Below the pieces are notes generated by a model. It was not told the DNA's origin. It saw nothing but the letters and a program-made list of their open reading frames with translations, and ran no database searches. A DNA stretch of 64,000 nucleotides. Origin: an uncultured Eubacteriales bacterium (lineage in GTDB: Bacteria > Bacillota > Clostridia > Oscillospirales > Acutalibacteraceae). The position numbers and the translations under genes are program-made. Shown here in pieces: positions 1 through 64,000 of this stretch. Position 1 is the stretch's first letter. Every line of letters starts with the position of its first letter. Location: contig OMYO01000007.1 of assembly GCA_900315285.1 (NCBI GenBank), positions 1 through 64,000 of the forward strand, written 5' to 3'.

Positions 1-98
1 GAGGAACTATTCGAGGAATTTTTAAACCAAATATATCAATCCGACCCAAAGATGAAACTTAATTCGTATCAGTGTTCAAGTTGAACTTGCAATTTACC

Positions 99-345
99 TG
101 TGTCCTACTTTCAAAAATTCTCTCATACACAAACCAAAATAAAAGGTTTTAGTCTTATTCAAATATACTAATTTGATAAAAATCAAGTCAATTTGTTCAT
201 ACACATTTTGGATATATCAATTTGTGTCCTATGCTGGCCCGTGAATCGCCCCAAATTTATTGACCACATTTGAAAATATTGCAATTGTGTCCTACGGAAA
301 ATTTCAATCTCATACACATTTTGAAATAGAACGATTGTGTCCTAC
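99..345. repeat. Degenerate tandem repeats of TCATACACA and TGTGTCCTA
   Basis: TGTGTCCTA(C) occurs at 99, 223, 286 and 336. TCATACACA occurs at 123, 197 and 310, with a decayed form near 260. The left motif is followed by the right motif 26 bp later at 197/223, 260/286 and 310/336, and the reverse order recurs 24 bp apart at 99/123 and 286/310. The outer five bases of the two motifs (ACACA and TGTGT) are complementary, so each unit is a weak inverted repeat. Unit starts are 63 and 50 bp apart. It resembles the arrays at 24647 and 54830 but is less regular. Confidence 0.6.
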
Positions 346-400
346 GGGAGGCCCCAACCTTTACGAAATCTTTCGTTCTGTATTCGCCCCGATTAACAAC

Positions 401-432
401 AAAAAAACCGCCGGCCACAGCCGACGGTTTTT
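401..432 (-). terminator. Intrinsic terminator of the 93-aa unknown gene
   Basis: An 11-bp hairpin (AAACCGCCGGC paired with GCCGACGGTTT, one mismatch) is followed on the minus strand by a run of T. It begins about 12 bases after the stop codon of the gene at 444-725. Confidence 0.8.
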
Positions 433-443
433 CCATTTTCAAC

Positions 444-725
444 TTACCACTTTTCCGTGGGATATTTGCCCTGGGCGTTGAGGAAGCGGTTTGCCTTGAC
501 CTTCGGGGAGAAGCGGGTGCCGTGGATCATCTGGTACTCGTTGCTCTTCTCGTCGAGGATTTCCTGGACATCCGGGTCCTTGTGGAAATAGGTGTGCAGC
601 TTCTTGCACTCGAGCTCAATTTCCGCCTCTTTCTCCAGAATGGCGACTAAGTCCTCATCCTGATGATTGCGGATGTACTCGTTGCCCTGGCGGATGATTT
701 CTTCTGCTTTCGGATCGATTCCCAT
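444..725 (-). CDS. Hypothetical protein, 93 aa
   Basis: I do not recognise this family. The predicted product is a small, soluble, charged protein, mostly helical in character, with no signal peptide, membrane segment or cysteine cluster apart from a single Cys. An upstream in-frame ATG at 743 overlaps the ribosome binding site GGAGGAGG, so the start is placed at the ATG at 725, giving MGIDPKAEE at the N-terminus. It is transcribed alone: a promoter (TTGAAA, 16 bp, TATAAT on the minus strand, 755-782) precedes it and a hairpin terminator follows. Function unknown. Confidence 0.75.
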   Translation of the reverse strand: MGIDPKAEEIIRQGNEYIRNHQDEDLVAILEKEAEIELECKKLHTYFHKDPDVQEILDEKSNEYQMIHGTRFSPKVKANRFLNAQGKYPTEKW

Positions 726-754
726 AAATCGTACCTCCTCCATAAGTTGATAAT

Positions 755-782
755 ATTATAGCAATCGGGCGGGGCATTTCAA
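755..782 (-). promoter_or_regulatory. Sigma-A type promoter for the 93-aa gene
   Basis: On the minus strand TTGAAA (782-777) and TATAAT (760-755) are separated by 16 bp, about 30 bases upstream of the chosen start codon. Confidence 0.65.
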
Positions 783-800
783 TGCAATTTGTGCGAATTT

Positions 801-2225
801 TTATAGATAAGGGCGGATAATCCAGATAACACCGCGGAGCAGCGTGTACCCAAGGCGCTTTTCGCCGGTGCGCTCTACCTTGACATAGCGGCTGCCGGGA
901 ATGTCCGGGCCATTGGCGGAAATCTGCAGGCTCTGGCTCTTGAGCTCCTCCATGCCGCGGCGGACTACGGCGTTCAGCTCAGGGGAGTCCACTGCAAGCA
1001 TGAGCTCGGTGTCGAGATACATGCTCCGCATATCCATGTTGCAAGATCCAATGACTGTGAGCCGGTCATCTATTGTAATGGCCTTGGCGTGTGTGGCCCG
1101 TCCGTTGTTCTCGAAAACGGTGCTGCCGGTCTTCAGGATGTTTTTCTTCTGATTCAGATAGTCGCAGGCCCCAAGGGAGTTGCTGCCGGTGGCGGCGGAG
1201 TTCGTGATGATGTCCACCTGCCTGCCCCGGTTCAGGTCGGTGATGGCACGGTACATGGTCCGGTCCATCATGAGGTAGGGGGTCTGGATAGTAATGTGTT
1301 TCCCGGTTTTCATGAGCTCCAGCAGGCGGGCACCGAGAATAGGTGGCTTTCGTGTGGGCGATGGATCTCCGGTAATAAGCGTACACTTCCTTGTCGGCAC
1401 CGAGATGCTGCCCCAGTCCAACGGTGCATAGGCTGCCGGGTAGCGGGCGGGGAGTTTACCAGCGAGGCGGTGGAGTTCCTCCGAAGCCCTGTTTCGCTCC
1501 GCCTTCTCTGTGGCAAGGACTGCATCCTTATGATTCGGCTGGCTCCAGAGGGTCCAGAAATAGCGCTGGACCTGGGGGATGGCGGCGCGGGAGTCCTTTC
1601 TTCCGGCTTCTGTCTCCCGGAGTATCAGGTCAAAGTCCCGGATCCGCTCCTCCGGTCTTCCCTCATGGCCCAGAAACTTATTCTGGATGTTGCGGCCACC
1701 GAGAATACACCACTCGTCGTCCGCTACCAGAATCTTATCGTGGAGGCGGTAGTGGAGCTTCCAGTCTTTGCTGTAATTGAAGCGGTTGTAGAAACGCAGA
1801 TGTACGTTGGGACTCTCCATGAGGGCATCCATATAGGGGTTACCAGTCAAGAATTTCCAACCATAGTACCCATCTACAAGGAGGTGGACATGGACGCCCC
1901 GTTCTGCTGCCCGCAGCAGGGCAGCTGTAATTTCCCGGCCGACGCCGTCCTCCTGCCAGGTAAAGGTGGTCAGCAGGATGTCGTGCTCTGCGTTGTCAAT
2001 AAGCCGGAGCCGCCACGCCATGGCCTCATCGTTGTCCTCCACGAAGTGGATGCGGTCCGGGCCGGTGTCGTTGGCGGTGTAAGTTATAGATTTTGCGTGG
2101 GAGACTGCATCGCCCGTAATATGCTTATGGCATGCAGGCGGGATGATGCCCACCAGGCAGTAGCAGAGAAACAGGGCGGCAAATACGATGCAGAACCACT
2201 TTATGATTTTTCCAAAAGTCTTCAT
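801..2225 (-). CDS. Phospholipase D / cardiolipin synthase family membrane protein
   Basis: A 474-aa protein with two HxKxxxxD (HKD) motifs, at about residues 162 (HDKILVADD) and 379 (HAKAITIDD), each followed by the Gly/Ser-Asn stretch typical of the phospholipase D superfamily. The two halves form one active site and transfer phosphatidyl groups. One hydrophobic segment at about residues 6-30 should anchor it in the membrane with the catalytic part outside. The short N-terminus resembles ClsC/YmdC-like proteins more than ClsA with its two membrane helices, so cardiolipin synthesis is likely but not certain. Start chosen at the ATG at 2225; a TTG at 2267 would run through the upstream terminator. 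No clear ribosome binding site precedes 2225. Confidence 0.82.
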   Translation of the reverse strand: MKTFGKIIKWFCIVFAALFLCYCLVGIIPPACHKHITGDAVSHAKSITYTANDTGPDRIHFVEDNDEAMAWRLRLIDNAEHDILLTTFTWQEDGVGREITAALLRAAERGVHVHLLVDGYYGWKFLTGNPYMDALMESPNVHLRFYNRFNYSKDWKLHYRLHDKILVADDEWCILGGRNIQNKFLGHEGRPEERIRDFDLILRETEAGRKDSRAAIPQVQRYFWTLWSQPNHKDAVLATEKAERNRASEELHRLAGKLPARYPAAYAPLDWGSISVPTRKCTLITGDPSPTRKPPILGARLLELMKTGKHITIQTPYLMMDRTMYRAITDLNRGRQVDIITNSAATGSNSLGACDYLNQKKNILKTGSTVFENNGRATHAKAITIDDRLTVIGSCNMDMRSMYLDTELMLAVDSPELNAVVRRGMEELKSQSLQISANGPDIPGSRYVKVERTGEKRLGYTLLRGVIWIIRPYL

Positions 2226-2260
2226 AGAAAAGAAAACGGACAGGCAAAAGCTGCCTGTCC
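2226..2260 (-). terminator. Terminator at the end of the pheST-ireB operon
   Basis: GGACAGGC (2238-2245) pairs perfectly with GCCTGTCC (2253-2260), and the minus strand then runs into a T-rich tail. It ends the operon just after the gene at 2272-2565. The tail abuts the start codon of the phospholipase D gene. Confidence 0.85.
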
Positions 2261-2271
2261 GCTGCAATTAT

Positions 2272-2565
2272 TCAGGATTCCTCTTTCAGAGCACGCTGGA
2301 GCCAGATGGAGGCGATGTCCATGGCCGCATAGAGTCCGACTTTCTCGCTCTTCTTGCGGATGATTTCCTCCGGCTTGGCGCTGGGGTTTGTGGACATGAG
2401 CTGGACGACGACCCGGTTGGGCACGTCCATGTCCTTGACTTTCTTGGTGTTCTTGATGGTAAGCATGCAGACGAAGGGGTCATACATGTTCCCATAATAG
2501 AGGGTGTTGCCACTCCGCACAAGGGGGTAGCCCTTATAGGTGAGGAACTGGTTTCCTTCCGCCAA
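2272..2565 (-). CDS. Conserved-looking hypothetical protein, 97 aa
   Basis: I do not recognise this small soluble protein. It has no signal peptide or membrane segment and ends in a charged helix. A GTG at 2574 lies directly against the AAGGAG ribosome binding site, so the TTG at 2565, spaced eight bases from it, is the better start. It is the last gene of the pheS-pheT-ireB operon, only 12 bases after ireB, and is followed by a strong terminator. Its placement suggests a housekeeping role, but the sequence itself gives no function. Confidence 0.7.
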   Translation of the reverse strand: MAEGNQFLTYKGYPLVRSGNTLYYGNMYDPFVCMLTIKNTKKVKDMDVPNRVVVQLMSTNPSAKPEEIIRKKSEKVGLYAAMDIASIWLQRALKEES

Positions 2566-2577
2566 TGATTTCACTCC

Positions 2578-2826
2578 TTATTTGTCCAGGAAGTTCCGGA
2601 CGATTTCCTGCAGAAGCTCATCCCGGTCGATACGACGGATCAGATTCCGCGCGTTGTTGTGGGTGGTAATATAGGTCGGGTCCTCGGTCAGGAGATATCC
2701 GACGATTTGGCTGATGGGGTTGTACCCCTTCTCCTGAAGGGCATTGTAGACCTCATTCAGGATTCGCTTCATTTCGGCATCCGAGTCCTCCTTGATGGAA
2801 AACTGTATTGTCTTGTCAGACACCAT
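2578..2826 (-). CDS. ireB: IreB family regulatory phosphoprotein (UPF0297)
   Basis: This 82-aa protein matches the IreB/YrzL family along its whole length, including the signature EKGYNPISQIVGYLLTEDP and the NNARNLIR segment. In Enterococcus faecalis IreB is phosphorylated on N-terminal threonines by the PASTA kinase IreK and lowers cephalosporin resistance; here Thr6 and Ser10 lie in the equivalent region. The start at 2826 has a good GGAGGTGG site; an upstream start at 2883 would add 19 residues absent from the family. IreB genes usually sit beside ruvX and alaS, so a position behind pheT is uncommon. Family assignment is strong; the kinase partner is not in this window. Confidence 0.9.
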   Translation of the reverse strand: MVSDKTIQFSIKEDSDAEMKRILNEVYNALQEKGYNPISQIVGYLLTEDPTYITTHNNARNLIRRIDRDELLQEIVRNFLDK

Positions 2827-2883
2827 AACCACCTCCAGACGATTATTCTTCCCTATTATATAACAATTTGGGAGGAATGCCAA

Positions 2884-5271
2884 TCAGGAACGGAGCACTC
2901 CGCCGCATTTTTCGACAGATTTTACGGCTTTTTTCACGGCGGCGTCCACTTCCTCGTCGGTAAGTGTCCGGTCAGAGGCGCGGAATTTCAGGCTGAAGGC
3001 CACGCTCTTCTTGTCCTTGCCGACCTGGTCTCCGGTGTAGACATCAAACAGCTCGAGCTTCTCCAGAATGGAGGAGGAGATAGCCTGACGGATGGCCTTT
3101 TCCAGTACGAGGACCGGGGTGGCCGCATCGACGACGAAGGCGAGGTCACGGGTGGTGACCGGGTACTTCGGCAGGTGGCGGTAGATCTTCACGAGGTCAG
3201 CCTTCTCATACAGCTTCTCCACGTCAATGGCGGCGATGTAGGCTCTGTCGCCGATCTCGTAGTTGTGGAGGACCGCAGGGTGGATCTCACCGAGGCGGAC
3301 GACCTCTTCACCGTCCACTGTGATGGAGGCGGTACGGCCCGGGTGGAATGTCGGGTCATCCTTGACCGGCTCCACATCATATTCGGCAATGCCACAGATG
3401 GAGAGTAGCTTCTCTACCATGCCCTTGAGGACGAAGTAGTCGGTTCCCTTCCCGTAGAGGCCGAGCACAAGCTGCTGGTTTTCGTCCGGGAGCTCGTCAA
3501 GGGTCTCGTGGGGAATATATACCGTGGACATCTCGTAGAGCCAGGCTCTTTCATTCCGGTTGTTGTAGTTCCGGGAGAGGACGTTCAGCATAGACGGAAT
3601 AGAAGTGGTGCGCATGACGCTGGTGTCCTCACCGAGCGGGTTCTTAATGACAATGTTCTTGCGGAGTCCGCTCTCCTTCGGAAGACGGATGCGGTCATAC
3701 TCCTTCGGGCTGATGAACGAGAATGTCTGGATTTCCGACAGGCCGCAGCTGCGCATGGTCTGCTCCACGAGGCGGTTGAATTTTTGACGAGGGGTGAGTT
3801 CCGCCTGGGCGGAACCGCGGAGCTGGGTGGCCGGGATCTTGTTGTAGCCGTAGAACCGGGCAATCTCCTCGGAGATGTCGGCCTGGTGGTGGATGTCAAT
3901 GCGGAACGACGGAACGGTGATGACGCCGTCCTCCACCTTGAAGTCTATCTTGCGGAGGATTTCCGCCTGCTCCTCGGCCGGGACATTGATTCCGATGAAG
4001 TTGTTGGTCCACTCGGGCTCGAAGGGCAGGGTGATCTGCTCCCTGGGGTTAGCGTAGTTGTCGACGACACCGTTTACGACATCACCGGCATCCAGCAGCT
4101 GGACGAGTTCCAGGGCACGGGCCAGGCAGGTGCCGCAGTTGTCCGGATTCAGTTCCTTCTCAAAACGGGAAGAGGCCTCCGTACGCATGCCGAGCTTCTT
4201 TGCGCCGCGGCGCACTCTGGCACCGTGGAAGCAGGCGGACTCGAACACGATGGTGGTGGTATCATCCATGATGCCGGAGTACTCGCCGCCCATAACACCG
4301 GCTACGGCGACGGGCTTTTTCTCGTCGGCAATGACGAGGATGGACGGGTCGAGGGTCTTCTCGTCTCCGTCGAGGGTCGTGATCTTCTCTCCGTCCTCGG
4401 CCATGCGGACAATGACATGGTTGCCCTCAAGGTAGCGCAGGTCAAAGGCATGCATGGGCTGGCCGTATTCCAGCATGACGAAGTTCGTGATGTCGACAAT
4501 GTTGTTGATAGGACGGACGCCGCAGGCACGGAGACGCTCCCGGATCCAGAGCGGGGACGGCTTGACGCGGACGTTCTTTACAACGGCGCCGGCGTAGCGG
4601 TAGCACTCCTCCGGGGCGTTGATGTCCACCTTCAGGTAGTCGTTTACGTCACCCTCGCCGGACTTGACCTCCGGGGTGTGGAGCTTCAGCGGCAGGTCGT
4701 AAGTGGCGGCGGTCTCCCGCGCCAGACCGATGATACTCATGCAGTCCGGACGGTTGGAGGTGATTTCAAATTCGGTGACGACATCGTTCAGGCCGATGGC
4801 CTCGTGGATGTCCATGCCGGGTTCCTTCTTGCAGTCATCTCCCAGAAGGAAGATGCCGTCCTCAATGGCGTAGGGGAAGTCGTGGACTGTGATGCCGAGC
4901 TCGGCCACAGAGCAGAACATGCCCTCGGACAGGACGCCGCGCATTTTGCCCTTTGTGATCTTCTGGCCGCCGGCGACGACCGATTTATGGAGAGCCACCG
5001 GGACAAAGACACCGGGGGTCACGTTCGTGGCGCTGGTGACAATGGTGATGGGCTCCTCTTTTCCGACGTTGACCGTGCAGACAAAGAGCCGGTCGGCGTT
5101 CGGATGTTTTTCCACGGTGAGAATTTCACCGACAACGATATTTTCGAGGGTCTCGCCCTCATGGCGGAAGGACTCGACTTTGGAGCCGGAAATGGTCAGC
5201 GCCTCGGCGAAGTCTCGGTCCGGGACGTCGATGTCCACGTAGTCCTGCAGCCATCTCTTTGATAAATCCAT
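2884..5271 (-). CDS. pheT: Phenylalanyl-tRNA synthetase beta subunit
   Basis: 795 aa, the normal length for bacterial PheT. It forms the alpha2-beta2 enzyme that charges tRNA-Phe. Visible parts in order: an N-terminal tRNA-binding (EMAP/OB) domain at about residues 40-150, the B3/B4 editing domain in the middle, the B5 domain, the catalytic-like core, and a C-terminal ferredoxin-fold anticodon-binding domain. The ATG at 5271 follows a GGAGGT site. It starts 12 bases after pheS and shares its T-box leader, so both subunits should rise together when charged tRNA-Phe falls. Confidence 0.97.
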   Translation of the reverse strand: MDLSKRWLQDYVDIDVPDRDFAEALTISGSKVESFRHEGETLENIVVGEILTVEKHPNADRLFVCTVNVGKEEPITIVTSATNVTPGVFVPVALHKSVVAGGQKITKGKMRGVLSEGMFCSVAELGITVHDFPYAIEDGIFLLGDDCKKEPGMDIHEAIGLNDVVTEFEITSNRPDCMSIIGLARETAATYDLPLKLHTPEVKSGEGDVNDYLKVDINAPEECYRYAGAVVKNVRVKPSPLWIRERLRACGVRPINNIVDITNFVMLEYGQPMHAFDLRYLEGNHVIVRMAEDGEKITTLDGDEKTLDPSILVIADEKKPVAVAGVMGGEYSGIMDDTTTIVFESACFHGARVRRGAKKLGMRTEASSRFEKELNPDNCGTCLARALELVQLLDAGDVVNGVVDNYANPREQITLPFEPEWTNNFIGINVPAEEQAEILRKIDFKVEDGVITVPSFRIDIHHQADISEEIARFYGYNKIPATQLRGSAQAELTPRQKFNRLVEQTMRSCGLSEIQTFSFISPKEYDRIRLPKESGLRKNIVIKNPLGEDTSVMRTTSIPSMLNVLSRNYNNRNERAWLYEMSTVYIPHETLDELPDENQQLVLGLYGKGTDYFVLKGMVEKLLSICGIAEYDVEPVKDDPTFHPGRTASITVDGEEVVRLGEIHPAVLHNYEIGDRAYIAAIDVEKLYEKADLVKIYRHLPKYPVTTRDLAFVVDAATPVLVLEKAIRQAISSSILEKLELFDVYTGDQVGKDKKSVAFSLKFRASDRTLTDEEVDAAVKKAVKSVEKCGGVLRS

Positions 5272-5283
5272 TCGGGTACCTCC

Positions 5284-6309
5284 TCAGAACTGTTCCAGGA
5301 AACGCATGTCGTTCTCGTAGAGCATGCGCATGTCATCCATCTCATAGGCGAACATGACCAGGCGCTCCAGACCGAGGCCGAACGCGAAGCCGCTGTACTT
5401 CTCAGGGTCGATGCCGCCGTTGTGGAGGACCTGCGGGTGGATCATGCCGGCACCGAGGATCTCGATCCAACCCTCGTTCTTGCACATGGAGCAGCCCTTG
5501 CCGCCGCACTTGAAGCAGCTGACGTCGATTTCACAGGACGGCTCGGTGAACGGGAAGTGGTGCGGGCGGAGACGGATGCGGGTGTCGGAGCCATAGAGCT
5601 TCTTGGCGAATGTCTCCAGGGTGCCGACCAGGTCACCCATCGTGATGCCCTCGTCAATGGCCATGCCCTCGATCTGATGGAACAGGGGGGAGTGGGTGGC
5701 GTCGACGGCGTCGCTGCGGTAGACGCGGCCCGGGGCAATCATGCGGATGGGGGGCTTTTTCTCCTCCATGACGCGGATCTGTGTGCCCGAGGTCTGGGTC
5801 CGGAGCAGCATGTTGTCGGTAATATAAAAGGTATCCTGGGTGTCCCGGGCCGGATGGTCCTTCGGGATGTTCAGGGCCTCAAAGTTGTAGTAGTCCCACT
5901 CGACCTCCGGACCCTGGGCAATTTCAAAGCCCATGCCCATGAAGATCTCCTTGACCTCGTCCAGGACGAGAGACAGGGGGTGCTCATGGCCAATTTCCAC
6001 CGGGCTGCCGGGCAGGGTGACGTCGATGGTCTCGGCGAGGAGACGGGCCTCCTGCTGGGCGGCCTTGAGCTCCATGGCCTTCTTCTCAATGTTCTCGGTG
6101 ATTTCTCCACGGATCTTGTTGGCCAGCTGGCCGACCACCGGGCGCTCCTCCGGGGAGAGGCTTCCCATGGTCTTCAGGACGGCGGTCAGGTCGCCCTTTT
6201 TTCCGAGGAATTTGACGCGGACGTTGTCGAGCTCTTCCAGGGTCTCAATGCTGTGCAGAGCGGCTTCCGCCTCGGCACGAATGCCCTCGAGCTGTTCTTT
6301 CTGCTTCAT
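5284..6309 (-). CDS. pheS: Phenylalanyl-tRNA synthetase alpha subunit
   Basis: 341 aa catalytic subunit of phenylalanyl-tRNA synthetase. The N-terminal coiled coil (about residues 1-90) is followed by the class II core. Motif 2 carries the usual FHQIEG stretch, and motif 3 the GLGLERLVM near the C-terminus. A cysteine cluster (CFKCGGKGCSMCKNEGW) sits in the insertion used by many Firmicute PheS proteins. The open frame extends upstream into the T-box leader, but the ATG at 6309 has the ribosome binding site and gives the normal N-terminus. First gene of the pheS-pheT-ireB operon. Confidence 0.97.
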   Translation of the reverse strand: MKQKEQLEGIRAEAEAALHSIETLEELDNVRVKFLGKKGDLTAVLKTMGSLSPEERPVVGQLANKIRGEITENIEKKAMELKAAQQEARLLAETIDVTLPGSPVEIGHEHPLSLVLDEVKEIFMGMGFEIAQGPEVEWDYYNFEALNIPKDHPARDTQDTFYITDNMLLRTQTSGTQIRVMEEKKPPIRMIAPGRVYRSDAVDATHSPLFHQIEGMAIDEGITMGDLVGTLETFAKKLYGSDTRIRLRPHHFPFTEPSCEIDVSCFKCGGKGCSMCKNEGWIEILGAGMIHPQVLHNGGIDPEKYSGFAFGLGLERLVMFAYEMDDMRMLYENDMRFLEQF

Positions 6310-6374
6310 GCTGTACCTTCCTTTAGTACTCTTTGATATTAGGGGGGACACGACCTGACTTCTTGCAAAATGCA

Positions 6375-6625
6375 AAAAAATAAGGCCCCGTCCCGAAAGG
6401 GACGAAGTCTGACTACTCCGCGGTACCACCCAGATTCCGGCGACTTGCGCCGGCACTCAAAACTCGTAACGGGAGCTGACCGTCATTCCATACTTTCCGG
6501 GTCCACCGGGGTTCCGGGATGCCGCTCCGGAGCGAACTTCTCTTTTCCACCGCACAGGGCGCTCTCAGCCGATGACGGCCCCTCTCTTTAGCGCGGAGCG
6601 GAAAAAATACTTTCTCCATCAATGC
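6375..6625 (-). promoter_or_regulatory. Phenylalanine T-box leader of pheST
   Basis: On the minus strand the leader shows the T-box landmarks in order: the AGAGAG and GGCTGAGAGC elements of stem I (about 6595-6555), a GAAGTTCGCTCC stretch whose TTC (6536-6534) fits a Phe specifier codon, the T-box sequence GGTGGTACCGCGG (6431-6418), and a terminator hairpin with a T run (6405-6375). Uncharged tRNA-Phe should pair with the specifier and the T-box and prevent termination. Transcription would start near 6638. Confidence 0.93.
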
Positions 6626-6645
6626 GTTTTTCCAATATCGGGAAC

Positions 6646-6674
6646 ATTCTATCACTCCGGCAACGCTTTTTCAA
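6646..6674 (-). promoter_or_regulatory. Promoter of the pheST operon
   Basis: Minus-strand TTGAAA (6674-6669) and TAGAAT (6651-6646) with exactly 17 bp between them, just ahead of the T-box leader. Confidence 0.75.
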
Positions 6675-6738
6675 CGAATTTTTCCTGTGACTTATGTTAA
6701 AATGAATAAAGTCAGGACAATGAGGGAGGGAAAGCCGC

Positions 6739-7119
6739 ATGGATATCCGCGTGGGCGTTGACCTTGTGGAAATAGATCGTATGCAGCATGCCATAGAGAC
6801 CAACGAGCGCTTCTTGCAGCGGGTCCTCGGGGACCGGGAGCGGGAGTACTATGAGGCACACGGCATGCGGGCCGAGAGCATTGCCGCGGCATTTGCCGCA
6901 AAGGAGGCATTCTCGAAGGCCATGGGCACCGGCATCTCCGGCTTTTCTCTGGGCGATGTACAGGTCATCCACGACGAACTCGGCTGTCCCCACTACGAGT
7001 TCTCCGGCCGTGCCGCTTCTCTGGTAGCCGAGGCCGGTCTCCAGTTTTCCCTGAGCCTGACCCATACAAAGACAACGGCGGCGGCCGTGGCTGTCGCCTT
7101 TAAGGAGGATTCCCATTGA
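6739..7119 (+). CDS. acpS: Holo-[acyl-carrier-protein] synthase
   Basis: 126 aa, normal AcpS length. The enzyme moves 4'-phosphopantetheine from coenzyme A to a serine of acyl carrier protein. The two signature blocks are present: GVDLVEIDR with the metal-binding Asp8, and FAAKEAFSKA with Glu56. The C-terminal block reads SLTHTKTTAAA, where many homologues have Ser-His-Ser/Asp. A GAGGGAGG site precedes the ATG. It overlaps nnr by four bases, a pairing common in Firmicutes. A TAAAAT box at 6698-6703 may be its -10; no good -35 is visible. Confidence 0.95.
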   Translation: MDIRVGVDLVEIDRMQHAIETNERFLQRVLGDREREYYEAHGMRAESIAAAFAAKEAFSKAMGTGISGFSLGDVQVIHDELGCPHYEFSGRAASLVAEAGLQFSLSLTHTKTTAAAVAVAFKEDSH

Positions 7120-8654
7120 AGATTCTCACCGCCGATGAAATAAGACGGGTAGAGGAAGAGGAGAATGCCACCGGCATCCGCTTCTTTGACCTCATGGAGC
7201 GGGCCGGCACGGCCTGCGCCGACAGAATCCGCAGCATCTGCCCGGACAGCAGCCGCGGCGCCGTCATTGTGGCCGGCAGCGGCAAAAACGGAGGGGACGG
7301 ATTCGTCATTGCCCGGAAGCTCCGGGAGGCCGGCTACCCGTGCGGGGTCATCCTCGCCATGGGCATGCCGAAGGCCGCCGACGCCATCAACAATTTCGGC
7401 ACCGTGAACCGGCTCGGCATCTCCATCCTGAACTATGAGGACAATCCGACACAGGCCCAGGCCATGATCCGCGGTGCCGACATCGTCGTCGACGCGGTCT
7501 TCGGCATCGGATTCCATGGCCCCGCACAGGGCGCCCTCCCGGAAATCTTCCGGGCCATCTCGGACTCCGAGGGGACCGTGTTTGCCATTGACGTACCGAG
7601 TGGCGTTGATACGGACACCGGTGCTGTGCTTGGCGAGGCGGTCTATGCGGACTACACTTTTGCCATCAGCTGCTTGAAACCGGCCCATGCCTTTTATCCG
7701 GCACGGGAAAACTGCGGAATCTCTATAGTGCTGGATATCGGAATCTCGGAGCATGCATTTTCAGCTGCATCGCCCACACTTGTGTCGCTCTCACAGAGTG
7801 ACGTCACAGAGCTGCTTCCCGAGCGAACCCGGACTTCCCACAAGAACGACTACGGCCATGTGCTCTCCATCTGCGGCAGCATGTGCATGCCGGGAGCCGC
7901 CTGCATGTGTGCAAATGCGGCAATTCGTTCCGGAGCGGGGCTTGTCACGGCGGCTTTCCCGCAGAGGGCCTATCCGGCCATCTCCTCCCATTTGACCGAG
8001 GGAATGATGGTGCCGCTGCCGGACACGCCGGCGGGTATGGTCCATGTGCAGTCCATCAACCTGCTGCGGCACTATATGGAACGCGCCACGACCATTGTCA
8101 TGGGATGCGGTCTCGGCCAGAGCCAGGATGTTCGTACCGTTGTACTGGATGTTCTGCAGAATGCCGGCAGACGTCCCATTGTGCTGGACGCAGATGGCCT
8201 GAACGCCGTTGCCGGTAACACCGGTGTCCTAGATAATCTGGAGGGCGAGGTCGTTGTGACGCCGCATCCGGGCGAAATGTCCAGACTTATGAACATCCCG
8301 GTCCAGGATATCCTGCAAGACCGTATCGGAGCGGCGCACAGATTTGCCGATGAACACCGGGTCACCGTGCTTCTGAAGGGGCCGGACACCGTAATTGCCA
8401 CCTATGATAACCCGGTCACTATTGTGAACCGGACAGGTAACCAGGGCCTTGCCAAGGGCGGAAGCGGGGACACCCTCGCCGGAATAATTGCCGCACTGCT
8501 TGCCCAGGGTATGCCGCCGTTTCAGGCAGCGGCTACCGGAGCCTATCTCCACGGATATGCTGCCGACTTTGCGGCGAAGACGCTGTCCCTGCGGGCCATG
8601 ACAGCCACGGACCTCATTACGGCGCTCCCATTTGCCCTGAAGGATTTCGAGTGA
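7116..8654 (+). CDS. nnr: Bifunctional NAD(P)H-hydrate epimerase / dehydratase
   Basis: 512 aa repair enzyme for damaged NAD(P)H. The N-terminal YjeF_N domain (about residues 1-215) carries the GSGKNGGDGF and DVPSGVD motifs of the epimerase. The C-terminal ribokinase-like domain (about residues 230-510) carries DADGLNA, VVTPHPGEM and NQGLAKGGSGDTLAG, which identify the ADP/ATP-dependent dehydratase. The start is a TTG at 7116 overlapping the acpS stop, eight bases behind an AAGGAGGA site. A weak hairpin lies just after the stop (8656-8670) and overlaps the next promoter. Confidence 0.95.
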   Translation: MKILTADEIRRVEEEENATGIRFFDLMERAGTACADRIRSICPDSSRGAVIVAGSGKNGGDGFVIARKLREAGYPCGVILAMGMPKAADAINNFGTVNRLGISILNYEDNPTQAQAMIRGADIVVDAVFGIGFHGPAQGALPEIFRAISDSEGTVFAIDVPSGVDTDTGAVLGEAVYADYTFAISCLKPAHAFYPARENCGISIVLDIGISEHAFSAASPTLVSLSQSDVTELLPERTRTSHKNDYGHVLSICGSMCMPGAACMCANAAIRSGAGLVTAAFPQRAYPAISSHLTEGMMVPLPDTPAGMVHVQSINLLRHYMERATTIVMGCGLGQSQDVRTVVLDVLQNAGRRPIVLDADGLNAVAGNTGVLDNLEGEVVVTPHPGEMSRLMNIPVQDILQDRIGAAHRFADEHRVTVLLKGPDTVIATYDNPVTIVNRTGNQGLAKGGSGDTLAGIIAALLAQGMPPFQAAATGAYLHGYAADFAAKTLSLRAMTATDLITALPFALKDFE

Positions 8655-8669
8655 GAGGCGGGAAACGCC

Positions 8670-8698
8670 TTGAGGAAATTGACATCCTTTGATATAAT
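8670..8698 (+). promoter_or_regulatory. Promoter of the tmk-dnaG-rpoD operon
   Basis: TTGAGG (8670-8675) and a perfect TATAAT (8693-8698) with 17 bp spacing. A tempting TTGACA at 8679 is too close to the -10. Everything from 8744 to 19036 runs in one direction with gaps of at most 24 bases, so this promoter could drive the whole block. Confidence 0.75.
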
Positions 8699-8743
8699 GA
8701 TAGCTTACTACCAGTATGTTCTCTGATAAGAAAGGAGTTCTGA

Positions 8744-9412
8744 ATGGGCAGACTGCTTGTTCTGGAGGGCCTGGACGGTTCCGGGAAATCCACGCAGATG
8801 GAGCTTTTGAAGCGCGGCCTTGCGCGGGAGGGCTTTACTGCCAGCTACATCAAGATGCCGGACTACGAGAGTGACTCGAGTGCGCTCGTCCGCATGTATC
8901 TCGGCGGTGCCTTTGGTGAGAGCCCGGACGACGTGAATGCCTATGCGGCATCCACTTTCTATGCTGCGGACCGTTACGCCGGCTACCATACAAAATGGCA
9001 GGCGGACTATCAGAACCCGGACGTGGACTTCGTCGTCGCAGACCGATACGTAAGTTCCAACGCCATCTTTCAAATGCCAAAACTCTCCCGGGAACTCTGG
9101 GACGCATACCTTGCCTGGCTCGAGGACTTCGAGTACCGGAAACTGGGTCTCCCCAGACCGGACATGGTCATCTACCTGGACGTCCCGGTGGAAATCTCCC
9201 AAAAGCTCCTGTCAAAGCGCTACGGGGAAAACGGGGGAGAGCGTGACGTCCACGAGCGGGACATTGCATATCAGATGAAATGCCGGGAGGCGGCGGAATA
9301 CGCTGCCAATGCCAGCGGCTGGAAAAAAATCAGCTGTGCAGAGGACGGTGTCCTGCGCGCAGCGGATGATATTGCGGGAGACATCCTGGACGCAGTCCGG
9401 AATCTCCGCTAG
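8744..9412 (+). CDS. Thymidylate kinase family protein
   Basis: 222-aa P-loop kinase. The Walker A motif GLDGSGKST is at residues 9-17, a DRY motif follows in the middle (VVADRYVSSN), and a YLDVPVE strand lies before the lid region, matching the dTMP kinase fold. It would convert dTMP to dTDP. It differs from the short bacterial Tmk usually found near the DNA polymerase clamp-loader genes and has a longer helical insert after DRY, so a broader deoxynucleotide kinase role is possible. First gene of the replication/transcription operon; its ATG follows AAAGGAG. Confidence 0.85.
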   Translation: MGRLLVLEGLDGSGKSTQMELLKRGLAREGFTASYIKMPDYESDSSALVRMYLGGAFGESPDDVNAYAASTFYAADRYAGYHTKWQADYQNPDVDFVVADRYVSSNAIFQMPKLSRELWDAYLAWLEDFEYRKLGLPRPDMVIYLDVPVEISQKLLSKRYGENGGERDVHERDIAYQMKCREAAEYAANASGWKKISCAEDGVLRAADDIAGDILDAVRNLR

Positions 9413-9430
9413 ATTAGGATTTTATTTACC

Positions 9431-10315
9431 ATGATCGAGGATATTGAGCACTGTCTTAGACGACCGCAGCTCACCGACCGGGACTGGGTGCAGCACGCAT
9501 TCATGGGCTCCGGACGGGAGGGGGCTGACTTCTGCTTTGGCTGCATCTATATGTGGGCGCCCGTCTACGACTATAAAATTGCCAATGTGGACGGCATGTT
9601 CGTGGGCAGGTCCCGTTACAGCTATACGCTTCCCGCCGGGGACGGAGACGCCTCCGTCATTCTGGAAGAGCTCTTGAAGCAGAGTACTGAGCCTCTGCGG
9701 CTCAGCGCCATCTGCGAGTACCAGAAGACCTGGCTTGAGGAGCGCTTCCCCGGAACGTTCCGCTTCACTGAGGACCGGGACAATGAGGACTATCTCTACC
9801 GGGTGGAGGCACTGGCAAACCTGTCTGGAAAAAAGTATCACGGTAAGCGCAACCACTGCTCTTTCTTTGAGAAGAATAATAACTGGACCTACGAGGAGAT
9901 GACTCAGAATGTGGCCGAGGAGTGCATGCAGTTCTCCCACCTCTGGGTCAAAGAAAATGAGCGCCAGGCAAAACTTGGTGCCGACCAGGAATTGGATGCC
10001 ATTCAGCGCGCCTTAGCCCATTTTGATGAGCTCGGTTTTGTGGGTGGTGTGCTCCGTATTGACGGCACTATCGTCGCATACACCTGTGGTGAGCCCATCA
10101 ACGACTATGTCTTTGATACACATGTTGAGAAGGCAGACGCATCCATCCGTGGTGCCTATCCTATGATCACCCGGGAATTTGCCCGAAACTCCATCGCCCA
10201 GTACACCCTGGTGAACCGGGAGGAGGACATGGGCATTGATGGACTTCGTCAGGCGAAGCTCTCCTGGCACCCGGAACAGCTTTTGACAAAATATATTGCG
10301 GAGGAAATCCGCTGA
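9431..10315 (+). CDS. DUF2156 (phosphatidylglycerol lysyltransferase-like) protein
   Basis: 294 aa. The sequence fits the DUF2156 family, a GNAT-like fold related to the C-terminal domain of the lysyl-phosphatidylglycerol synthase MprF but without its membrane part. Supporting segments include the YLYRVEALANLSGKKYHGKR block and the C-terminal RQAKLSWHPEQLLTKY. Members are thought to transfer aminoacyl groups, but the acceptor is unknown. Second gene of the operon, 18 bases after the thymidylate kinase; its ribosome binding site is weak, which suggests translational coupling. Confidence 0.8.
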   Translation: MIEDIEHCLRRPQLTDRDWVQHAFMGSGREGADFCFGCIYMWAPVYDYKIANVDGMFVGRSRYSYTLPAGDGDASVILEELLKQSTEPLRLSAICEYQKTWLEERFPGTFRFTEDRDNEDYLYRVEALANLSGKKYHGKRNHCSFFEKNNNWTYEEMTQNVAEECMQFSHLWVKENERQAKLGADQELDAIQRALAHFDELGFVGGVLRIDGTIVAYTCGEPINDYVFDTHVEKADASIRGAYPMITREFARNSIAQYTLVNREEDMGIDGLRQAKLSWHPEQLLTKYIAEEIR

Positions 10316-10335
10316 CCCTATTAGGAGGAACACCA

Positions 10336-11229
10336 ATGACAGACCAGCGGCAGGAACCGGCCCTCGTGCAGAGCGGGGATGTCGAGGACCTTGTCCGTAT
10401 TTGGAACGAGGCGTTTGGCGACGACCCGGAGTATATCCGAAATTTTCTGCGGCTTGCCGCGGAGCCCGACAATGTCGTGGTCTCCCATGAGGATGGCAAA
10501 GCGGTCTCCGCAGCCTATCTCCTTGAGAACAGCCTGGTCGTTCGCGGACGCAGCTATTCCGCATATTATTTCTATGCGGCTGCCACTGACCCGGAGTACC
10601 GGGGAAAGGGGCACATGAGCCGCATTATTGAATACTGCATCGCCCTGGCCAAGGAGCGGGACGTGGACTTTATCTATCTTGTCCCGGCGGAGGGTTCGCT
10701 CTACCACTATTACAGCAAGTATGGGTTCCGCACCTGCTTTTACGCCCGCACGGTGAACTTTTCCCGGAAGGAACTGGCCGCGGCCATCTGCGGAGAGGAA
10801 TCCGCCGAACCGGAGGCCGAGAACCCCTACACCTTTGCGCTGACCGACGTGCCGAAGGTCCGGGAGGAGGCCCTTGCCGGAACCGACCATGTTGCATTGG
10901 ACTACAAGGTTATGCAGTATGCCCTTTTTGAGCATGCTTCCTGTGGCGGGGAAATCCTCTGTGACGGAAATTCCTACGCCCTTTACAATAATAATAACGG
11001 CACTGTGGTCATCACAGAACTCTGCCCGCCCACATTGGACGGGTCCATGGCGCGTCTGCTTCTTCAGCTGGACGCCCGCAAGTATGTCTTCCACGCCCCC
11101 TACGTCTGTGAGGTCGAGGGACATCGAAAGACACTGGGCAGAGCCGGTATGGCCATTGCCCTGAACAAGAAAGCCCGCACTGCATCCGGTCAAATGCAGA
11201 ATGCTTATATAGGAATCACCCTCGGGTGA
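10336..11229 (+). CDS. GNAT family N-acetyltransferase
   Basis: 297 aa. The N-terminal half (about residues 10-145) is a GNAT domain: the acetyl-CoA motif appears as ATDPEYRGKGHMSRIIEYC and the next strand as FIYLVPAEGSLYHYYSKYGF. The C-terminal half continues with a mixed alpha/beta stretch of the kind seen in two-domain Eis-like acetyltransferases. The substrate cannot be read from the sequence. It follows the DUF2156 gene, itself a GNAT-like fold, so the two may act on related acceptors; that link is inference. AGGAGGA site before the ATG. Confidence 0.85.
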   Translation: MTDQRQEPALVQSGDVEDLVRIWNEAFGDDPEYIRNFLRLAAEPDNVVVSHEDGKAVSAAYLLENSLVVRGRSYSAYYFYAAATDPEYRGKGHMSRIIEYCIALAKERDVDFIYLVPAEGSLYHYYSKYGFRTCFYARTVNFSRKELAAAICGEESAEPEAENPYTFALTDVPKVREEALAGTDHVALDYKVMQYALFEHASCGGEILCDGNSYALYNNNNGTVVITELCPPTLDGSMARLLLQLDARKYVFHAPYVCEVEGHRKTLGRAGMAIALNKKARTASGQMQNAYIGITLG

Positions 11230-11251
11230 CAGTTTCCATGGAGGTAATACC

Positions 11252-11797
11252 ATGATCTATTTATTTTTAGCCGACGGTTTTGAAGAAGTCGAGGCCATTG
11301 GGACTCTGGACGTTCTTCGCCGCTGTGACATCAAGACCCGCACAGTCGGCATTGGCGGCACCGAGATTACCGGCGCCCACGGTGTCCGCGTAAAAGCGGA
11401 TCTTGCAGAGGAGGACATGGTCCTCAATGAAGATCTGGACGCTGTCGTCCTTCCCGGCGGAATGCCCGGGACGACAAATCTTGCCGCTTCTGACACCGTC
11501 AAGGACGCTCTGAAATTTGCCCAGAAAAAACACATTCTCATCTGCGCCATCTGTGCGGCACCGACTGTGCTCGGACAGGAGGGCATCCTCGCCGGCAAGC
11601 GGGCAACCTGCTTCCCGGGCTGTGAGGACGGCCTTGGTGGCGCTACGTATACCAAGGAGCCCGTCACAGAGGACGGTCGAATCATCACGGCAAACGGTGC
11701 CGGCAGCGCCCTCATCTTCGGAGAGGCCATTGCCGCCCACTTTGTCGGCAAGGAGACGGCCCACAAAGTCGTTCTCAACATGCAGTATCAGTTTTAA
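11252..11797 (+). CDS. DJ-1/PfpI family protein
   Basis: 181 aa, typical for the DJ-1 (YajL/ThiJ) branch. The nucleophile elbow AICAAPT places the reactive cysteine at about residue 101, and the conserved glutamate lies in GFEEVEAI near residue 14. The LPGGMPGT loop is also typical. Family members are oxidative-stress chaperones or glyoxalase-like enzymes; which applies here is not visible. Located inside the replication operon behind the GNAT gene, with a GGAGGT site. Confidence 0.9.
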   Translation: MIYLFLADGFEEVEAIGTLDVLRRCDIKTRTVGIGGTEITGAHGVRVKADLAEEDMVLNEDLDAVVLPGGMPGTTNLAASDTVKDALKFAQKKHILICAICAAPTVLGQEGILAGKRATCFPGCEDGLGGATYTKEPVTEDGRIITANGAGSALIFGEAIAAHFVGKETAHKVVLNMQYQF

Positions 11798-11812
11798 GGA
11801 GACGAAGAATTT

Positions 11813-13099
11813 TTGATCTTTCCATCCTCGCCGCGGCCGGAACGGATCGGCCGCCCCGACCCCGTGCCGGAGCTCCTCTGCCCGGCCGGTGACATGGAAC
11901 GGCTCACGGCGGCTGTCGAATATGGCGCCGACGCCGTCTATCTCGGCGGCACCGAGTTCGGCATGCGCTCCGCACCCGGAAATTTCACCGGGGAGGAGCT
12001 GGCAGAGGCTGTAAAGTTCTGCCATGATCGCGGCGTGAAAGTCCATCTGACATGCAATACACTGCCGCGGAACGACGAAATCGAGGATCTTCCCGGTTTT
12101 CTCGCCATGGCGCAGGACGTCGGCGTTGACGCCTTTATCATTGCCGACATCGGCGTGCTCCGAATGGCGCAGAAATATGCCCCAAATGTGGACATCCATA
12201 TGTCCACGCAGGCGGGGGTAGTGAACTATATCACCGCAAACGCCCTCTATGATATGGGAGTGAGACGGGTGGTCATGGCGCGGGAGGTCTCCCTGAAGGA
12301 AATTGCGGAAATCCGCCGCAAGACCCCGGATGACCTCGAAATAGAGTGCTTTGTCCACGGCGCCATGTGCATGTCCTTTTCCGGACGCTGTCTGCTCTCC
12401 AACTACCTGACCGGCCGGGACGCCAACCGCGGCCAGTGTGCCCAGCCCTGCCGCTGGCGCTACCATGTCATTGAGGAGAAACGGCCCGGACAGCTCTTTG
12501 AGATCTCCGAGGAGAAAGATGGCACCTACTTCATGAACTCCAAGGACATGTGCATGATAGAGCACATCCCTGAACTAGTGGATGCCGGCATTACAAGTTT
12601 CAAAATTGAGGGCCGCGCCAAATCGGCCTTCTATGTGGCGGCCACGACCAATGCCTACCGCGCCGCCATCGACGGCTATCTGGCCAATCCATCTCCGGAC
12701 TATCGCCCGGAGGAGTGGATCCTGGACGAGGTAAAGAAGATAAGCTACCGGGACTACTGCACCGGTTTCTACTTCGGCCAGCCCAATGAGGATGCAAACC
12801 TCTATTATAAAGGCATCTATATCCGCAACTGGGACGTCATGGCCAATGTTCTCCACTGCGAGGGAAATACTGTCACCGTCTCCCAGAGAAACCGCTTTTT
12901 CGAGGGCGACACCTTTGAGGTCCTGAGCCCCGGGGTCCGCCCGTTCACAATAACCGCAAAAGAGCTCTATAACGAAGAGGGGGAGCGGGTCACTGTGGCC
13001 CCCAATCCCCTGGCAACCATCCGCATTGTGACGGACCAGGAGATATCGGTCCCCGCCGGCTCCATTCTCCGGATGCCGGTCCGGGAGAAGAACGGCTGA
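11813..13099 (+). CDS. U32 family peptidase / tRNA hydroxylation-type protein
   Basis: 428 aa. The U32 signature is clear: HGAMCMSFSGRCLLSNYL followed by NRGQCAQPCRW, with four conserved cysteines, and the N-terminal ELLCPAGDMERLTAAVEYGAD. Members were first described as collagenases, but TrhP-type members help form 5-hydroxyuridine in tRNA and carry an iron-sulfur cluster, which the cysteines here allow. The start is a TTG at 11813 ten bases behind AAGGAGA. The length matches the single-domain form. It is cotranscribed with dgt and dnaG. Confidence 0.9.
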   Translation: MIFPSSPRPERIGRPDPVPELLCPAGDMERLTAAVEYGADAVYLGGTEFGMRSAPGNFTGEELAEAVKFCHDRGVKVHLTCNTLPRNDEIEDLPGFLAMAQDVGVDAFIIADIGVLRMAQKYAPNVDIHMSTQAGVVNYITANALYDMGVRRVVMAREVSLKEIAEIRRKTPDDLEIECFVHGAMCMSFSGRCLLSNYLTGRDANRGQCAQPCRWRYHVIEEKRPGQLFEISEEKDGTYFMNSKDMCMIEHIPELVDAGITSFKIEGRAKSAFYVAATTNAYRAAIDGYLANPSPDYRPEEWILDEVKKISYRDYCTGFYFGQPNEDANLYYKGIYIRNWDVMANVLHCEGNTVTVSQRNRFFEGDTFEVLSPGVRPFTITAKELYNEEGERVTVAPNPLATIRIVTDQEISVPAGSILRMPVREKNG

Positions 13100-13122
13100 C
13101 CCATCAGCAGGAGGTCTGTGGT

Positions 13123-14124
13123 ATGGAAAATATTCGGGAGAGAACCATGCAGATAGAGGACAGTCTCCTATCGAAGGAGGCATGCCGCTGCTCGGATTCC
13201 CGTGGGCGTCAGCGCCCGGAGCCGGAGGATGATCTCCGCACTCCGTTTCAACGGGATCGGGACCGTATTGTCCACTGCAACGCGTTTCGGCGCCTGCAGC
13301 ACAAGACACAGGTCTTTCTCTCTCCGACGGGAGACCACTACCGCACCCGTCTGACCCATACTTTGGAAGTGGCGCAAATCGCCCGTACCCTTGCCCGGGG
13401 ACTTCAGGTCAATGAGGATCTGACCGAGGCCATTGCCCTCGGCCACGACCTGGGACACACCCCATTCGGACACGCCGGCGAGCGGGCATTGAAAGAGGTA
13501 TACCCCAAGGGCTTTTGTCACTATCAGCAGAGCCTGCGTGTCGTGGATCATCTCGAGAAAAGTGGCCGGGGTCTGAATCTGACCTGGGAGGTGCGAAACG
13601 GTATCGTCTGCCATACCGAGGGGCCGGAGGCTGCCACGCTGGAGGGCCGCATTGTGCGCCTAGCCGACAAGATTGCCTACCTGAACCACGATATTGACGA
13701 CGCCATCCGCGCCGATCTGTTCTGCGAGGAGGATCTCCCGGAGGAAATCCGTGGTGTGCTGGGAAAGAGCAAGAGTGCCCGCATCAACACACTGGTGCTC
13801 TCCACACTGGAAAATACAAAAGATGGAGTACTCCGCATGGATCCGGCCGTTGATCATGCCTTCAAATACCTTAATACCTATATGTTCCACAACGTCTACA
13901 CGAATCCGGTCTGCAAAGGCGAGGAGGGGAAGGCAGAGAACATGGTGAAGACCATGTATCAGTACTTTGCGGAAAATCCCGATAAAATGCCTGAAGACTA
14001 TGGCCGTGTGACGACGGAGGAGGGACCGGAGAGGGCAGCCTGTGACTACATCTCCGGCATGAGTGACCGCTACGCCATCAAAGTCTATGAGAGTCTCTTT
14101 ATTCCCCGCCCCTGGGACGCCTGA
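13123..14124 (+). CDS. dgt: Deoxyguanosinetriphosphate triphosphohydrolase-like protein
   Basis: 333 aa HD-domain protein. The metal-binding signature is intact: RLTHTLEVAQIARTLARGL, then the HD pair in GHDLGHTPFGHAGE, and a second Asp in YLNHDIDDA. The family splits dNTPs into a nucleoside and triphosphate. The position just before dnaG and rpoD is a conserved Clostridia arrangement that supports a role in controlling dNTPs around replication. The ATG at 13123 has a CAGGAGG site; a downstream ATG at 13147 has none. Confidence 0.92.
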   Translation: MENIRERTMQIEDSLLSKEACRCSDSRGRQRPEPEDDLRTPFQRDRDRIVHCNAFRRLQHKTQVFLSPTGDHYRTRLTHTLEVAQIARTLARGLQVNEDLTEAIALGHDLGHTPFGHAGERALKEVYPKGFCHYQQSLRVVDHLEKSGRGLNLTWEVRNGIVCHTEGPEAATLEGRIVRLADKIAYLNHDIDDAIRADLFCEEDLPEEIRGVLGKSKSARINTLVLSTLENTKDGVLRMDPAVDHAFKYLNTYMFHNVYTNPVCKGEEGKAENMVKTMYQYFAENPDKMPEDYGRVTTEEGPERAACDYISGMSDRYAIKVYESLFIPRPWDA

Positions 14125-14135
14125 GGAGAACCGCC

Positions 14136-15830
14136 ATGCCAAAATTTTCTGAGGATTTTAAAAACAGTCTCCGGGAGCGAATTGACATAGTGGACTTCAT
14201 TGGGGACTACGTCGAACTGAAACGGTCCGGGCGAACCTACAAAGGCCGCTGTCCGTTCCACAACGACGACACCCCATCTTTCACCGTCTATCCTGACAAC
14301 GGCTCATTCTTCTGCTTCGGCTGCCACAAGGGCGGCGACATCATCAATTTCACAGAGGAAATTGAGCATCTCGACTACGCCGAGGCCGTCCAGTTCCTGG
14401 CCGACCGCGCCGGCGTGCCCATGCCGGAGGACAACTTCGACGACACCCTGTCAAAAAAGAGGCAGCGCATGCGCAGAATGAATGCTGACGCAGCCCGCTT
14501 CTTTTACCAATATATGATGAGCTCCGAGGGAAATGCCGGGCTCCGTTACTGGACGGAGAAGCGGCAGCTCTCCATGAAGATCATCCGCCGGTTTGGCCTG
14601 GGCTATGCCCCGGACGACTGGCATGGACTCAAAAATCATATGAACCGGCTCGGGTACTCAGACCAGGAACTCCTGGAGGCGGGTCTTGTCCGCAAGAGCG
14701 AGAAAAACGGCCGGTCCAACTACTATGACAACTTCCGAAACCGGGTCATGGTCCCCATCATCAACGTCCGCGGCAATATCATTGGATTTGGCGGACGGGT
14801 CATGGATGACACAAAACCCAAATACGTCAACACCTCCGACACACTGCTCTACCATAAGACCGATGAGGTCTTCGCCCTGAATTTTGCCAAGGACTCTGGA
14901 AAAGACGAGCTCATTCTGTGCGAGGGGTACATGGACGTCATCGCCCTCCATGCGGCGGGCTTTCAAAACGCCGTGGCTGGCCTCGGGACCGCACTGACGG
15001 ACCAGCAGGCCCGTCTTCTGTCCCGCTACTGCAACACCATCTATCTCAGCTACGACAGCGACTCTGCTGGCCGTGCTGCCACAGACCGCGCCCTGGACAT
15101 CTTCCAGAAGACCGGTCTCGACGTAAAGGTGCTCTCCTACAGCGGAGGCAAGGACCCTGACGAAATTATCCAGACCTATGGTTCCTCCCGGTTTCAGGCC
15201 ATCCTGGACAATGCAGAGAACGCGACGGCGTACCGTCTCAAGCAGCGGAAAAACCGCTATGATATGGACACCATCGAGGGAAAGCACCACTATCTGCAAG
15301 ACTCCATGCCCATCCTGGAAAAGCAGGATGACACAGGCAGGGAGCTCTACATTGCCCGGCTCTCCCAGGAGACCGGGGTCAGCGAGGACGCTATAAAGTC
15401 CCAGCTGAAAAATTATCTCTCAAAAAAACAATACCGGGAATCCCGGCGTCTGAAGAGTGAGGGCAGCAATTTCCGCTCCCTTCTGGACAAGACGTCCGGC
15501 GGACGCGGCAGAGCCGTGAAGACCCGGGAGGAGCGCGCTGAGGAGCTTATCTTGAGTGCACTCATGACGAACCATGACTACCTGGAGAGGGTGGACCGCT
15601 CCCTTGACCCAGAGGATTTTACCCCCGGCTTTCACAGAAAGCTCTATGAGGAGCTGCGGCGCCGCATCCAGGAGGGCTCGTCGACAGAACTCATTCAATT
15701 CTCCGAGATGTTCACCCCGGAGGAGATGGCGCAGATTTCCCGCCCCAGAATGGATGGCGCCCTGGCAAACTACAGTATGCGGGAAGTCGAGGACTGCATC
15801 GCCGTCCTGAAAAAGAGGCGGCACCGATGA
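14136..15830 (+). CDS. dnaG: DNA primase
   Basis: 564 aa, slightly short for DnaG. It makes RNA primers at the replication fork. The N-terminal zinc ribbon uses Cys39, His42, Cys60 and Cys63. The TOPRIM domain carries EGYMD at about residue 263 and the metal-binding DSDSAGR at about residue 308. A helical C-terminal domain from about residue 470 should bind the DnaB helicase. Lies 11 bases after dgt and upstream of rpoD, the core of the macromolecular synthesis operon (rpsU, the usual first member in other bacteria, is absent). Confidence 0.97.
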   Translation: MPKFSEDFKNSLRERIDIVDFIGDYVELKRSGRTYKGRCPFHNDDTPSFTVYPDNGSFFCFGCHKGGDIINFTEEIEHLDYAEAVQFLADRAGVPMPEDNFDDTLSKKRQRMRRMNADAARFFYQYMMSSEGNAGLRYWTEKRQLSMKIIRRFGLGYAPDDWHGLKNHMNRLGYSDQELLEAGLVRKSEKNGRSNYYDNFRNRVMVPIINVRGNIIGFGGRVMDDTKPKYVNTSDTLLYHKTDEVFALNFAKDSGKDELILCEGYMDVIALHAAGFQNAVAGLGTALTDQQARLLSRYCNTIYLSYDSDSAGRAATDRALDIFQKTGLDVKVLSYSGGKDPDEIIQTYGSSRFQAILDNAENATAYRLKQRKNRYDMDTIEGKHHYLQDSMPILEKQDDTGRELYIARLSQETGVSEDAIKSQLKNYLSKKQYRESRRLKSEGSNFRSLLDKTSGGRGRAVKTREERAEELILSALMTNHDYLERVDRSLDPEDFTPGFHRKLYEELRRRIQEGSSTELIQFSEMFTPEEMAQISRPRMDGALANYSMREVEDCIAVLKKRRHR

Positions 15831-15854
15831 TTCGTGGAAGAAAGGAACGTTGAT

Positions 15855-17000
15855 ATGGCTCAGACACCGAGAACCGTACAGCAGAACAATAAAAAACTCA
15901 CACCCGAGGAAAAAGAGGCGCAGAAGAAGAAGGTCCTGGAGGGCCTCATCAGCAAGGGCAAGGCGGCCGGCAAGCTCACAACCAACGACATTGACGACGC
16001 CATCGTCAAGATCGACATGGAAATGGACGAGCTCGACAAGCTCTATGAGACCCTGGAACAACAGAACATTGAGATCATAGATGACCTGGGCGATGCAGCC
16101 CTCGACTCCCTGAACTTTGACTCCGACTCCCAGAAGACGGCGCAGGTCCAGCAGGATGTCTCGAAGAATGCAGCCATGGATGACCCGGTCAAGGTCTATC
16201 TCAAAGAGATCGGACGCATTCCGCTCCTGACCCCGGAGGAGGAGATTGAGCTCGCCATCCGCATTGCTGACGGCGATGAGGAGGCCAAGAAAAAACTGGC
16301 CGAGTCCAACCTCCGTCTCGTTGTCAGCATTGCTAAGCGCTACGTTGGCCGCGGCATGCAGTTCCTGGACCTTATCCAGGAGGGCAACCTGGGCCTCATC
16401 AAAGCCGTCGATAAATTCGACTACACCAAAGGATTCAAATTCTCCACCTATGCCACATGGTGGATCCGTCAGGCCATTACCCGCGCCATTGCGGATCAGG
16501 CTCGTACCATCCGCATTCCGGTCCACATGGTGGAGACCATCAATAAAGTGAAGAAGACCAACAGCCAGCTGCTCCACAAGAACGGCAGAGACCCGACCCC
16601 GGAGGAAATTGCCGCGGAGATCGACATGCCGGTGGAGAAGGTCCGTGAGATCCTCCGCGTGGCCCAGGAGCCGGTATCCCTCGAGACGCCCATCGGCGAG
16701 GAGGAGGACAGCCATCTCGGCGACTTTATTCCCGACGACGACGCCCTGGCACCGGCTGACGCCGCCTCCCAGCTTCTGCTGAAGGAACAGCTCGCCGACG
16801 TCCTGACCACCCTCACCGAGAGAGAGGCCAAAGTCCTCTCCCTGCGTTTTGGTCTCGAGGATGGACATCCCCGCACTCTGGAAGAGGTGGGCAAGGAATT
16901 CAATGTCACCCGTGAGCGTATTCGTCAGATCGAGGCAAAGGCCCTGCGGAAACTCCGCCACCCGAGCCGTTCGAAAAAACTCAAGGATTTCCTGAACTAA
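15855..17000 (+). CDS. rpoD: Primary sigma factor of RNA polymerase (sigma-70/sigma-A)
   Basis: 381 aa, the compact Firmicute type. Region 1.2 begins at [17 protein letters not shown], region 2 shows [18 protein letters not shown] and the promoter-melting [17 protein letters not shown], and region 4.2 ends in [18 protein letters not shown]. The acidic linker before region 1.2 is short. A GTG at 15834 is in frame, but the ATG at 15855, eight bases after GAAAGGA, is the better start. The many TTGACA/TATAAT-like promoters with 16-18 bp spacing in this window fit this factor. Confidence 0.97.
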
Positions 17001-17023
17001 ACCCTGTTAGGAGGAGATAAGGT

Positions 17024-19036
17024 ATGACACCGACGGAAAAGGACTGGAGGCTCCTCGACGAGGAGGGACAGAAGCTCCGTGTCTTCTCGCTGGAAAAGGC
17101 GGGGGCGGCCGTTCCGGACGCCATCGACATGCCTTCCGACATGGTATACCGGAAAAAGAACTGGAAGAGGGCCCTCGGTGGCCTTCAGTATGTGGACGAG
17201 GAGTGCAACACCTCCTGGTATCGGCAAATTGCCGCCCGATGGGCAGAACATGGCGACGAAGAGGCCATCTTCTACCGTGGTACCAGCATTTCCGGCAAGC
17301 AAATGCTTGACCGCGCCGACGCGGTGACCCGTTCCCTGCTCCATCTCGGTGTCGAGGCTGGCGAGGAAATTGCCTGCTGTATGGCCAATGTCCCAGAGCT
17401 GCTTTACCTTATGCTCGGGGCAAACCGTATCGGTGTAAAGCTCAACTTCCTCGGAACCGGAAAAGACCCTCTCTTTTTGGAGGACATCCTCACCAGCTGT
17501 TCTTCCAAGGTATTCTTTGCCACTGACAGTGAATATGAAGTCATTCAGGGAACCGTGGACCGGGCAGGCTTTGCCAGCAAAGTCCTCATCTCTCTGGCGG
17601 ACTCCCTTCCGGAGCGCCCGGACCTCTGCACCGGCTATGAGCCGGAGCTTGACGACTACTACCACTACCAGAATATGGCAGAGGAGTTTGTGGAAGAGGA
17701 CGACACCGCCATGCGGTTCTCTGACTTCCTGGACCTCGGCAAAAACTACGAGGGGCTCATTGTCGATGACGGGAATCTCGACACAGAATTCCTGGTCACC
17801 TACACATCCGGCTCCACAAAAACTGGATTTCCAAAACGAATGTACCACACAAACCGGTCTCTTATAGTGAGCGGTGTTTTCCACGACCCGCAGTGGAGTG
17901 GCAATCCCGCTGCACCCGGGTTTCGTGCTCTGGCACACATCCATACCGAGTCCAACACCAATCTCATTACAACCATCTCCGATGCGCTGTTCCAGAACTG
18001 GTCCGTGGCCATGGAGCCCGAGTATAACCGGGACATCTTTCTGGATATTCTCTACATGGACAAGCCCAATCTGGTGCCCGCTACCACGAGCTTTTACTTG
18101 AGAGCAGCACAGCAGTACTCCGTGGAAAAACGTTACCACGATGAGAACGGAAAGGGCCGCCGTATGCCCTGGCTGTTCTGCCCCATGGCTGTGGGGGAGG
18201 GGTGCACACCCGGTGAAGAGGCCTTTATCAACGCTTTCCTGAAGGAGTGCCATGCCGGAAGCGGTGTGAAACTTGGCGGAATCTTCCACAAGTCCCATGT
18301 GACCCTCGGCATAGGCGGGGGAGACACCGAACACGGCGGTATCTACTACACCCTCTGGAGGGCGAGCAAACAGAGAACCGCCGGATGGAAATTGCACGGG
18401 GACACCTACGGTATGAACCCGGTTCCCTATGCCCGCGTGACCTGCCTTCGCCGGACCTCGGAGGGCACCTATGTGGAGTGCGGATTCCACGAGTATGGCA
18501 TCGTTGTGGCCAACTCTGCATCGTCCCTCAGCCGATATGCTAACTTTGACCAGCTGAAGCGGAAGGTTATCACGGACTTTGCCGGAAACGACTGGCTCTC
18601 CTGCGATGTCTTCGGATACATTGATGATCTCGGCTGCGTCCACGTCAAAGACAGGGCTGACAGCACCATCACGCTGGAAGACGGTTCCCGCGTGCTCCCG
18701 TATGAAATTGTGGATGAAGCTGTTGCAGACTCTGACAATATCCTGTCCGCTGTTGTCACTCCCTGTGAGACGGGAGGGCGCATAGAGCTTGTTCTGAACC
18801 TGGAGTTCCGTCCCATGCATAAGGAGACGGAGCTTGGCATCCTGCAGGAGCTGGATCAGCGGCTCCGCATGGCGTTCCCGGACATTGCTGACCGGTTCCT
18901 GTACCGGAAATTTGACCTGGATCACCCATTCCCGGTCACCGGGAGCGGGAAACGGGATATCAACTCCGTCCAAAATCTCGGTGCGCGATTCACCTATCGT
19001 TTCCTCCGCAACCGCATGTACCCGGTCATAGGCTGA
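17024..19036 (+). CDS. AMP-binding (acyl-CoA synthetase-like) enzyme
   Basis: 670 aa member of the adenylate-forming ANL superfamily. The phosphate-binding loop reads TYTSGSTKTGFPK near residue 260, and the C-terminal domain ends with the catalytic lysine in PVTGSGKRD. It should activate a carboxylate with ATP. The usual YGxTE motif before the hinge is not seen; an IGGGDTEHG stretch occupies that area, so I cannot name the substrate or confirm CoA as acceptor. It is the last gene of the operon, 23 bases after rpoD with a GGAGGAG site. No clear terminator follows. Confidence 0.8.
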   Translation: MTPTEKDWRLLDEEGQKLRVFSLEKAGAAVPDAIDMPSDMVYRKKNWKRALGGLQYVDEECNTSWYRQIAARWAEHGDEEAIFYRGTSISGKQMLDRADAVTRSLLHLGVEAGEEIACCMANVPELLYLMLGANRIGVKLNFLGTGKDPLFLEDILTSCSSKVFFATDSEYEVIQGTVDRAGFASKVLISLADSLPERPDLCTGYEPELDDYYHYQNMAEEFVEEDDTAMRFSDFLDLGKNYEGLIVDDGNLDTEFLVTYTSGSTKTGFPKRMYHTNRSLIVSGVFHDPQWSGNPAAPGFRALAHIHTESNTNLITTISDALFQNWSVAMEPEYNRDIFLDILYMDKPNLVPATTSFYLRAAQQYSVEKRYHDENGKGRRMPWLFCPMAVGEGCTPGEEAFINAFLKECHAGSGVKLGGIFHKSHVTLGIGGGDTEHGGIYYTLWRASKQRTAGWKLHGDTYGMNPVPYARVTCLRRTSEGTYVECGFHEYGIVVANSASSLSRYANFDQLKRKVITDFAGNDWLSCDVFGYIDDLGCVHVKDRADSTITLEDGSRVLPYEIVDEAVADSDNILSAVVTPCETGGRIELVLNLEFRPMHKETELGILQELDQRLRMAFPDIADRFLYRKFDLDHPFPVTGSGKRDINSVQNLGARFTYRFLRNRMYPVIG

Positions 19037-19044
19037 TTTTGCAC

Positions 19045-19072
19045 TTGCACAATACAGACTTCCTGCTATAAT
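19045..19072 (+). promoter_or_regulatory. Promoter of the small exported protein gene
   Basis: TTGCAC (19045-19050) and TATAAT (19067-19072), 16 bp apart. Transcription from about 19080 gives a leader of some 134 bases before the start codon. Confidence 0.7.
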
Positions 19073-19130
19073 ACACAGATATTATGGTGCTGGTCATAGT
19101 CTGTTCATGGTTTATTGACCAAAATGCCAT

Positions 19131-19145
19131 ATAGTTGTAAACTAT
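19131..19145. promoter_or_regulatory. Palindrome in the leader of the small exported gene
   Basis: ATAGTT-GTA-AACTAT, a perfect 6-bp inverted repeat around three bases. A related inverted copy of the same core (TAGTTTACAA) lies just after the gene near 19634-19643. A second small hairpin (GACGCCC/GGGTGTC with a GAAA loop) follows at about 19158-19175. Confidence 0.4.
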
Positions 19146-19213
19146 TACCTGTAAGCAGACGCCCGAAAGGGTGTCCACTGTAGAATTTCAAAATTGAAAG
19201 GAATTGGTCCAAA

Positions 19214-19597
19214 ATGAAAAAAGTACTTAGCGTAGTTCTCGCACTTGCACTTGTCCTTGTTATGGGCGTTGTCTCTGCTTCCGCCGCTGATCTCAAGCTC
19301 GGCAGCAACTTCAAGGGTCTTGACTCCTTCAAGAGCCTTACCAAGACCTCCAGCGTCAAGGACGTTACTGGCACTAAGAAATCTGCTGCAGAGTCCACCA
19401 CTTGCGTTACCTCTGAGGTCGTAACCGAGAAGATCGAGGCTGCTGACGATGAGAACGGTGAGGACGCCAACGCTGCAGACAAGACCGCTGCCAACAAGAA
19501 GACTAAGATCGCCAACACCGGTGACGCCGGCATCGCTGCTGTAGCTGCTGTAGCCGCTGCTTCCGCTGCTGCTTTCGTAGTTGCCAAGAGAAAATAA
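19214..19597 (+). CDS. Small exported protein with sortase-type C-terminal tail
   Basis: 127 aa. Residues 1-24 form a signal peptide (KK, Leu/Val core, ASA-A cleavage). The mature part is short, Lys/Ser/Thr-rich then acidic, with no recognised domain. The C-terminus has the layout of a cell-wall sorting signal: IANTGD at about 99-104, an Ala/Val membrane stretch at 105-123, and a final KRK. IANTGD departs from LPxTG, so anchoring by sortase is inference; membrane retention alone is the alternative. Alanine is spelled mostly GCT/GCA, as in the highly expressed tuf, unlike most neighbours. Flanked by its own promoter and terminator. Confidence 0.75.
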   Translation: MKKVLSVVLALALVLVMGVVSASAADLKLGSNFKGLDSFKSLTKTSSVKDVTGTKKSAAESTTCVTSEVVTEKIEAADDENGEDANAADKTAANKKTKIANTGDAGIAAVAAVAAASAAAFVVAKRK

Positions 19598-19652
19598 GTC
19601 AGTTATCCACTGACCCTTCAAACTGTAAGTTAATAGTTTACAATTCATAGGG

Positions 19653-19689
19653 AAGGCAGAAATCGGTTCTCCGGTTTCTGCCTTTTTTG
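19653..19689 (+). terminator. Terminator of the small exported protein gene
   Basis: AAGGCAGAAA pairs with TTTCTGCCTT, with an inner CGG/CCG extension and a TTCT loop, followed by six T. Confidence 0.9.
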
Positions 19690-19766
19690 TCCGCAAAATG
19701 CCGATGAATGTGGAAAAATATTACCGTTTTATTAAACATCGGTAAAAAATTGTGCAAATTGCAGAC

Positions 19767-19796
19767 TTGCAGTATTTGTACTAACAGGAATAGAAT
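19767..19796 (+). promoter_or_regulatory. Probable promoter of the first SGNH hydrolase gene
   Basis: TTGCAG (19767-19772) and TAGAAT (19791-19796), 18 bp apart, about 56 bases before the start codon. Confidence 0.45.
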
Positions 19797-19851
19797 ATAA
19801 AGGTTCGTTAGGCGAAAAAGCTATAGAACAGAGAAGAGGAGTTTTGGAAAA

Positions 19852-21015
19852 ATGAAGAATGTCACTAGAAGAGTGCTCTCTGCAGTACTCGCTCTCGTCA
19901 TGTCGCTCTCCGTTCTCAGTGTCTGCGTCTTTGCCGCAACGCCGGAGAATGTAAAGCGCTACAGAAACTATGTTGCCATCGGAGACAGCATCGGCTCTGG
20001 TTTTGGCCGTCCTGACTACAACAAGCAGGGCAAAATGGTCGTCTGGGGCCAGCGCATTGAGGGCGCCTATCCGTCCTATGTCGCTGACTGGACCCATGCC
20101 AAACTCACCATGAGACAAATGCCCGGCTACACCACCGCAGCCCTCCGCTATGAACTGGACGACAGCTACAAAATGCATGACTGGGAGGTCCATGAGCTCC
20201 CGAACTTTACGGGCGGTGCCTATGACAAGGAATTCCTGGACAACATGAAGCAGGATTTCCGTGACAACATCCGTAAGTCCGACCTCATCACTCTTGACAT
20301 CGGAATCAACGACACCTGGTACAGCACCATCTCTCTCATCTACTACATTGCAGAGTATGCCACCAATCCGAACCTCAAGTACGGAGACACCCGTGGAACT
20401 CTGGACCAGGAGCTCGCCAAGTACGGCTCCATGGAGACAGTTGTGAGAAATGCGCTTGCCTATCTCGACGGCTTCGCCACCAACCCTGCACAGTGGGCAC
20501 ATTTCTGGGCTCTCTGGGGTCAGAACGTCACTTCCTATCTGACTTCTTTCCAGAACAACTATGACGCCATCGTAAAGGCTATCTTCAAGTATAACCCGAA
20601 GGCCACAGTAGTTGCTGTAGGCGGTTACAACCCCTACAAGGACTGGAAGATCACCAGCATGGACGGCCTTAAGTACACCTTCAACATCACCGAAGATGGA
20701 AAGCCGTACACCATGACTCTTTCCGACGGCAAGAATGTCGTCATCCCCGGAAAGACCACCATCCGCAGCGGTATTGCTGCTACCCCGCAGGGCATGTACG
20801 ACATCTACAATGCAATTCGTGAGAGCTACACCGCCGTTTATCCGGGCCAGTATTTCTATGCTGACGTTCCGGACACGGAGATGATGGGCGGCCTCGCAGT
20901 CTCCCTCTACGAGTTCTCCAGCATGGATGACAGCAGCTTCAACCCGCATCCGACTGCTGCTGGACACAAGTACATGGCAGAGCAGATCGTCAAACAGCTT
21001 CCCTCCCGTAACTGA
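19852..21015 (+). CDS. Exported SGNH/GDSL hydrolase, paralogue A1
   Basis: 387 aa. After a signal peptide (about residues 1-28, VFAA cleavage) comes an SGNH-fold esterase: block I AIGDSIGSG with the nucleophile Ser46, a block II Gly in MPGYTTAALRY, block III GIND at 151-154, and the catalytic His366 in NPHPTAAGH. Such enzymes remove acyl or acetyl groups from lipids or polysaccharides; the substrate here is unknown. In most SGNH enzymes an Asp lies three residues before the His; here that position is Phe and the nearest residue is Asn. First of four tandem paralogues, closest to the fourth. It is separated from the second by a terminator. Confidence 0.88.
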   Translation: MKNVTRRVLSAVLALVMSLSVLSVCVFAATPENVKRYRNYVAIGDSIGSGFGRPDYNKQGKMVVWGQRIEGAYPSYVADWTHAKLTMRQMPGYTTAALRYELDDSYKMHDWEVHELPNFTGGAYDKEFLDNMKQDFRDNIRKSDLITLDIGINDTWYSTISLIYYIAEYATNPNLKYGDTRGTLDQELAKYGSMETVVRNALAYLDGFATNPAQWAHFWALWGQNVTSYLTSFQNNYDAIVKAIFKYNPKATVVAVGGYNPYKDWKITSMDGLKYTFNITEDGKPYTMTLSDGKNVVIPGKTTIRSGIAATPQGMYDIYNAIRESYTAVYPGQYFYADVPDTEMMGGLAVSLYEFSSMDDSSFNPHPTAAGHKYMAEQIVKQLPSRN

Positions 21016-21041
21016 GGACCGAAATCTGGTTGAAGATTCCC

Positions 21042-21072
21042 ACGGATCGTCCATTTGGACGGTCCGTTTTTC
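21042..21072 (+). terminator. Terminator after SGNH paralogue A1
   Basis: ACGGATCGTCC pairs with GGACGGTCCGT (one G-T pair) around an ATTT loop, followed by a short T run. Confidence 0.85.
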
Positions 21073-21117
21073 TGCCTTTAAGGGAAAATAAAGTTATAGA
21101 TGTTACATTTATGCAGA

Positions 21118-21132
21118 TGAGTTGTTAACTCA
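21118..21132. promoter_or_regulatory. Palindrome upstream of SGNH paralogue B1
   Basis: TGAGTT-GTT-AACTCA, 6-bp arms around three bases, followed at once by a second small inverted repeat ATGC-AAAATA-GCAT. It has the same layout and core (AGTTGTnAACT) as the palindrome at 19131. Possible operator or leader hairpin. Confidence 0.4.
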
Positions 21133-21171
21133 ATGCAAAATAGCATTTTAGGGAAAAGGAGATAGATATCC

Positions 21172-22209
21172 ATGAAAAAACTTGTGAAGAGGCTCCTGGC
21201 GGTTCTCATGGCTCTTGCCATGATGGCTACAGTCCTCAGCACAGTAGCGTTTGCGGCAACCCCGCAGAATGTGAAGCAGTATAAGAGCTATGTCTCTCTC
21301 GGTGACAGCATTGCCGCCGGTTTCTCCATGCCGGACTATCTGAACAAGAGACATGGCAAATATGTCATTGACCCGCAGCGCATAGAGGGCAGCTACCCGG
21401 CACTTATTGCAGACACGCTCAAGGTCAAGAATTTCTATCCGTATGCCTGCCCGGGTTACCGCTCCAATGAGCTGCGTTTCCTGCTGGACAACAACTATGA
21501 GGGTGACTATATTACCCAGAAATGGGTCGCCACTCTGTCCCACCTGGACTCCAACACTCTCGAGGGCATGAATGCCCGTCGCCCGGCCTATCAGAATGCC
21601 GTGAAGACCTCTGATGTTATGACGCTGGATATCGGTCTCAATGACACCTGGCTTCCCGTCATGGGCGCCATCCAGGAAATCATGTATCAGGGCGACCCGG
21701 CCAAGAGTGTGGAGCAAATGGAGAAAGATGGCGCCGAGGCCTCCAACGACCTCGACTCTGTCATGAAGGATCTCTCAGTCATCATGACCTCTCCCATCTA
21801 TGCACCGAAACTCATTGATGCCACCTATAAGATCCTCACCATGTCGGATTATCTCGAGAACTACGAGGCCATTGTCAATCGTATTTATGAGCTGAACCCG
21901 AACATCACCATCTGCGCCCTTTCCACTTATAACCCATTCCGCGACTGGCCGGAGGCCTGGGCCGCACCTCTGAAGCAGGCTGCCCAGAAGGCACTCTATG
22001 ACAAGATGAATAACCAGAAGAAGGAATTTGCCCAGAAGTATGGCGACAAGTTCCTGTACATTGATATCAACGACCTTCCTCCGGTCCGCCATGACTCCTT
22101 CGAGAAAGTTCTCGCCACTGGCAGCATGGGTATGTGGGACCCGCATCCCACCGAGGCAGGCCACAAGTACATCGCCGACAAAGTCATTGAGGCTCTGCCG
22201 ACCAAATAA
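21172..22209 (+). CDS. Exported SGNH/GDSL hydrolase, paralogue B1
   Basis: 345 aa. Signal peptide at about residues 1-28, then SGNH blocks: SLGDSIAAG with Ser46, CPGYRSNELRF, DIGLNDTW with the Gly-x-Asn-Asp of block III, and WDPHPTEAGH with His325. Here an Asp stands two residues before the His, unlike paralogues A1 and A2. It shares an operon with B2, whose start lies 21 bases downstream. AAAGGAG site before the ATG. Closest to B2, with the same RIEGSYPxL segment after block I. Substrate unknown; acyl or acetyl ester hydrolysis is likely from the family. Confidence 0.88.
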   Translation: MKKLVKRLLAVLMALAMMATVLSTVAFAATPQNVKQYKSYVSLGDSIAAGFSMPDYLNKRHGKYVIDPQRIEGSYPALIADTLKVKNFYPYACPGYRSNELRFLLDNNYEGDYITQKWVATLSHLDSNTLEGMNARRPAYQNAVKTSDVMTLDIGLNDTWLPVMGAIQEIMYQGDPAKSVEQMEKDGAEASNDLDSVMKDLSVIMTSPIYAPKLIDATYKILTMSDYLENYEAIVNRIYELNPNITICALSTYNPFRDWPEAWAAPLKQAAQKALYDKMNNQKKEFAQKYGDKFLYIDINDLPPVRHDSFEKVLATGSMGMWDPHPTEAGHKYIADKVIEALPTK

Positions 22210-22230
22210 GTCATCAGGAGCAGTACATTT

Positions 22231-23247
22231 ATGAAGAAGACATTTCGTAAAATCATATCCGCCGTTCTGGCTCTGGCCATGGTGCTCGCTGTTATGAGCA
22301 CCAGTGCCTTTGCCGCCACGGGTGGAGTGAAACATTATAAAGCAGTCACCTCGTTGGGCGACAGTATTGCGGTCGGATTTTCCATGCCAGACTACGCTAC
22401 GAAGTCCGGAGACAAGTTCGTCCTCAATAAAGTTCCCATCGACGGGAGTTACCCGCTCCTGGTCTCCCAGGCTGTGGGTGCGGAGCGGTTTCATCCGCTG
22501 GCCCAGTGCGGTTATCGCACCGTAGAGCTCCGCATGGCCCTCGACCCCGCCTATGAGGGGGACATTGTGGCCAAGAGATGGCAGGCGAGACTCTCCAATG
22601 CCCCGGAGTACACCTATGAATATCTCCGTGGACAGTATCCGGAATATGAGGAGGCCATCAAGGACTCGGATCTTGTCCTCCTGGATATCGGCTTCAACGA
22701 CACCTGGCTCACGGTTCTCGGAACCCTCGTCAACATCATTGAAGAGACCCCGAACACCGAGAGCACCATGGAGACCCTCGACGATGCCGTGGAGCACCTC
22801 GGTTCCATTGAAAACGTTTTCAATTACGTCATGTTCAAGGTTCAGCAGACCCCGTCCTACATTGACAGCCTCTCCAAGGCTCTCATGAATGAGGTCACTT
22901 TGCAGGAAATCACCGAGAACTATGACGCCATTGTCAAGAGAATCTATGCCATCAACCCGAAGACCACCATTGTGGCAGTTAGCTCGTTCAACCCGTACAG
23001 GGACTGGACAGACGTACCTGGCCTTGCACAGGTCACGCAGAAACTTCTCTATGACCGTATCAACGCTTTGAAAGCTTCCTATGCGGATCCCTACGGCAGT
23101 CAGTATATTTATGTAAATGCTCCTGATGTCGAGGCACGTACCAGAAAGGGAATGGATGCTCTCAGAGGCGGCTGGGACCCGCATCCCACTGAGGCAGGTC
23201 ACCAGTACATCGCCAATCAGATCATCGCTGCCCTCCCGCGTGCATAA
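22231..23247 (+). CDS. Exported SGNH/GDSL hydrolase, paralogue B2
   Basis: 338 aa. Signal peptide (about residues 1-29), catalytic Ser45 in SLGDSIAVG, block II QCGYRTVELRM, block III DIGFNDTW, and His318 in WDPHPTEAGH. Second gene of the B1-B2 operon, sharing its promoter and ended by the terminator at 23262-23296. It is shorter than the A-type paralogues because it lacks their long mid-protein insertion around a GGYNPYKDW-type segment. Otherwise as for B1: a predicted extracellular esterase with unknown substrate. Confidence 0.88.
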   Translation: MKKTFRKIISAVLALAMVLAVMSTSAFAATGGVKHYKAVTSLGDSIAVGFSMPDYATKSGDKFVLNKVPIDGSYPLLVSQAVGAERFHPLAQCGYRTVELRMALDPAYEGDIVAKRWQARLSNAPEYTYEYLRGQYPEYEEAIKDSDLVLLDIGFNDTWLTVLGTLVNIIEETPNTESTMETLDDAVEHLGSIENVFNYVMFKVQQTPSYIDSLSKALMNEVTLQEITENYDAIVKRIYAINPKTTIVAVSSFNPYRDWTDVPGLAQVTQKLLYDRINALKASYADPYGSQYIYVNAPDVEARTRKGMDALRGGWDPHPTEAGHQYIANQIIAALPRA

Positions 23248-23261
23248 ATAAACAAAAATTT

Positions 23262-23296
23262 AAGGCCGTTTCGCTTGGGCGATGCGGCCCTTTTTT
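23262..23296 (+). terminator. Terminator of the SGNH B1-B2 operon
   Basis: AAGGCCG pairs with CGGCCCTT (one bulge), with an inner TCGC/GCGA stem and a T run of six. Confidence 0.85.
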
Positions 23297-23378
23297 AAAT
23301 TCAGAGTATTTTAATGCACATTCTGTAACATGTTTGTTAAATAAGGAGCAGTAAGGGCTCTGGAAAGGATAAAGAACA

Positions 23379-24536
23379 ATGAAGAAGGTAAAGAAGATAC
23401 TGGCGGCTGTTCTGGCGCTCGCCATGGCGCTGGCGGTCCTCAGCACAACGGCCTTTGCGGCCACACCGAATACGGTGAAACATTATAAGAGATATCTCGC
23501 CCTCGGAGACAGTATCGGTTCCGGTTTCGGCCAGCCCGACTATAACAAACAGGGCAAAATGGTGGTCTGGGGACAGCGCATTCCCGGCAACTATGCTGAC
23601 TGGGTCTCCAAATGGACCGGCTCCAGCCTCACCATGCGCTGCATGCCCGGTTACACCACAGCCTGCCTGCGCTACGAGCTGGACGACACCTATCAAATGC
23701 ATGATTGGGAGGTTCATGAGCTCCCGAACTTCACGAGCAACGCCTATGATAAAGAGTTCCTCGACAATATGAAGTCGGACTTCAAGAACAATGTCCGCAA
23801 CTCCGACCTCATCACTCTTGACATCGGAATCAACGACACCTGGTACAGTACCATCTCCCTCATCTATTACATTGCTGAGTCTGCCACAAACTCGAATCTC
23901 AAGTATGGCGACACCCGCGGCACTCTGGACGAGGAGCTTGCCAAGTATGGCTCCATGGGAACTGTACTCCGCAACGCTGCTGCTTATCTTGATGGCTTCG
24001 CCACAAACCCGGCCAAGTGGGCCCAGTTCTGGATGCTCTGGGGCGAGAACGTGGCTTCCTATCTCACATCGTTTCAGGAGAACTATGACGCCATCGTCCG
24101 CAACATCTTCGCTCTGAACCCGAACGCAACCGTAGTTGCTGTCGGCGGATATAATCCGTATAAGGATTGGAACATTACTCCTATCGACGGACCTATTGGT
24201 GCGGTCAACATTACTGACAACGGTAAGGCACAGTCCATTGCCCTTGCCAATGGCAGCCGCATCGTGGTACCGGGACAGCTCAATATCCGTGCTGGCATCT
24301 CTGCCATCCCGCAGCCCATGTATGACCTGTACAACGCCATCCGTGAGTGCTACACCGACGTCTATCCGGGCCATTACTTCTATGCAGATGTTCCGGACAC
24401 CGAGATGATCGGCGGCCTGGCTGTTTCCCTTTATGAGTTCTCCAGCCTTGACGACTCCGGCTTCAACCCGCATCCGACCGCTGCCGGCCATAAATACATG
24501 GCAGAGCAGATTGTCGGTGCTCTTCCGAATGCCTGA
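23379..24536 (+). CDS. Exported SGNH/GDSL hydrolase, paralogue A2
   Basis: 385 aa and very similar to A1 throughout, for example GSGFGQPDYNKQGKMVVWGQ and the DIGINDTWYSTISLIYYIAE block. Signal peptide about residues 1-28, nucleophile Ser45, block III GIND, and His365 in FNPHPTAAGH, again without the usual Asp three residues before the His. An inverted repeat TAACA-TGTT-TGTTA (23326-23339) lies 40 bases before the ATG. It is transcribed separately from B2 and is followed by the hairpin at 24582. Confidence 0.88.
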   Translation: MKKVKKILAAVLALAMALAVLSTTAFAATPNTVKHYKRYLALGDSIGSGFGQPDYNKQGKMVVWGQRIPGNYADWVSKWTGSSLTMRCMPGYTTACLRYELDDTYQMHDWEVHELPNFTSNAYDKEFLDNMKSDFKNNVRNSDLITLDIGINDTWYSTISLIYYIAESATNSNLKYGDTRGTLDEELAKYGSMGTVLRNAAAYLDGFATNPAKWAQFWMLWGENVASYLTSFQENYDAIVRNIFALNPNATVVAVGGYNPYKDWNITPIDGPIGAVNITDNGKAQSIALANGSRIVVPGQLNIRAGISAIPQPMYDLYNAIRECYTDVYPGHYFYADVPDTEMIGGLAVSLYEFSSLDDSGFNPHPTAAGHKYMAEQIVGALPNA

Positions 24537-24581
24537 CCTGTAATATCGGCCTTTATTAGCAACACACCGAAATAAAAAAGG

Positions 24582-24628
24582 GATGTACCGAAATGGGGGT
24601 TACTCCATTCTGGTGCATCTTCTTTTTG
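24582..24628 (+). terminator. Terminator after SGNH paralogue A2
   Basis: A long hairpin with arms GATGTACCGAAATGG and CCATTCTGGTGCATC (a few mismatches and G-T pairs), followed by a T-rich tail. Confidence 0.7.
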
Positions 24629-24646
24629 TAAGGTTTATAAGGACAA

Positions 24647-24813
24647 CTCATACCTAATACTCAGATTAAGGTGGCCTAGTATGAGTAAAATTCGATAGTA
24701 CGCAACCAATCTCATACCTTCCAGAGTGAAAACCTTTTGAAGGTATGAGTTGATATTGGTATTGGTCGGCCTGACTCATACTTTGTGACGTAAAAAACCT
24801 TACTTGATATGAG
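24647..24813. repeat. Three-unit array of CTCATACC / GGTATGAG inverted repeats, period 64 bp
   Basis: Left arms CTCATAC[C/T] are at 24647-24654, 24711-24718 and 24775-24782. Right arms, variants of GGTATGAG, are at 24678-24685 (AGTATGAG), 24742-24749 (exact) and 24806-24813 (GATATGAG). In every unit the arms are separated by exactly 23 bp, and units start exactly 64 bp apart. The middle unit has an extended perfect 11-bp arm (CTCATACCTTC). The 23-bp interiors and the 25-bp linkers differ between units. The geometry matches the array at 54830-55120. Confidence 0.85.
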
Positions 24814-24847
24814 TTGCCCGCGCCAGCTGCAATTTATATAAGGATAG

Positions 24848-24889
24848 AAAAAAGGAGCCGCATCATTTACCAATGATACGACTCCTTTT
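24848..24889. terminator. Two-way terminator after ndk
   Basis: AAAAAAGGAG...CTCCTTTT hairpin with an inner CGCATCATT/AATGATACG stem. The A run on one side and T run on the other allow termination in both directions; on the minus strand it ends ndk. Confidence 0.85.
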
Positions 24890-24909
24890 AACGTGTTACT
24901 GCAATTTTA

Positions 24910-25326
24910 TTATGCGTCGGGACCAAAGAAGCGCTTGATCTCGATTTCTGCGGTCTCCGGGGAGTCGGAGCCGTGGATGATGTTGTAGCGGTTGGAGTAG
25001 GTGAGGTCCCCACGGATGGTGCCGGCCGGGGCATTGGCGTTGATGGTGGGACCCATGAGGCGGCGCATGCCGAGAATGGCGTCCTCGCCCTCGACGATCA
25101 TGGCGACAACAGGACCGCTCATCATATAGTCGAGCATGAGCGGGAACCAGTCCTCACCGGCAATGTGCGCGTAGTGCTCCCGGAGGATGGGCTCGTCCAG
25201 AGTCATCATCTTCATTGCGGTGATCTGATAGCCCTTTTTCTCAATGCGGGAGATGACCTCGCCGATGAGTCCACGCTTGACGCAGTCCGGCTTCAGCATG
25301 ATATAGGTTCTTTCGGTATCTGCCAT
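24910..25326 (-). CDS. ndk: Nucleoside diphosphate kinase
   Basis: 138 aa, standard length. Transfers the terminal phosphate of ATP to nucleoside diphosphates through a phosphohistidine, His118 in NIIHGSDS. Other family marks are TYIMLKPDCVKRGLIGEVISR and the GPTINANAPAGTIRGD loop. The ATG at 25326 has an AAAGGAG site; an in-frame start at 25362 would add 12 residues not found in the family. It is divergent from rpoB and ended by the two-way terminator at 24848. Confidence 0.97.
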   Translation of the reverse strand: MADTERTYIMLKPDCVKRGLIGEVISRIEKKGYQITAMKMMTLDEPILREHYAHIAGEDWFPLMLDYMMSGPVVAMIVEGEDAILGMRRLMGPTINANAPAGTIRGDLTYSNRYNIIHGSDSPETAEIEIKRFFGPDA

Positions 25327-25385
25327 AGTGAAAAGCTCCTTTTCATAATATAGGTAAGTCATAAAGCAGAATAATGATAGCAGAT

Positions 25386-25420
25386 TGCGGAGGAGGAGAC
25401 AAGGGAGGGGAGAGAGAGTA
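25386..25420. other. Purine-rich tract upstream of rpoB
   Basis: Almost 35 consecutive purines (G/A only apart from one or two bases) lie between the divergent ndk and rpoB promoters. Such tracts can adopt unusual helical forms. No gene or repeat unit is apparent. Confidence 0.4.
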
Positions 25421-25498
25421 AATCGCAGAAAATATGGAACGCCCGGAAGCGCGTATGAATAACTTTTGGCACCCTATTGACTTTTTGAATTAATCTTC

Positions 25499-25527
25499 TT
25501 GACGGGGTTGACGGCAGAGGTTAAAAT
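25499..25527 (+). promoter_or_regulatory. Promoter of rpoB-rpoC
   Basis: TTGACG (25499-25504) and TAAAAT (25522-25527) with 17 bp spacing, about 65 bases before the rpoB start. A second TTGACT lies upstream at 25478. The presence of an own promoter fits the absence of rplJ-rplL directly upstream. Confidence 0.75.
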
Positions 25528-25593
25528 AATAACTCGCATTATAACGAAAAGTGTGTACATGTTTCATACCAGAACGGAGAGTGATCACGGAAT

Positions 25594-28500
25594 ATGGCAA
25601 ATGAAGAGAAACTGGTAAACGTAAAGCCGACCCTGCGCGGCACCACGACCCGTATGAACTTTTCCACGATCAATGAGGTCATGAAAATGCCCAACCTCAT
25701 TGAAATCCAGAAAAATTCCTACCAGTGGTTCCTGGACGTCGGTCTCAAAGAGGTTTTCCGAGACATCGGAGAAATCACCGACTTTACTGGCAACCTGGTT
25801 CTTGAGTTCATTGACTATACAATGGATGAGAAACCCAAATACACCGTTAAGGAGTGCAAGGAGAGAGACGCCACATATGCCGCCCCCCTCCGTGTAAAAG
25901 CGCGCCTTTATAATAAGGAGACCGGCGAGGTCAAAGAGAGTGACGTCTATATGGGCGACTTCCCGCTTATGACCGAGAGCGGTACCTTCGTCATCAATGG
26001 CGCGGAGCGTGCCATTGTCTCCCAGCTCGTCCGTTCCCCGGGCGTCTACTTCGGCATGGACTACGACAAGACCGGTAAAGAGCTCTACACCACCACCGTC
26101 ATTCCGAACCGTGGTGCGTGGCTCGAATATGAGACCGACCAGAACGACGTATTCTATGTCCGTATTGACAAGAACAGAAAAATTCCGATCACTACATTTA
26201 TCCGTTCTCTGGATGAGGCCTATTCCACGAATAGCGACATCCTGGACTTCTTCGGCTCTGACCCCCGTATCATGGCTTCCATGGAGAAGGATACCACCAA
26301 GAACCATGAGGAGGCCCTTCTGGAGGTCTATAAGAGACTGCGTCCCGGCGAGCCGCCGACGCTGGACTCCGCCCAGACCCACCTGCAAAATCTCTTCTTT
26401 GATCCGCACCGTTATGATCTCTCCCGTGTTGGACGTTATAAATATAATAAGAAGCTCTGCATCTCTGACCGTCTGACTGGCCACATTCTGGCTCAGGACG
26501 TCATTGATGAGGAGTACACCGGCGAAGTCCTTGCTGAGGCAGGGGAAGTCGTCACCCGTGAACTGGCCTACAAAATTGAGCAGGCCGGTATTACCCGTGC
26601 TGTCGTAAAGGTAGAGGGTGAACGGGAAGTCGTCATCATCTCCAACGGCATGGTCGACATTGCCCCGTTCCTCGAGGAGCGCGGCTACGACATCTCCGAG
26701 GAAGAACTCGAGAATGTCGGCATCAACGAGCGTGTCTGCCACAATGTTCTCATGGAAGTCCTGGACGAGGCTGAGGACAAGGACGATCTTCTCATGATCA
26801 TGAAGGAGAGAGCCGACGACCTCATCCCGAAGACCATTACAAATCAGGATATTCTGGCGTCCATCAGCTATCTGGACGGTCTGGATGACAATGTCGGCAC
26901 AGTCGACGACATCGACCACCTCGGAAACCGCCGCATCCGTTCGGTCGGCGAGCTGCTTCAGAACCAGTTCCGTATCGGTTTCACCAGAATGGAGCGCGTT
27001 GTCCGTGAGCGCATGGGCCTCAATGCTCAGGATCCGGAAAAGGCAACTCCGCAGGCACTCATCAATATCCGCCCGGTCGTCGCCTCCATCCGCGAGTTCT
27101 TCGGTTCTTCGCCGCTGTCCCAGTTCATGGATCAGACAAACCCGCTGGCAGAGCTTACCCATAAGCGTCGTCTCTCCGCCCTCGGCCCTGGCGGTCTCTC
27201 CCGTGACCGTGCTGGATTCGAGGTCCGTGACGTCCACTATACCCACTATGGCCGCATGTGCCCCATTGAGACCCCTGAGGGTCCCAACATCGGACTCATC
27301 TCCTATCTGGCCACTTTCGCAAGAATCAACAAGTATGGCTTCATTGAGGCACCGTATCGCCGCGTCGACAAAGAGACCGGCGTTGTCCTCGACGAGGTTA
27401 CCTATATGACCGCCGACGTGGAGGACCATTATCATGTGGCCCAGGCCAACGAGCCGCTGACCGCCGACGGAAAGTTCAAAAACAAAAAGATCACCTGCCG
27501 TTACCGTGACTCCTTCGAGGAGGTTGATCCGTCCCGCGCGGACTACATGGACGTCTCCCCGAAAATGCTGGTCTCCGTTGCAACTGCCATGATCCCGTTC
27601 CTCGAGAACGACGACGCCAACCGTGCACTCATGGGTTCCAACATGCAGCGCCAGGCTGTTCCGCTCATGGTCACCCAGCAGCCCATCGTCGGTACTGGCA
27701 TGGAGTATAAGGCAGCCGTTGACTCTGGCACCGTTATCCTTGCAAAACATGCTGGTACGGTTTCCTTTGTTGACGCCACCACCATTAAAATCGACACCGA
27801 AGAGAATGGCATTGAGACCTATGAGCTCATCAAGTTCATGCGTTCCAACCAGGGCACCTGCATCAACCAGCGTCCCATCGTGAGCAAGGGCCAGAAGGTT
27901 GAAGAGGGCCAGGTCATTGCTGACGGACCTGCCACTTCTCAGGGTGAGATCTCCCTTGGTAAGAATGCCCTCATCGGCTTCACCACCTGGGAAGGTTACA
28001 ACTACGAGGACGCCGTTCTTCTGAATGAGAACCTCGTCAAAAATGATGTTTACACTTCTCTCCATATTGAGGAGCATGAGACCGAGGCCCGCGACACGAA
28101 ACTCGGACCGGAGGAGATCACCCGTGATATCCCCAACGTCGGTGAGGACGCCCTCGCCAACCTGGACGATGAGGGTATTATCCGCATTGGTGCTGAGGTC
28201 CGTTCCGGCGACATCCTCGTCGGTAAGGTCACCCCGAAGGGCGAGACCGAGCTCACGGCAGAGGAGCGCCTGCTCCGTGCCATCTTCGGTGAAAAGGCCC
28301 GTGAGGTCCGTGACACCTCGCTCCGTCTGCCCCACGGCGAATACGGCATTGTCGTAAACGTCGAGGTCTTCACCCGCGAGAACTCTGACGAGCTCAGCCC
28401 GGGTGTCAACAAGGTAGTCCGGGTCTATATTGCCCAGAAGAGAAAGATCCAGGTCGGAGACAAGATGGCCGGCCGTCACGGAAACAAGGGCGTTGTCTCC

Positions 28501-29520
28501 CGCATCCTTCCGCAGGAGGATATGCCGTTCCTCGAGGACGGTACTCCGCTGGACATCTGTCTGAACCCCTTGGGTATCCCGTCCCGAATGAATATTGGAC
28601 AGGTACTTGAGGTCAACCTCGGTATGGCCGGCCGCTCCAAGGGCTGGAAGATGATGACACCGGTATTCGACGGTGCCCATGAGGTCGACATCCAGTACTT
28701 CCTCACGGAGTCCATGCTCCTGAATCAGGGCAGTGACCAGACCCGTGAACTTGTCCTGAAATATGAGGATGAGCACGAGAAAGAGGGCTTTGTCCTCGAC
28801 GACCTCATTGCTCTGTTGAAGGAGAACACTGAGGACGAGGAAGAGCTTGCCCTCATTGACAAGGCCTATGAGGCCCGTGACGGTAAGACCACAGTTTATG
28901 ACGGCCGTACTGGTAAACCTTTCGGCGGTCGTATTACTGTCGGCGTCATGTACTATCTGAAACTGCATCACCTCGTCGACGATAAGATCCATGCCCGTTC
29001 CACCGGACCGTACTCCCTCGTTACGCAGCAGCCTCTCGGCGGTAAAGCCCAGTTCGGCGGCCAGCGTTTCGGTGAGATGGAGGTCTGGGCCCTCGAGGCA
29101 TACGGTGCCGCTTACACCCTTCAGGAGATCCTCACGGTCAAGTCCGACGATATTGTCGGCCGTGTCAAGACCTATGAGGCCATCGTCAAGGGCGAGAGCG
29201 TACCGAAGTCCGGCGTTCCGGAGTCCTTCAAAGTACTTATCAAGGAACTCCAGGCACTTGGCCTCGACATCAAGGTCCTCGACAAGGATCAGAACGAGAT
29301 CGATCTCCGCACAAACTTTGAGAATGACGACATCGGCAGCTTCCGCCGCGTAGAGAACGAGGACATGCGCCACGTGAACGACGCGGAAAAGGCGGAGGGC
29401 TACTCCACGGTCGACGAAAACGGCGAACCGGAAGTTCCTGCTGCCAACTTTGACGAAGGGGAGTCCCCGGAGTCCGATGGCACAGCAGACGAGCAGGATA
29501 CCGAGAGTTTTGACGAATAA
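25594..29520 (+). CDS. rpoB: DNA-directed RNA polymerase beta subunit
   Basis: 1308 aa. The fork-loop and rifampicin pocket are intact and wild type ([20 protein letters not shown]), so rifampicin sensitivity is expected. The C-terminal [19 protein letters not shown] clamp segment is present. After the normal family end (about residue 1240) there is an acidic Asp/Glu/Pro-rich tail of about 65 residues ending in ESFDE. It lies 20 bases before rpoC. Unlike in most bacteria no ribosomal stalk genes (rplJ, rplL) precede it; a divergent ndk does. Confidence 0.98.
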
Positions 29521-29540
29521 AGCAGGAAAGGGGTCGCCTA

Positions 29541-33275
<3,735 letters not shown>

Positions 33276-33296
33276 GTTAAACTTTGGGAAAAATCG

Positions 33297-33325
33297 TTGA
33301 CAAGCGAGTGGCAATAGTATAAAAT
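33297..33325 (+). promoter_or_regulatory. Strong promoter between rpoC and rpsL
   Basis: TTGACA (33297-33302) and TAAAAT (33320-33325), exactly 17 bp apart. A transcript starting near 33332 meets the terminator at 33361 after only about 30 bases. Confidence 0.75.
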
Positions 33326-33360
33326 ACCGAATTGCCGCGGAAAAATTTTTGTCTGACTAT

Positions 33361-33397
33361 AAAAAGGGCTTTCGTTTTTCGCGAAGGCCCCTTTTTT
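33361..33397 (+). terminator. Terminator or attenuator between rpoC and rpsL
   Basis: AAAAAGGGCTTTCG pairs with CGAAGGCCCC plus a T run, loop of about seven bases. It ends rpoBC messages. Because it lies downstream of the promoter at 33297 and upstream of rpsL it may also act as an attenuator for the str operon. Confidence 0.8.
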
Positions 33398-33446
33398 ATA
33401 GCAATATATTACACTTTTACACTTATTTTGCAGGAGGTGAAACAGA

Positions 33447-33863
33447 TTGCCAACCTTTAACCAGCTTGTTCGTCAGGGCAGAAAGACCTCTGAGAAGAAG
33501 GCTAAAGCACCGGCTCTTCTGAAAGGACTCAACACGAAGAAAAATGTTATGACTGATATGTCTTCCCCGCAGAAACGCGGAGTTTGCACCGCAGTCAAGA
33601 CCGCAACCCCGAAAAAGCCGAACTCTGCACTTCGTAAGATCGCCAGAGTACGTCTCACCAACGGTATTGAGGTCTCCGCTTACATCCCCGGTGTAGGTCA
33701 TAACCTTCAGGAGCACTCCGTCGTTCTCATTCGTGGCGGACGTGTTAAGGATCTCCCCGGTGTGCGTTACCACATTGTTCGCGGTACGCTGGACACCCAG
33801 GGCGTTCAGGACAGAATGCAGGCCCGTTCCAAGTACGGTGCCAAGAAACCGAAGAAAAAATAA
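33447..33863 (+). CDS. rpsL: Ribosomal protein uS12
   Basis: 138 aa. Small-subunit protein of the decoding centre. The segments [11 protein letters not shown] and [12 protein letters not shown] are wild type at the positions where streptomycin resistance changes arise. The start is a TTG at 33447, eight bases after CAGGAGG, giving the expected [12 protein letters not shown]-terminus; no ATG fits. It is followed by an unusually long 170-base gap before rpsG. Confidence 0.97.
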
Positions 33864-33886
33864 GCATTTCTTTCGGACAGAAGTGA

Positions 33887-34504
<618 letters not shown>

Positions 34505-34542
34505 GCCTGCTCTGTAACTTGCAACTTATTGGAGGTTAAAGA

Positions 34543-36618
34543 ATGCCTAGACAAGTAGCTTTGGACAAAGTCAGAAATATCGGTATCATGGCTCATATCG
34601 ATGCCGGCAAGACGACGACAACAGAGCGTATTCTCTACTACACCGGTATCAACCATAAGATCGGTGAGGTCCACGATGGCGAGGCTACCATGGACTGGAT
34701 GGTCCAGGAGCAGGAGCGCGGTATCACCATCACTTCTGCTGCCACGACCTGTTTCTGGAAAGAACACAGAATCAACATCATCGACACCCCCGGCCACGTT
34801 GACTTTACCGCTGAGGTCGAGCGTTCTCTTCGAGTACTCGACGGCTCCGTAACAGTCCTCTCTGCCAAGGGCGGTGTTGAGCCGCAGTCTGAGACCGTAT
34901 GGCGTCAGGCTGATAAATATAATGTCCCGCGCATGATCTACGTCAACAAGATGGACATCATGGGCGCAGATTACTACAACGTAATCGACATGGTCAAAGA
35001 CCGTCTGAAAGCCAACCCGGTACCGCTCCAGATCCCGATCGGCGCCGAGAACAACTTCCGCGGAATCGTTGATCTTCTCACCATGCGTGCTGAGGTCTAC
35101 TATGATGATCTCGGAAAGGATATCCGTGACGAGGACATCCCCGACGATCTCAAAGAGACCGCTCAGAAGTACCATGATGAGCTCATTGAGACCGTTGCCT
35201 CCTATGACGACGACCTCATGGAGAAGTACTTCAACGGCGAAGGGCTGAGCATTGACGAAATCAAGGCCACCATCCGCAAGGGCACCATCGCCAACGACAT
35301 GGTTCCCATGGTATGCGGTACTTCTTATCGTAATAAGGGCGTACAGCCTCTGCTCGACGCCATCGTAGATTACATGCCGGCTCCCACCGACATCCCGTCC
35401 ATCAAGGGCACGAACCCGGAGACTGAGGAGGAAGAGGACCGTCACCCGAGTGACGACCAGCCGTTCTCCGCTCTGGCATTCAAGATTGCCACAGACCCGT
35501 ATGTTGGTAAGCTCTGCTTCTTCCGCGTTTACTCCGGTACTGCAGAGGCCGGTTCCACCGTATATAACTCCGTAAAGGATAAGAACGAGCGTCTCGGCCG
35601 TATCCTTCAGATGCACGCCAACCACAGACAGGACCTCGACAAGGTCTATACCGGTGATATCGCCGCCTGCGTCGGTGTCAAGAACACCACCACTGGTGAT
35701 ACCCTCTGTGACCCGAAGCATCCGGTCATCCTTGAGTCCCTCGACTTCCCGGATCCGGTTATCCGTGTTGCCGTAGAGCCGAAGACCAAAGCAGGCCAAG
35801 AGAAGATGGGTATTGCCCTCGCCAAGCTTGCTGAGGAGGATCCGACGTTCCGTACTTATACCGACGAAGAGACCGGCCAGACCATCATCGCCGGTATGGG
35901 TGAGCTCCATCTGGAGATCATCGTCGACCGACTTCTCCGTGAGTTCCACGTAGAGGCCAATGTCGGTAAGCCGCAGGTCGCCTATCGTGAGACCATCACC
36001 GCAATGTCCGATGTCGACTGCAAATATAAGCGTCAGTCCGGTGGTTCCGGTCAGTACGCTGAGGTCAAGATCAAAATCGAGCCGAACCCGGGCAAGGGTT
36101 ATGAGTTCGTCAACGCCGTCACCGGAGGCTCCATTCCGAAGGAGTTCATCGGCCCGGCTGAGCAGGGGATCAAGGCCGCTATGACCGCCGGTGTTCTTGC
36201 CGGTTACAACGTAGAGGACGTCAAGGTCACTCTGTACGACGGTTCTTATCATGAGGTCGACTCCTCCGAGATGTCCTTCAAGATCTGCGGATCCATGGCA
36301 TTCAAAGACGCCATGCGCAAGGCATCCCCGGTTCTCATGGAGCCCATGATGAGTGTAAACGTCACCACTCCGGACGACTACGTCGGTGAGGTCATCGGTG
36401 ACATCAACTCCCGCCGTGGTGAGATCAAGGGCATGGAGCCGGTCAACGGCGCAACCCAGATCTCCTCGTTCATTCCGCTCGCCAGCATGTTCGGTTACTC
36501 CACCGACCTTCGTTCCAAGACCCAGGGCCGTGCCAACTATGTCATGCAGCCGTCCCACTATGTTGAGGTTCCGAAGAGCATTGCAGAGAAGATCATCAGC
36601 GACCGGAACAAGAAGTAA
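34543..36618 (+). CDS. fusA: Translation elongation factor G
   Basis: 691 aa, normal. GTPase that drives translocation. The G1 loop is [10 protein letters not shown]2/G3 follow with [11 protein letters not shown] and DTPGHVDF, G4 is NKMD, and domains II-V complete the protein. Located 38 bases after rpsG with a GGAGGTTAAAG site, as in the classical str operon. Confidence 0.98.
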
Positions 36619-36623
36619 AAGTC

Positions 36624-36652
36624 TTGCATTGAATACTACTATCTGATACAAT
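36624..36652 (+). promoter_or_regulatory. Promoter of tuf
   Basis: TTGCAT (36624-36629) and TACAAT (36647-36652), exactly 17 bp apart, about 75 bases before tuf. It allows tuf to be expressed above the level set by the fusA message. Confidence 0.7.
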
Positions 36653-36725
36653 ACTTTTAATTTCACGTCACATTAAAAATCATTTTGATGGGATATATTT
36701 CTAAGATTCTAAGGAGGATATTCCA

Positions 36726-37961
36726 ATGGCAAAGGAACATTTTAACAGAACCAAGCCCCATGTAAACATTGGTACCATCGGCCACGTTGACCATGGTAAA
36801 ACCACTCTTACTGCAGCTATCACCAAGTATCTTTCCCTCAAGGGCCTTGCAAAGTTCGAGGACTATGCAAACATCGATAAGGCTCCCGAGGAGAGAGAGC
36901 GTGGTATCACCATCAACACCGCTCACGTAGAGTATGAGACCGAGGATCGTACCGGTGAGAACGGCGAGGAGATCAAGGGCCGTCACTATGCTCACGTTGA
37001 CTGCCCCGGCCATGCCGACTACATCAAGAACATGATCACCGGCGCCGCTCAGATGGATGGTTCCATCCTCGTTATCGCCGCTACCGACGGCCCCATGGCT
37101 CAGACCAAGGAGCATCTTCTCCTTGCCCGTCAGGTAGGCGTTCCTTACATCATCGTATTCCTGAACAAGGTTGACCAGGTCGACGATCCTGAGCTCCTCG
37201 AGCTCGTTGAGATGGAAGTCCGTGAGACCCTCTCCGAGTATGAGTTCCCGGGCGACGACATTCCGATCATCGCTGGTTCCGCTCTTCAGATGCTCCAGTC
37301 CGACGAGACTGACCCGGCTGCCGACATCTATAAGCCCGTTCGTGAGCTTCTCGACGCTGTCGACACCTATATCCCGACTCCGAACCGTAAGGATGACCTT
37401 CCCTTCCTTATGCCGATCGAGGACGTATTCACCATCACCGGCCGTGGTACTGTTGCCACTGGTAGAGTTGAGCGTGGTATGCTGAAGATGGGCGACGAGG
37501 TCGACATCGTTGGTCTTAAGGATGAGAAGACCAAGTCCGTCGTTACCGGTATTGAGATGTTCCGCAAGACCCTCGACTATGCCGAGGCCGGCGACAACAT
37601 CGGTGTTCTTCTCCGTGGTATCCAGAGAACTGACATCGAGCGTGGACAGGTTCTCTCTGCTCCGAACTCCATCCATCCGCACAAGAAGTTCCATGGCCAG
37701 GTTTACGTTCTGACCAAGGACGAGGGTGGTCGTCATACTCCGTTCTTCAACAACTATCGTCCGCAGTTCTATTTCAGAACCACCGACGTTACCGGTGTTA
37801 TCTCTCTCCCCGAGGGCGTAGAGATGTGCATGCCTGGTGATAACGTTGAAATGGACGTTGAGCTCATCACCCCCATCGCCATTGAGAAGGGTCTTCGTTT
37901 CGCCATCCGTGAGGGCGGCCGTACTGTTGGTTCGGGCGTTGTCACTGAGATCAACGAATAA
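36726..37961 (+). CDS. tuf: Translation elongation factor Tu, with an unusual insertion
   Basis: 411 aa GTPase that brings aminoacyl-tRNA to the ribosome. G1 is [10 protein letters not shown]3 DCPGHADY, G4 NKVDQ. Compared with the standard sequence, where the HVEYET strand runs straight into [11 protein letters not shown], about 11 extra residues ([12 protein letters not shown], residues 74-85) stand between them. That accounts for most of the excess over the usual 395-400 aa. The insertion lies between the effector region (switch I) and the G3 loop, at a hairpin on the surface. The reading frame is intact. AAGGAGG site; own promoter. Confidence 0.98.
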
Positions 37962-37995
37962 GTCTCTCTTTCAGGCTTGAAAATCTAACTTTTCA

Positions 37996-38030
37996 GAACC
38001 GGAGTGCCCCGTGCACCCCGGTTCTTTTTC
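37996..38030 (+). terminator. Terminator of tuf
   Basis: GAACCGGAGTGC pairs with GCACCCCGGTTC around a short loop, then five T. Confidence 0.92.
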
Positions 38031-38033
38031 TTC

Positions 38034-38049
38034 ACATTGTTTACAATGT
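38034..38049. promoter_or_regulatory. 16-bp palindrome upstream of the Ntn amidase gene
   Basis: ACATTGT-TT-ACAATGT, a perfect palindrome with 7-bp arms, directly after the tuf terminator and 24 bases upstream of the -35 box at 38073. Candidate operator. Confidence 0.5.
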
Positions 38050-38072
38050 CTTAATATATTTCCGTTTTTACC

Positions 38073-38101
38073 TTGCAGGCCGTCGGATTTTGGAGTATAG
38101 A
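38073..38101 (+). promoter_or_regulatory. Promoter of the Ntn amidase gene
   Basis: TTGCAG (38073-38078) and TATAGA (38096-38101) with 17 bp spacing, 36 bases before the start codon. Confidence 0.6.
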
Positions 38102-38137
38102 TTAATTGTATGAATTTATTTTGAGGAGAGATATTCT

Positions 38138-39295
38138 ATGAAGAACACAAACCTGCATCGCAGCATTCGCGCCATCCTGGCTGCTGTGCTCACGCTGGCT
38201 ATGCTCGCCACCAGTGTTCTCTCGGCAGCTGCCCTCAGCGGCTCCTCCGACGAGAAGAAGGCGGGAACCATCCTGAAAGTTCCGGTTGCCCAGAAGACGG
38301 CCGGTGAAATTGACCGTGAAATCACCCCCGGCGAAAAGCCGGTCAAGGCTCTTGGTTCCACGAAGGTCGTCGAGTTCAACGGCGACGACAAACTGGACCA
38401 GTTCTACGCCCAGGGCGGTGCCGGCTCCATTACAGACGTCGTCAAATTCCTGGCTCTGAACCTCGCTGTTCCGGCTCCGGATACCTCTAAGCTTGAGGGC
38501 CTCAAAGCATACCCGGACGCCTGCAGCGCTTTCCAGGTCAAGAACAAAGAGAACGGCGGCTACTATTTTGGCCGTAACTTCGACTATGATCCCGGCGACA
38601 TGCTGATCATCAAGACGAACCCGAAGAAGGGCTACAAGTCTCTGACTTCCTGCGACACCAGCATTCTCACCAACTCCCTTGGCTATGCCGCTGGTCTCAT
38701 TCCGGATGATCTTATGACCCGCATTGGTCTCTACATTCCGGTCGACGGCATGAACGAGAAGGGTGTCTGCGTCTCCATCAACATGATCAATGATCCGGTC
38801 GTTGTCAGCCAGGATACCGGCAAGACTAAGCAGATCTGCACCACAGCTCTCCGCACTATCATGGACCGCGCTGCCAATGTCGACGAGGCCATTGATATCC
38901 TCAAGAACTGTGACTTCCACACCTGGGATGGCTTCCTTATCCATCTTGCCATCTCTGACGCCTCCGGCAAACATGTCGTAGCTGAGTGGATCGACAACAA
39001 GCTCTCCATCATTGAGACCCCCATCGTCACCAACTTCTATCTGACCCCGGGCCCCAAGTATGGTATTGGTACCTCTGAGTCCATGACCCGTTATCAGATT
39101 CTCACCAAGACTCTGAAGGAAAAACCGGTCATGACCGAGACCGACGTCCGTGACGCCCTTGCCTCCGTTGCCAAGAGCAACTTCCCGGAGACGGAGCATA
39201 CCACTGAGTGGAGTATCGTCTACAACCAGAAGACGCTCACCGCCACTTACTATCGTTCTGAGCACTACAGAGACGGATATGTCATCCATCTTTGA
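38138..39295 (+). CDS. Exported linear amide C-N hydrolase (choloylglycine hydrolase / Ntn family)
   Basis: 385 aa. A signal peptide spans about residues 1-32. The Ntn-hydrolase signature appears inside the chain: Cys129 in DACSAFQV followed by YYFGRNFDY with Arg146, Asn147 and Asp149. The family includes bile salt hydrolase, penicillin V acylase and acylhomoserine lactone acylase, and uses an N-terminal Cys. Because Cys129 is internal, about 95 residues after the signal peptide must be removed as a propeptide if this is the nucleophile. The substrate cannot be told from sequence; calling it a bile salt hydrolase would be too specific. GAGGAGA site and own promoter. Confidence 0.85.
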   Translation: MKNTNLHRSIRAILAAVLTLAMLATSVLSAAALSGSSDEKKAGTILKVPVAQKTAGEIDREITPGEKPVKALGSTKVVEFNGDDKLDQFYAQGGAGSITDVVKFLALNLAVPAPDTSKLEGLKAYPDACSAFQVKNKENGGYYFGRNFDYDPGDMLIIKTNPKKGYKSLTSCDTSILTNSLGYAAGLIPDDLMTRIGLYIPVDGMNEKGVCVSINMINDPVVVSQDTGKTKQICTTALRTIMDRAANVDEAIDILKNCDFHTWDGFLIHLAISDASGKHVVAEWIDNKLSIIETPIVTNFYLTPGPKYGIGTSESMTRYQILTKTLKEKPVMTETDVRDALASVAKSNFPETEHTTEWSIVYNQKTLTATYYRSEHYRDGYVIHL

Positions 39296-39320
39296 TCTCT
39301 GAACGGAATCTGTACAATTT

Positions 39321-39359
39321 CGACCCGGTGTGGGGGACTCCCCGCACCGGGTCGTTTTT
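39321..39359 (+). terminator. Terminator after the Ntn amidase gene
   Basis: CGACCCGGTG pairs with CACCGGGTCG, with an inner GGGG/CCCC stem, followed by five T. Confidence 0.92.
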
Positions 39360-39397
39360 CTGTGCTAGAATGAAGGAAATTGAAAAGAGGGGATTCC

Positions 39398-40183
39398 ATG
39401 AAAAACATACGAAAACTCATTGCACTCTTCTGTGCTCTCCTAATGATCTTGACTCTTGCCGCCATGCCTGCATCGGCGCTCGGGTTAGGAAAGACCAAAG
39501 TCGGCATCTCTTGGCAGGACGATCCCACCGGGGCTGGCCGCGCTACCTACGCCCAGGCTGTCATTCGCGCCGGTGGCCGTCCGGTATATCTTCCCCTGGT
39601 GGACTCCACTGCCGAGGCAAAAGAGGCGGTGGACAGCGTGGATGCTGTGATCATGACCGGGGGAGAGGATATCAACCCTGCGCTCTATGGGGAAGCGCCC
39701 TCGCAAAAACTGGAAACGGTCAACAAGGAGAGGGATACCTCAGACACCCTAATGCTGAAGGAGGCCATTTCCGAAGACAAGCCGACGCTCTGCATCTGCC
39801 GTGGCTGCCAAATGCTGAATGTGGTCCGCGGGGGAACCCTGTATCAGGATCTTCCCACTGAGCTGCCTTCCGACGTCTCGCACAGAGCTAGCGGGGGAAT
39901 CGGGATCAATCACCACGACATCGTCGTCTATGGCGACAATCTGCTCTCCGACATCATGGGAGGTCCCGGCACATACGACGTCAATTCGTACCATCATCAG
40001 GGTATAAAGGATGTGGGCGATGGACTGACTATAGCAGCAAGAGCTCCTGACACGCTCGTAGAAGGAGTTGTCCTTCCTGGCAAGAAATTTGTCCTTGGCG
40101 TCCAGTTCCACCCCGAGCTCATGGTACTCGGCGGGCACACCCAGTATCTGACATTCTTCGAGAAGCTGATGGCGGCGGCGTAA
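39398..40183 (+). CDS. Exported gamma-glutamyl-gamma-aminobutyrate hydrolase family protein (peptidase C26)
   Basis: 261 aa. A signal peptide (about residues 1-27, ASA-L cleavage) precedes a class I glutamine amidotransferase-like domain. The nucleophile is Cys134 in CICRGCQMLN and the rest of the triad is His238/Glu240 in GVQFHPEL. PuuD-type enzymes split gamma-glutamyl amide bonds; this copy should act outside the cytoplasm, which is uncommon for the family. The ATG at 39398 follows AGAGGGG; a TTG at 39380 is in frame but badly spaced. It precedes a gamma-glutamyl ligase-like gene. Confidence 0.87.
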   Translation: MKNIRKLIALFCALLMILTLAAMPASALGLGKTKVGISWQDDPTGAGRATYAQAVIRAGGRPVYLPLVDSTAEAKEAVDSVDAVIMTGGEDINPALYGEAPSQKLETVNKERDTSDTLMLKEAISEDKPTLCICRGCQMLNVVRGGTLYQDLPTELPSDVSHRASGGIGINHHDIVVYGDNLLSDIMGGPGTYDVNSYHHQGIKDVGDGLTIAARAPDTLVEGVVLPGKKFVLGVQFHPELMVLGGHTQYLTFFEKLMAAA

Positions 40184-40193
40184 GTATTTCATA

Positions 40194-40222
40194 TTGACCC
40201 GATAGGAATAATGTGATATTCT
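40194..40222 (+). promoter_or_regulatory. Promoter of the GCS2-like gene
   Basis: TTGACC (40194-40199) and TATTCT (40217-40222), 17 bp apart, 35 bases before the start codon. Confidence 0.6.
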
Positions 40223-40256
40223 GGGCATTGATATTTGACCGAAAGAAGCTGGTATC

Positions 40257-41642
40257 ATGCTCCAGGATCAGGAACTGTCCCGTATTATAAAAAATAAGTA
40301 CATCGCCCCATTGCACCGGACCCGCAGTGACCTCGTGGGGGTGGAATTTGAGCTCCCCGTCGTGCATTTCGGCGGACAGCCCGTGTCCCGGGACCTCATG
40401 CAGGCCCTGGTGGAGGCTTTTATTCAGCGGTTCCACTTTGACCGCTACGCCAGGGATGATGCCGGCCGCATCTATACGGCCCAGAACATTGAGTCGGCGG
40501 ACGACTTGTCTTTCGACTGCAGTTTTAATACGCTGGAGCTCTCTCTGGGCTGTCTCTCTGACCTGAATGTTATTGACCGGCGCTTTCAGGCCTATTACCG
40601 CTTTATTCAGGACTTTTTGCTGCCCTATGATCACACGCTGACGGGGTGCGGAATCAACCCGAACTACCGGGTCAATGAGAATGTGCCGGTGGAGAAAGGG
40701 CGGTATCGCATGCTGTACCACCATCTCTCCTCCTATCCGGACCATCCGGAGAAGAAGTGCCACAACTACCCGAATTTTGGCATGTTCTCCTGTGCCTCTC
40801 AGGTCCAGCTGGACGTGGATGAGGACAATGTGCTGCTCGCCCTGAATACCCTCGCCAAGTTGGAACCGCTGAATTCTCTGCTCTTTGCCAACTCCTATTT
40901 CGAGGATGACAATGTGAGCCTTCTGTGCAGTCGGGATTATTTCTGGCGGGAGAGCATGCAGGGGTATAATCCGCACAATCTCGACATGTATGAGACGGAG
41001 TTGGGCTCGCTGAATGAAATCATCTCCTATATTGCCACGGAGAGCATGTATTGTCTTGAGAGGGACGGAAAATATATCAACTTTTCCCCCATGACACTGC
41101 ACGACTATTTTTCCAGTGAAGCGGTGGAGGGGGAGTACTGGGACGGTTCCGGGTATCGGACCATACAGTTCCGCCCAGAGCCCGAGGATATCAAGTACCA
41201 CCGCTCCTATAAGTTTGAGGATCTGACATTTCGCGGCACGCTGGAACTTCGCAGTGTCTGCGAGCAGCCGGTTGCGGATATCATGTCCGTCTCTGCTTAC
41301 TTTGCCGGCCTCATGGAGTGCCTGCCTGAGCTAAAGGGTCTGCTGGACGCGGACACGACGCTCTATGGCAACGGCTATAACGCCACGGAACTCCGTCGTA
41401 TTGTAAACGTGGAAGGGGTTCCGGAGTTCGCCGACCCCGCTGGTGTACAGCGGCTGCTGCTGTCCGTTCTGGACCTCGCAGAGAGCGGACTCCACAGAAG
41501 AGGGTATCATGAAGAACATTTCCTAAAACCGCTTTACAGCCGCGCAGAGGCCCTGAAAAACCCAGCCCAGGTCATGCGGGAGAAGCTTTCCCGTGGGGAG
41601 TCTGCTGATGATATTGCCCGGGACTTCGCCAAAATGGAATAA
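40257..41642 (+). CDS. Glutamate-cysteine ligase-like (GCS2 family) protein
   Basis: 461 aa. The N-terminal LVGVEFELPVV and the SFNTLELSLGCL strand, together with the long region around TIQFRPEPEDI and GTLELRSVCEQP, fit the ATP-dependent carboxylate-amine ligases of the glutamate-cysteine ligase/GCS2 group. No signal peptide. The enzyme would link the gamma-carboxyl of glutamate to an amine; whether the partner is cysteine is not visible. It faces the class II amidotransferase and gshA genes across a shared terminator, giving two different GCS-type ligases within 3.5 kb. Weak ribosome binding site. Confidence 0.7.
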   Translation: MLQDQELSRIIKNKYIAPLHRTRSDLVGVEFELPVVHFGGQPVSRDLMQALVEAFIQRFHFDRYARDDAGRIYTAQNIESADDLSFDCSFNTLELSLGCLSDLNVIDRRFQAYYRFIQDFLLPYDHTLTGCGINPNYRVNENVPVEKGRYRMLYHHLSSYPDHPEKKCHNYPNFGMFSCASQVQLDVDEDNVLLALNTLAKLEPLNSLLFANSYFEDDNVSLLCSRDYFWRESMQGYNPHNLDMYETELGSLNEIISYIATESMYCLERDGKYINFSPMTLHDYFSSEAVEGEYWDGSGYRTIQFRPEPEDIKYHRSYKFEDLTFRGTLELRSVCEQPVADIMSVSAYFAGLMECLPELKGLLDADTTLYGNGYNATELRRIVNVEGVPEFADPAGVQRLLLSVLDLAESGLHRRGYHEEHFLKPLYSRAEALKNPAQVMREKLSRGESADDIARDFAKME

Positions 41643-41649
41643 TAATAGA

Positions 41650-41696
41650 GACGCGCTGCCAGACAAAATGGTCTGCAGTGCGTCCCTTTGTTTTTC
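41650..41696. terminator. Two-way terminator between convergent genes
   Basis: GACGCGCTGCCAGAC pairs with GTCTGCAGTGCGTC, followed on the plus strand by a T-rich tail. Serves the GCS2-like gene and probably the amidotransferase gene on the other strand. Confidence 0.8.
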
Positions 41697-41702
41697 TGAT
41701 AT

Positions 41703-42476
41703 TTATAGCTCTGAGTAGGTGGCAAAGACAAAGCGCGGGTCCACCATATCATCCCGAAACTCGTGCCCATGGGGATTGCCCCGGTAGACCTCCTGACCGT
41801 CTTTGTAGACGCACAAGGTCGTTATGGGCATTGGTTCCCAATTGCCGTCTTTCAGCGGCTTGGTGGCGAACAGGGCGGTGTCCGGAGTCTTGTTGAGATA
41901 GAGACTGTTTGCATAGTTGGAATGGACATACATATATTCCCCGTCATAGAGGATGAGATTCAACTTGTTCCCCTCTGCCATGTGGGCGATGATCTGGTCG
42001 ATCAGAGCGAAACGCTCCTCCGGAAGAAGCTCCCGGTCCAGGTTCTGTGCCCGGCAGTCCAGGTGTTCCATGATGTACAGGAGAATTCGCTCGCTGTCCG
42101 TGTCGCCCTTTTGCTGATAAAAGTAGCGGTCTGCCTCCGGGAAGTCGAATAGAGTACCGTTATGGGCGAGGGTCCAGTAACGACCGGTAGCGTCTCTGCG
42201 AAGGAATGGATGGGAGTTCTCATAGCTGAGGGAACCCATGGTGGCGAGACGGACATGGGCAATGAGATTTTCCGCCTCGATTTCCGCTTTCAGCCGCTCC
42301 TTTAAGTAGAGACTTTTTGTGGCTTTGACCGGTTCCTTCTCAATGGAGGTGCCGCTTCCGCCGTACACAGCAAGTCCCCATCCGTGGGGATTCTCCTCGG
42401 CGTGGGTGAAAAACTCCTTGAGGAGATCATTGGCGTGGATGGGACGGGCGGAATTGATTCCAAAAAGTTCACACAA
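41703..42476 (-). CDS. Class II glutamine amidotransferase
   Basis: 257 aa. The N-terminal MCEL places the nucleophile Cys2, exposed after Met removal, as in YafJ and EgtC. NPHGWGLAVY, HVRLATMGSLSYENSHPF and LAHNGTLF are the matching conserved blocks. The stand-alone domain hydrolyses a gamma-glutamyl amide; in ergothioneine synthesis EgtC removes glutamate from a gamma-glutamyl intermediate. The start is a TTG at 42476 placed immediately after the gshA stop codon, so the two are translationally coupled and probably act in one pathway. Confidence 0.88.
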   Translation of the reverse strand: MCELFGINSARPIHANDLLKEFFTHAEENPHGWGLAVYGGSGTSIEKEPVKATKSLYLKERLKAEIEAENLIAHVRLATMGSLSYENSHPFLRRDATGRYWTLAHNGTLFDFPEADRYFYQQKGDTDSERILLYIMEHLDCRAQNLDRELLPEERFALIDQIIAHMAEGNKLNLILYDGEYMYVHSNYANSLYLNKTPDTALFATKPLKDGNWEPMPITTLCVYKDGQEVYRGNPHGHEFRDDMVDPRFVFATYSEL

Positions 42477-43745
42477 TTAGGACACCTGCCTTTCCTTCGC
42501 CAGTTCCAGGCCTTTCTTTACAAAGTCATCTGCATATTCTTTGCGGAGGATCCAGGCATACCGGGTCTCCGGAACAATAAATTTTTGTCTCTCGAATTCC
42601 AAGATCTGCTGCACCTCTTCGGGCGCATCTTTATAGAACTTCTGCATGGCCTCAATCATATTCTTTCCCTCGTCGGCAAAGGATACACTCTGGCCGGAGA
42701 GGTTCTCAATACTCACGGTGCGCAGATCATAGTGGGCGGCTCGCTTGAAGTTCTGAACGGAATAAACCTGTTCCCGCTCGCTCATGGGGCGTGGCGGCAT
42801 GGCAGCCAGCCAGATGAGGAACAGCTGGATGAACTTCACGTCCAGCAGGTTGATACCGGCAGGCTCCAGCGGATTCAAATCCACCATGCGGAGCTCAATG
42901 TGATTGACGCCGCCCCCTTTCAGACTTGACAGACTGTTCTTGCCGGCCGGCTTGAGCCGGATGGGGTAATAGAGTTCCCTGGGAGCAGCAAGATATCCGT
43001 TGTCCACATAGGCTTGGATTCCGTCTGCATAGGATGCAATGTCGCTGTATCGGAAGACCGGGACAAAGAAATTCCAGTAACCGGATTCACTGCATCGGAT
43101 GGATGACATTCCGGTGAAAAAACTTCCCCCGAACAGTCCTTTCTCCAGGAAAGAGCGGTCTGCCACGGGACTTGCCGCTGTCACCGCGGTGACGATCCAG
43201 CCGAAACGTGCTGCCTTTTCCGCAAGTTCCAGATAGAACTGATCCCGGAAGTTTGCAAAGTCAGTGTCATATCGACAGGCAAACTCGGCACGTAGCAGTT
43301 CCTCCGAAAAGGAGTAGTTGAAATGGATGCCGCTGAGCGTCATGACATAGCGGCCGTAGCGGTCGGAGAGGTAGTTCCGATAGGCGGTATTTCCACTTTC
43401 CGCCCCCTTGAACTGGGCAATGGGGATATCCTCTTCCGAGCGGATATACGGGGGATTGGAGAACGGCCAGAGCAGTTCCGCTTCCGGCAGTTCCGCCAGT
43501 GTTTTCTGAATTTGTTCCGTACGTTCCGAGAGTTCCCGGACGACACCCTCCGCAGAGTGGTGTACCGACGTGTTGATCTCTGTCTGGTTTTCACAGAAGT
43601 CCCGGACAATATGGGGGTCATCCGGGAAGGGGTGGGGTGTATGAGAGAGAAAGCCCTCCGGAGTAATCCGGAGGCTTTCCTTTTCCAGTCCAAAGCACCC
43701 TTGATAGAGGAGCTTCCGGACGTCATTGTTCTCAATGTGAAGCAT
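42477..43745 (-). CDS. gshA: Glutamate-cysteine ligase
   Basis: 422 aa. The N-terminal CFGLEKESLRI, SGIHFNYSFSEELL and the ELRMVDLNPLEPAGI segment match the bacterial GshA type (also the first domain of GshF). It makes gamma-glutamylcysteine from glutamate and cysteine with ATP. The length corresponds to the ligase domain alone; no glutathione synthetase part is fused and no gshB is in the window. Followed directly by the class II amidotransferase. Preceded by a strong promoter (43806-43834). Confidence 0.9.
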   Translation of the reverse strand: MLHIENNDVRKLLYQGCFGLEKESLRITPEGFLSHTPHPFPDDPHIVRDFCENQTEINTSVHHSAEGVVRELSERTEQIQKTLAELPEAELLWPFSNPPYIRSEEDIPIAQFKGAESGNTAYRNYLSDRYGRYVMTLSGIHFNYSFSEELLRAEFACRYDTDFANFRDQFYLELAEKAARFGWIVTAVTAASPVADRSFLEKGLFGGSFFTGMSSIRCSESGYWNFFVPVFRYSDIASYADGIQAYVDNGYLAAPRELYYPIRLKPAGKNSLSSLKGGGVNHIELRMVDLNPLEPAGINLLDVKFIQLFLIWLAAMPPRPMSEREQVYSVQNFKRAAHYDLRTVSIENLSGQSVSFADEGKNMIEAMQKFYKDAPEEVQQILEFERQKFIVPETRYAWILRKEYADDFVKKGLELAKERQVS

Positions 43746-43805
43746 GGGGAGTGGCCCCTTTCTCCGATAATATTTAAATCATATAGCTTTAGTAGGAATG
43801 ACCTA

Positions 43806-43834
43806 ATATTACCGCAGGAGCCGTTCTCTGTCAA
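43806..43834 (-). promoter_or_regulatory. Promoter of gshA and the amidotransferase gene
   Basis: On the minus strand a perfect TTGACA (43834-43829) and TAATAT (43811-43806), 17 bp apart. The -35 overlaps the last codons of the upstream lipase-like gene. Confidence 0.75.
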
Positions 43835-45303
43835 TGTACGGAACTGAAATAATTATCCGGCAATACTTCCATCATGACGAGATTCGGGGCCACGTCATGG
43901 GCGGCAATGCACGGTAGGAGGTTCAGGATGGTCGTTCTGGTGACCTCGGGGTAGTCCTTTGCCATTTTGGCAAGACGCGGGGTGAGCTCGTCCACCATGG
44001 CCTTGAGCTGCGGGAGGTCATAGTCTATGTAGCCCTCCTCCTTGAAGCTGTCCACGAGATAGGAGAGGAGAAGGTCAGCGGTATTGGAGGTCGGGCTCAG
44101 CAGGCTCTTAAAGACCTCATTTCCGTTGTCCTGGACTTTTTTGGCAAACCCCTGGAATGCGCGGCTGGTGCTGAGGTCTTTGTCGCCCGTGGAATAGTAG
44201 GCCGTGGCAATATCCATGAGATATTTCTGGACATGGTCTACGTAGTCCTGACGGGATGTGACAAACGATGTGGTCAGTGCCTCGCCAAGAGCGGGGTAGA
44301 GCTCCTTCGGGCTGTCATATTTCGATCCGAATGACTGATAGGCATCCGGAATGTAGAGGTTGAACAGTTCATTCGGCACTTCCTTCAGCTTGCTGCGGAA
44401 TGCGGCGGCCATTTCGTCACCGGCGTCCTGCTTATCCGGGAGGAAACGGTCAACGCCGTAGCGGCAGAAACCCATCTGGGTCGGGGGGACGGCGGCGACA
44501 ATATCATTCTCGGATACCATGTTCTGGATATTGTTATAGAGCGGTTTCGACGCGTATGCCTTCTGTGCGCCCATGGGGCTCTCAAATGTGTAGACATAGG
44601 TGTCCTTTGGCTGGAGAGTGACATCTTTGCCGAGGGAAAAGCCATCGTCCAGTTTGCCGCCTGCAAGGTTTGCGGTGGCAGCGGCGCGGCTGTAGCCGGA
44701 CATCCAGACTTTTACCGGTCCCTTTATCTTATGTTTGGCGATGTACTCTTTTAAGAATGCGAGGGTCTGGTCACTCGTCTTGTCCCAGTTCTGATGCATT
44801 CCCTCCGGGCCGAGTTCCAGGTTGCCGCCCCACTCGGAGCGGTACAGGTCACCGCGGATACCGACGGCGAGCAGTGTGCTGTCCTTCAGCTTCTTTGCTG
44901 CCACATTGACACCGATAGAGTCATTGGACGGGACGCTGCGCATCCATTTGTTGCTCTGGGGGTCAGTGAACCCGCAGTCCTTCATGAGAGAGACAAAGTT
45001 TCGGTTCTCGGTATTGTAGTCCTTGGCGTTGCGTGCCTCCCGGCTCGAGGCCGAGGCGAGGGCGAGGCCAAGAGACATTTTGGCGAGCGGGTGGCTGTAA
45101 TCATAGGCGGAGCCGCTGAAGTACGAGTCGGAATAGTGGAACGTCCAGGCGTCGTCGCCTTTCTTCTGGAAATGATCCTCCACATAGTGGACCGTGACGT
45201 CCTTATCTGTCTTTGGGGCAGCTGCCAGCGCCAGTACGGGAACCTGGACCAGAATGAGGACCAGTGCCAACAGGCAGCTGATGATGGCTTTCGTTTTTTT
45301 CAT
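43831..45303 (-). CDS. Exported class 3 lipase-like hydrolase, paralogue 1
   Basis: 490 aa. Signal peptide at about residues 1-28. The alpha/beta-hydrolase elbow KVWMSGYSRAAA has Ser205 as likely nucleophile; it reads G-Y-S-R-A, whereas the neighbour has the regular G-Y-S-R-G. The region from about 60 to 300 fits the lipase class 3 fold; the C-terminal 180 residues are helical and unassigned. The start at 45303 has AAAAGGAG; the frame extends upstream without a site. Paralogue of the gene at 45441-46964, from which it is separated by a terminator. Substrate unknown. Confidence 0.8.
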   Translation of the reverse strand: MKKTKAIISCLLALVLILVQVPVLALAAAPKTDKDVTVHYVEDHFQKKGDDAWTFHYSDSYFSGSAYDYSHPLAKMSLGLALASASSREARNAKDYNTENRNFVSLMKDCGFTDPQSNKWMRSVPSNDSIGVNVAAKKLKDSTLLAVGIRGDLYRSEWGGNLELGPEGMHQNWDKTSDQTLAFLKEYIAKHKIKGPVKVWMSGYSRAAATANLAGGKLDDGFSLGKDVTLQPKDTYVYTFESPMGAQKAYASKPLYNNIQNMVSENDIVAAVPPTQMGFCRYGVDRFLPDKQDAGDEMAAAFRSKLKEVPNELFNLYIPDAYQSFGSKYDSPKELYPALGEALTTSFVTSRQDYVDHVQKYLMDIATAYYSTGDKDLSTSRAFQGFAKKVQDNGNEVFKSLLSPTSNTADLLLSYLVDSFKEEGYIDYDLPQLKAMVDELTPRLAKMAKDYPEVTRTTILNLLPCIAAHDVAPNLVMMEVLPDNYFSSVH

Positions 45304-45380
45304 GGGCGATTCACTCCTTTTCCATCTTATTATAATGGATTTTCCGGACACGTGCTTGTACTTCTCTGACTGGGAAGCGC

Positions 45381-45423
45381 AAAAAAGGCCCGTACCGGGC
45401 GGTGTTCCGCTGCGGTACGGGCC
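45381..45423 (-). terminator. Terminator between the two lipase-like genes
   Basis: CGGTACGGGCC pairs perfectly with GGCCCGTACCG, followed on the minus strand by six T. Confidence 0.93.
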
Positions 45424-45440
45424 GTAAATATTTGTTTTGC

Positions 45441-46964
45441 TTAGTAATTATAGCTGTAAGCGGTGTGGGTCTTCATGTAGTCTGCAGGAAGCGTCTTGAG
45501 CCAGGACTGGCAGGGAGCTTCACTATGTGCAGCAAGGATGTTTACGATATTGGCTATGAAAGTACCAGTGGTGCTCGGATAGTCCTTTGCCATCTTAATG
45601 ACCCTCGGTACGAGGACATTAAGCATTTTCACGATTTTCTCCTGCGTATAGTTGGTGATGCCTGACTTTGCGTAACCTTCTTCGATATAGCCGGCAATGG
45701 CGTTAACTGCCTTGTCTTTATCTCCGCTCAGGAGAACCTGGAGAACATCCTGCCAGTTGTCGGCGAGAACTTTGAGGACATCCTTTCCAGCGTCTTTTAC
45801 TTCCACATCTTCTCGGTTGAAGGCTTCGAGGAGATCCATGATGTAGACCTGAAGGTTGTCGACATAGTCCTGACGGGAGTAGACGAGATCCGCGGAGACG
45901 GCCTTGTCGAGATCCTTGAAGAATTCCGGCTGCAGCTTATCATTTTTGCTGATACCGGTGATAATGGTTCCATTGGTCTGAACGTCCCAGCCCTGGAACA
46001 GATCCGGCCAATAGATGTTGTAGATGTCGTTCGGGATGGACTTCATATAGTCCTTCATGGCGGAACTGTACTCGTCGTAGTTCGGGTCAGCCTTGGTGGG
46101 AGTCAGGTGGTCAATGCCGTAACGGGCAAAGCCCCAAGAGGTGAACGGTACCATGGGAACGAGGTCGTTCGGGTTTACGATGTTGTGAATGTTGTCATAC
46201 TTGGCATTCTTGGTGCTCTCTGTGGCAACACCGAGAGCGGGCTCGCAGGGATAGACATACATGTCGTCACGGCTGAGGGTGACTTTGTCGCCAAGATTGT
46301 AGCCGTCGTCAAGGGAGCCGCCAATCATGTTGGCAACGATACCGCCGCGGCTGTAGCCGGATACCCAGACCTTGATGCGGCCTTTGATTCCGCTGTCACG
46401 GATGTACTGCTTGACGAATTTGAGGGCGTCGTCACGGCTGCGGGAGAAGCCCTGATGGTCACCGGTCACGCCGATGAGGCCATTGTCACCCCATTCGTTC
46501 TGGTAGCCAAACCCGCGGATTGCAATGGCAATAAGTGTGGACTTTCCTTTGCCATCCTCGATTTTCTTACTGGCGCAGTTGACACCAATGCTGTCAACCT
46601 TCGGACGTGCCTTCATATACTGGCTGCTGGCAAATTTGTCAAAACCACAGACACTTGCAAAATGCTTGAAGTTCTGATTCTGGTTCTTCATGTCGTTTGA
46701 TTTACGAGCTCTCTGACTTCCGCCGGCAGAGATGGCAAGCGCATTGGATGCAATGGCCAGATCCTGACGATAAACATAGCCGCTCTGATCAAAATAGGCG
46801 TCACTATATTTGAATTCGACGGATTTGTCGTTGCCACTGACGACGTAATTGACCTTTACGGTCTTTTCCTTGGGGGCAGAAGCGATGGCTGGAATGCAGA
46901 CAACACTGACAAGCATTACCATGGCCAGCAGCACGGCAAACACCCGGCTGATGGATTTCTTCAT
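45441..46964 (-). CDS. Exported class 3 lipase-like hydrolase, paralogue 2
   Basis: 507 aa. Signal peptide at about residues 1-29, then the same architecture as its neighbour: a YSDAYFDQSGY-type N-terminal block, the DSIGVN strand, and KVWVSGYSRGG with Ser205 in a regular G-x-S-x-G elbow. The helical C-terminal part again contains the DLVYSRQDYVDNLQVYIMDL segment shared by both. Probably acts on a lipid or other ester outside the cell. GGAGGAAA before the ATG. It is divergent from miaB across an AT-rich gap of about 210 bases. Confidence 0.82.
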   Translation of the reverse strand: MKKSISRVFAVLLAMVMLVSVVCIPAIASAPKEKTVKVNYVVSGNDKSVEFKYSDAYFDQSGYVYRQDLAIASNALAISAGGSQRARKSNDMKNQNQNFKHFASVCGFDKFASSQYMKARPKVDSIGVNCASKKIEDGKGKSTLIAIAIRGFGYQNEWGDNGLIGVTGDHQGFSRSRDDALKFVKQYIRDSGIKGRIKVWVSGYSRGGIVANMIGGSLDDGYNLGDKVTLSRDDMYVYPCEPALGVATESTKNAKYDNIHNIVNPNDLVPMVPFTSWGFARYGIDHLTPTKADPNYDEYSSAMKDYMKSIPNDIYNIYWPDLFQGWDVQTNGTIITGISKNDKLQPEFFKDLDKAVSADLVYSRQDYVDNLQVYIMDLLEAFNREDVEVKDAGKDVLKVLADNWQDVLQVLLSGDKDKAVNAIAGYIEEGYAKSGITNYTQEKIVKMLNVLVPRVIKMAKDYPSTTGTFIANIVNILAAHSEAPCQSWLKTLPADYMKTHTAYSYNY

Positions 46965-47178
46965 TTTCTCAATTTCCTCCTTGCTTTTCCACTTGTAAAA
47001 CTATTTGGTTGCTATTAACACCATAGTCATAAATACTATACATAATATCTAATATTTTTTGTATCAACAAAGTTAATTTTATGTTAAACGCTTGGCAATT
47101 TTAAAAAATATGTTGGTTTACTTTCTTAGGAAACTATGATAAAATTACAAGTCATTTCCAGTGAAAGGGGTACATTCC
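46965..47178. other. AT-rich divergent control region
   Basis: The gap between the lipase-like gene and miaB is markedly AT-rich. On the minus strand TTGATA and TATGTA 17 bp apart near 47040-47070 could start the lipase message. An ATAGT/ACTAT inverted repeat lies at about 47021-47038. The miaB promoter occupies 47117-47145. Confidence 0.45.
47117..47145 (+). promoter_or_regulatory. Promoter of miaB-ylbF
   Basis: TTTACT (47117-47122) and TAAAAT (47140-47145), 17 bp apart, 33 bases before the miaB start. Confidence 0.6.
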
Positions 47179-48576
47179 ATGGCTGTCTCCAATGAGGAGC
47201 TCAACCGACAGTTCGAATATGCGACACGGGTCAGGCAGCTGCTGTTGGATCGCACCGGGGGTAAATCGCCAAAGGCCTTTACCCATACCTATGGCTGCCA
47301 GGGAAATGTGGCAGATGGGGAGAAAATAGACGGTATCCTCTCGGAAATGGGGTATGAGTTCACAGACGACCCGGCCGAGGCCGACTTCATTCTCTTCAAC
47401 ACCTGTGCGGTGCGGGAACACGCCGAGGACCGTATCTTTGGCAATGTGGGCAGGCTCAAGAAATACAAGGAGACAAACCCAAATCTCATTATCTGTCTCT
47501 GCGGCTGCATGGTGCAGCAGCCCCATATTGTACAGCGCATCAAGGACCATTTCCGTTATGTGGATCTCGCTTTTGGCACCCATGTCATATATAAACTCCC
47601 GGAGCTGCTCTATCGCACCCTCACAGAGGAGGGAAGAGTTTTTGACATCTCGGAGGACAACAATGATATTGCCGAGGACGGCGTTATCCGTCATAATAGC
47701 AATATCAAGGCTTTTCTGCCGGTGACCTATGGCTGCAACAACTTCTGTACCTACTGTGTCGTCCCCTATGTCCGCGGACGAGAGCGAAGCCGCTCTTACG
47801 ACGAGGTGTTGAATGAGGCCCGTTCTCTGGTAAATCAGGGCTACAAGGAAATCATGCTGCTGGGGCAGAATGTCAACTCCTATGGAAACGACTTCCACGA
47901 GAAAAATCTGTTCCCGAAACTTCTGCGGGACATCAACGACATCCCCGGGGACTTCCTCATCCGCTTCATGACATCCCACCCGAAGGACTGCTCCCATGAA
48001 CTTCTGGACGCCATGGCGGAGTGTGAAAAAGTGGAACGGCACCTGCATCTGCCGGTGCAGAGCGGAAATGACCGGGTCTTAAAGGCTATGAATCGCCATT
48101 ATGACCGGGAACATTATCTGGAACTCATCCGGTACGCCAGAAGCATCATGCCAGACCTCAGCATTACCAGTGACATCATCGTCGGTTTCCCGGGGGAGAC
48201 CCATGAGGAGTTCCTGGACACCATCTCCCTGGTGAAGGAGGTCGGTTACTCCGCCCTCTATACTTTTATCTATTCCCCGCGGGTCGGCACAAAGGCCGCA
48301 TCCCTCCCTGACCCCATGACCCGGACCGAGAAGCAGCAGTGGTTCGAGGAACTCCAGTTTGCCCAGGAACAGTGTGCCGCTGCGCGCACCGAGCAGTTCC
48401 GCGGGCAGGTCTTCCGGGTCCTGGCCGAAAAACGCAATAAACATGGCAAGCTTGAGGGCCGAACCTCCGGCAACACCATGATTGAATTTGATGCCCCGGA
48501 CAGTTGTCTGGGCACCTTCTGCGACGTCCGCGTCACAGAGCCCCTGTCCTTCGTCCTGAAGGGCGAATTAAACTGA
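47179..48576 (+). CDS. miaB: tRNA-2-methylthio-N6-dimethylallyladenosine synthase
   Basis: 465 aa radical SAM methylthiotransferase acting on A37 of tRNAs. The UPF0004 domain has Cys40 (TYGCQ), Cys76 (NTCAVRE) and Cys110 (CGCM) for one iron-sulfur cluster; the radical SAM triad is Cys186, Cys190 and Cys193 (GCNNFCTYC). A TRAM domain ends the protein. GNVADGEKI and the DF/Y-type linker favour MiaB over MtaB or RimO. The GTG at 47161 is in frame, but the ATG at 47179 has the site GAAAGGGG. Followed 40 bases later by ylbF. Confidence 0.95.
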   Translation: MAVSNEELNRQFEYATRVRQLLLDRTGGKSPKAFTHTYGCQGNVADGEKIDGILSEMGYEFTDDPAEADFILFNTCAVREHAEDRIFGNVGRLKKYKETNPNLIICLCGCMVQQPHIVQRIKDHFRYVDLAFGTHVIYKLPELLYRTLTEEGRVFDISEDNNDIAEDGVIRHNSNIKAFLPVTYGCNNFCTYCVVPYVRGRERSRSYDEVLNEARSLVNQGYKEIMLLGQNVNSYGNDFHEKNLFPKLLRDINDIPGDFLIRFMTSHPKDCSHELLDAMAECEKVERHLHLPVQSGNDRVLKAMNRHYDREHYLELIRYARSIMPDLSITSDIIVGFPGETHEEFLDTISLVKEVGYSALYTFIYSPRVGTKAASLPDPMTRTEKQQWFEELQFAQEQCAAARTEQFRGQVFRVLAEKRNKHGKLEGRTSGNTMIEFDAPDSCLGTFCDVRVTEPLSFVLKGELN

Positions 48577-48616
48577 GAAAATCCACAGTGTGGAAAATTT
48601 GAGAGGAGCTATTCCC

Positions 48617-49054
48617 ATGGACGTAATTGAAATGACCCGGCAGCTCGGCGCTGCCATTCAGCAGGACGAGCGTTATCTGGCATTCCAGAAAGCGAAGACC
48701 GAGGCCGACAACGACCCCAACGTCTCCCTAATGATGTCCCAGATCGAGGCCATCCGCACCCAGTATCAGAACGAGGCCTCCAGCCCGGCTCCGAACCAGG
48801 AGACGCTTCAGGCTCTGGATCAGTCCTTCCAGAAGGTCTATCAGAACCTCATGTCCAACGACATCATGGTCCGCGCCAACCAGGCCGGTCAGGAAATTGA
48901 CAGTCTCATGCAGTATGTCATGCAGATCCTCAGCCTCTGTGTCAACGGCGAGGACCCGGCAACCTGCGAGCCCCCTCAGGCAAGCGAGTGCAACTGCGAA
49001 GGCGGCGACTGCGGGAGCTGCGGCGGTGGATGCGGCGAAGGCTGCGGCTGCTGA
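48617..49054 (+). CDS. YlbF/YmcA family regulator with cysteine-rich tail
   Basis: 145 aa. The helical N-terminal 110 residues fit the YlbF family (AFQKAKTEADNDPNVSLMMS). The tail adds nine cysteines at 108, 117, 125, 127, 132, 135, 139, 143 and 145 in a Gly-rich stretch, enough for an iron-sulfur cluster or zinc. In Bacillus, YlbF, YmcA and YaaT form a complex with iron-sulfur clusters, and ymcA is next to miaB, so the neighbourhood here agrees with family knowledge. The ATG at 48617 follows GAGAGGA. Confidence 0.88.
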   Translation: MDVIEMTRQLGAAIQQDERYLAFQKAKTEADNDPNVSLMMSQIEAIRTQYQNEASSPAPNQETLQALDQSFQKVYQNLMSNDIMVRANQAGQEIDSLMQYVMQILSLCVNGEDPATCEPPQASECNCEGGDCGSCGGGCGEGCGC

Positions 49055-49088
49055 CAAGCGGACTGAATTCAATAGAATATGGCTTTCG

Positions 49089-49136
49089 GAATGCTCCGGA
49101 CCGGTGCCCTGTACCGGCCGGGGCATTCTTTTTTTT
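49089..49136 (+). terminator. Terminator between ylbF and mutS
   Basis: A long stem GAATGC...GCATTC with an inner CCGG-rich stem and eight T at the end. Confidence 0.93.
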
Positions 49137-49214
49137 CGTCTTTAGATATGGTAAAATTAAATACTAATTTGGCGGACGGAAAAAAGACTTCGCCCCCTGG
49201 AAACGGAGAGTATC

Positions 49215-51857
49215 ATGCCGGAATTTACACCACTCATGCAGCAGTATGTGAATATCAAGGAGAACTATCGGGACGCCATCCTCATGTTCCGCGTCGGAGA
49301 CTTCTATGAGATGTTCTTCGATGACGCGAAGACGGCTTCCCGGGAACTGGATCTGGTGCTCACCGGCAAGGACTGCGGGCAGGAGGAGCGTGCGCCTATG
49401 TGCGGCGTGCCGTTCCATTCTGTCGAACCGTACATCGCCCGGCTTGTGGCGAAGGGGTATAAGGTGGCCATCTGCGAGCAGCTGGAAGACCCGGCCCTTG
49501 CCAAGGGTCTTGTGAAGCGGGACGTTATCCGCATCGTCACACCCGGCACCGTCATTGAGAGCGACATGCTGGACGAGTCCCGCAACAACTACCTCTGCGG
49601 CCTCTACCACGGGGAGGGGGAGACCGGTCTCGCTTTTGTCGACGTGTCCACCGGAGAGGTGCAGGTCACATCGCTGCAGGAGGAGGAGAGCGGGGACAAG
49701 ACCCTCAACGAACTTGGGCGATTCGCCCCTCGTGAAATCCTCCTGAACTCCCAGGGCAACAGTCTCCGCGGTCTTACCACCTACGTGGAAAAGCAGGAGA
49801 AGAACATGACTCAGGTCCTGCCGGACAAGGCGTTCTCTCTGGAGGACTGTGAAAAACTCATTACCGACCACTTTGATGCCACCCGGGAGGAACTGGACCT
49901 CACCTCGGACAATGCCGTCCGGGCACTGGGCGCCGTCATGGACTACCTGTTCAGTGTCCAGAAGAATGATCTCGAGAATATCCGGGAAGTCCATGTCTTC
50001 ACCGATGCCAAGTATATGAAACTGGACTTCTCGGCCCGCCGAAATCTGGAACTCACTGAGACGCTCCGGAACCGGGAGAAACGGGGCACCCTGCTCTGGG
50101 TCCTCGACAAGACCCGCACCGCCATGGGTAAGCGCCTGCTGCGCTCCTGGCTCGAGCAGCCCCTCATGTCCGTGGGTGGCATCCTGAAGCGTCAGAACGC
50201 CGTCACGTATCTTACGGAAAATATGGCACTGCGGGACGAACTGGCAGACAACATGGCATCCATCCATGACATGGAGCGGCTCATTACCCGCATTTCCTAT
50301 GGCACAGCTAATGCCCGGGAACTTCGAAGCCTCTGGGAGACTATCTCTTGCCTTACACCCCTGAAAGCATTGCTTGCAGACGCTGATACGGCGCTTCTGC
50401 AGCAGATTGAACAGGGCATTGACACCATGGAGGACCTCTCTGAACTCATCGACCGAGCCATTGTCGAAGAACCGCCGTTCTCTGTCCGTGAGGGCGGCAT
50501 GATCCGTACCGGCTACAGTGAGGAACTGGACAGTCTCCGGGACATTGTCACCGGCGGCAAAGGATATCTCGCCAGCATTGAGGCCTCGGAGCGGGAGAAG
50601 ACCGGCATTCCGAAACTGAAAATCGGCTACAACAAGGTCTTCGGCTACTACATTGAGGTGCCGAAGTCTTTTAAGGGCGACGTGCCGGACAACTATGTGA
50701 GAAAGCAGACCCTGACCAACGCCGAGCGCTACATTACCGGTGAACTCAAGGACCTGGAGTCCAAAGTTCTGGGCGCTCAGGAACGCATTACCCATCTGGA
50801 GTATGAGCTTTTTACCGAGGTGCGAAACAAAATATCCGAGGCTCTGGTCCGCATTCAGACCACATCCCATGCGGTGGCTGCACTGGACGTCCTCTGCTCC
50901 TTTGCCAAGGTCTCCGTGGAAAACGGCTATGTCTGCCCCGTCATTACAGATGACGGCTGCATTGAGATCAAGGAGGGCCGTCACCCGGTCGTCGAGCGCA
51001 TGCTGAAGGGCGCGCCCTTCGTGCCCAACGATACGCTGCTGGACCGGGACGAGAACATGGCCGCGGTCATCACCGGCCCGAATATGGCCGGTAAATCCAC
51101 GTTCATGCGCCAGGTGGCGCTCATTGTCATCATGGCGCAGATCGGCTGTTTCGTCCCGGCCCGCAGCGCCCGCATCTGCCTGTGCGACGCGGTCTTCACC
51201 CGCGTCGGCGCCTCGGACGACCTGGGCTCCGGCCAGTCCACATTCATGGTGGAAATGAACGAGGTGGCGGCCATTATGAAGAATGCCACGAAGGACAGTC
51301 TCATTATCCTGGACGAAATCGGACGGGGCACCTCGACGTTCGACGGCATGAGCATTGCCCAGGCGGTACTCGAGTATGTCACCGGGCGGAAGATCGGGGC
51401 CAAGACCCTGTTTGCCACCCACTATCATGAGCTGACAGATATTGCAGGGGAGAACCCCCATGTCAAGAACTACAATATTGCCTGCCGTAAGAGGGGAGAC
51501 GACATCATCTTCCTGCGGCGCATTGTGCCGGGCCCGGCTGACGGGAGTTACGGCATAGAGGTCGCCAAGCTCGCCGGTGTGCCGAACCCCGTCGTGAAAC
51601 GGGCCCGGCAGATCTTGAAGCAGCTTGTGGCGGAGGAGGAGGCCCGGGAGCGGGCCTTCGACGAGGAGCAGCGCGACGGCGCTGCCGACCCGGAGGAGGA
51701 CAGCGCTCCCGGCGACGAGCCGCTCCAGATGAGCTTCGCCGGCGGCCGGGACCAGGAGATCCTCGAGGGGCTCCGGAACCTGGACGTCAACACGCTGACC
51801 CCCATTGAGTCCATGAACTATCTGTATGAAATAGCCAGAAAGGCGAAGGAATCCTAA
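49215..51857 (+). CDS. mutS: DNA mismatch repair protein MutS
   Basis: 880 aa, full-length MutS1. The mismatch-reading Phe lies in LMFRVGDFYEMF of domain I. The ATPase shows Walker A GPNMAGKST at about residue 620, then the GRGTSTFDG signature and the ATHYHEL histidine. It binds mismatches and recruits MutL. The last 60 residues carry an acidic stretch before a conserved C-terminal helix. It ends one base before mutL. Confidence 0.97.
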   Translation: MPEFTPLMQQYVNIKENYRDAILMFRVGDFYEMFFDDAKTASRELDLVLTGKDCGQEERAPMCGVPFHSVEPYIARLVAKGYKVAICEQLEDPALAKGLVKRDVIRIVTPGTVIESDMLDESRNNYLCGLYHGEGETGLAFVDVSTGEVQVTSLQEEESGDKTLNELGRFAPREILLNSQGNSLRGLTTYVEKQEKNMTQVLPDKAFSLEDCEKLITDHFDATREELDLTSDNAVRALGAVMDYLFSVQKNDLENIREVHVFTDAKYMKLDFSARRNLELTETLRNREKRGTLLWVLDKTRTAMGKRLLRSWLEQPLMSVGGILKRQNAVTYLTENMALRDELADNMASIHDMERLITRISYGTANARELRSLWETISCLTPLKALLADADTALLQQIEQGIDTMEDLSELIDRAIVEEPPFSVREGGMIRTGYSEELDSLRDIVTGGKGYLASIEASEREKTGIPKLKIGYNKVFGYYIEVPKSFKGDVPDNYVRKQTLTNAERYITGELKDLESKVLGAQERITHLEYELFTEVRNKISEALVRIQTTSHAVAALDVLCSFAKVSVENGYVCPVITDDGCIEIKEGRHPVVERMLKGAPFVPNDTLLDRDENMAAVITGPNMAGKSTFMRQVALIVIMAQIGCFVPARSARICLCDAVFTRVGASDDLGSGQSTFMVEMNEVAAIMKNATKDSLIILDEIGRGTSTFDGMSIAQAVLEYVTGRKIGAKTLFATHYHELTDIAGENPHVKNYNIACRKRGDDIIFLRRIVPGPADGSYGIEVAKLAGVPNPVVKRARQILKQLVAEEEARERAFDEEQRDGAADPEEDSAPGDEPLQMSFAGGRDQEILEGLRNLDVNTLTPIESMNYLYEIARKAKES

Positions 51858-51858
51858 A

Positions 51859-53925
51859 ATGCCGAAAATCAATGTGCTGCCAAAACATGTGGCGGACCTT
51901 ATTGCCGCCGGCGAGGTCGTGGAGCGGCCGTCCTCGGTCATCAAGGAGCTCGTGGAGAACTCCATTGATGCCGGGGCCAGCTCGGTGACGGTGGAAATCC
52001 GCCGCGGAGGCATCACCTATATGCGGGTCACCGACAACGGCTGCGGCATCCGGAGAGAGGACATCCGCAACGCCTTCAAGAGCCACGCCACGTCAAAGAT
52101 CCTGAACGAGGAGGACCTGCACGCCATTGGCACATTGGGCTTCCGCGGAGAGGCCCTGGCGTCCATCGCCGCCGTGGCAAAGGTCGACGTGCTGACCCGC
52201 ACCCCGGACGAGGACATTGGCACCGTCTATAAGATTGCGGGCTCGGAGGAGCAGGCTCTGGACGACGCCGGCTGTCCTCTGGGGACGACCATCGTGGTCC
52301 GGGACCTTTTCTACAATACCCCGGCCCGTATGAAATTCCTGAAACGGGACGTCACGGAAGGCAACTCGGTTGCCGGCGTTGTGGACCGGCTGGCCATGTC
52401 ACACCCTGAGGTGGCTATCCGCTTTATCCGGGACGACCGCCAGCAGCTTGCGACAACCGGCAACGGGAAGCTCACGTCGGCGGTCTACTCTGTCTTTGGC
52501 AGAGAATTTGCCTCGGGACTGCTGCCGACGGAATACGAGCTGAAGGGCGTCAAGGTGGACGGCCTGGTGTCAAAGCCGACGGCATCCCGCCGAAACCGAT
52601 CCATGCAGTTCTTCTACCTCAACGGCCGCCTGGTCAAGAGCCGTACCGCAATGGCGGCACTGGAACAGGCCTACAAGGGCGCCATCATGGTGGGCAAGTT
52701 CCCGGCCTGTGTTCTGAATATCCATATCCCCCTGGAGACCGTGGATGTCAACGTCCATCCGGCAAAGACAGAGGTCCGCTTCTCCGACGAAAAACTGGTC
52801 TTCGACGCAGTCTACTATGCCGCGAAGAATGCCATTGAGAAGAAGGACGTGCCGAATCGCCTGGAACTCACGAAGCAGGAACTGCGCACGCAGAATCCGG
52901 AGCCGAAGACCGCAGGGGACCAGCTCTCCATGAAGGAGTACCCCGACAAGCTGCCACAGCGTGTCGAGGACTTCTGGCAGTCCGGCAAGGCATCGGAGTG
53001 GAGAAAAGAAGTAAATCGCCCCAAGGGAAAGGGAAAGAAGAAATCGGTCTCCATAGACATCCCCTACGAGGAGGAGAAGCCGCGCTCGCACACCGAGAGC
53101 AAAATCGCCCAGACGGAAAAGAAATTTGGGGACACGGCGAAGGAAGTGCCAAAAGCCTCTGTTCACCCGGAGACCAAGAAGAAGGAGACCGCGGAAAAGC
53201 CCTGCCATGCCCCGACTCCCTATATCCGCAAGGACGACCGCATGACGGCATCCGTGGTGCAGGAGGGCAAGAACCGCGTCTCGGTTGCCCGTCCGTTGGA
53301 GGAACACACTCCAAAAAAAGAGGAGGCTCCGAAACCCTATGCGGAACAGACGGAGGTCCCGGATTTCCGCATTATCGGCGAGGCCTTCAAGACCTATATT
53401 ATCTTTGAGTCGGAGGGCAAAATCACGCTGGTGGATAAACATGCCGCCCAGGAGCGCATCTACTATGACAAGCTGCTGCGGGAGCGGGAGAGCGTGAAGT
53501 CCCAGCTCGTCATGCCGGTCTCTGTGACTCTGAGCAAGGAGGAGTACTCCGTTCTTCTGGAGAATCGGGAACTGCTGCTGGAGGCAGGGTATAATATCGA
53601 CGACTTTGGCGGGGGCACCATCGTTGTCCGGGAAATCCCGGTCATGCTCATCGGAAGCGATGTCACCGCCCTCATCCAGGAAATCGCCGGGCAGCTTCTG
53701 GAGGACCGCAGCCCTCAGCCAGAAAAGCTGAAATGGATCTATGCCAACACCGCCTGCCGTGCCGCCATCAAGGCGGGCGACGACACACCGCCTGCCATGC
53801 AGCGTGCCCTCGTGGAATATCTGCTCTCCCACCGCGATGTCCGCTACTGCCCCCACGGCCGCCCCATCTGCATTGAGATGACGCGCACCGAACTGGAGAA
53901 GGGCTTTGGACGAATTCAGAAATAA
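51859..53925 (+). CDS. mutL: DNA mismatch repair protein MutL
   Basis: 688 aa. N-terminal GHKL ATPase: ELVENSIDAGA, VTDNGCGI, FKSHATSKI and GFRGEALASIA. After a long charged linker (about residues 340-500, rich in Lys/Glu) the C-terminal domain has the metal-binding endonuclease motif DKHAAQERIYYD near residue 525, then ACRAAIKAGD and CPHGRP. This indicates a nicking MutL, as expected in bacteria lacking MutH. Cotranscribed with mutS, and its ribosome binding site lies inside the mutS end. Confidence 0.96.
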   Translation: MPKINVLPKHVADLIAAGEVVERPSSVIKELVENSIDAGASSVTVEIRRGGITYMRVTDNGCGIRREDIRNAFKSHATSKILNEEDLHAIGTLGFRGEALASIAAVAKVDVLTRTPDEDIGTVYKIAGSEEQALDDAGCPLGTTIVVRDLFYNTPARMKFLKRDVTEGNSVAGVVDRLAMSHPEVAIRFIRDDRQQLATTGNGKLTSAVYSVFGREFASGLLPTEYELKGVKVDGLVSKPTASRRNRSMQFFYLNGRLVKSRTAMAALEQAYKGAIMVGKFPACVLNIHIPLETVDVNVHPAKTEVRFSDEKLVFDAVYYAAKNAIEKKDVPNRLELTKQELRTQNPEPKTAGDQLSMKEYPDKLPQRVEDFWQSGKASEWRKEVNRPKGKGKKKSVSIDIPYEEEKPRSHTESKIAQTEKKFGDTAKEVPKASVHPETKKKETAEKPCHAPTPYIRKDDRMTASVVQEGKNRVSVARPLEEHTPKKEEAPKPYAEQTEVPDFRIIGEAFKTYIIFESEGKITLVDKHAAQERIYYDKLLRERESVKSQLVMPVSVTLSKEEYSVLLENRELLLEAGYNIDDFGGGTIVVREIPVMLIGSDVTALIQEIAGQLLEDRSPQPEKLKWIYANTACRAAIKAGDDTPPAMQRALVEYLLSHRDVRYCPHGRPICIEMTRTELEKGFGRIQK

Positions 53926-53938
53926 AAGGGGAGAGAGC

Positions 53939-54520
53939 ATGTCCATCACCAAGGAACAGTATCAGGAAATCTATGAAAATCTGAATCAGGTTTCCCCGGT
54001 GGACTTTGACTGCGGGGTGCTCTGTGGCTCTGTCTGCTGCGGCTGTGACATTGTGCCGGATGAGCAGCAGGAAGAGCTTGGCATTTTCCTTATGCCGGGC
54101 GAAGAGGCCATGCTGGAGGGGGACTCCGACTGGCTCGACTGGAAAACGGCCCGCGCCGAGGATGTCTTCTTCCCCTGGTCCTGGCGGGGCACAAACATCA
54201 GTTTTGTCCGCTGTAAGGACCCGCACCACTGCCACCGTGCAGCCCGTTCCATCCAGTGCAGAACTTTTCCCGTGGAGCCCCATATTCTGGATGACGGGCG
54301 ATTGAGCCTCATCTACAACGACATGGAGCTCCCTTACCAATGTCCTCTCATTGAACAGCAGGTTTCGCTCAACTGTGACTTTTTGGAGGCCACGTGGAAT
54401 GCGTGGAATACCCTTCTGGAGGACCCCCGCATCCGTGACCTGGTCATGATGAACTCGGACGACCGGCGGCCCTATATAGAGCCAGAGGACATACTGTTTG
54501 CCAAACCGCCGCTCTCGTGA
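53939..54520 (+). CDS. Cysteine-cluster protein, YkgJ-like
   Basis: 193 aa. The N-terminal cluster CGVLCGSVCCGC (Cys25, 29, 33, 34, 36) and a later set with Cys92, Cys98 and Cys107 in CRTFPVEPH resemble the YkgJ/Fe-S-chelating cysteine cluster family, where a C-x-x-F/Y-P motif closes the site. No membrane segment or signal peptide. The metal and the function are unknown. It begins 13 bases after mutL, behind AAAGGGGAG, so it is probably cotranscribed with mismatch repair, but that does not prove a repair role. Confidence 0.6.
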   Translation: MSITKEQYQEIYENLNQVSPVDFDCGVLCGSVCCGCDIVPDEQQEELGIFLMPGEEAMLEGDSDWLDWKTARAEDVFFPWSWRGTNISFVRCKDPHHCHRAARSIQCRTFPVEPHILDDGRLSLIYNDMELPYQCPLIEQQVSLNCDFLEATWNAWNTLLEDPRIRDLVMMNSDDRRPYIEPEDILFAKPPLS

Positions 54521-54535
54521 TGAACTGTGGCCCAA

Positions 54536-54574
54536 TTACCACCGCATGCCCAAAATATTGGGAAAAGGTGGTAA
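54536..54574. repeat. Single inverted-repeat unit TTACCACC-23 bp-GGTGGTAA
   Basis: TTACCACC (54536-54543) and its exact complement GGTGGTAA (54567-54574) are separated by exactly 23 bp. Inside lies a second inverted repeat, CCCAA-AATA-TTGGG. A second TTACCACC at 54694-54701 has a decayed partner (GTAGGTAC) at the same 23-bp distance. Same geometry as the arrays at 24647 and 54830, with a different arm sequence. Confidence 0.7.
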
Positions 54575-54829
54575 AAGGCCACCCTATTCTGTCAAATTTA
54601 AATTACAAAATATAATAATATGTATTATATATTTCAATTTAGCTTCGGTTCTCTGCCAAGGAGGCCGGAAAATAAACTGAAAACAGTTGAAAATTACCAC
54701 CTTCCTTTCAATAATGTGGCGAGGGTAGGTACTTTTTAAGAAAAATACCCATAGGGGGTATCCAGTGCCACTGACCGGAGGGCGGCATCATTTGGGTGGT
54801 ACAGTTTTTTGCGAAGCATGGGGGGCGAT

Positions 54830-55120
54830 TTAACTGCTTTCCATTCATTGACCCCATTTTGCAGTTAGTTTTTCTGCTGCCGCCATGGTTGGTTAACTGC
54901 AAATGATTTGTAAAATCTGGAATGCAGTTAATTTTCTATGGCGGCAGGTAGCGAGTTAACTGCATTCGTTCTCTGAACGCCCTATTGCAGTTAATTTTTC
55001 TGCAGCCGCCATGGTTGGTTAACTGCAAATGATTTATAAAATATGGATTGCAGTTAATTTTTCTGTTGCTGCCATGGCTGATTAACTGCAAATGATCGAA
55101 GCAATGTGGTTTGCAGTTAT
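54830..55120. repeat. Five-unit array of TTAACTGC / GCAGTTAA inverted repeats, period exactly 63 bp
   Basis: TTAACTGC starts at 54830, 54893, 54956, 55019 and 55082, every 63 bp. Its complement GCAGTTA(A) starts at 54861, 54924, 54987, 55050 and 55113, always leaving exactly 23 bp inside. Linkers between units are always 24 bp. Read the other way, four 40-bp repeats (GCAGTTAA, 24-bp core, TTAACTGC) alternate with 23-bp interiors. The cores at 54869, 54995 and 55058 share TTTTTCTG and a GCCGCCATGG-like part; the core at 54932 carries it in the opposite orientation. Three interiors start AAATGAT and are related; two are not. Confidence 0.92.
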
Positions 55121-55193
55121 ATTCCCAAAGGTATCCAGTGCGCACGTTTTTCCTGAAGTAATTACCCATTCACACAATGATTGAGCAAAAGAA

Positions 55194-55258
55194 GAGAGGT
55201 TGTACCTTAATGGCGGAAAACGCCATATTGATACAGCCTCTCTTGTTAATATTTTTTT
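55194..55258 (+). terminator. Strong terminator downstream of the 63-bp array
   Basis: A long hairpin (GAGAGG pairing with CCTCTC, an inner TGTA/TACA step and a TGGCG/CGCCA tip) followed by a T run at 55252-55258. No gene ends within 670 bases upstream on the plus strand, so it either stops read-through from mutSL or ends a transcript across the array. Confidence 0.85.
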
Positions 55259-55296
55259 ATATTTTCGGAAATCGAAATTTTCACGGATGTGAGATA

Positions 55297-55325
55297 TTGT
55301 TAAGTCCTTCCCCGATGCCTAAAAT
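55297..55325 (+). promoter_or_regulatory. Promoter of nagB
   Basis: TTGTTA (55297-55302) and TAAAAT (55320-55325), 17 bp apart, 27 bases before the start codon. Confidence 0.65.
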
Positions 55326-55352
55326 AAAGGTATTGAACAGGGGGACAAATCC

Positions 55353-56078
55353 ATGAAAATCATCAAGACAAGGGACTATGACCATATGAGTCGGCAGGCG
55401 GCCAACATTCTTTCGGCCCAGGTCATTCTGAAACCGGATTCTGTTCTGGGCCTCGCCACAGGCTCCAGCCCCATCGGCATCTACCAGCAGCTCATTCGCT
55501 GGAAGGAGAAAGGGGATATTGATTTCAGTCAGGTCCAGACGGTGAACCTGGATGAATATGTCGGACTCTCACCGGACCACCCCCAGAGCTATGCCTATTT
55601 TATGCGGAAAAATTTCTTCGAAGAGGCGGGGATTCGCCCGGAACAGACCCACATTCCCAGCGGTCTAGCAAAGTCAGGGGAAGAGGAATGTCACCGCTAT
55701 GATGAACTCATCCATCGCCTCGGAGGAATCGACCTGCAGCTCCTCGGACTGGGTCTCAATGGACATATTGGCTTCAATGAGCCAGAGGAGGCCTTTGAGA
55801 AGGGTACCCATAAAGTTGCTCTGACTGACTCCACCATTCAGGCGAACCAACGCTTTTTCAAGAGCATGGATGAGGTGCCGCGCTTTGCCTATACCATGGG
55901 CATATGTGACATTATGCAGGCACGTCGAATCGTCCTTGTCGCCTCTGGAAGCAATAAAGCGGAAATTGTCCGCAAGGCTTTCTTCGGACCGGTGACCCCA
56001 AAGGTCCCGGCCTCCATCCTGCAACTCCACACAGACTTTACACTGGTCGTGGATGAGGAGGCCGGTTCGCTAATATAG
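55353..56078 (+). CDS. nagB: Glucosamine-6-phosphate deaminase
   Basis: 241 aa. Converts glucosamine-6-phosphate to fructose-6-phosphate and ammonia. The phosphate loop GLATGSSPIGIY, the catalytic Asp67 in VNLDEYVG, and His138 in LGLGLNGHIGFNEP are all present. It lacks the C-terminal allosteric extension of the E. coli enzyme, like the short Bacillus type. It is 28 bases before an exported hexosaminidase gene, so the pair links release of amino sugar outside with its use inside. Confidence 0.95.
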   Translation: MKIIKTRDYDHMSRQAANILSAQVILKPDSVLGLATGSSPIGIYQQLIRWKEKGDIDFSQVQTVNLDEYVGLSPDHPQSYAYFMRKNFFEEAGIRPEQTHIPSGLAKSGEEECHRYDELIHRLGGIDLQLLGLGLNGHIGFNEPEEAFEKGTHKVALTDSTIQANQRFFKSMDEVPRFAYTMGICDIMQARRIVLVASGSNKAEIVRKAFFGPVTPKVPASILQLHTDFTLVVDEEAGSLI

Positions 56079-56106
56079 GATATTATTTGGAAGGGAGATC
56101 CCCAAT

Positions 56107-57249
56107 ATGAATAAAACAGGCAAACGTATTCTCTCTGCAGTCCTCGCCGCTGTCATGCTCTTCTGTCTGACCGCTGTGAGCGCCTCTGCAAAGGAATCCA
56201 AGATGAACATCGTGCTGCTGGATGCCGGCCGGAAATACTTCTCTCCGGCACAGATAGAGCGGATCATTGACCGCATGGCGGAGGACGGGTACACCGACCT
56301 CGAACTCGGCGTTGCCAATGATGGCTGTCGTTTCCTGCTGGATGACATGTCTCTGAAGGCCAACGGAGTGTCCTACAGCGATGCCCAGGTTCGGCAGGCC
56401 ATCCTGAACGGAGACGAGAAGTACTATGATGACCCGAATGGAACGGCACTGTCCCAGTCCGAAATGGACCAGCTCTTCTCCTATGCCAAGGGTAAAGGAA
56501 TTCGGATTATTCCCCTCATGGAGTCCCCAGGCCACATGGCTGCCATTGTCTATGCTATGCAGGAGCTCGGTACCAAAGAGGGCGAACCCAAGATCAATGC
56601 CCGGACCGGAAACATCAGCATGAATATTGAGAGCGCCAAGGAGAGCAATTTTGTCCGCGCTCTACTGTTCAAATACATGAAATACTTTGCCGGAAAGGGC
56701 TGCGAGTGGTTCAACATGGGCTGCGACGAAGTCAGCGGCTACATGCCGAAGGACGGAAAGTATGATCTCTATCTCTCCTATGTCAACTGCCTGGCAAAAT
56801 CCGTCAAATATCTTGGCATGAAGCCGATCATGTTCAACGACATCCTCTACTATGACGGCAACGGAGAGGGAGAAGTCGACCCGGATATTGCCGTGGCATA
56901 TTGGAATGTCCCGGCAGGTTCTGTCCAGCCGGCGGCCACGACGGAGACCATTCGGAAAAACGGACATGCGCTGTTCAACCACAACTGTATGTGGTATTAC
57001 GTCATTGGAAACAATGAGTCGCCGCAGAGCATCAGCTACAATCCCTTTACGTATGCTCTCTCCAAAGCCAGCATGCGGACGCTCCACTATACGTCTTTCT
57101 CGGACGGCACCAAGTATGATGGCCTTCTAGGTGCATGCATCAGCTTCTGGTGCGATACGCCACAGAATACCTATAAAGAAAGCCTCGTCCTGAATCTTAT
57201 TGATACGTTTGCCGAGGAAAACCCGGAGTATTTCACGCCGGTCGCATAA
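56107..57249 (+). CDS. Exported glycoside hydrolase family 20 beta-N-acetylhexosaminidase
   Basis: 380 aa. Signal peptide at about residues 1-28 (SASA-K). The TIM-barrel marks of GH20 are visible: IIPLMESPGHM and the catalytic pair Asp207-Glu208 in NMGCDEVSG. GH20 enzymes remove terminal N-acetylglucosamine or N-acetylgalactosamine with help of the substrate acetamido group. The chain consists of little more than the catalytic domain, without the usual N-terminal GH20b domain or carbohydrate-binding modules. Cotranscribed with nagB; AAGGGAG site. Confidence 0.88.
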   Translation: MNKTGKRILSAVLAAVMLFCLTAVSASAKESKMNIVLLDAGRKYFSPAQIERIIDRMAEDGYTDLELGVANDGCRFLLDDMSLKANGVSYSDAQVRQAILNGDEKYYDDPNGTALSQSEMDQLFSYAKGKGIRIIPLMESPGHMAAIVYAMQELGTKEGEPKINARTGNISMNIESAKESNFVRALLFKYMKYFAGKGCEWFNMGCDEVSGYMPKDGKYDLYLSYVNCLAKSVKYLGMKPIMFNDILYYDGNGEGEVDPDIAVAYWNVPAGSVQPAATTETIRKNGHALFNHNCMWYYVIGNNESPQSISYNPFTYALSKASMRTLHYTSFSDGTKYDGLLGACISFWCDTPQNTYKESLVLNLIDTFAEENPEYFTPVA

Positions 57250-57260
57250 CAAGAGAATAA

Positions 57261-57315
57261 AAAATACGGGCGATTCACTGGTTTGTAACAGCCGGTGAAT
57301 CGCCCATTATTTTCA
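57261..57315. terminator. Two-way terminator between GH20 and pepF
   Basis: GGGCGATTCAC pairs with GTGAATCGCCC; A-rich on the left and T-rich on the right, so it can serve both convergent genes. Confidence 0.85.
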
Positions 57316-57331
57316 CTATATTAGCAGAAAC

Positions 57332-59131
57332 TCAGATTTCATCCGCAAGCTTTTCCGCCTCGTCCAGCACCTCACTGAACTTGTCGAGAGCACGGTTGAC
57401 CGGGTCCGGAGTGGAGAGGTCGACGCCCGCATGGCGGAGCTCATCCAGCGGATACTGGCTGCCGCCCATATGCAGGAATTCCAGATACGGGGTCACTGCA
57501 GACTCCCCGTCGTTCAAAATGGCTTCCGAGATGGCCACAGCGGCAGAGTAGCTGGTGGCGTACTTGTAGACGTAGAACGAATTGTAGAAGTGGGGGATAC
57601 GCGCCCACTCGCTGGCAACTTCCTCGTCCATGATGAGATCCGGTCCGAAGTAGTCTTTGACCAGACCACCGTAGAGCGCATTCAGTGCGGCCGGGGTAAG
57701 CGCCTCGCCGCGCTCTGCCATGGCGTGGGCACCCTTTTCGAACTCCGCAAACATGGTCTGACGGTAGACGGTTCCCTTGAAGCCCTCGAGGTAGTGGTTC
57801 AGAAGGGCAAGGCGCTCCTTCGGGTCCGTGGTGTTATTAAGCAGCAGCTGGGTCAGCAGGTTCTCATTGACCGTGGATGCCACCTCGGCTACGAAGATGG
57901 TGTAGTCCGCATACTGGGGCGGCTGGGCCTGATGGGAGAACCAGGAGTGCATGGAATGGCCCATCTCGTGGGCAATGGTGGAGACACTCTCCAGATTGTC
58001 CGTGTAGTTGGAGAGAATGAACGGATTGGAGTCGTATGTGCCGGTGGAGTAGGCGCCGCCGCTCTTGCCCTTGTTCGGATAGACGTCGATCCAGTTGTCC
58101 CGGAATGCACCGCGGACAATGTCGCCGTACTCTTTGCCGAGCGGCTTTACGGCCTCCAGGACCATTTCCTGGGCCTGTTCATAGGTGTACTTCTTGTCAG
58201 AACCAGAGACCAGCGGGGCATAGACATCATAGTAGTGGAGGTCCTCAATTCCCAGCATCTTCTTGCGGAGGGCCACATAGCGATACATGGCGGGCATATG
58301 GTCATGGACGGCCTCAATAAGACTGTCATAGACCGAGACCGGAATGTTCTCTCCGGCCATGAACATTTCCCGGGAGGAGTCATAGTGGCGGGCACGTGCC
58401 TCGGCAACGGCACCCTTCACGGAGCCGGAATAGGTGGCGGCAAATGTGTTGATGTGCTGGCGATACCCCTTGTAATACTTCTCAAAGGAGTTCTTCCGGA
58501 GCGTACGGTCCTCGGACATCTGCAGCGTGATATAGCTGGCGTCGGAGACCTCATGTTTCTCACCGTTCCCGTCGACGCAGTCCTCAAAGACGAGGTCGGC
58601 ATCCTGAAGATTCGAGGCGATTTCCTGCGGGGCAGCGAAGACCTCGCCGAAACTGGCGAGCAGCTGTTCCTGGTCGGCGGTCAGCGTGTGGGGCTTCCGC
58701 TTTAAGAGCTTCTCCATGGTGAAAGAATAGGGTGCGAGGACCGGGTCAGCGGCAATGTCCCTCAGCGTATCCTCCGGGAGTCCGAGAATTTCCGGGCTGA
58801 TAAAGGCCGTGGCGGAGATTGCCTCCACATACTTTCCATAGATCCTCATATAGAGTGACTGCGCCGCCTCTGCTCTTGTATCCTCACTGCGACGGCAGTT
58901 GGCGTAGACAAAGAGGTTGGACAGCTTGCGGTCCAGCGCAGTGTCGGCCTCGAAGCACTTCAGAATAGTGGGGGCGTCAGTGAGCTTGCCTTGGTACTGT
59001 GCGACTTGGGCGATGCACTCATCCAATGCCACCAAGTCCTCTTCCCAGGCAGCATCGTCTTTATAGAGAGTGGAGAGGTCCCACATGTACTTTGGGTCCA
59101 TCTCCGAGCGTTCTTTGATTGTCTCAGACAT
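57332..59131 (-). CDS. pepF: Oligoendopeptidase F
   Basis: 599 aa M3B metallopeptidase of the cytoplasm that cuts peptides of roughly 7-17 residues. The zinc motif HEMGH lies near residue 385 (TIAHEMGHSMHSWF) and the third ligand in the FVAEVASTVNE segment. The ATG at 59131 follows GGGAGGA with nine bases spacing; the frame extends a few codons upstream. It is transcribed alone from the promoter at 59171-59199. Confidence 0.95.
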   Translation of the reverse strand: MSETIKERSEMDPKYMWDLSTLYKDDAAWEEDLVALDECIAQVAQYQGKLTDAPTILKCFEADTALDRKLSNLFVYANCRRSEDTRAEAAQSLYMRIYGKYVEAISATAFISPEILGLPEDTLRDIAADPVLAPYSFTMEKLLKRKPHTLTADQEQLLASFGEVFAAPQEIASNLQDADLVFEDCVDGNGEKHEVSDASYITLQMSEDRTLRKNSFEKYYKGYRQHINTFAATYSGSVKGAVAEARARHYDSSREMFMAGENIPVSVYDSLIEAVHDHMPAMYRYVALRKKMLGIEDLHYYDVYAPLVSGSDKKYTYEQAQEMVLEAVKPLGKEYGDIVRGAFRDNWIDVYPNKGKSGGAYSTGTYDSNPFILSNYTDNLESVSTIAHEMGHSMHSWFSHQAQPPQYADYTIFVAEVASTVNENLLTQLLLNNTTDPKERLALLNHYLEGFKGTVYRQTMFAEFEKGAHAMAERGEALTPAALNALYGGLVKDYFGPDLIMDEEVASEWARIPHFYNSFYVYKYATSYSAAVAISEAILNDGESAVTPYLEFLHMGGSQYPLDELRHAGVDLSTPDPVNRALDKFSEVLDEAEKLADEI

Positions 59132-59170
59132 AAGCAGAAATCCTCCCTGCAAGTTGATTTAATACCCTAT

Positions 59171-59199
59171 ATTGTAATGGATTGCTCATTTCAGGGCAA
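59171..59199 (-). promoter_or_regulatory. Promoter of pepF
   Basis: Minus-strand TTGCCC (59199-59194) and TACAAT (59176-59171), 17 bp apart, 40 bases before the start codon. Confidence 0.6.
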
Positions 59200-59206
59200 G
59201 AGTAAG

Positions 59207-59235
59207 CCGGCAGCAACCAGATGGCTGCTGCCGGC
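59207..59235 (-). terminator. Terminator of glnN
   Basis: GCCGGCAGCA (59207-59216) pairs with TGCTGCCGGC (59226-59235). It lies 20 bases after the glnN stop. The T tail is weak. Confidence 0.65.
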
Positions 59236-59254
59236 GAATGATATTGATGTGGAC

Positions 59255-61357
<2,103 letters not shown>

Positions 61358-61404
61358 AAGCTCAAACCTCCTGTTTGACATTATAAAAAATTGAATAATA
61401 AAAT

Positions 61405-61441
61405 AAGGTGCTGTGCCCCCTTGGTGGAAACACAGCACCTT
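61405..61441 (-). promoter_or_regulatory. Terminator-like hairpin in the glnN leader (candidate attenuator)
   Basis: AAGGTGCTGTG and CACAGCACCTT form a perfect 11-bp stem around 15 bases, and further T-G/C-G pairs can close the loop to ACCAA. On the minus strand it is followed by a long T-rich stretch. It lies between the glnN promoter and start codon, so read-through must be allowed for expression. The adjacent ANTAR gene is the obvious candidate regulator; a textbook double hexaloop ANTAR target was not found. Confidence 0.7.
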
Positions 61442-61457
61442 TGCCGTTTACGCTAAA

Positions 61458-61486
61458 ATTATAAGCAATTAATGAATTTCCGTCAA
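61458..61486 (-). promoter_or_regulatory. Promoter of glnN
   Basis: Minus-strand TTGACG (61486-61481) and a perfect TATAAT (61463-61458), 17 bp apart. Transcription would start near 61451, ten bases before the leader hairpin. Confidence 0.8.
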
Positions 61487-61595
61487 CTTTAATTTGTAAT
61501 TTTCCGTAACATTATTTTCAAAGTGTCCGGTTGCGGAGTATACTTAGAACAGTCTTGAAACGAAGAATCCATTCTCAACAGGGGAGGGCAACGTC

Positions 61596-62171
61596 GTGTC
61601 AAAACCTAATATCCTGGTGGTATGTGACAAGGAATCGTTTTCCCTGTCTATCCGCAAGCTTCTTCAGTCCCACACCGACTGCAGCGTGGAATTGTCCAGC
61701 ACAGCTATGGATGCCCGTGACCGCGCACGGGAAAATGTCTTTGATGTCATCTTTGTGAACACACCGCTTGGGGGCGACATGAATGACGATTTCATCCGCA
61801 CACTCGTAAAGCTCTGCTACTCCTCTGTCATAATTTTGGCTCCCATGGAAATACGGGATAAGTTATCTGACAAATACTGGGATCGGGGTATCATGGTCCT
61901 GGGGAAGCCGTTGCGGAAAGCGGAATTCCTAAGTGCCTTTGATGCCGGTATGCTGGCCGCCCGCCGCACCCGCGCCCTATACAATGATAATATAAAGCTC
62001 CGTAAGAAGATTCGGGAACTGAAAACCATAGACCGTGCAAAAGTACTTCTCGTGGAATATTTGAAGCTCAGCGAGGAGCAGGCACACAAGTATCTGGAAC
62101 AGCAGGCCATGGAACTGCGGAAGAGTAAATTTGAAGTGGCACAGAGCATTATTAATACATATGAATACTAA
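61596..62171 (+). CDS. ANTAR-domain response regulator with degenerate receiver
   Basis: 191 aa. Residues 1-115 have a receiver fold (ILVVCDKESF at the start, the GKPLRKAEF loop with its conserved Lys-Pro). The position that normally carries the phosphorylated Asp reads VIFVNTPLGG, so Asn55 replaces it. Residues about 135-189 are an ANTAR domain (EYLKLSEEQAHKYLEQQAM), which binds paired RNA hairpins and prevents termination. A GTG at 61596 follows GGGGAGGG. It is divergent from glnN, a pairing known in Clostridia, so control of glnN is likely but inferred. Confidence 0.9.
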   Translation: MSKPNILVVCDKESFSLSIRKLLQSHTDCSVELSSTAMDARDRARENVFDVIFVNTPLGGDMNDDFIRTLVKLCYSSVIILAPMEIRDKLSDKYWDRGIMVLGKPLRKAEFLSAFDAGMLAARRTRALYNDNIKLRKKIRELKTIDRAKVLLVEYLKLSEEQAHKYLEQQAMELRKSKFEVAQSIINTYEY

Positions 62172-62218
62172 ATCGCCCGGGAATTTGATGATTTTGACAA
62201 GGCAGGCCCCCGTTTTTC

Positions 62219-62247
62219 TTGAAAACAGACAGGGACTGGGTTAAAAT
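62219..62247 (+). promoter_or_regulatory. Promoter of pgi
   Basis: TTGAAA (62219-62224) and TAAAAT (62242-62247), 17 bp apart, 35 bases before the start codon. Confidence 0.65.
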
Positions 62248-62282
62248 GAGGATACCGAAGTAAATGATAAGGGAGCCATCAT

Positions 62283-63623
62283 ATGCCTATCAAACTCAAT
62301 GACAACTATGTAAAAGCATTTGTCTCGGAGGAGGAGCTCGCTGCCATGCAGCCGGAGGTCACCAAGGCCCACGAGCTTCTGACTTCCAAGACCGGACCGG
62401 GCAACGACTTCACCGGATGGGTCGAACTTCCCACGGACTATGACAAGGAGGAGTTCGCAAGAATCAAGGCCGCTGCCGAGAAAATCCGCAAACAGGCAGA
62501 CGTCCTCATCGTCATCGGAATCGGCGGTTCGTACCTTGGCGCCCGTGCGGCCATTGAGTTCTGCCGTTCCCAGAATTATAATCTACTGACAAAAGACACA
62601 CCGCAGATCTTTTTCTCCGGCAACACCATCAGCTCCACCACGCTCAGCGAAATGAAGGAGCTTGTTGCCGACAAAGACTTTGCGGTGAATGTTATCTCTA
62701 AATCCGGCACGACGACCGAGCCCTCCATCGCCTTCCGCGTATTCCGCGAAATGCTCGTGGAGAAATACGGCGAGGAGGAAGCTGCCGAGCGCATCTATGC
62801 CACCACCGACAAGGAGAAGGGCACACTGAAAGCGCTGGCAGACGAAAAGGGCTACCAGACATTTGTTGTTCCCGACGACATCGGCGGTCGCTACTCGGTT
62901 CTCACCGCAGTAGGCCTTCTTCCCATTGCCGTGGCAGGCATTGACATTGACCGTCTTATGAAGGGCGCCCGTGACGCACAGAACGCCCTGACCGACCCGG
63001 ATCTCAAGAAGAACGACGCCTATAAATACGCCGCTCTCCGGAATGTCCTTCTCCGCAAGGGCAAGAACATTGAAATGCTCGTCTCCTATGAGCCCTCGTT
63101 TACCATGATGAATGAGTGGTTCAAACAGCTCTTCGGAGAGAGCGAGGGCAAGGACGGCAAGGGCATTTACCCGGCAGCCGCCATCTTCTCCACGGACCTT
63201 CACTCCATGGGCCAGTACATCCAGCAGGGCCAGCGTATCCTGTTTGAGACTGTCGTCTCCTTCAACGAGCCCATCCGTGAAGTGGTCATCAAGGAGGAGG
63301 CCGACAATTCCGACGGTCTGAACTTCGTAGCCGGCAAAGGTATGTCCTATGTCAACCGCAAAGCCATGCAGGGAACGCTTCTCGCCCACAACGACGGCGG
63401 CGTCCCGAACATCGTACTTGAGGCGGAGCGCATGGACGAGTATGAACTCGGCTATATGATCTACTTCTTCGAAAAGGCCTGCGCCATCTCCGGTTACATC
63501 CTCGGGGTCAACCCGTTCAACCAGCCGGGCGTCGAGAGCTACAAGAAGAACATGTTTGCACTGCTTGGCAAACCGGGCTACGAGGACGAGCGCGCTGCGC
63601 TTGAAAAACGCCTCGGCCTTTAA
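62283..63623 (+). CDS. pgi: Glucose-6-phosphate isomerase
   Basis: 446 aa, the short Firmicute type. Interconverts glucose-6-phosphate and fructose-6-phosphate. The sugar-phosphate loops [12 protein letters not shown] and [12 protein letters not shown] are present, the catalytic Glu lies in the [20 protein letters not shown] region, and the C-terminal [14 protein letters not shown] motif is complete. AAGGGAG site. It has its own promoter and is followed 33 bases later by a P-loop gene. Confidence 0.97.
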
Positions 63624-63656
63624 CTCATAAAACAATAGATTTGGAGGAAATACATA

Positions 63657-64000
63657 TGGTATCTCTCATCATCGGACATAAAGGATCCGGAAAAACAAAG
63701 CATCTCATCGACGAGGTCAGCAAGGCCTACAGCAACTCCGACGGACACGTCATCTGCGTTGAGAAGAACAAAAAGCTCACCTATGACATTGAATCCGGTG
63801 TGCGCCTTGTCTGCGCCGACGACTTCGCAGTCTCCGGATATGATACCTACTACGGCTTCCTCGCCGGCATGTGCGGCAGTGACCACGACCTCACCGACGT
63901 CCTTGGAGACGGCACACTGAAGATCGGCGGCACTGACATGGACAAGCTGGCCGAGTTCCTCGAGAAGGTCAACAACCTCGGTGACGCCACCGACACGAAG
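63657..64000 (+). CDS. P-loop NTP-binding protein, cut by the window end
   Basis: The first 114 codons are visible and open to the window end. The ATG at 63657 follows TTGGAGGAAA, an excellent site, 33 bases after pgi. The N-terminus MVSLIIGHKGSGKTKHL has a Walker A motif at about residues 7-14. A hydrophobic strand (HVICVEKNKKLTYDI) follows. The family is not recognised from this part; an ATPase or kinase-like role is as far as the sequence goes. No signal peptide is present. Probably cotranscribed with pgi. Confidence 0.8.

Follow-up and report, generated by a model that had tools for sequence, protein, structure and literature searches.

Interspersed bacterial repeats of the BIME kind have been known for decades, but it is still debated whether they are of use to the chromosome or only to themselves. 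BIMEs, known from E. coli and its relatives, are built of repeats that alternate in orientation at regular spacing (PMC2817692) and, like the REPs, they are extragenic, present in many copies, found preferentially between convergent genes and specific to the species in their sequence (PMC2817692, PMC1525189). REPs are palindromes of 20-40 bp that form hairpins, carry a GT(A/G)G head and are associated with a RAYT transposase, while REPINs, described from Pseudomonas, are mostly single, long hairpins with compensatory changes (PMC3116915). A comparable principle is found in parS (sopC) of the F plasmid, where twelve 43-bp repeats carry ten 16-bp inverted motifs bound by protein, in tandem and at a period of about four helical turns (PMC6238139).

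The arrays described here are likewise extragenic, regularly spaced, alternating, multi-copy, biased towards convergent gaps and species-specific. They differ from REPs in that their half-sites are of 7-10 bp and their interiors are unpaired, that several cores share one geometry, and that their linkers step by helical turns; the half-site TTAACTGC, of 8 bp, is not palindromic and lacks the GT(A/G)G head. They resemble REPINs, some of which occur in tandem clusters, as inverted doublets of a conserved short word around a spacer that is constant in length and less conserved in sequence, but they comprise about 3-11 units and are devoid of compensation. Membership in the REP/BIME or REPIN classes was rejected on the hairpin, head-sequence and RAYT tests made. 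The F plasmid, for its part, has one centromere with a contiguous 16-bp motif, in contrast to dozens of chromosomal arrays whose half-sites lie 23 bp apart. Their mode of action may nevertheless be that of a binding array of the BIME or centromere type. What is kept in them is the spacing and the short half-site rather than the bulk sequence, and this in several unrelated cores of one genome. An earlier note on this DNA had stated that the layout matches no described bacterial element, which is too strong, since BIMEs also alternate regularly (PMC2817692) even if their defining features differ; no description of the layout itself was found in the open-licence literature.

In the window, that is, the whole stretch of 64,000 nucleotides analysed, the array lies in a gap between tandem genes, after a cysteine-rich gene with no match in Pfam and before nagB. 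Its 39-bp unit consists of an 8-bp half-site, 23 bp and an inverted half-site, and there are five of them in the direct reading: TTAACTGC-23-GCAGTTAG at 54830-54868, TTAACTGC-23-GCAGTTAA at 54893-54931, 54956-54994 and 55019-55057, and TTAACTGC-23-GCAGTTAT at 55082-55120 (no strand is assigned to these or to the other features of the window). The four linkers (54869-54892, 54932-54955, 54995-55018 and 55058-55081, spanning 54869-55081) are all of 24 bp, and the inner spacing of 23 is equally invariant. Five half-sites and five complements had been claimed; TTAACTGC is indeed perfect at 54830, 54893, 54956, 55019 and 55082, and so is its inverted copy GCAGTTAA at 54924, 54987 and 55050, whereas the outermost inverted copies, GCAGTTAG at 54861 and GCAGTTAT at 55113, match at 7 of 8 positions. 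The flank at 54782-54829 holds a terminator-like sequence and then GGGCGAT, which touches the first half-site, and is partly common to other arrays of the same sub-family. Identical copies of the 12-bp GGTATCCAGTGC flank the array at 54757-54768 and 55130-55141, possibly as a target-site duplication or by chance. Upstream there is a lone unit with another core and the same geometry, TTACCACC-23-GGTGGTAA (54536-54574), and an extra TTACCACC half-site at 54694. The window also contains a second array of a different core, CTCATACC-23-GGTATGAG, with three units at a period of 64 (24647-24813), in a gap between convergent genes.

The window array is not an isolated or chance structure. In the 2.08 Mb of its own genome, the pattern TTAACTGC-(18-30)-GCAGTTAA has 115 matches per strand against 0 for a reversed-pattern control; with the inner length set at 23 and at most one mismatch, 142 units per strand are found. 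Twenty-six arrays of this core were read, the one in the window and 25 others, some of them ended by contig edges. They hold 5-22 half-sites each, and the complete ones mostly start and finish on a whole unit. The inner length is 23 in 147 of 150 half-site pairs; two of the three exceptions measure 24, and in the third the pair is 93 bp apart with two half-sites missing between them. The 131 linkers measure 24 (70), 25 (57) or 23 (4), counts that are not independent within one array because units arise by duplication. The exact 63-bp period reported for the window's array holds there, but genome-wide, with linkers of 23-25, the mean period is 63.43. The linkers average 56% G+C, compared with 30% within units.

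The constancy of these lengths stands out against the drift of the sequence between the half-sites. Between homologous unit pairs, divergence per position is 0.036 in the half-sites and 0.32 in the filler, approximately ninefold more, and for most unit pairs the identity of the filler is only that of background (median 0.35). Given filling so diverged, constant lengths would not be expected without constraint, and the fixed spacing with variable filling that had been noticed in the window is borne out across the genome. Mutations are more frequent in terminal half-sites, of which 13 of 44 are affected, than in those further inside (26 of 255). The arrays form sub-families that have a common filling and, in part, common flanks, and that are spread over many contigs, which implies that arrays have dispersed as well as expanded; that duplication does expand them follows from higher-order repeats of 126/127 and 190 bp. 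Next to some arrays lie further intergenic tandem repeats with short periods of 16-18 and 37 bp (L041:2682-3005, L033:2781-2973 and L048:2762-2880). A search of 299 further Acutalibacteraceae genomes yielded no array of TTAACTGC, and the exact core was not matched anywhere in GTDB r220, where the species itself may be missing.

The same geometry recurs with other cores, for which about 467 kb were surveyed. Regularly spaced chains of inverted 7-mers in alternating orientation were sought by a generic scan, which offers a route to such arrays by geometry, without a known core sequence. The scan was controlled with composition-matched shuffles and covered under a quarter of the genome. It detected 16 chains in a 333-kb sample of DNA not fetched for its arrays and including the window (48 per Mb), and 6 chains in 412 kb from genus-mates (14.6 per Mb), one probably coding; the genus-mate match L192 12514 (period 84) was excluded, being probably a protein-coding acidic repeat. 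The 605 kb taken from 40 other genera of the family, the 1.49 Mb from 80 other loci of Clostridia and the shuffles gave no chain at all, so that among the genomes sampled such arrays are restricted to the genus. The own genome has at least six further families, most of them with a similar half-site separation: AACTAGGACC (136 units genome-wide, inner length 23-24, period 74-75 or 64; no pairs in 149 other genomes searched), CTCATACC (23, period 64), TTACCTAC (23, period 63-64), TTACCACC (23-24), ATAGGACA (mostly 21-24) and TTTACCGCAT, which together with GCTGCAT makes up a second geometry class with an inner length of 16 and a period of mostly 50. In genus-mates the cores are TACCGCC (period 74), TCGGTCA (62-63) and CTCCATC (61). 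The search of this genome and its relatives for the geometry seen in the window has thus been answered by 26 TTAACTGC arrays, further cores and arrays in genus-mates. At the one locus compared, that of YgiQ, the neighbouring gene is not syntenic in genus-mates.

Another way of looking at these families is to consider the lengths of their linkers, which in several of them step by one or two helical turns (10-11 bp per turn). With 3-33 bp allowed, CTCATACC linkers measure 15 (3), 25 (7) and 26 (2); with 10-40 allowed, those of AACTAGGACC are almost all 31, and 30, 33 and 21 are rare among the matches listed, while the AACTAGGACC subset with a 64-bp period has linkers of 20-21. The TTACCACC linkers are of 3, 14 and 24-25, and those of CTCCATC in a genus-mate of 4 and 24. 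The 50-bp period of TTTACCGCAT and GCTGCAT is not a whole number of helical turns. For TTTACCGC, with 12-34 allowed, the inner length is 20 in all 15 units of the own genome, whereas the 9 units from three genus-mates all measure 25-26, from which it follows that the spacing is fixed within a species and changeable between species.

Genes were called by codon usage, and none of them is overlapped by an array. Of the 23 distinct gaps whose two neighbours are both known, 16 are convergent, 7 tandem and 0 divergent, against a convergent background of 34 in 272 gaps (12.5%; p about 4e-10 for the enrichment); where one neighbour is known, the gene points toward the array in 19 of 20 cases. Convergent gaps are also just the safest location for any repeat, which counts against the protein-array reading given below. 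Some 63-bp arrays are open in one reading frame, 63 being a multiple of three; a coding repeat was rejected because the 64-bp arrays do not keep a frame and the arrays all lie clear of called genes.

Taken together, the fixed separation within units, the same-face spacing and the independently varying half-sites argue for a dimer that reads double-stranded DNA and meets its neighbours. The arrays are best explained, with moderate confidence, as putative sites at which a dimeric protein would bind double-stranded DNA cooperatively along one face of the helix. Each 39-bp unit would bind a sequence-specific protein as a dimer, with the two domains that read the DNA three helical turns apart; linkers that add whole helical turns would bring neighbouring dimers to one and the same side of the DNA and into mutual contact, and the contacting dimers would form a cooperative nucleoprotein array. 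Related proteins, or ones with the same oligomer architecture, would read the multiple cores of similar geometry, and the arrays at the 3' ends of genes would probably act as boundary or anchoring platforms of the chromosome (topological barrier or roadblock), comparable in location and layout to the BIMEs of E. coli. Ten genes neighbouring arrays, when checked, had no family in common, and no multi-copy family of DNA-binding genes was found in the sampled 22% of the genome. The spacing and half-sites kept in several unrelated cores, together with the helical-turn steps of the linkers, make a function as a protein array directly testable.

The earlier note had left the choice between a protein that bridges half-sites and a hairpin RNA under structural selection. 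The second of these, in which arms of 8-10 bp would pair in RNA hairpins or cruciforms acting as terminators or mRNA stabilisers, agrees with arms that are fully complementary in most units, with the location at the 3' ends of genes and with the terminator-like sequence that some arrays abut. It was rejected and is now very improbable because none of 41 half-site substitutions (positions changed in one or both half-sites) is compensated. Moreover, pairing across the 23-nt interior is lower than in shuffled halves (z = -3.1), the purine after AACTAGGACC varies in each arm independently and is mismatched in 9 of 35 units, and Rfam gave nothing above the gathering score, with three sub-threshold matches only; linker steps of a helical turn would be meaningless for RNA. 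The bridging protein is the better supported of the two, given that the spacing is kept, the filling drifts and the linkers differ by whole helical turns. Just as improbable as the hairpin are ordinary tandem repeats, in which a single 63-bp unit would have been multiplied, free of constraint, by slippage or unequal crossing-over. The repeats of 126/127 and 190 bp do reveal expansion by duplication, but the origin in a simple recent duplication is already contradicted by the spacing data: the filler has diverged down to background identity between most units, the inner length is constant, linker lengths differ by a single base or by helical turns, and the geometry is common to unrelated cores.

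The main rival is a transposase-driven, BIME-like origin, in which the arrays would be non-autonomous mobile repeats of the REPIN/BIME type, the unit would serve as end or target for the transposase or recombinase that spreads it, and the spacing would be the footprint of the enzyme dimer rather than that of a host protein. The sub-families of common filling scattered over many contigs, some with a common flank, speak for it, as do the strong species specificity and the regular alternation and convergent placement known from BIMEs and REPs (PMC2817692, PMC1525189). It is nevertheless considered unlikely, because the own genome has 0 matches to PF01797 (Y1 transposase, RAYT family) at E<=0.001, where control genomes do match, because the arrays have neither the GTAG-headed hairpin nor the compensatory changes common in REPINs (PMC3116915), and because linkers of whole helical turns are not obviously demanded by a transposase. 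Less likely still are dispersed partition or centromere-like arrays of the ParB/parS type: the repeats of sopC (PMC6238139) follow a similar principle, but here dozens of arrays with several cores extend across contigs, and the ParB motif is a contiguous inverted repeat. A CRISPR array has one repeat in direct orientation with unrelated spacers of foreign origin. The half-sites here alternate in orientation, their fillings are diverged duplicates and there was no phage or plasmid match, so both a CRISPR array and a phage or plasmid origin were rejected.

Returning to the cooperative dimeric protein, a broader and more tentative proposal, which we hold to be possible rather than probable, is that of a chromosome-organising system restricted to the genus. 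Related dimeric proteins that bind DNA, diverged in the half-site they recognise but sharing a geometry, would each have their own helically phased arrays between convergent genes, and the cores and inner spacings would change between species.

Some further observations concern the genus and its genomes. One genus-mate carries a Y1 transposase (L203, G006 contig 116:334-690; PF01797, E=5e-40) that is absent from the other seven genomes of the genus. The MutS of the own genome has at most 61% identity to the named relatives found, mostly uncultured Clostridia, and these relatives suggest a gut habitat. Finally, the 11-bp word GGGCGATKYAS occurs throughout the genus, with 507 copies in the own genome and, for seven genus-mates, 62-279 apiece, compared with 2-8 for the reversed pattern, and it resembles DNA-uptake or Chi-type words. 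About half of its copies in the own-genome sample are intergenic, although the sample is 83% coding. The window has copies at 45304, 57268 and 57296, and an inverted pair of the word (57268-57305) lies directly past the stop codon of a gene.
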